DNA from: Candidatus Omnitrophota bacterium
GTDB lineage: Bacteria; Omnitrophota; Gorgyraeia; Zapsychrales; JANLHA01
Reading direction: 5' to 3'
Assembly (NCBI GenBank): GCA_024653845.1
Contig: JANLHA010000031.1
Span: 1 to 17,909 of the forward strand
DNA length: 17,909 nucleotides
Shown here: positions 1 to 17,909 of the stretch, piece after piece
How the letters are laid out: the number at the start of each line of letters is the position of its first letter
Numbering within the stretch: position 1 is the first letter of the stretch
Position numbers and translations under genes: made by a program
The notes under the pieces: model-generated
The model's database searches: none
Told to the model about the DNA's origin: nothing
Seen by the model: only the letters and a program-made list of their open reading frames with translations

Positions 1-251
1 ATGACCGGACTTCTGTGGGATTCAAGCCGATGTGCGCGACCGTTTGTCCGTCGGAAGCGATTTTCTTTGGTCCTAAATCGGTCATTGAAGCTCAGCGCAA
101 GAATAAGGCGAATAACCAATTTATTTTTGGTGGACAAGAGATTACAACCAAGGTGTATATCATGATGGACACCTCGGAAGGCTCCATTGATATGGATGTT
201 ATGGATTTTATTAGCACGAATATTGAAGATCCCCAGCCGTGGGTTGTTTAA
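1..251 (+). CDS. 4Fe-4S ferredoxin-type electron-transfer subunit, C-terminal part (5'-truncated)
   Basis: Only the C-terminal end of about 82 residues is in the window; the reading frame is open from base 3, so the gene begins upstream. The visible start reads [20 protein letters not shown], and its CxxxCP arrangement is the last cysteine motif of bacterial 4Fe-4S dicluster subunits that serve molybdopterin oxidoreductases. After it comes a roughly 60-residue tail ending in DPQPWVV. The following genes (Rieske protein, small membrane protein, two NarK transporters, MOSC protein) suggest that it passes electrons to an off-window nitrate reductase-like enzyme; that partner is inferred. The first in-window GTG (15) lies inside the conserved domain and is not taken as the start. 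The family call is fairly sure; the exact enzyme is not. Confidence 0.8.
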
Positions 252-263
252 AAAGGACTTTTT

Positions 264-803
264 ATGTCAGATCCTATCGAAAAACGTTTGCAGGAAAAGT
301 TCAAAGAGATTCCTAAGTGGGCCGAAGACTTTCCTTTGGATCACCCGAAGGACGCCAATATTTCCCGACGAGATTTTATTCGGTATTTGGGGTTGGTATC
401 CCTTGGTTTTTTTGCCACGACCCTGGGTGTGTGGGTCAAGGCATTGTTTAAATCGCAACAGGTGCATTCTTACACTTCGATGAAGATTGTCGATCGAGAC
501 GATTTGAAGATTGGGGAGTCTTATGTTTTTGAAATTGCAGGCGTCAAAGAACCGGCTATCTTGGTACGATTAAATCAAGATGAATTTGTCGCTTTTGGAC
601 AAAAATGCACGCATCTTCAATGCCCGGTCATTTGGAAAAAAGATGAGAAAATTTTATTCTGTCCTTGCCATAAAGGTGCGTTTAATGGAACTACGGGCGA
701 TGTTCTTTACGGACCGCCCGAACGTCCACTTCCTAAACTCAAGATTGATGTGAGAACCGACGGTATTTATTTTGTTGGCATGGAAAGGGGAGAGTTGGTA
801 TGA
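264..803 (+). CDS. TAT-exported, membrane-anchored Rieske [2Fe-2S] protein
   Basis: A 179-residue protein. Residues 35-60 hold a twin-arginine signal (SRRDFIRYLG) and a hydrophobic stretch without a clear cleavage site, so the protein is probably anchored with its Fe-S domain outside the cytoplasm. The Rieske domain spans about 70-175, with cluster ligands C115/H117 (CTHLQC) and C133/H136 (CPCHKGAF); C120 and C135 are placed to form the usual disulfide. The length fits quinol-linked Rieske subunits, but no cytochrome b gene follows. The start at 264 has AAGGA 7-8 bases upstream, and the stop overlaps the next ATG as ATGA, which implies translational coupling. It probably links a quinol pool or a cytochrome to the adjacent ferredoxin subunit and nitrate reductase-like enzyme; that partner is inferred from context. 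Confidence 0.9.
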   Translation: MSDPIEKRLQEKFKEIPKWAEDFPLDHPKDANISRRDFIRYLGLVSLGFFATTLGVWVKALFKSQQVHSYTSMKIVDRDDLKIGESYVFEIAGVKEPAILVRLNQDEFVAFGQKCTHLQCPVIWKKDEKILFCPCHKGAFNGTTGDVLYGPPERPLPKLKIDVRTDGIYFVGMERGELV

Positions 804-1072
804 AATTTTCAGATAAGAAAGAAGAATTTACCCATACCATTGAATCGGTGTGTCTTTTTATGAGTTTGGGAGCGATTTTCTTCCAAATTTGGGTGCTCAT
901 CTCCGGGATCGAAGCTTATTTGAGAGGTAACTATGCCGCATTATTCCCAACCATGATTTTGAGTGGATTGGCCTTTCTCTTCTGTGGCATCGGCGTGCTT
1001 TTGACAAATGTCGATTTCTTAAAAGGCATGGCGGAAGGCCGCAGTAAAACCTATCAGAAAAAGAGTTCTTAA
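800..1072 (+). CDS. Small two-TM membrane protein of the nitrate module (possibly DUF6755-like)
   Basis: A 90-residue protein starting within the stop of the Rieske gene (ATGA overlap). It has a short charged N-terminus, two hydrophobic helices at about 15-37 and 46-68, and a basic C-terminal tail ending YQKKSS. There are no cofactor-binding motifs (no conserved His pair), so it is unlikely to be a cytochrome. Small proteins with this layout and position sit beside Rieske and Fe-S subunits in other nitrate reductase clusters; I recall a family labelled DUF6755 but cannot verify membership here. Likely role: a membrane anchor or assembly partner for the Rieske/ferredoxin subunits. That role is inferred only from the overlap and the neighbours. 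Confidence 0.75.
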   Translation: MKFSDKKEEFTHTIESVCLFMSLGAIFFQIWVLISGIEAYLRGNYAALFPTMILSGLAFLFCGIGVLLTNVDFLKGMAEGRSKTYQKKSS

Positions 1073-1085
1073 AGAAAGACAGATT

Positions 1086-2582
1086 ATGCAAGAACGTGCA
1101 ACGGCCCAGTCTCATCGGGTCCTTTTTTTAAATACATTGGCCTTTACGATTTGTTTTGCAGCGTGGATGCTCAATGGGGTGCTTGTCACTTTTTTGTCGT
1201 CGAACCAAGTGTTCAATTGGGGGCCGGTTGAAATCGGTTGGCTTATGGGGATCCCGGTATTGACCGGATCTCTCTTTCGTTTGCCAGCAGGGATGTTGAC
1301 GGATAAATTTGGCGGAAAGCCTGTTTTTGGAGCGGTGCTTTTATTCTGCGCAATTCCAATGTATTTGTTGTCGTACGCCAATAATTTTATGGAATTTGCG
1401 TTTTGTAGTTTTGGTTTTGGGTTGGTGGGAGTAAGTTTTTCGATTGGGATCGCTTTTTCCTCTGTCTGGTATCCTAAAAAAATGCAAGGTACGGCGTTGG
1501 GAATCTTTGGAGCTGGAAACGCTGGTGCGGCCTTGACAACATTGATCGCGCCAAAAGTTTTAAACATCCTCACTCAAAATGGAGAAAATCTTGAAGGGTG
1601 GAGAATGCTCCCCAAGTATTACGCGGCAATCCTTTTTCTCATGGGGATTGTATTTCTTGTTTTTTCGATCAATAAAAAACCATTGTCCAGCAGCAAACAT
1701 TGGGTGGACATGCTTCAACCTTTGAAACATGTGAGGGTTTGGCGTTTTGGTCTTTATTACTTTTTGGTATTCGGATGTTTTGTAGGTTTCTCCCAATGGC
1801 TGGTACCTTATTTTGTCAGCGCTTATTATATGCCGCTTGTAACAGCTGGTATTTTGGCTTCCTTTTTTAGTTTCCCTTCGGGACTAATTCGCGCTCTCGG
1901 TGGATGGATATCGGACAAATGGGGGGCTAGAAAAGTCATGTATTGGGTCCTGGGGGCGTCAACCATCATTTCTTTTCTATTAATTATTCCTAAGATGGAA
2001 ATTTATTCTCCGGGGCAGGGTGTGATAGCGACAAGTCCAGGTATTGTCACGCAGGTGGATTCAGAGTCGATAAAGGTGGGAGACAAAGCCTACACGTTCA
2101 TCCAGAAGCAGGCCGAAAATGAAAATTATGATGAAAAACTTCTTATTTTCCCCACCAAAGAAATTTGGCAAGAGCCCCTCGTTAAAGTTAATCAAAGGGT
2201 TGAAAAGAAACAGTTGTTGGCCAAGGGGATAACCCGGATCTATTTTCAGGCCAATGTTTGGATTTTTGCTTTTTTGGTTTTTGTGTTGGGTGTGATTTGG
2301 GGGATTGGAAAAGCCGCGGTTTATAAACATATTCCGGATTATTTCCCTGAAGAAGTCGGGGTCGTCGGTGGAATGGTGGGGGTTTTGGGTGGGCTGGGTG
2401 GATTTTTTTGTCCAATCATTTTCGGTTATTTGCTCCAAAACACAGGGTTATGGACGAGTTGCTGGATGTTTATATTTCTTCTGTCAGGTATTTGTCTTTG
2501 GTGGATGCACGCAGTCATTGTGCATATGATGAGAATGAAAAATCCGGCTTTGGTTCGTCTCATTGAAAATGAGGTCACTTAA
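1086..2582 (+). CDS. narK: NarK/NNP-family nitrate/nitrite transporter with an inserted extracytoplasmic domain
   Basis: A 498-residue MFS permease of the nitrate/nitrite porter family. It has twelve predicted helices. The two substrate-binding arginines lie in TM2 (R65, GSLFR) and TM8 (R269, GLIR). The nitrate signatures are a Gly-rich GIFGAGNAGAA at 139-149 (TM5) and GVVGGMVGVLGGLGG at 425-439 (TM11). Unusually, the TM9-TM10 loop carries about 85 extra residues (roughly 303-388). This insert looks like two beta-rich halves, around GIVTQVDSESIKVGD and PLVKVNQRVEKKQLLAKG, similar to a barrel-sandwich (lipoyl-like) fold. Standard MFS topology puts that loop on the outer side. The start at 1086 follows a weak AAAGAAAG region. 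The gene sits 13 bases after the small membrane protein and 14 before a second transporter, so all are probably one transcript. Substrate direction (nitrate/proton symport or nitrate/nitrite exchange) cannot be read from the sequence. Confidence 0.92.
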   Translation: MQERATAQSHRVLFLNTLAFTICFAAWMLNGVLVTFLSSNQVFNWGPVEIGWLMGIPVLTGSLFRLPAGMLTDKFGGKPVFGAVLLFCAIPMYLLSYANNFMEFAFCSFGFGLVGVSFSIGIAFSSVWYPKKMQGTALGIFGAGNAGAALTTLIAPKVLNILTQNGENLEGWRMLPKYYAAILFLMGIVFLVFSINKKPLSSSKHWVDMLQPLKHVRVWRFGLYYFLVFGCFVGFSQWLVPYFVSAYYMPLVTAGILASFFSFPSGLIRALGGWISDKWGARKVMYWVLGASTIISFLLIIPKMEIYSPGQGVIATSPGIVTQVDSESIKVGDKAYTFIQKQAENENYDEKLLIFPTKEIWQEPLVKVNQRVEKKQLLAKGITRIYFQANVWIFAFLVFVLGVIWGIGKAAVYKHIPDYFPEEVGVVGGMVGVLGGLGGFFCPIIFGYLLQNTGLWTSCWMFIFLLSGICLWWMHAVIVHMMRMKNPALVRLIENEVT

Positions 2583-2596
2583 AGATAAGGAAAATT

Positions 2597-4192
2597 ATGC
2601 CACAAATTAACATTCACAATTGGGACGTTGAAGACGTGAAATTTTGGGAATCTCAAGGTCAGAAAATCGCCACCCGAAATCTTTGGATTTCGATTCCTGC
2701 GTTGCTGCAATCTTTTTCGATTTGGATCATGTGGGGAATGATCATTGTGCAAATGAAAAAGTTAGGCTTCACGTTAGGGATGCCTCATCAGACTCCCGAA
2801 GATTTAAAAATTTTTAATGAGATGTTATGGACGTTGCCGGCAATCGCAGGGCTCGCAGGGGCCACCCTGAGGATCCCCAATTCATTTCTCATTGCGATCG
2901 GCGGCGGTCGCAATGTGGTTTTTTTCTCGACATTGCTTCTTTTGATTCCTTCGATCGGCGCGGGATTTGCACTTCAGAATGTTCATACGCCATATTATGT
3001 GTTTGCTATATTAGCTGTTTTTTCCGGATTTGGCGGCGGTAATTTTGCGTCGTCGATGTCCAATATTTCTTTCTTTTTCCCAAAACGAATGCAAGGCACA
3101 GCGCTGGGGTTAAACGCAGGACTTGGAAACTTAGGTGTGAGTGTGATGCAATTTCTGATTCCGGTCGTCATTACCGCGGGATTTTTTGGAAGCCCTGCTG
3201 GCGCGGGGTTGCCACTGATCGAAGCGGATGGGACCAAGGCAGCCGGCACACTTGTTTTTATCCAGAATGCAGGTTGTTTGTGGACGCCATTCTTAATTTT
3301 ATCGGCGATTGCCGCGTTTTTTGGGATGAATAATTTGAAAAGCGCAACGCCTGAACTGGGGAACTATCCCGCAGAGTTTTCTAAAATTGCGCTTCTGATC
3401 AGTTTTGGATTGATCGCGGCAGGAGTGGGTGCTTATTTGCAGACAATTTTAAAGCTTAATATGTGGCTTGTTCTTCCGATCACCATCCTTTTGACGTTAT
3501 TCTTGATGAAGTTTTTTTCACCCAAACAGATTAAGGGAAATCTGGCCAAGCAATTTGCAATATTTAAGAATAAGCATAACTGGATCATGACCATTCTGTA
3601 TGTCATGACTTTTGGTTCTTTCATTGGATATTCTGCATCTTTTCCAAAGTTGATTCAAGATGTCTTTGGATATTTGCCCGACGGACAGGTCAATCCTAGC
3701 GCGCCGAATCCTATGACGTGGGCATTTTTGGGGCCATTGGTCGGAGCTTTAATCCGTCCCGTCGGTGGATGGTTTGCCGATAAGATCAATAGCGGATCGA
3801 AGGTCACCACCTGGAGCACGATTGTGCAGGTCGTCGCGGCATTAGGGGTGGCCTTCTTTATTGTTAAAGCCAAATCCTTGGCCACACCCGAAACATATTG
3901 GTGGCCGTTTTTTATTTTATTTATGATTCTTTTTATGGCAACAGGGATTGGGAACGGTTCAACATTTAGAAGCATTCCCTATATTTTTCCGAAAGAACAA
4001 GCGGGGCCCGTATTGGGTTGGACATCAGCGATCGCAGCTTACGGCGCGTTTATCATCCCAATCATTTTCGGACAGCAGATCAAGGTTGGGCATGCGGAAT
4101 ACGCGCTTTACGGGTTTACGATTTATTATATTGTTTGTCTTTTCTTAAATTGGTATTATTACGATCGGAAAAATTCAGGAATCAAATGTTAA
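2597..4192 (+). CDS. narK: NarK2-type nitrate/nitrite antiporter
   Basis: A 531-residue nitrate/nitrite porter, clearly a different subtype from the gene before it. Signature 1 is GLNAGLGNLG (171-180) and signature 2 begins GPVLGWTSAIAAYGAF (470-485), both typical of NarK/NarU-like exchangers. The conserved arginines are R92 (ATLRIP) and R387 (GALIRPVGG). Two extra helices (about 263-281 and 287-306) sit between the two six-helix halves, giving about 14 helices, as in several long NarK2 proteins. The start follows AAGGAAA with good spacing. Having both a NarK1-like and a NarK2-like protein side by side is known from denitrifiers, where one brings in nitrate with protons and the other exchanges nitrate for nitrite; the same division of labour is likely here but inferred. 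Confidence 0.93.
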   Translation: MPQINIHNWDVEDVKFWESQGQKIATRNLWISIPALLQSFSIWIMWGMIIVQMKKLGFTLGMPHQTPEDLKIFNEMLWTLPAIAGLAGATLRIPNSFLIAIGGGRNVVFFSTLLLLIPSIGAGFALQNVHTPYYVFAILAVFSGFGGGNFASSMSNISFFFPKRMQGTALGLNAGLGNLGVSVMQFLIPVVITAGFFGSPAGAGLPLIEADGTKAAGTLVFIQNAGCLWTPFLILSAIAAFFGMNNLKSATPELGNYPAEFSKIALLISFGLIAAGVGAYLQTILKLNMWLVLPITILLTLFLMKFFSPKQIKGNLAKQFAIFKNKHNWIMTILYVMTFGSFIGYSASFPKLIQDVFGYLPDGQVNPSAPNPMTWAFLGPLVGALIRPVGGWFADKINSGSKVTTWSTIVQVVAALGVAFFIVKAKSLATPETYWWPFFILFMILFMATGIGNGSTFRSIPYIFPKEQAGPVLGWTSAIAAYGAFIIPIIFGQQIKVGHAEYALYGFTIYYIVCLFLNWYYYDRKNSGIKC

Positions 4193-4216
4193 TTTATGGT
4201 TGGACAGAGACAGAAT

Positions 4217-4657
4217 ATGTTGCCGCGCATTGTTTCAATTAATATTTCAAAAGGGGGGATCCCTAAGATTCCTGTTTCTTCCATTCGTGTCACCGTCGCT
4301 GGTTTAGAGGGAGACGGGCATAATCATGCTAAGCACAATACCCCTCTTCAAGCGGTTTGTATCCAAGATGTAGAAAAACTAGAAGAACTCAATCAAAACG
4401 GTTATCAGCTGAGTCCAGGTCAAGCTGGAGAAAATTTAACCGTCCAAAATTTGCATGTGAATAGTTTGCCGTTAGGAACAATCCTTACATTTTCTGGAGG
4501 TGTTGTTCTTGAGATTTCTAAGGTGAGAAAGCCTTGTTATGTCATGGATGCCATTCATCCGCAATTGAAGGAAGACGCTTTGGGAAGGCACGGGATGTAC
4601 GCCAAGGTCCTGCAGGAAGGCACTCTTCAAATTGGTGCTTCAGTTACGCTTCGTTAG
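4217..4657 (+). CDS. MOSC-domain protein
   Basis: A 146-residue stand-alone MOSC (molybdenum cofactor sulfurase C-terminal) domain. Recognisable blocks are the N-terminal strand PRIVSINIS, the GLEGDGHNH loop with His residues (30-37), PGQAGENLTV (67-76), and the conserved cysteine in RKPCYVMD (C107), which in this family handles sulfur or binds the Mo cofactor. An upstream in-frame ATG at 4196 would add seven residues; I prefer 4217 because family members begin close to the first strand, although no strong ribosome site is visible at either. The gene follows the second NarK gene by about 25 bases, which fits a role in maturing or supporting the molybdoenzyme predicted upstream of the window. 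The substrate is not determined. Confidence 0.87.
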   Translation: MLPRIVSINISKGGIPKIPVSSIRVTVAGLEGDGHNHAKHNTPLQAVCIQDVEKLEELNQNGYQLSPGQAGENLTVQNLHVNSLPLGTILTFSGGVVLEISKVRKPCYVMDAIHPQLKEDALGRHGMYAKVLQEGTLQIGASVTLR

Positions 4658-4665
4658 GAATCACC

Positions 4666-4695
4666 GTAGTAATTGTTCCCTAAGAGTGCTATACT
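4666..4695 (+). promoter_or_regulatory. Possible activator-dependent promoter ahead of the desaturase
   Basis: A good -10 (TATACT, 4690-4695) has no -35 hexamer at the right distance. Instead the sequence CGTAGTAATT lies where the -35 would be. This could be a promoter needing an activator bound over the -35. It would leave a leader of about 170 bases before the desaturase. Weak evidence. Confidence 0.25.
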
Positions 4696-4805
4696 TAAAC
4701 TAGATCATTTAAATAGAATAAGTCCTACCAACGACAGACCTCCTAATTCTCTCTGAAACTCCCCAGTCTGCTAGTCGATATTTTGATTTATAGGCCTTAT
4801 TATCC

Positions 4806-4844
4806 ATTGTAAAACTTTGCAATATATCCAAATTTTTCTTGGAT
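4806..4844 (+). promoter_or_regulatory. Two adjacent inverted repeats in the desaturase leader
   Basis: ATTGTAAAACTTTGCAAT (4806-4823) is an imperfect 18-bp palindrome, matching its complement at 14 of 18 positions. It is followed five bases later by TCCAA-N7-TTGGA (4828-4844). Both sit just upstream of the ribosome site AAGGAG (4859-4864) of the desaturase. They could be an operator or an RNA hairpin influencing translation. No regulator is identified. Confidence 0.35.
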
Positions 4845-4872
4845 GATTCAATGTAATCAAGGAGTGTCAACT

Positions 4873-5889
4873 ATGGATGTGATATCTTCCAAAGTCAAAA
4901 ATAAAGAGAATTGGCAAGACACGATTGCCAAATATCAACAACCGCAAAGAGCCAAGAGTATAGGGCAACTGCTCAATACATTGCTTCCGTATGCTTTATT
5001 ATGGTATGTGATGCTGAAATGTTTAAGCATTTCGTATTGGTTAGTTCTTCCTTTGATCCCCATTGCAGCGGGATTGTTGGTTCGCATATTCATCATTTTT
5101 CACGATTGTGGCCACGGGTCTTTTTTTAAATCAAGAAAAGCCAATAATTTTTGGGGATTCATCACCGGCGTCTTGACATTTACGCCCTATCAATACTGGC
5201 GGTATGAACATGCTGTTCATCATTCTCATGCCGGCAATCTTGATCATCGTGGGGTGGGTGAAGTTTGGACGATGACGGTCAACGAATATCTTAAAGCGTC
5301 TCGCTGGATGAGGATCAAATATCGTTTTGCCCGCAATCCTCTTTGCTTGTTTATTATTGGTCCGTTGATCCTTTTTCTGATTGTGCATCGTCTTCCTATG
5401 GGGACATCTGGACCAAGAGGATACAAGAGCGTGCATTTGACCAATCTTGGAATTTTAATGATAGCCTTAACAATGAGCCTTCTTTTTGGTTTTAAAACGT
5501 ATCTTCTTATCCAATTGCCCGTTCTCATGATTGCAGCGTCGGCAGGAGTGTGGTTATTCTACGTCCAGCATCAATTTGAGGGTGTTTATTGGGAGCGCAA
5601 TGCGAATTGGGACTATGTCACGGAAGCTTTGAAGGGGAGTTCTTTTTTCAAATTGCCTAAAATTCTGCAATGGTTTACGGGAAATATTGGATTCCATCAT
5701 ATTCACCATTTGAGTCCACGTATTCCCAACTATTTTCTTGAGAAGTGTTACAAGGAAAACCCGATGTTCCAGGATATCAAGCCCATCACATTGCTGACTA
5801 GTCTGAAATCATTGACATTCCGTCTTTGGGATGAGCAGCACAATCGATTGGTCGGCTTCGGTTATCTTAAGAAGTTTAAATCTTTATAA
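4873..5889 (+). CDS. Membrane-bound fatty acid desaturase
   Basis: A 338-residue integral-membrane di-iron desaturase. The three histidine boxes are HDCGH (77-81), HAVHH (113-117) and HHIHH (275-279), with an additional metal-site-like histidine at H233 (VQHQF). Hydrophobic pairs lie at about 31-75, 94-108, 155-172 and 190-230. This arrangement matches acyl-lipid delta-12/omega-3-like desaturases (DesA type), which insert double bonds into membrane lipid acyl chains using O2 and ferredoxin or another electron donor. A start ten codons upstream (4843) is possible, but ATG 4873 has AAGGAG at 4859-4864 and is preferred. The gene has its own leader and is followed by a hairpin, so it appears monocistronic. 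An O2-requiring enzyme beside a nitrate module suits an organism that meets both oxic and anoxic conditions. Regiospecificity cannot be read. Confidence 0.92.
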   Translation: MDVISSKVKNKENWQDTIAKYQQPQRAKSIGQLLNTLLPYALLWYVMLKCLSISYWLVLPLIPIAAGLLVRIFIIFHDCGHGSFFKSRKANNFWGFITGVLTFTPYQYWRYEHAVHHSHAGNLDHRGVGEVWTMTVNEYLKASRWMRIKYRFARNPLCLFIIGPLILFLIVHRLPMGTSGPRGYKSVHLTNLGILMIALTMSLLFGFKTYLLIQLPVLMIAASAGVWLFYVQHQFEGVYWERNANWDYVTEALKGSSFFKLPKILQWFTGNIGFHHIHHLSPRIPNYFLEKCYKENPMFQDIKPITLLTSLKSLTFRLWDEQHNRLVGFGYLKKFKSL

Positions 5890-5935
5890 AGCCTTCTATT
5901 TTATCCTCTTTTCCTCAACTATTGGAGATGCTCTG

Positions 5936-5964
5936 GGCCATGATGGTTAGCAATCGTCATGGCC
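5936..5964 (+). terminator. Terminator-like hairpin after the desaturase
   Basis: GGCCATGA (5936-5943) pairs perfectly with TCATGGCC (5957-5964) around a 13-base loop and is followed by the T-rich TTGTCTTTCTT. It lies 47 bases after the desaturase stop. The T tract is interrupted, so termination may be partial. Confidence 0.5.
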
Positions 5965-5973
5965 TTGTCTTTC

Positions 5974-6002
5974 TTGAATCATTTTTAAGAAAGCGTTATA
6001 AT
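5974..6002 (+). promoter_or_regulatory. Sigma-70-type promoter for the kinase/regulator pair, overlapping an inverted repeat
   Basis: TTGAAT (5974-5979), a 17-base spacer and TATAAT (5997-6002) form a near-consensus housekeeping promoter about 90 bases before the kinase ATG. A perfect inverted repeat CTTTCTT-N11-AAGAAAG (5969-5993) overlaps the -35 and spacer and could be an operator or part of the upstream termination region. Confidence 0.6.
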
Positions 6003-6092
6003 AAATATCAATAAGAGCGAAAACCTTTGTAATAGAATAAGATAAGAATTTAATGTTCTTGTTGGATCAATCATTGCTTAGGAAATATCGCT

Positions 6093-7577
6093 ATGTATCA
6101 AGCCGAAAAATTCACCCTAGCACACCGCGAAATTGAAGAGATTTTGACAAAATCATTCAAAGAGCTTGCGGATATCAAATTTGCTTTGGATGAATCCGCT
6201 ATTGTCTCCATCACCGATCAAAAGGGCAAAATCACTTTTGTGAATGACAAGTGTTGTAAAATTTCTAAATATTTTCGAGAAGAGCTTTTGGGTCAAGATC
6301 ATCGCGTGTTCAATTCAGGACATCATCCTAAAGAATTTATGAGGGATTTATGGGCGACTATTACCCAGGGGAAGGTCTGGCGCGGTGAAATTAAGAATCG
6401 GGCCAAAGATGGAACATTTTACTGGGTTGATACGACCATTGTTCCTTTCTCAAATGCTACGGGTCAACTTTATCAATATGCTGCCATCCGTCACGAGATT
6501 ACCCAACAAAAAGTAGCTGAAGAAGCTCTTTCGGCCAGCGAAGAGAAATTTAGAGATTTTTTTGAAAATGCGCCGGTGGGTTTTCATATTTTGGATAATC
6601 ATCAACTCTTTCTTGATATCAATAAAACGGAATTGGAAATGATCGGCTATCAGAGAAATGAGGTCATCGGTAAGAAGTTTTGGAGGGATCTGGTCTGTCC
6701 CGAGATGAAAGCGCAACTTGAGCAAGATTGGCAACTCATTTCAAAACATGGAGAAATCTTAAACAGGGAATGCACCCTGATCCATAAAAGTGGTCGGCCT
6801 ATACATGTGTTGCGCAATGTTGCTGCGAAATTTGATCAATCCGATCGCCTTATCAGCACGCGAGGAAGTATTATTGATGTTACTGAAAAGAAAAGAATGG
6901 AAGATGCCATCAAAGAATTGCCTCAGCAAATCCTTGTCGCTCAGGAGGAGGAACGTAAGCACATTGCCCAGGAGATCCATGATGATTTTGGCCAACTGTT
7001 GATTGCGTTAAAGATTTTTCTTGTCAACAATATGACAGATTTTATAGAGAAATATCCTGAACTGCAACAGCTGAATGATGACCTTAAGATCAAAATTAAC
7101 GAGATTATTCAGAATGCGAGGAATTTATCCCATAAGTTGGCCCCGCCACACTTGGAATATACAGGATTGATACGGGCGCTTAAAGAATTGATCGAAAATA
7201 TGGGATTAGATAAGAAATTCTCAATCAAATTTGTGCATCGGAATCTCAAGAATATCGATTTTGAAAAGAAAGACATTATTATCTTCAGGATTGTTCAGGA
7301 GGCTTTGGCCAATATTGTGAAACATTCTGGGGCTAAAAATATTGAAATGGGTTTGCAGCATAGAGGAGGAAAAGTCCATTTAAAGATCAAGGACGATGGG
7401 GAAGGATTTATTCCTAGGGAATATGTAAAATCCAACATGAAGAGTTTAGGGATTTCTGTGATGAGAGAGCGCGCCAAGCTGGCGGGAGGTATCTTACAAA
7501 TAAAATCAGCTCCTGGGGCGGGAACCCAAATTCGTCTCAGTGTTCCCATTAAGGAAAAACAAAATGTCAAGAAGTAG
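6093..7577 (+). CDS. Soluble double-PAS sensor histidine kinase (HisKA_3, NarX/NreB type)
   Basis: A 494-residue kinase without membrane helices or signal peptide, so it senses a cytoplasmic cue. PAS1 covers about 34-140 and resembles the Aer-like PAS with its PAC segment ([10 protein letters not shown] and [17 protein letters not shown]). PAS2 covers about 150-266. A HisKA_3 dimerisation domain follows, with phosphoacceptor H296 in EIHDDFGQ, then an HATPase domain with the N box ([12 protein letters not shown]407), a G box DDGEGF (435-439) and [11 protein letters not shown] at the end. This architecture pairs with NarL/FixJ regulators, and exactly such a gene follows, overlapping by 14 bases. 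PAS domains may bind haem, flavin or a redox ligand; no cysteine cluster like that of NreB is evident. The start is ATG 6093 with a modest AGGA about ten bases upstream. Confidence 0.92.
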
Positions 7578-8205
7578 AATCATCATTGCCGATGATCACA
7601 CCTTTGTCAGAGTTGGATTGAAAGAGCTTATCAATAAAGATCCTGACCTCATGGTTGTTGCTGAAGCAAAGAATGGGCAAGAACTTTTAGATGTCTTGGT
7701 GAATAAGAAATGTGATCTTGTTGTCATGGATATTTCCATGCCGGAGATGGACGGTGTGACAGCCATTCAGGAAATCCGTGGGAAGTATCCAAAGCTTAAA
7801 ACGCTCATCCTCTCCATGTTGAAAGATTATACGCATTTTCATGAAGTCATGGCTCGTGGAGCTTGTGGGTATATGGTCAAAGATGATGCCCCGGAGCAAC
7901 TTCCTTCGGCGATAAAAACGATTTTGCAGGGGAAGAAATTTGTTTCTCCTTCGGTTGCAACAATGCTTGCCGAACGGGAATTGCGGTCTCTCAACGAATC
8001 GGTCCCGTCTTTAGAAATTCTTACCCGTCGTGAAAAACAAATTCTTACCATGATTGCCAAGGGGATCCCTAATAAGAATATTGCTTCCAGACTCAAAATC
8101 AGCATCCGTACCGTCGAGCACCATAGAGGCAATCTGACCGATAAATTAGGTTTTAAGGACCCGACTTCTCTCATCAAGTACGCCATCGAGAAAGGCATTA
8201 TTTAA
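7564..8205 (+). CDS. NarL/FixJ-family response regulator
   Basis: A 213-residue regulator. The receiver domain (1-122) has acidic residues D10/D11, phosphoacceptor D56 ([12 protein letters not shown]), S84 and K106. A LuxR-type helix-turn-helix spans about 152-205, with [15 protein letters not shown] and the recognition region [18 protein letters not shown]. The start at 7564 (AAGGA upstream, 14-base overlap with the kinase gene) is better than the GTG at 7540, because family members begin three to five residues before the first strand. The overlap makes it the obvious partner of the upstream kinase. About 100 bases past its stop lies a perfect palindrome with NarL-like half-sites, which may be its target in front of the stress operon; that link is inferred. 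Confidence 0.94.
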
Positions 8206-8304
8206 GGATTCATTGGTATTTCTATCCCGCCCCAAACAATTGAGCGATTTGTTCCCAAAATAATTCCCCCATATATTCAATAAATCCTGTTTTGATCCTA
8301 CTTA

Positions 8305-8336
8305 CCCAGAAATAGGTAGCGCTACCTATTTCTGGG
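8305..8336. promoter_or_regulatory. Perfect 32-bp palindrome with two NarL-like half-sites
   Basis: The left half CCCAGAAATAGGTAGC (8305-8320) is exactly mirrored by 8321-8336. Each arm contains TACCTAT (8323-8329, and its complement at 8312-8318), which fits the NarL heptamer consensus TACYYMT, but the two heptamers point outward around GCGC rather than in the classical inward 7-2-7 order. A -10-like TATATT at 8351-8356 would put the palindrome centre near -42, the usual place for an activator contacting RNA polymerase. A nearer TATAAG (8338-8343) would instead suit a repressor. It lies between the response-regulator gene and the stress-type operon. No T tract follows, so it is not a classical terminator. 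Confidence 0.7.
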
Positions 8337-8362
8337 CGTATAAGACCCCATATATTGATTTC

Positions 8363-8381
8363 TTGTTATTTGATATAACAA
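8363..8381 (+). promoter_or_regulatory. Inverted repeat at the predicted start of the stress-operon transcript
   Basis: TTGTTAT (8363-8369) and ATAACAA (8375-8381) are perfect 7-bp arms around a five-base loop, about 40 bases before the first ATG. It may be an operator or a small RNA hairpin in the leader. Function unknown. Confidence 0.35.
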
Positions 8382-8419
8382 ATCTAGAGATCTACTTGGA
8401 AGGAGAAAAGAGCAACAAA

Positions 8420-8797
8420 ATGATAAATAAAACGATGTTGATCATCGACGATCACAAAGATTTTAGAGGAATGCTCCGATGGTTTATTGAGAATCGGGTT
8501 AAAGATATTGAGATCAAAGAAGCTGCAACAGGAGAAGAGGGCGTGGACATGGCCATCGCAGAAAAACCTGATATCAGTCTGATTGATATTCGTTTGCCAG
8601 GGATTGACGGAATTGAAACGGCAAAACAAATCAAGCAACGAGTCCCTGAAAGTCAGATTATTACGATGTCAATGTTTAAACAGAGTTCTGTGGAAAGCCT
8701 GATTGCCCAACAAGTCGTTATTTTTTTAAATAAAGAAACAATTGATAGCGAGTTGATTCCGCTTTTATATAAATTATTCAATGAGAATAAAACATAA
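8420..8797 (+). CDS. Stand-alone receiver-domain response regulator
   Basis: A 125-residue protein consisting only of a receiver domain: acidic D10/D11, phosphoacceptor D56 (SLIDIRLPGIDG), S84 in TMSM, and K105 in FLNKE. There is no output domain. In-frame TTG at 8363 would extend it, but that extension runs through an inverted repeat and the GGAAGGAG ribosome site (8398-8405), so ATG 8420 is chosen; spacing to AAGAG (8408-8412) is also acceptable. It is the first gene of a run with a winged-helix protein, a DUF883-like protein, a holin-like protein and Hsp20. The receiver resembles those of NarL-type regulators, so it could act as a phosphate sink or relay for the upstream kinase, or signal by protein contacts. 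That role is inference. Confidence 0.85.
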   Translation: MINKTMLIIDDHKDFRGMLRWFIENRVKDIEIKEAATGEEGVDMAIAEKPDISLIDIRLPGIDGIETAKQIKQRVPESQIITMSMFKQSSVESLIAQQVVIFLNKETIDSELIPLLYKLFNENKT

Positions 8798-8811
8798 AAA
8801 TGGGGGCAGAC

Positions 8812-9057
8812 ATGATTACGGAAATTGGAATTATTGCAGGAGCCATCTTAGAGTTTCTTGAAGAGAAGCAGAGTCCAGTAAGCATCACCGAAATTAAACT
8901 TCATTTGGATGAACCCCGTGACCTGATTAACATGGCCATCGGTTGGCTCATCCGTGAGAATTATGTCCATATTGTCAGAGATGGCCAAGAATACTTTGTG
9001 TTCTCAAAAGAACCGTCTTTTTCAAAGATTTTTGAAAAATGTTTATGTGCTAAATGA
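8812..9057 (+). CDS. Small winged-helix protein (DUF2582-like)
   Basis: An 81-residue protein. Its pattern IGIIAGAILEFLEEK, then SITEIKLHL, then a helix with NMAIGWLIRENYVHIVRDG, matches the small winged-helix family labelled DUF2582, in which the phrase 'A-GWL-RE' is characteristic. The C-terminus adds FSKEPSFSKIFEKCLCAK with two cysteines near the end. ATG 8800 is also in frame, but ATG 8812 has GGGGG just upstream and fits the family start better. It follows the receiver-only regulator by 14 bases and precedes the DUF883-like gene by about 34. It may bind DNA or mediate protein contacts in the same response; the family has no firm general function that I know of. Confidence 0.72.
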   Translation: MITEIGIIAGAILEFLEEKQSPVSITEIKLHLDEPRDLINMAIGWLIRENYVHIVRDGQEYFVFSKEPSFSKIFEKCLCAK

Positions 9058-9091
9058 AAAAAAGAAGAAATCAAAATACAAGGAGGGACCT

Positions 9092-9439
9092 ATGTTAGCC
9101 ACCGAGAATCAATATAAAACCAGCAGTGGAAAGATTTCTGAGGCCCTTGAACTGCTCAATGAAGCGGCCAAAGAAAAGAAAGATGAATTGAAAGGATTGT
9201 TGACTGATAAATATTCTCATATTAAGCAGGCGATGGCCGCTGGAACAGAGCAAGGCAAGCAAATTTTAGAGAAGGCAAAGCATTTGACTCAAGATGCGAT
9301 TGTTGGAGGAGAAGAGAAAATCAAAGAGGTGGTGAGCGAGGCGGATAAGCGAGTACATAAAGATCCATGGCCATATATCGTTGGTGCCGCTGCATTTTCT
9401 CTTCTTTTCGGGTATTTGATGGGTTCAAAACACAAGTAG
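9092..9439 (+). CDS. DUF883-like (ElaB/YqjD-type) tail-anchored protein
   Basis: A 115-residue protein. Residues 10-90 are a charged, Lys/Glu/Ala-rich amphipathic helical region. They are followed by VHKDPWPYIVGAAAFSLLFGYLMGSKHK, in which a PW dipeptide precedes a Gly-rich single membrane helix (about 93-111). This is the layout of the ElaB/YqjD/DUF883 family, whose E. coli members are stationary-phase inner-membrane proteins reported to bind ribosomes. The start at 9092 has a strong AGGAGGG upstream, and longer in-frame extensions overlap the previous gene out of frame and are rejected. The neighbours (a holin-like membrane protein and Hsp20) are common companions of DUF883 genes in stress clusters. 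Confidence 0.83.
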   Translation: MLATENQYKTSSGKISEALELLNEAAKEKKDELKGLLTDKYSHIKQAMAAGTEQGKQILEKAKHLTQDAIVGGEEKIKEVVSEADKRVHKDPWPYIVGAAAFSLLFGYLMGSKHK

Positions 9440-9459
9440 CTAGTAAGGAGTGGTGCGGT

Positions 9460-9891
9460 ATGTCGATAGTAAAATTGATTCGAAAAATTCTTTCCCCATT
9501 ACTCTTTCTTAATATCGTTAGGAGATATCAAGGAAGATCAGCTTTGATAAAAATCAAAGCTGCCCAATTTTATGTGCAGGGTGTCCAAAAGGCGCGAATC
9601 GTATCCTTAGGTTTGATACTCGCATTGATTTCACTGGTATTTCTTGCAGGCGGGCTGACCCTGATCCATACAGCACTCTTTTCCTATTCGATGTGGAGCG
9701 TTGAAGTGAAGTTTTTTGTGGCCCTTTTATTAGGTATTTTGGAGTTTCTCGGGGCGATAGGAATTTTGTTTCATTTGTTCAGAGAAGAAACTTGGGCCAA
9801 GTTTTCCGAAGTTGAAAATGTCGTCAATTCCGTTGTCGACGGCACAAAACAAGAAAAGAGGTCAGAAGCAGGAGTTGTAAATAGAAACTGA
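9460..9891 (+). CDS. Two-TM membrane protein (phage-holin-3_6/DUF1469-like)
   Basis: A 143-residue protein with a basic N-terminal region, two hydrophobic helices (about 46-72 and 82-107) separated by a short turn, and a charged C-terminal tail ending EAGVVNRN. Proteins of this plan, often labelled phage holin superfamily or DUF1469, regularly follow DUF883 genes in genomes, and the pair probably acts together at the inner membrane. There is no evidence here of a prophage, so lysis is unlikely. The start at 9460 has AAGGAG at 9445-9450, and the earlier in-frame start at 9367 lies inside the DUF883-like gene. The family call rests on topology and context rather than on a specific motif. Confidence 0.68.
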   Translation: MSIVKLIRKILSPLLFLNIVRRYQGRSALIKIKAAQFYVQGVQKARIVSLGLILALISLVFLAGGLTLIHTALFSYSMWSVEVKFFVALLLGILEFLGAIGILFHLFREETWAKFSEVENVVNSVVDGTKQEKRSEAGVVNRN

Positions 9892-9907
9892 GAAAAGGAG
9901 GTGCATT

Positions 9908-10372
9908 ATGAAACTCGTACCATGGAGAGAAAAGGGAGCTGGGTTGGATTTATTCGAAGATCTCGAAGATTTCCAGCGAGAAATGAATCGTCTGTTTGAT
10001 GTCACTTTACAGCGTCCCTTGAAAGCAGGAAATGGCGGACCATTTATGGCGCCCGCTGTTGACATCGTTGATGAGAAAGACCAGATCAGGGTCAAGGCCG
10101 ATCTCCCAGGAATGAAAAAGGAAGAGATTGAAGTCGATCTCGAGAATGACATTCTTACTATCAAGGGAGAAAAGAAAGAGGAAAGAGAAATCAAGGAAAA
10201 GGATTTTCTCCGATCCGAGCGTTATTATGGAGCCTTTCATCGCGCATTTAGTCTTCCATCAAGCGTTGATGCCTCCAAAGTTAACGCGGTGTATAAGGAC
10301 GGTGTCCTTGAAATCACTTTGCCTAAAAAAGAAGGAGCAAAGCCGAAACAAATCAAAGTTGATATTAAATGA
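9908..10372 (+). CDS. hsp20: Hsp20/alpha-crystallin small heat-shock protein
   Basis: A 154-residue ATP-independent holdase chaperone. An N-terminal arm (1-45; WREKGAGLDLFEDLEDFQREMNRLF split by Phe/Leu) precedes the alpha-crystallin domain (about 48-142). That domain contains VDIVDEKDQIRVKADLPGM, the GAFHRAFSLP segment, and the closing signature YKDGVLEITLPK. A short basic tail ending KQIKVDIK supplies the I-x-V-like contact (IKV) that drives oligomer assembly. A strong AAAAGGAGG ribosome site precedes ATG 9908, implying high output. It ends the five-gene stress-type run and is followed by a hairpin. No CIRCE or sigma-32 site is visible, so control is more likely through the upstream palindrome. 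Confidence 0.96.
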   Translation: MKLVPWREKGAGLDLFEDLEDFQREMNRLFDVTLQRPLKAGNGGPFMAPAVDIVDEKDQIRVKADLPGMKKEEIEVDLENDILTIKGEKKEEREIKEKDFLRSERYYGAFHRAFSLPSSVDASKVNAVYKDGVLEITLPKKEGAKPKQIKVDIK

Positions 10373-10385
10373 GAAGGCGCTTGCT

Positions 10386-10425
10386 GTCTGCATGGAGTTT
10401 CTTATCTTGAGATCTCCCTGCAGAC
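10386..10425 (+). terminator. Hairpin after the hsp20 gene
   Basis: GTCTGCATGGAG (10386-10397) pairs with CTCCCTGCAGAC (10414-10425), 11 of 12 positions, around a 16-base loop. It has no real T tract (TTGTCC follows), so it may stabilise the hsp20 mRNA 3' end or terminate with help from Rho. Confidence 0.4.
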
Positions 10426-10481
10426 TTGTCCGAAGTTATCAATATTTTGAATTGGAATAATTCCCTACAGGAGAAGAGAAA

Positions 10482-10964
10482 ATGCCAACAAAAAGAATAA
10501 AAGATTATTTGGATAATAATAAAATTAAGTATGCTGTCCTCAATCATCCGGCAACCTATACTGCTCAGGAAACGGCCCAGAGTGCGCATGTCTCCGGCAA
10601 AGATATGGCAAAAACAGTGATTGTAAAGATGGATGGGCAGACAGCCATGGTTGTGCTTCCAGCCTCATACAAGATCAATCTTGGTTTTTTACAGGAAATC
10701 ACTGGATCAGAAGACATTAGGCTTGCTACCGAGGAGGAATTTAGAAATATTTTTCCGGATTGTGAAATGGGTGCCATGCCGCCTTTGGGCAATCTGTATT
10801 CGGTGGATGTTTATGTTGCTCGAAGATTGGTAGAAGATGAGGAAATTGCCTTCAACGCCGGTAATCACAGAGAATTGATTAAGATGAAGTACAAAGATTA
10901 CGATCGCTTGGTACGTCCTTTGATTTTTGATTTAACGTATGAACCTTTCAAGGCGATTGATTAA
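10482..10964 (+). CDS. YbaK/EbsC-family aminoacyl-tRNA deacylase-like protein
   Basis: A 160-residue single-domain protein of the YbaK/ProX editing family, which hydrolyses mischarged tRNAs such as Cys-tRNA(Pro) or Ala-tRNA(Pro). Recognisable segments are HPATYTAQETAQSAHVSG at the N-terminus, KDMAKTVIVKMDG with the family lysine (40-52), the GAMPPLGN loop, and FNAGNHRELIKMKYKDY near the end. The start at 10482 has AGGAGA about nine bases upstream. It stands between the Hsp20 hairpin and a degraded gene, apparently as its own unit. Substrate amino acid cannot be read; in this subgroup, proteins are often annotated only as YbaK/prolyl-tRNA synthetase-associated domain. Confidence 0.88.
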   Translation: MPTKRIKDYLDNNKIKYAVLNHPATYTAQETAQSAHVSGKDMAKTVIVKMDGQTAMVVLPASYKINLGFLQEITGSEDIRLATEEEFRNIFPDCEMGAMPPLGNLYSVDVYVARRLVEDEEIAFNAGNHRELIKMKYKDYDRLVRPLIFDLTYEPFKAID

Positions 10965-11003
10965 TTTATGATAAGATTATAAAAGATATTTCAGTGGTCA
11001 TAA

Positions 11004-11155
11004 AAAAGCGTTGTTGGTGATGCCAAGGGAGCGCTTGAGGTAGGGGATGTTACACCTGTTCTTAAATGGGTTGAAGAACAAGAGGAGCGTCAAAGATGGT
11101 CGTCAATATAGAGAGAATGCATGAAGAGGCTTTAACAGTTGTTGGGGGACTGCAT
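11004..11155 (+). pseudogene. Probable degraded remnant of a DUF6448-like gene
   Basis: Between two genes, the frame from 11004 reads KSVVGDAKGALEVGDV and continues TPVLKWVEEQEERQRWSSI before a stop at 11109. The phrase D-A-x-x-ALE-GDVTPVLKWV recalls the N-terminal core of DUF6448 proteins (usually exported and far longer). There is no start codon or signal peptide. A shift of frame gives a second short open stretch, MVVNIERMHEEALTVVGGLH, up to the stop at 11153-11155, just before the next gene. I read this as a broken remnant; the family match is from memory and the second stretch may be chance. Confidence 0.4.
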
Positions 11156-11157
11156 TA

Positions 11158-11583
11158 ATGGAAAACTTCACACCATTTTCATCAATTTCTGGGGGTCTGC
11201 TTATCGGGGCTGCGGCAGCGATTTTGCTTTTATTTAATGGGAAGGTCCTTGGAGTCAGCGGAATTGTTTCGCGCGCCTTGCTTGCGTTCCGTGAGAAAGC
11301 GGTTTGGCAAATTGTATTCTTGATCGGGTTGATTTTCGGGACCGTTCTCTACAGGTTGATTTTCCCATATCAGTTGTCACTTTCGATCGAGGCCTCAGAA
11401 ACGGTTCTGATGATTGCGGGATTGCTCGTCGGATTTGGTACAAATTTAGGGAGTGGATGTACCAGCGGTCACGGCATCTGTGGAATTGCGCGATTTTCAA
11501 GAAGGTCCATTATTGCAACGATCATTTTTATGTTGGCTGCAATGATAACCGTTTATGTCACTAAGCATATTGGAGGAGGTTGA
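11158..11583 (+). CDS. YeeE/YedE-family transporter subunit, first half
   Basis: A 141-residue membrane protein with about four helices (10-29, 48-69, 83-100, 117-136). It carries the family hallmark GFGTNLGSGCTSGHGICG (92-109) with cysteines C101 and C108, followed by IARFSRRS. In YeeE-type proteins such cysteines handle thiosulfate or related sulfur species during uptake. It is about half the size of full-length YeeE and is paired with the next gene, a common split arrangement (PmpA/PmpB-like). A GGGGGA sequence precedes the ATG, and its own terminal codons (GGAGGTTGA) double as the ribosome site of the next gene. A direct link to rhodanese or persulfide enzymes is not visible here. Confidence 0.9.
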   Translation: MENFTPFSSISGGLLIGAAAAILLLFNGKVLGVSGIVSRALLAFREKAVWQIVFLIGLIFGTVLYRLIFPYQLSLSIEASETVLMIAGLLVGFGTNLGSGCTSGHGICGIARFSRRSIIATIIFMLAAMITVYVTKHIGGG

Positions 11584-11587
11584 CTTT

Positions 11588-12028
11588 ATGAGTTTCATTT
11601 CATCCTTTCTAGCAGGCATTGTTATGGCATGGGGGTTATGTATTTCACAGATGGTTAACCCAGCCAAGGTCATTGCCTTTTTAGACATTTTCGGTCGTTG
11701 GGACCCGAGTTTGGCTTTGGTGATGGTTGGAGCGTTGTTGGTAACAACAATTTCATTTCGTTTGATTCTTCGACGAGAAAAACCGGTTTATGAAAAACAA
11801 TTTTTTTTACCGGTTAAGAAAGAAATTGATCCAAAACTTATTTTTGGATCAATATTGTTTGGGATCGGCTGGGGGTTGTCCGGGTTTTGTCCGGCCCCCG
11901 CCATTGCTGGCCTTGCCTTTGGTATCAAAAAATCCATCGTCTTTGTAACTTTCATGTTGATCGGAATGATTTTATACAAATTGATTTTTGAGAAAAATGA
12001 AACGACCTGCGGCGGATCAAAGAGCTAG
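11588..12028 (+). CDS. YeeE/YedE-family transporter subunit, second half (DUF6691/PmpB-like)
   Basis: A 146-residue partner of the preceding gene, starting four bases after its stop. It has helices at about 5-22, 42-61, 84-108 and 116-134. The family phrases are GLCISQMVNPAKVIAFLDIFG (split around residue 22) with C18, and GIGWGLSGFCPAPAIAGLA with C101. The two half-proteins together would reproduce the eight-to-nine-helix YeeE fold with a cysteine-lined path for sulfur compounds. The ribosome site GGAGG lies inside the end of the first gene, so translation is coupled. The last residues (TTCGGSKS) include another cysteine. Substrate (thiosulfate, sulfide or persulfide) is not determined. Confidence 0.9.
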   Translation: MSFISSFLAGIVMAWGLCISQMVNPAKVIAFLDIFGRWDPSLALVMVGALLVTTISFRLILRREKPVYEKQFFLPVKKEIDPKLIFGSILFGIGWGLSGFCPAPAIAGLAFGIKKSIVFVTFMLIGMILYKLIFEKNETTCGGSKS

Positions 12029-12044
12029 GAATCTGGAAGTCTAT

Positions 12045-12731
12045 ATGAAAACCGCTGAACATAAACTAAATATTATTTCACGCAGTGATGAGCCTTTCAT
12101 TGACCGTATCAAGGCTGGAGATTTGTTGGCCGATGCCTTGGGGCATTTCAAAGGCCCACAAACCGTTGTGCTGGGAGTTCCTCGAGGAGGATTGGTGGTA
12201 GCACGACAAGTGGCGCACAAGCTCAAAGTCCCTTTTGATATCGTTTTATCTAGAAAATTAGGCGCGCCGCAGAATCCAGAATTGGCAATAGGTTCTATTT
12301 CTGAGACAGGAGAAGTTTATTTAGATCAGGATCTTGCACAGAGAGTTGGAGCGGATGAAGATTATTTGAGAGGGGAGAGAGAAAGTCAATTTGCGGAAAT
12401 CCAGCGCCGCCGGAAAGTTTATCGGAGGGTTTGTCCTAAGATCGATTTAAGAAACAAAATTGTCATTGTGACCGATGATGGAATCGCCACTGGGGCAACG
12501 GTGCAATCGGCATTTAAGAGTATCCGTCAGGAAAAGCCACGCAAGCTCATTGGAGCTTTTCCTGTTGGCCCGGAAGACACGTTGAAAAGATTATCTATGC
12601 TGGCAGATGAAATCATTTGTTTAAAAGCGCCGTCTTTCTTAGAGGGCGTGGGTCAGTTTTATTTTAATTTTGGTCAGGTCTCTGAAGAAGAAGTTTTAAA
12701 TATTCTCAAAGAGTGTAGAGAGAGCTCATGA
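12045..12731 (+). CDS. Phosphoribosyltransferase-domain protein
   Basis: A 228-residue type I PRTase-fold protein. VLGVPRGGLVVA (42-53) and the PRPP-binding loop IVIVTDDGIATGAT (139-151) are clear, as is FDIVLSRKLGAPQNPELAIG. This is the small stand-alone subgroup often found next to stress genes and sometimes fused to dienelactone-hydrolase-like domains; the actual base or substrate is unknown. An in-frame ATG at 11988 would overlap the previous gene by 41 bases; ATG 12045 with GGAAG just upstream is preferred. The stop overlaps an in-frame ATG (ATGA) of the next gene, suggesting coupling. Confidence 0.87.
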   Translation: MKTAEHKLNIISRSDEPFIDRIKAGDLLADALGHFKGPQTVVLGVPRGGLVVARQVAHKLKVPFDIVLSRKLGAPQNPELAIGSISETGEVYLDQDLAQRVGADEDYLRGERESQFAEIQRRRKVYRRVCPKIDLRNKIVIVTDDGIATGATVQSAFKSIRQEKPRKLIGAFPVGPEDTLKRLSMLADEIICLKAPSFLEGVGQFYFNFGQVSEEEVLNILKECRESS

Positions 12732-12772
12732 TCGACTCTTCGTTAAGTCAAGAAAACTCGAGAGGTATGACC

Positions 12773-13210
12773 ATGAAATTGAAGAGTCCTCAGTTTGGAA
12801 ATAATGAAATGATCCCTAAGAAATACACATGTCTGGGAGAAGATATCAATCCGCCTTTGCATCTTGAAGGAGTTCCTCAGGGAACAAAAAGTTTTGTTTT
12901 GATCGTCGATGATCCGGATGCCCCTAAAGGAACATGGGTGCATTGGGTTGTCTATGATATTCCGGTCATTTCTCAAATTCAGGAGAACAGTGTTCCGGGG
13001 CAACAAGGAGCGAATGATTTTGGAAGAAGAAATTACGGCGGCCCATGTCCGCCATCCGGGACCCACCGTTATTTTTTCAAGGTGTATGCTCTCGATGTTC
13101 AGCTCAACTTGCCTGAGGGCCAGACAAAATCACAAATTGAAAAGGCCATGGAAGGGCATACGATCGCCAAAGATGAATTGATTGGGCTGTTTACAAAAGC
13201 CGCAAGGTAG
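12773..13210 (+). CDS. YbhB/YbcL-type phosphatidylethanolamine-binding protein (PEBP)
   Basis: A 145-residue cytoplasmic PEBP-fold protein. Conserved elements are the ligand-pocket DDPDAP (46-51), HWVVYDIP (57-64) and GRRNYGGPCPPSGTHRYFF (84-102, with the P-P-x-G-x-H-R-Y motif), then KVYALD. Start choice is open: ATG 12728 overlaps the previous stop (ATGA) and would add 15 unconserved residues, 12767 is next, and 12773 has AGAGG at seven bases and begins exactly where the family usually does. Bacterial members bind phosphorylated small ligands or act as kinase modulators, but their physiological role is largely unknown. Confidence 0.9.
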   Translation: MKLKSPQFGNNEMIPKKYTCLGEDINPPLHLEGVPQGTKSFVLIVDDPDAPKGTWVHWVVYDIPVISQIQENSVPGQQGANDFGRRNYGGPCPPSGTHRYFFKVYALDVQLNLPEGQTKSQIEKAMEGHTIAKDELIGLFTKAAR

Positions 13211-13251
13211 CCCTTGGGGCGATGATGTTTTGCATTCAGAGGAAATAAAAA

Positions 13252-13386
13252 ATGATTACAAAAACATCCCAAGGTTATATGGTAAGATCCGAAAAAGGAA
13301 GGAATTTAGGAGGGCCGTATAAAACAAGGGAAGAGGCTCAAAGAAGATTGCGACAAGTTGAATTTTTTAAGCATCGGAAAGGATAA
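13252..13386 (+). CDS. 44-residue basic small protein
   Basis: A short gene with a good ribosome site (AGAGGAAA at 13238-13245). The protein reads MITKTSQGYMVRSEKGRNLG and continues GPYKTREEAQRRLRQVEFFK, then HRKG. It has a G-Y-x-V-R-S strand region, a 'GPYKTREEAQRRLRQVE' turn-helix and a basic end. This shape (a strand pair, then the K-x-x-A-x-x-R-L-R-x-V-E helix) recurs in small uncharacterised bacterial and phage proteins that I remember but cannot name. Codon pattern and SD support translation. Function is unknown; the high positive charge would suit nucleic-acid contact. Confidence 0.68.
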   Translation: MITKTSQGYMVRSEKGRNLGGPYKTREEAQRRLRQVEFFKHRKG

Positions 13387-13475
13387 TCACTGGATTGCGA
13401 TCAACTGTCCTTCACAGCTCAACGAGATACAGGGTTTCTTTTGATCGATCTGGGTTAGCCTACAAAGGAGACAGA

Positions 13476-13850
13476 ATGGAATTATCAATTTTAGTCGCAA
13501 AAATCCTTACTTTGACTTACATCTCCGCCGGTATTGCGGCGCTCCGTGGAAAAATTAATTTTGCTCAAATGATCGAAGAATTTGAAAAGTCACCAGCGCT
13601 GACTTTTATAACTGGGTTCATTGCTCTTGTTTTTGGCGCTACTTTAGTTCAATATCATAATATTTGGACAAAGGATTGGATCGTCCTGATTACCATTGTC
13701 GGTTGGATATCGCTTTTAAAGGGGATTATTCTCATTGCCTTCCCGCAATCCGTTTCCTCTTTCAAAAGCTGGTACAAAAACACTCGAGTTTGGGGCATCA
13801 TCATGATTCTCTTCGGAGCCCTATTTGCATATTTTGGATTTCTTGGATGA
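13476..13850 (+). CDS. Four-TM membrane protein of unknown function
   Basis: A 124-residue integral-membrane protein with four predicted helices at about 5-23, 41-60, 67-89 and 104-122. A conserved-looking motif joins the first pair: IEEFEKSPALTFITGFIALV. A second stretch, HNIWTKDWIVLITIVGW, then LLKG, recalls small integral-membrane proteins seen in many genomes without assigned function. ATG 13476 has AAAGGAG at 13464-13470; an upstream in-frame start (13395) would add an unlikely soluble extension. It is followed by the MITE-like inverted repeat. No enzymatic or transport motif is visible. Confidence 0.78.
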   Translation: MELSILVAKILTLTYISAGIAALRGKINFAQMIEEFEKSPALTFITGFIALVFGATLVQYHNIWTKDWIVLITIVGWISLLKGIILIAFPQSVSSFKSWYKNTRVWGIIMILFGALFAYFGFLG

Positions 13851-13891
13851 ACAGTCCGTTTGTTCTGAATAAAATTTATATTTGTGGGGTA

Positions 13892-13974
13892 AAAGGGGGC
13901 AGGCTTATTTTTAAAATACTTGTTAATAGTCGGGAAAGGATTGGTAAGAACTATAAAAGTAGCCTGTCCCCTTT
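13892..13974. repeat. MITE/REP-like inverted repeat element
   Basis: AAAGGGGGCAGGCT (13892-13905) and AGCCTGTCCCCTTT (13961-13974) are inverted with one mismatch in 14, enclosing 55 AT-rich bases with further T/A pairing. The terminal AGCCTGTCCCCTTT pattern is one I associate with non-autonomous repeat elements spread by REP-type/IS200-like (Y1) transposases; no transposase is encoded here. As RNA it would also form a hairpin after the upstream membrane-protein gene. Confidence 0.6.
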
Positions 13975-14019
13975 CTATTAAGCAATTACGATTATAACCA
14001 GAAAAAATAGGGATGCCCA

Positions 14020-14505
14020 ATGATAAAAGCCAATCCAATTCAATACAAAATAACATCCCCCATCGGAATTTTATATCTGGTGGCATCTTTAAAAGGATTG
14101 CAGGGAATTTACTGGACTAAGCAGCCGGTGAAATTGGTGAAGTTTTTGGATCGTTCGCAGCCATCAGAGAGAATTCTCGATGACTCACAACAGCAACTCG
14201 ACGAATATTTTTCCGGTCGAAGAAGGAATTTTGACATCCCACTCGACGTCGAGGGAACGGTGTTTCAGAAGAAAGTCTGGCAAGAGTTGGCGAAAATCCC
14301 ATTCGGTCAAACCGTGTCTTATCGTGATATCGCTAAGAAAATTAAAAATCCCAAGGCGGTTCGAGCTGTGGGTTCAGCCAATGGTCGGAATCCCGTGTGC
14401 ATTGTCATTCCATGTCACCGGGTGATTGCGGCCGATGGGTCTATTGGCGGCTACACGGGCGGTATCCGCATCAAACAGCAGCTCTTGACGCTTGAACAAG
14501 CATAG
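14020..14505 (+). CDS. ogt: Methylated-DNA--protein-cysteine methyltransferase (O6-alkylguanine)
   Basis: A 161-residue suicide DNA-repair enzyme that transfers alkyl groups from O6-alkylguanine to its own cysteine. The active site is IPCHRV (C132), preceded by AVRAVGSANGRNPVCIVIP, which holds the Arg finger of the DNA-binding helix-turn-helix (RAVGxANGxNP), and followed by GSIGGYTGG. The N-terminal RNase-H-like domain is short (about 1-75). The length is that of Ogt-type single enzymes, without an Ada regulatory domain. The start at 14020 has only a weak AGGGATG upstream. It stands between the repeat element and the enzyme I gene. Confidence 0.96.
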   Translation: MIKANPIQYKITSPIGILYLVASLKGLQGIYWTKQPVKLVKFLDRSQPSERILDDSQQQLDEYFSGRRRNFDIPLDVEGTVFQKKVWQELAKIPFGQTVSYRDIAKKIKNPKAVRAVGSANGRNPVCIVIPCHRVIAADGSIGGYTGGIRIKQQLLTLEQA

Positions 14506-14556
14506 GATCATGGATTTAAAGCTTTGACTCCCGTCGGATAAAGGAGTAGAGTAATA

Positions 14557-14584
14557 TTGCCTTTTCAGTAAGCCCTTCTATAAT
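14557..14584 (+). promoter_or_regulatory. Sigma-70-type promoter of the enzyme I gene
   Basis: TTGCCT (14557-14562), a 16-base spacer and TATAAT (14579-14584) predict a start near 14591, giving a leader of only about 21 bases that begins right at the SD-sequestering hairpin. Confidence 0.6.
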
Positions 14585-14591
14585 TTAGAGC

Positions 14592-14606
14592 CCTCCCCAA
14601 AGGAGG
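14592..14606 (+). promoter_or_regulatory. Short hairpin that covers the Shine-Dalgarno of the enzyme I gene
   Basis: CCTCC (14592-14596) is complementary to GGAGG (14602-14606), the ribosome site five bases before ATG 14612, with a five-base loop. At the extreme 5' end of the predicted mRNA, this could mask the ribosome site; the stem of five pairs is modest. Confidence 0.4.
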
Positions 14607-14611
14607 TCCAC

Positions 14612-16435
14612 ATGGTTTCTCCGAATTGCATCGTGTCAAGTTCTACCCGTTTGGTTATCAAAGGCGAACCGATTGTTTGGGGTTTCGCTGTGGGACGGGT
14701 ATTTTATTACCAAGATGTTTTAACGCGTGAATTTGAGATTAAGGAATTGAATGAAGGCCAAGTGGAGGGAGAGCTTCAAAGACTTCTCAAGGCCATCGAC
14801 CAAGTCCACGCTGATCTCGCGGGTCTTAAAACAAAAGTGACTTATCAAATTGATGCCAAGCATGCCGAAATTTTCAGTGCCCACCAATTGATTCTAAAAG
14901 ATATCGAATTGTTCAAAGACATCGAGACGGGATTAAAGCATCAATTGTTGAGCGCAGAACAAATTGTTCAGGACGTATTTCAGCGCTGGGAGAAAAAAAT
15001 AAGAGGGACCGATAGCCATGCGATTAAAGAAAGCGCAAATGATGTGGCTGATGTGGGACGGCGCCTTCTCGGAGCTCTCATAGGAGATGTGAATAAAAAT
15101 AGCACTTTAGATCTTGCTGTTGATTCCGTAATTTTCGCGCAACGATTGCTCCCGTCGGATACCGCTTCCCTCAATATCAAGAATGTCAAAGCGATCGTGA
15201 CTGTTGAAGGAACGCAAAATTCACACTCTGCCATTCTTGCACGAGCTTTAGATATTCCGTTTGTTTCCAAAATAGATGTTCCGATTGCCTCTCTCCCTCA
15301 TGGGACTCAAGTCATTGTCGACGGGGAAAGAGGAATCATTATCATCAACCCTGATGCAAAAGAATTGGAATCTTACCCTCGATTAATTCAAAAGCGATTG
15401 AACAATCGGCTCAAAGTTGTTGAGCGCATTAGAAGCATCCCTTTGCAGGATCATGGAAAGTTAATCAAGGTCAATGCCAATGTTTCTTCCTTAAACGATA
15501 TTAAAATGGCAGTTGAATGTGGAGCCAACGGCATTGGCCTTTATCGTACCGAGCCGCTTTATATGGATAGTCCCAATTTCCCAACGGAGGAGCATCTTTA
15601 TACCCAGCTTGTGAAGGCATTAAGTCACGCGCGTAATCAAGAAATTAATATTAGGCTCTTGGATATTGGAGGAGATAAAACTCTCCCTTTTCTAGATATT
15701 GTCGAAATCAAAGATCCGGCTTTAGGATTAAACGGAATCAGACTTCTGTTGAAATATCCTCATTTGTTGGAAATGCAGCTGAGAGTTTTCTTAAGATTGA
15801 GTACAAAATTTAATGTGAAAGTTTTGGTTCCTATGGTTTCTCTTGCGAGAGATATGATGGAAGTCCAACGCTATTTCTCGCAAGAAAAAGAAAAATTGCG
15901 TCGAGAAGGAATTCCTTTTAATGAAGACCTTCTCCTTGGAGCCATGATCGAAACACCAGCCGCACTGATGTTGATCGATGAACTTTTGGATTGTTCTGAT
16001 TTTTTAAGCATTGGAACCAATGATTTGGTGCAATATGTTATGGCTGCAGGACGGGAAAAAGTCGAAGTTTCTGAATATTACGAAGCTGGCAATCATTTGA
16101 TTCTCAATTCCCTTAAGGACGTCATCCGTAAGACAGAAGCGCGGGGCAAGGAATGCAGCATTTGTGGGGAATTGGCTGGTAATCTCAAATTCACCAAGCT
16201 TCTTTTGGGGATTGGATTAAAAAATTTTAGTGTACAGCCGGCGCTCATTCCCTATATCAAAATTAAAATTCTTCGTTTTTTAAAGAACGAAATCAAGCGG
16301 CCGGCAAGTCGAGTTCCAGGACCCGGAGAGGAACTCGCCCAAGATATGGCGCGCGCAGATGATGATGGTTTTGCCCTTCCAAGGGGCGAAACCAGCCAAA
16401 TTCCTGACAAGTTCCTTACAATTAAAAAAATGTAG
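14612..16435 (+). CDS. ptsI: PTS enzyme I (PEP-protein phosphotransferase) paralogue
   Basis: A 607-residue enzyme I family protein. The N-terminal region (about 20-150) includes the HPr-binding helical domain, and the phosphohistidine domain holds H205 in GTQNSHSAILARALDIPFVS. The C-terminal PEP-binding barrel shows GIGLYRTEPLYM (R312), RLLDIGGDKTLPF, IETPAA (E447), SIGTNDLVQYVMAAGR, and the catalytic CGELAG cysteine (C518). Differences from typical sequences are EGTQNSH in place of GGRTSH, and AAGREKV where AVDRGN is usual. A tail of about 45 charged residues (563-607) follows the barrel. No HPr or EII gene is in the window, so it may serve a regulatory phosphotransfer chain. The start at 14612 has AAAGGAGG upstream. 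Confidence 0.9.
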   Translation: MVSPNCIVSSSTRLVIKGEPIVWGFAVGRVFYYQDVLTREFEIKELNEGQVEGELQRLLKAIDQVHADLAGLKTKVTYQIDAKHAEIFSAHQLILKDIELFKDIETGLKHQLLSAEQIVQDVFQRWEKKIRGTDSHAIKESANDVADVGRRLLGALIGDVNKNSTLDLAVDSVIFAQRLLPSDTASLNIKNVKAIVTVEGTQNSHSAILARALDIPFVSKIDVPIASLPHGTQVIVDGERGIIIINPDAKELESYPRLIQKRLNNRLKVVERIRSIPLQDHGKLIKVNANVSSLNDIKMAVECGANGIGLYRTEPLYMDSPNFPTEEHLYTQLVKALSHARNQEINIRLLDIGGDKTLPFLDIVEIKDPALGLNGIRLLLKYPHLLEMQLRVFLRLSTKFNVKVLVPMVSLARDMMEVQRYFSQEKEKLRREGIPFNEDLLLGAMIETPAALMLIDELLDCSDFLSIGTNDLVQYVMAAGREKVEVSEYYEAGNHLILNSLKDVIRKTEARGKECSICGELAGNLKFTKLLLGIGLKNFSVQPALIPYIKIKILRFLKNEIKRPASRVPGPGEELAQDMARADDDGFALPRGETSQIPDKFLTIKKM

Positions 16436-16453
16436 GTTTTTTTGTTTTTCGAG

Positions 16454-16459
16454 TATAAT
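16454..16459 (+). promoter_or_regulatory. Possible -10 element upstream of the 73-residue gene
   Basis: TATAAT in GAGTATAATGTGGG lies 57 bases before ATG 16517. No clear -35 hexamer is seen at 17 bases, only an A/T-rich tract that may act as an UP-like element. Weak. Confidence 0.35.
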
Positions 16460-16516
16460 GTGGGCCACAAAGAAGGAGTGGGGTCGTGGCAAATTCAACT
16501 TTATAACAGGAAAAAC

Positions 16517-16738
16517 ATGTCAAAACTTCAAGAGTTGATCGAATGGGATTATTTGGGTTCCCATTTTAGCGTTTATATCAAACATTTTACCGATGATGAT
16601 GGTAAAAAAGGAATGACGATGATTTTTGAAGATGTGACCAAAGAAAAGGTCACAGAAATGACCATTCCTTCGCGTAAATTCCCGGCATTCTTGAAAGCCG
16701 TCAATAGCGGCGCTGAGCCTTATCGGGGGATTATTTAA
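16517..16738 (+). CDS. 73-residue protein of unknown function
   Basis: A small acidic-to-neutral protein starting MSKLQELIEWDYLGSHFSVY and ending GAEPYRGII. It appears to have several beta strands (HFSVYIKHF, GMTMIFEDV, VTEMTIPSR) and a final helix (KFPAFLKAVN), a strand-rich plan that could be a compact nucleic-acid-binding or Whirly/PC4-like fold; this is only a guess from the pattern. ATG 16517 has AGGA at 16508-16511. An in-frame upstream start (16442) lies before the -10 element and is rejected. It is followed 36 bases later by the Arg-rich protein gene, suggesting a pair. Confidence 0.72.
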   Translation: MSKLQELIEWDYLGSHFSVYIKHFTDDDGKKGMTMIFEDVTKEKVTEMTIPSRKFPAFLKAVNSGAEPYRGII

Positions 16739-16774
16739 TGGAAAGATTGTTAAAACAATGAGGGGGTATTTGAA

Positions 16775-17143
16775 ATGAGTGATACGAATGAACAAGTTGA
16801 CCAGAATTCTTCCGGCGCTTCGGGCCAGGTGAATGCTGATGTCCTGACTTTGATTAAGAAAATGCAAGATCAGTTGTCTTCATTAGAAAGAAAAATAGAT
16901 ACGCTGCTTAAGCAGTCTCAGGAAAAGCCTTTTCGGGAAAAAAGTTTTTCAAAGCCACCGTTTCGGTCATATGGCCCACCTCGTCGAGACAGAGAAGGCC
17001 AGGATTATCGTCCGAGAGAGAAAAGTTTTGGTCGAGAGCGTCCTTCTTTTGAAAAACGTCCTTTTGAGAAACGTCGAGACGATGATCGTCAAGGATTCGC
17101 TCCTAAAAAGAAGCCATTTTTTCAAAAACGAAGAGAGCGTTAA
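16775..17143 (+). CDS. Coiled-coil protein with Arg/Lys/Phe-rich disordered tail
   Basis: A 122-residue protein in two parts. After a polar start, residues about 22-48 form a short coiled coil (VLTLIKKMQDQLSSLERKID). From residue 50 to the end the chain is very rich in Arg, Lys, Phe and Pro with loose repeats (EKPFREKSF, KRPFEKRRD, KKPFFQKRRER), predicted disordered and strongly basic. Such tails bind RNA or promote condensates in other proteins; here that is inference from composition. GAGGGGG lies about ten bases before ATG 16775. The protein may oligomerise through the coiled coil. A strong TTGACA promoter for the following RNA begins 15 bases after the stop. Confidence 0.75.
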   Translation: MSDTNEQVDQNSSGASGQVNADVLTLIKKMQDQLSSLERKIDTLLKQSQEKPFREKSFSKPPFRSYGPPRRDREGQDYRPREKSFGRERPSFEKRPFEKRRDDDRQGFAPKKKPFFQKRRER

Positions 17144-17158
17144 TTGAAGTTGGGCGGG

Positions 17159-17187
17159 TTGACACCGTCGCAAAGGCATGGTAAACT
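17159..17187 (+). promoter_or_regulatory. Strong sigma-70-type promoter for a non-coding transcript
   Basis: Perfect -35 TTGACA (17159-17164), 17-base spacer and -10 TAAACT (17182-17187). The predicted start is near 17194. No ORF of any size lies between it and the terminator at 17321-17352. Confidence 0.65.
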
Positions 17188-17193
17188 TTTAAC

Positions 17194-17352
17194 ATTATGA
17201 ATCAATCAACGAATCAAAAACACGTAACTTGCCTGATTATGCTTTTTCCCGCATGGAGAAAGCCAGCAAGGGAAGGTGTGTTTTGATTCGTTAATTAAAT
17301 AATTATCAGGGAATTCAAAGCCACCGACTCTTCAATGATCGGTGGTTTTTTT
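17194..17352 (+). ncRNA. Candidate structured non-coding RNA (or leader RNA)
   Basis: The stretch has a promoter at one end and a strong terminator at the other and contains nested pairing. AACGAATCAAAAACAC (17208-17223) pairs with GTGTTTTGATTCGTT (17278-17292) with one bulged A. Inside, CTTGC (17228-17232) pairs with GCAAG (17266-17270), and TG with CA after a bulged C. A terminal hairpin GCTTTTTC/GAGAAAGC (17241-17248 with 17256-17263) has loop CCGCATG. No known family (6S, tmRNA, SRP, RNase P, common riboswitches) is recognised. The terminator ends 38 bases before the next gene, so it might be a cis-acting leader rather than a free sRNA. Confidence 0.6.
17321..17352 (+). terminator. Rho-independent terminator
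   Basis: CCACCGA (17321-17327) pairs perfectly with TCGGTGG (17339-17345) and is directly followed by seven T residues. It closes the predicted non-coding transcript. Confidence 0.85.
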
Positions 17353-17389
17353 ATTTTATCCAAATGATAGAGAGGGGAGGTGAGGGAAA

Positions 17390-17644
17390 ATGAAAAGTCA
17401 GACCATCCTTAGGGGAGGGGATCAAGCCGTCAATTCGGACGAAGTCCTCAAAGTGACAACGTTGTTGTATCTTCAAGAGGCCCTTCTTAAGGAAAAGTAT
17501 GAAGGCTGCAAAGAGCTGATTGAAATTGCTAAAAAGTTCGGTGCACAACAAAGCGAAATCAAAGAAGTGATTGCAGCTTACATCCGAGACAAAGCAGGCG
17601 GACAAAATGGGGCAAATCGAAATAAAAAACGCCTTTTTACCTGA
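17390..17644 (+). CDS. 84-residue helical protein of unknown function
   Basis: A small, mostly helical protein. After a short basic start, the helices lie at about 16-35 (DEVLKVTTLLYLQEALLKEK), 36-50 and 54-66 (SEIKEVIAAYIRD), and it ends in a Gly/Asn/Lys-rich tail (GGQNGANRNKKRLFT). The phrase YLQEALLKEKYEGCKELIEI, then AKKFGA, is reminiscent of small uncharacterised proteins in related genomes but I cannot name a family. A strong GGGAGGTGAGGG precedes ATG 17390, and a terminator and mini-ORF follow. It lies just after the candidate RNA and its terminator, so its expression may depend on readthrough or an unseen promoter. Confidence 0.75.
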   Translation: MKSQTILRGGDQAVNSDEVLKVTTLLYLQEALLKEKYEGCKELIEIAKKFGAQQSEIKEVIAAYIRDKAGGQNGANRNKKRLFT

Positions 17645-17662
17645 TAAGAAGGAGAAATAGGT

Positions 17663-17683
17663 ATGCCTCATGTTTGTACTTAA
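17663..17683 (+). CDS. Possible six-codon mini-ORF (MPHVCT)
   Basis: ATG 17663 with AAGGAG at 17648-17653 reads MPHVCT and stops at TAA (17681-17683), which is part of the left arm of the following hairpin. It could be a leader peptide whose translation affects the hairpin, or a chance ATG with a good ribosome site. It is too short for coding statistics. Confidence 0.25.
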   Translation: MPHVCT

Positions 17684-17717
17684 AGAGGGCAGTTCCATTC
17701 CGGACTGTCCTCTTTAA
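17680..17717 (+). terminator. Rho-independent-type terminator
   Basis: TTAAAGAGGGCAG (17680-17692) pairs with CTGTCCTCTTTAA (17705-17717), one mismatch in 13, and the apex adds TCC/GGA. The A/T-rich ATTTTATTT follows. It separates the 84-residue gene from the last, exported-protein gene. Confidence 0.75.
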
Positions 17718-17724
17718 ATTTTAT

Positions 17725-17768
17725 TTAATCTCATTTTAATGTTTTTTTAATGTGTCTTTAGATATGAT
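17725..17768 (+). promoter_or_regulatory. Pho-box-like direct repeats with a -10 element
   Basis: TTAATCT (17725), TTAATGT (17736) and TTAATGT (17747) recur at exactly 11-bp steps, the geometry bound by PhoB/OmpR-class regulators, which contact one DNA face. The last repeat ends nine bases before TATGAT (17763-17768), just where a Pho box replaces the -35. This is consistent with a phosphate-starvation promoter; the regulator is not in the window. Confidence 0.5.
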
Positions 17769-17819
17769 TCACAGCAGGTTCTGATTTAATAAATTGTTGC
17801 TTCTTAAAAAGGAGGTTAT

Positions 17820-17909
17820 ATGAGAATAATTCAAAAAACAACATTAACGATGCTCTTTGTTGGAGCGTTAATTTTAGGATATGGCAACGTGTCTTTTGCC
17901 GAACATGAT
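17820..17909 (+). CDS. N-terminal start of an exported protein (3'-truncated)
   Basis: The window ends 30 codons into this gene. The visible part is a typical Sec signal peptide: basic start MRIIQKT, a hydrophobic core TLTMLFVGALILGYG and a likely cleavage after VSFA. AAAAGGAGG precedes ATG 17820. The mature protein is unknown; the Pho-box-like promoter makes a phosphate-binding protein or phosphate porin plausible, but nothing in the 30 residues proves it. Confidence 0.85.
   Translation, partial: MRIIQKTTLTMLFVGALILGYGNVSFAEHD

Follow-up and report, generated by a model that had tools for sequence, protein, structure and literature searches.

The DNA that we analyzed, hereafter the window, is a stretch of 17,909 nt from a Candidatus Omnitrophota bacterium (GCA_024653845.1, contig JANLHA010000031.1). 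A palindrome (CCCAGAAATAGGTAGC/GCTACCTATTTCTGGG) lies in it between a sensor kinase-regulator gene pair and a run of genes ending in Hsp20 (Table 1). Its arms (8305-8320 and 8321-8336, 16 nt each) are 100% complementary and separated by a spacer of 0; it starts 99 bp past the stop of the NarL/FixJ regulator gene, and 83 bp lie between it and the ATG at 8420. The repeat and its setting were thus exactly as an earlier sequence-only reading of this DNA had described them, including the five-gene run. The best operator match had 5 mismatches in the 109-bp gap before the YbaK-type gene, which may be the last gene of the run, and 6 mismatches upstream of the kinase gene. Among the matches listed for the regulator, the closest five shared 65-75% identity and all came from Candidatus Omnitrophota, the next one following at 42%. 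A search of plasmids returned five records, similar in the PAS domain only. Upstream, at 264-4657, the window encodes a Rieske protein, two MFS transporters (NarK-like by eye) and a MOSC protein, which suggest a nitrate or respiratory cluster.

Table 1. Features of the window around the palindrome (positions in the window; "." where the feature has no strand)
Feature	Position	Strand	Basis or remark
Sensor histidine kinase, two PAS, HisKA_3, HATPase; PAS1 of FAD type (MmoS, Aer, NifL)	6093..7577	+	domain and PDB matches
NarL/FixJ-type response regulator, recognition helix RTVEHHR	7564..8205	+	domain and PDB matches
32-bp perfect palindrome	8305..8336	.	as in the sequence-only reading
Core operator TAGGTAGCGCTACCTA, predicted strong dimer site	8313..8328	.	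centre ~-65.5; family in 17/19 regulator genomes
Predicted degenerate second dimer site GGCGTATAAGACCCCA	8335..8350	+	centre ~-43.5; conserved columns 23-28, 33-38
-35-like slot TATATT	8351..8356	+	stacked-site alignment
Predicted -10 TATAAC	8374..8379	+	column-62 peak; 17-bp spacer
Predicted transcription start	8386	+	inferred from -10; 34 nt before ATG 8420
Receiver-only response regulator, first gene of predicted operon	8420..8797	+	domain match
DUF2582 winged-helix protein	8800..9057	+	PF10771 E 3.6e-11
Small protein, weak ElaB-like match	9092..9439	+	E 3.2e-4, 21 bits vs cut-off 139; no Pfam match
Small protein, membrane-like by eye	9460..9891	+	no family match
Hsp20 small heat-shock protein	9908..10372	+	PF00011 E 5e-28
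YbaK-type aminoacyl-tRNA editing protein, possible last gene of run	10482..10964	+	PF04073

Such a palindrome is expected by chance 5.8e-6 times per window and 6.7e-4 times per 2.07 Mb, and 60 Markov-1 simulations of the window produced no arm longer than 12, which bears out the earlier claim that it is unlikely to be accidental. The 32-mer is single copy in its own genome at up to 3 mismatches (2.07-Mb, 395-contig, 87%-complete assembly). In the genome search that had been proposed for the half-site, the 15-nt CTACCTATTTCTGGG had no second copy at up to 1 mismatch and two copies at 2 mismatches. Only the inner 16 bp, TAGGTAGCGCTACCTA (8313-8328), is found again elsewhere. Over 60 other sites, the outer 8 pairs matched on average at 2.18/8, the random level; all 8 paired at a single site (L218, an AT repeat) and at most 6 at the remaining ones. 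A general trend to longer palindromes was rejected on this ground, and the perfect 32-bp extension (8305-8312 and 8329-8336) is therefore peculiar to this genome. As the unit of the operator, the whole palindrome thus gave way to its recurring core, the outer 8+8 bp not being shared. In four of the five closest relatives (L002, L004, L005 and L006), a palindrome likewise lies downstream of the regulator gene, and the common part is the 16-bp core TAGGTA-N4-TACCTA, with one end base differing in L005. In the fifth, L003 (genome G051), the regulator gene is directly followed by one for a P-type-ATPase-like protein (assigned by eye), beyond which lie two sites.

The core is one member of an operator family, TAVGTA-N4-TACBTA. 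Near-palindromes of the core type (up to 2 mismatches) were found in 9 of 24 loci around regulator matches; beside orthologs of 50-57% identity, six of them carried TAMGTA instead of TAGGTA and one, in G009, carried TAGGTA. We searched the 54 genomes of the order for exact copies of TAVGTANNNNTACBTA, with an ortholog cut-off of E<=1e-60. The pattern occurred in 17 of the 19 ortholog-carrying genomes versus 5 of the 35 without an ortholog (Fisher p=7.2e-8), a count that is partly circular because we drafted the pattern already knowing sites next to the regulator in many of the genomes concerned, G335 included. The reversed pattern, serving as control, was present in 16/19 and 29/35 genomes, respectively (p=1). 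Counted as exact places, motif and control amounted to 49 and 48 in the regulator-positive genomes and to 7 and 68 in the regulator-negative ones, so that the excess is visible only against the latter. G048 (36% identity, E 7.5e-38) was counted as regulator-negative, and two regulator-positive genomes, G014 and G022, had no exact sites. According to a crude ORF caller, applied to the motif sites only, the sites outside ORFs of at least 100 aa numbered 45 of 49 in positive and 4 of 7 in negative genomes.

In a phylum sample of 384 genomes (regulator cut-off E<=1e-50, 7 candidates scored per genome), the regulator was found in 21 genomes, every one from the same order, and the pattern occurred in 19 of these versus 80 of the 363 others. 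Three of the 21 (G335, G358 and G363) lie outside the 54, and all three have sites; L006 comes from G335, and its site was seen before the pattern was drafted, leaving G358 and G363, first looked at afterwards, as the only independent tests. Both matched. A search of the window's own genome for TAGGTAGNNCTACCTA at 3 mismatches gave 11 places versus 163 for the reversed control and was too loose to use. Palindromes of the type TACGTAACATTACGTA were noticed in G078 and G338, which belong to other families of the phylum and in which the regulator ortholog was not found; they are perhaps sites of another regulator. Overall, the sequence rules of the predicted operator are readable across related genomes.

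We stacked 39 of the 56 exact sites, oriented by their downstream gene, and numbered the columns from the first base of the 16-mer. Left out were five in-gene sites (L202, L205, L207, L215 and L219) and 12 intergenic sites judged by their downstream gene. The stacked sites share a third half-site, TA(C/G)GTA, at columns 23-28 and a weaker TAC--A at columns 33-38, which together form a degenerate second 16-bp site 22 bp downstream of the first. These are followed by a -35-like hexamer, TTtA--, at columns 39-44 and, after a 17-bp spacer, by TATAnT at columns 62-67. The TATAAT score at column 62 averaged 3.69, compared to 2.01 over all columns (z 4.0); a second peak of 3.41 stood at column 39, and the columns on the upstream side all remained at or below 2.31. 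The sequence-only reading had assumed a -10, for which it named no coordinates, that placed the palindrome near -42. The hexamer fitting that choice is TATATT, which occupies the conserved -35 slot; the -10 given by the stack moves the centre of the palindrome to about -65.5.

From 32 of the stacked sites we built a sequence-only model of 72 bp (R1), keeping out the nrdD sites of G003 and G004, two MarR-type sites, one lipoprotein site, one aquaporin site and the nuoA site. R1 scored the window site at E 5e-10, this site belonging to its training set. In the same genome it found six places at E<=1.2e-5 (five training sites and a new one, C243:3625) plus three weak ones; it did not find the near-match C225:3418, which we took as chance. 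Among the 12 intergenic sites that had been left out of the stack, R1 found five (L129:1824, L195, L203, L204 and L217) and missed seven (L185, L192, L194, L201, L208, L213 and L218). At E<=0.1, it hit 16 of 19 regulator-positive and 5 of 35 regulator-negative genomes (14 and 2 at 1e-3), a genome count that is again partly circular because R1 was trained almost only on regulator-positive genomes. The positives missed were G003, G004 and G022, and the nrdD sites of the first two depart from the downstream promoter plan. Strong R1 sites lay in two regulator-negative genomes, G008 and G015, where the regulator ortholog was not detected; our guess is that the gene is missing from these assemblies. 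Outside the training set, R1 located ten distinct places in G335, G358, G363, L004 and L005, with E from 1e-8 to 6e-5 for 78 kb.

Related sites do precede functionally linked genes in relatives, as a regulon would have it. Family models identified pyruvate:ferredoxin oxidoreductase, an ion-pumping pyrophosphatase, hemerythrin, an Rrf2 regulator and NorB behind the operator in G037, and NorB and Rrf2 in G035. These two genomes, in which P-type ATPase and acetate-CoA ligase are also targets (the ligase of G037 scoring under its cut-off), belong to the same genus, so that several targets are non-independent. The models further recovered ATP-type PEP carboxykinase in G051 and G358; NrdD in G003 and, as the second gene, in G012 and G052; NrdG in G052 and a radical-SAM NrdG-like protein in G012; FeoB in G013; molybdopterin oxidoreductase and disulphide oxidoreductase in G051; copper nitrite reductase (NirK) in the regulator-negative G008; and a decaheme-type cytochrome in the window's own genome. 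By similarity or by eye only, we assigned pyruvate:ferredoxin oxidoreductase (G035), pyrophosphatase (G000 and G035), NrdD (G004), Hsp20 (G019), acetate-CoA ligase (G034 and G035) and PEP carboxykinase in the regulator-negative G015. A universal stress protein (Usp) gene lies after the site in L004 and before the site in G051. Kinase and regulator stand in one run with nrdD and an nrdG-like gene in G012, and with a receiver and a hemerythrin-like gene in G034. Several downstream genes of no known function are also present, e.g., in L191 and L313. We read the predicted regulon as a largely anaerobic and nitrogen-oxide programme of which protein-protection and stress genes are one part.

Genes for receiver-only proteins recur in first position after the operator (window, L127, L131, L214, L206 and L318). 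Such a protein may serve as a phosphate sink or as feedback on the kinase.

The best PDB matches of the first PAS domain of the sensor were MmoS (3ewk, E 4.6e-48), Aer (8dik) and NifL (2gj3). The flavin-pocket residues H53, N85 and R115 of Aer, and their counterparts in MmoS, are named in excerpts of PMC9668731. In our own alignment, the window sensor retains H, N and R. Across 22 sensor rows, these are kept in 21, 21 and 18, respectively, and all three in 18; the rows short of the full set are G001, G004, G363 and L005. No sensor was found in the examined loci of G003, G022 and G027. The conserved pocket suggests that PAS1 may bind FAD. In this respect it resembles Aer, MmoS and NifL; unlike in these proteins, the PAS domain is part of a HisKA_3 kinase whose partner is a DNA-binding regulator.

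We compared the system with characterized ones. The regulator fails the curated FixJ model (78.3 bits, cut-off 255) and the curated NarL model (139.1 bits, cut-off 250), and the sensor fails the FixL model (29.1 bits, cut-off 850); we therefore set the system apart as a variant. In the PDB, the regulator is closer to VraR (2.3e-32), NarL (2.3e-30) and DevR (3c3w, 3.2e-26) than to FixJ, DevR not being the nearest. The NarL heptamer consensus is TACYNMT, and the sequence-only reading had seen NarL heptamers in an outward arrangement. TACCTAT does occur on both strands of the palindrome in this direction, but the argument is weak: the 16-bp inverted repeat has the length of a 7-2-7 site, and many family members leave the direction undecided, TACGTA being identical to its reverse complement. 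Unlike a NarL site, the family has the half-site TAVGTA, and the window reads inward TAGGTAG, off consensus, where TACYNMT would stand.

The recognition helix of FixJ shares the form RTVE-x-HR with that of the window regulator. Excerpts of PMC4999443 give GTAMGTAG as the motif selected by FixJ in vitro, TAAGTAATTTCCCTTA as the 16-bp fixK site, two FixJ-protected regions in the fixK promoter (-69 to -44 and -57 to -31) and fixK as the only known conserved FixJ target. As far as these excerpts go, the alphaproteobacterial FixLJ system resembles the present one in joining a PAS kinase to a NarL/FixJ-type regulator of low-oxygen genes and in having a 16-bp TAAGTA/TAMGTA site (TAGGTA being the window's own half-site) with a second promoter site, here 22 bp on. 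It differs in that the predicted direct target set is broad here, whereas fixK alone is known as a conserved target there, and in that the sensor PAS is here of the FAD type, its best matches being flavin sensors. The DosRST/DevR system of Mycobacterium, an unrelated phylum, uses the half-site GGGACT and haem GAF sensors, so that both half-site and sensor type differ. For DevR, excerpts of PMC3029386 report hspX among the targets and paired sites of high and low affinity, to which binding is cooperative and of which the one nearer the start overlaps the -35. To that extent it is similar in its NarL-family regulator, hypoxia signal, small heat-shock target and paired strong and weak sites with the proximal one at -35, both the signal and the pair being predicted in our case. 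Our best reading is that the system would work like FixLJ or DosRST while being a member of neither.

Taken together, these data make it probable that the palindrome serves the adjacent regulator as its strong, distal operator and that this regulator belongs to a redox-sensing two-component activator of anaerobic and stress genes. The sensor kinase would read the cellular redox state via FAD bound to its PAS domain and phosphorylate the regulator. The conserved spacing suggests that two regulator dimers bind side by side, one at the 16-bp palindrome near -65.5 and one at the degenerate site near -43.5, and that they bring RNA polymerase to a promoter whose -35 box is poor. Across the order, the same promoter plan precedes genes of anaerobic and nitrogen-oxide metabolism and those for chaperones, universal stress proteins and receiver-only regulators. 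Operator family, co-occurrence with the regulator, promoter spacing and gene list are computed results; binding, phosphorylation, activation and the redox signal are predicted from them. The idea of an operator of a stress regulon tied to PAS sensing hence held up for the operator, the adjacent regulator and the PAS sensor, but the regulon itself appears to be largely one of anaerobic and nitrogen-oxide metabolism.

Comparative data are neutral as to whether the regulator activates or represses, and it could instead be a repressor that blocks the promoter. We regard this as unlikely, since the fixed centres near -65.5 and -43.5 and the poor -35 box resemble promoters activated by FixJ and DevR, as far as these are described in the excerpts. 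Still less probable is that another protein binds the palindrome, for example the DUF2582 winged-helix protein of the operon. DUF2582-like genes do lie behind the operator in several genomes, and PF10771 is weakly associated with the pattern (14 of 22 pattern genomes versus 9 of 32 others, p=0.013), counts that are lower bounds because the search missed DUF2582-like genes recognized by eye behind operators in G001, G009, G015 and G019. This association is, however, much weaker than that of the regulator (17 of 22 versus 2 of 32); PF10771 is absent from eight pattern genomes and the pattern from nine PF10771 genomes. Both the operator base that tracks a residue in the regulator's recognition helix (see below) and the 16-bp form, which is like the FixJ sites given in the excerpts, also speak against DUF2582 as the binder.

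An RNA hairpin acting as terminator or processing site behind the regulator gene is very improbable, although read-through would yield a stable structure (49 nt folding at -22.7 kcal/mol). The hairpin lacks a following T-run on both strands, on which ground we rejected the terminator and, as far as sequence goes, the notion that the palindrome is only an RNA 3' end. Moreover, the recurring 16-mer precedes many unrelated genes at a fixed distance from the promoter boxes.

The operator also varies together with the regulator. In the recognition helix RTVE-x-HR, x is His in the window, G010, G051, L004, L005, G335 and G358, Thr in most other regulators and Ala, Ser or Asn in a few. The residue x aligns with V189 of NarL. 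G stood at half-site position 3 in 18 of 18 half-sites of four His genomes with one regulator each, versus 6 of 66 in eleven Thr genomes. This count takes exact, intergenic sites and excludes G000, which has two regulators, the genomes whose x is Ala, Ser or Asn, and a site of G010 that lies inside a gene. At the genome level, the difference was 4/4 versus 0/11 (p=7e-4). A 2-mismatch site, G051:C16:27009, speaks against the rule, one of its halves being TACGTA in a His genome. The Asn genomes were mixed, G363 being without a G half-site and G009 having the TAGGTA near-match. In the tree, the His proteins fall into a single, moderately supported clade of 7 (93/64). The association is therefore a single evolutionary change observed repeatedly, although G051 (His) and G038 (Thr) belong to the same genus.

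The window's own genome seems to hold both operator kinds. Its contig C214 breaks off within a second regulator, which the tree groups with that of G045, and contig C2 begins with the C-terminal part of a regulator in which x is Ala; that the two contigs adjoin is our guess. Other operators in this genome read TAMGTA at C162 (twice), C2 and C305, TAGGTA at C228 and TGGGTA/TAGGTA at C243. We tentatively propose, as a possibility about which we remain in some doubt, that x sets one operator base pair (TAGGTA/TACCTA for His, TAMGTA/TACKTA for Thr or Ala). In the same proposal, this bacterium would run two insulated copies of the switch, a His-type with TAGGTA and an Ala-type paralog with TAMGTA before the pyrophosphatase, the decaheme cytochrome and its own receiver.

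To our knowledge, the Omnitrophota have almost no cultured members, and our searches of PMC article listings turned up no described regulon of this phylum. A rule linking one residue to one base in the NarL/FixJ family would be testable in vitro without culturing. For one order of this phylum, the predictions amount to a testable low-oxygen regulon, from sensor chemistry, operator rule and promoter geometry to targets.
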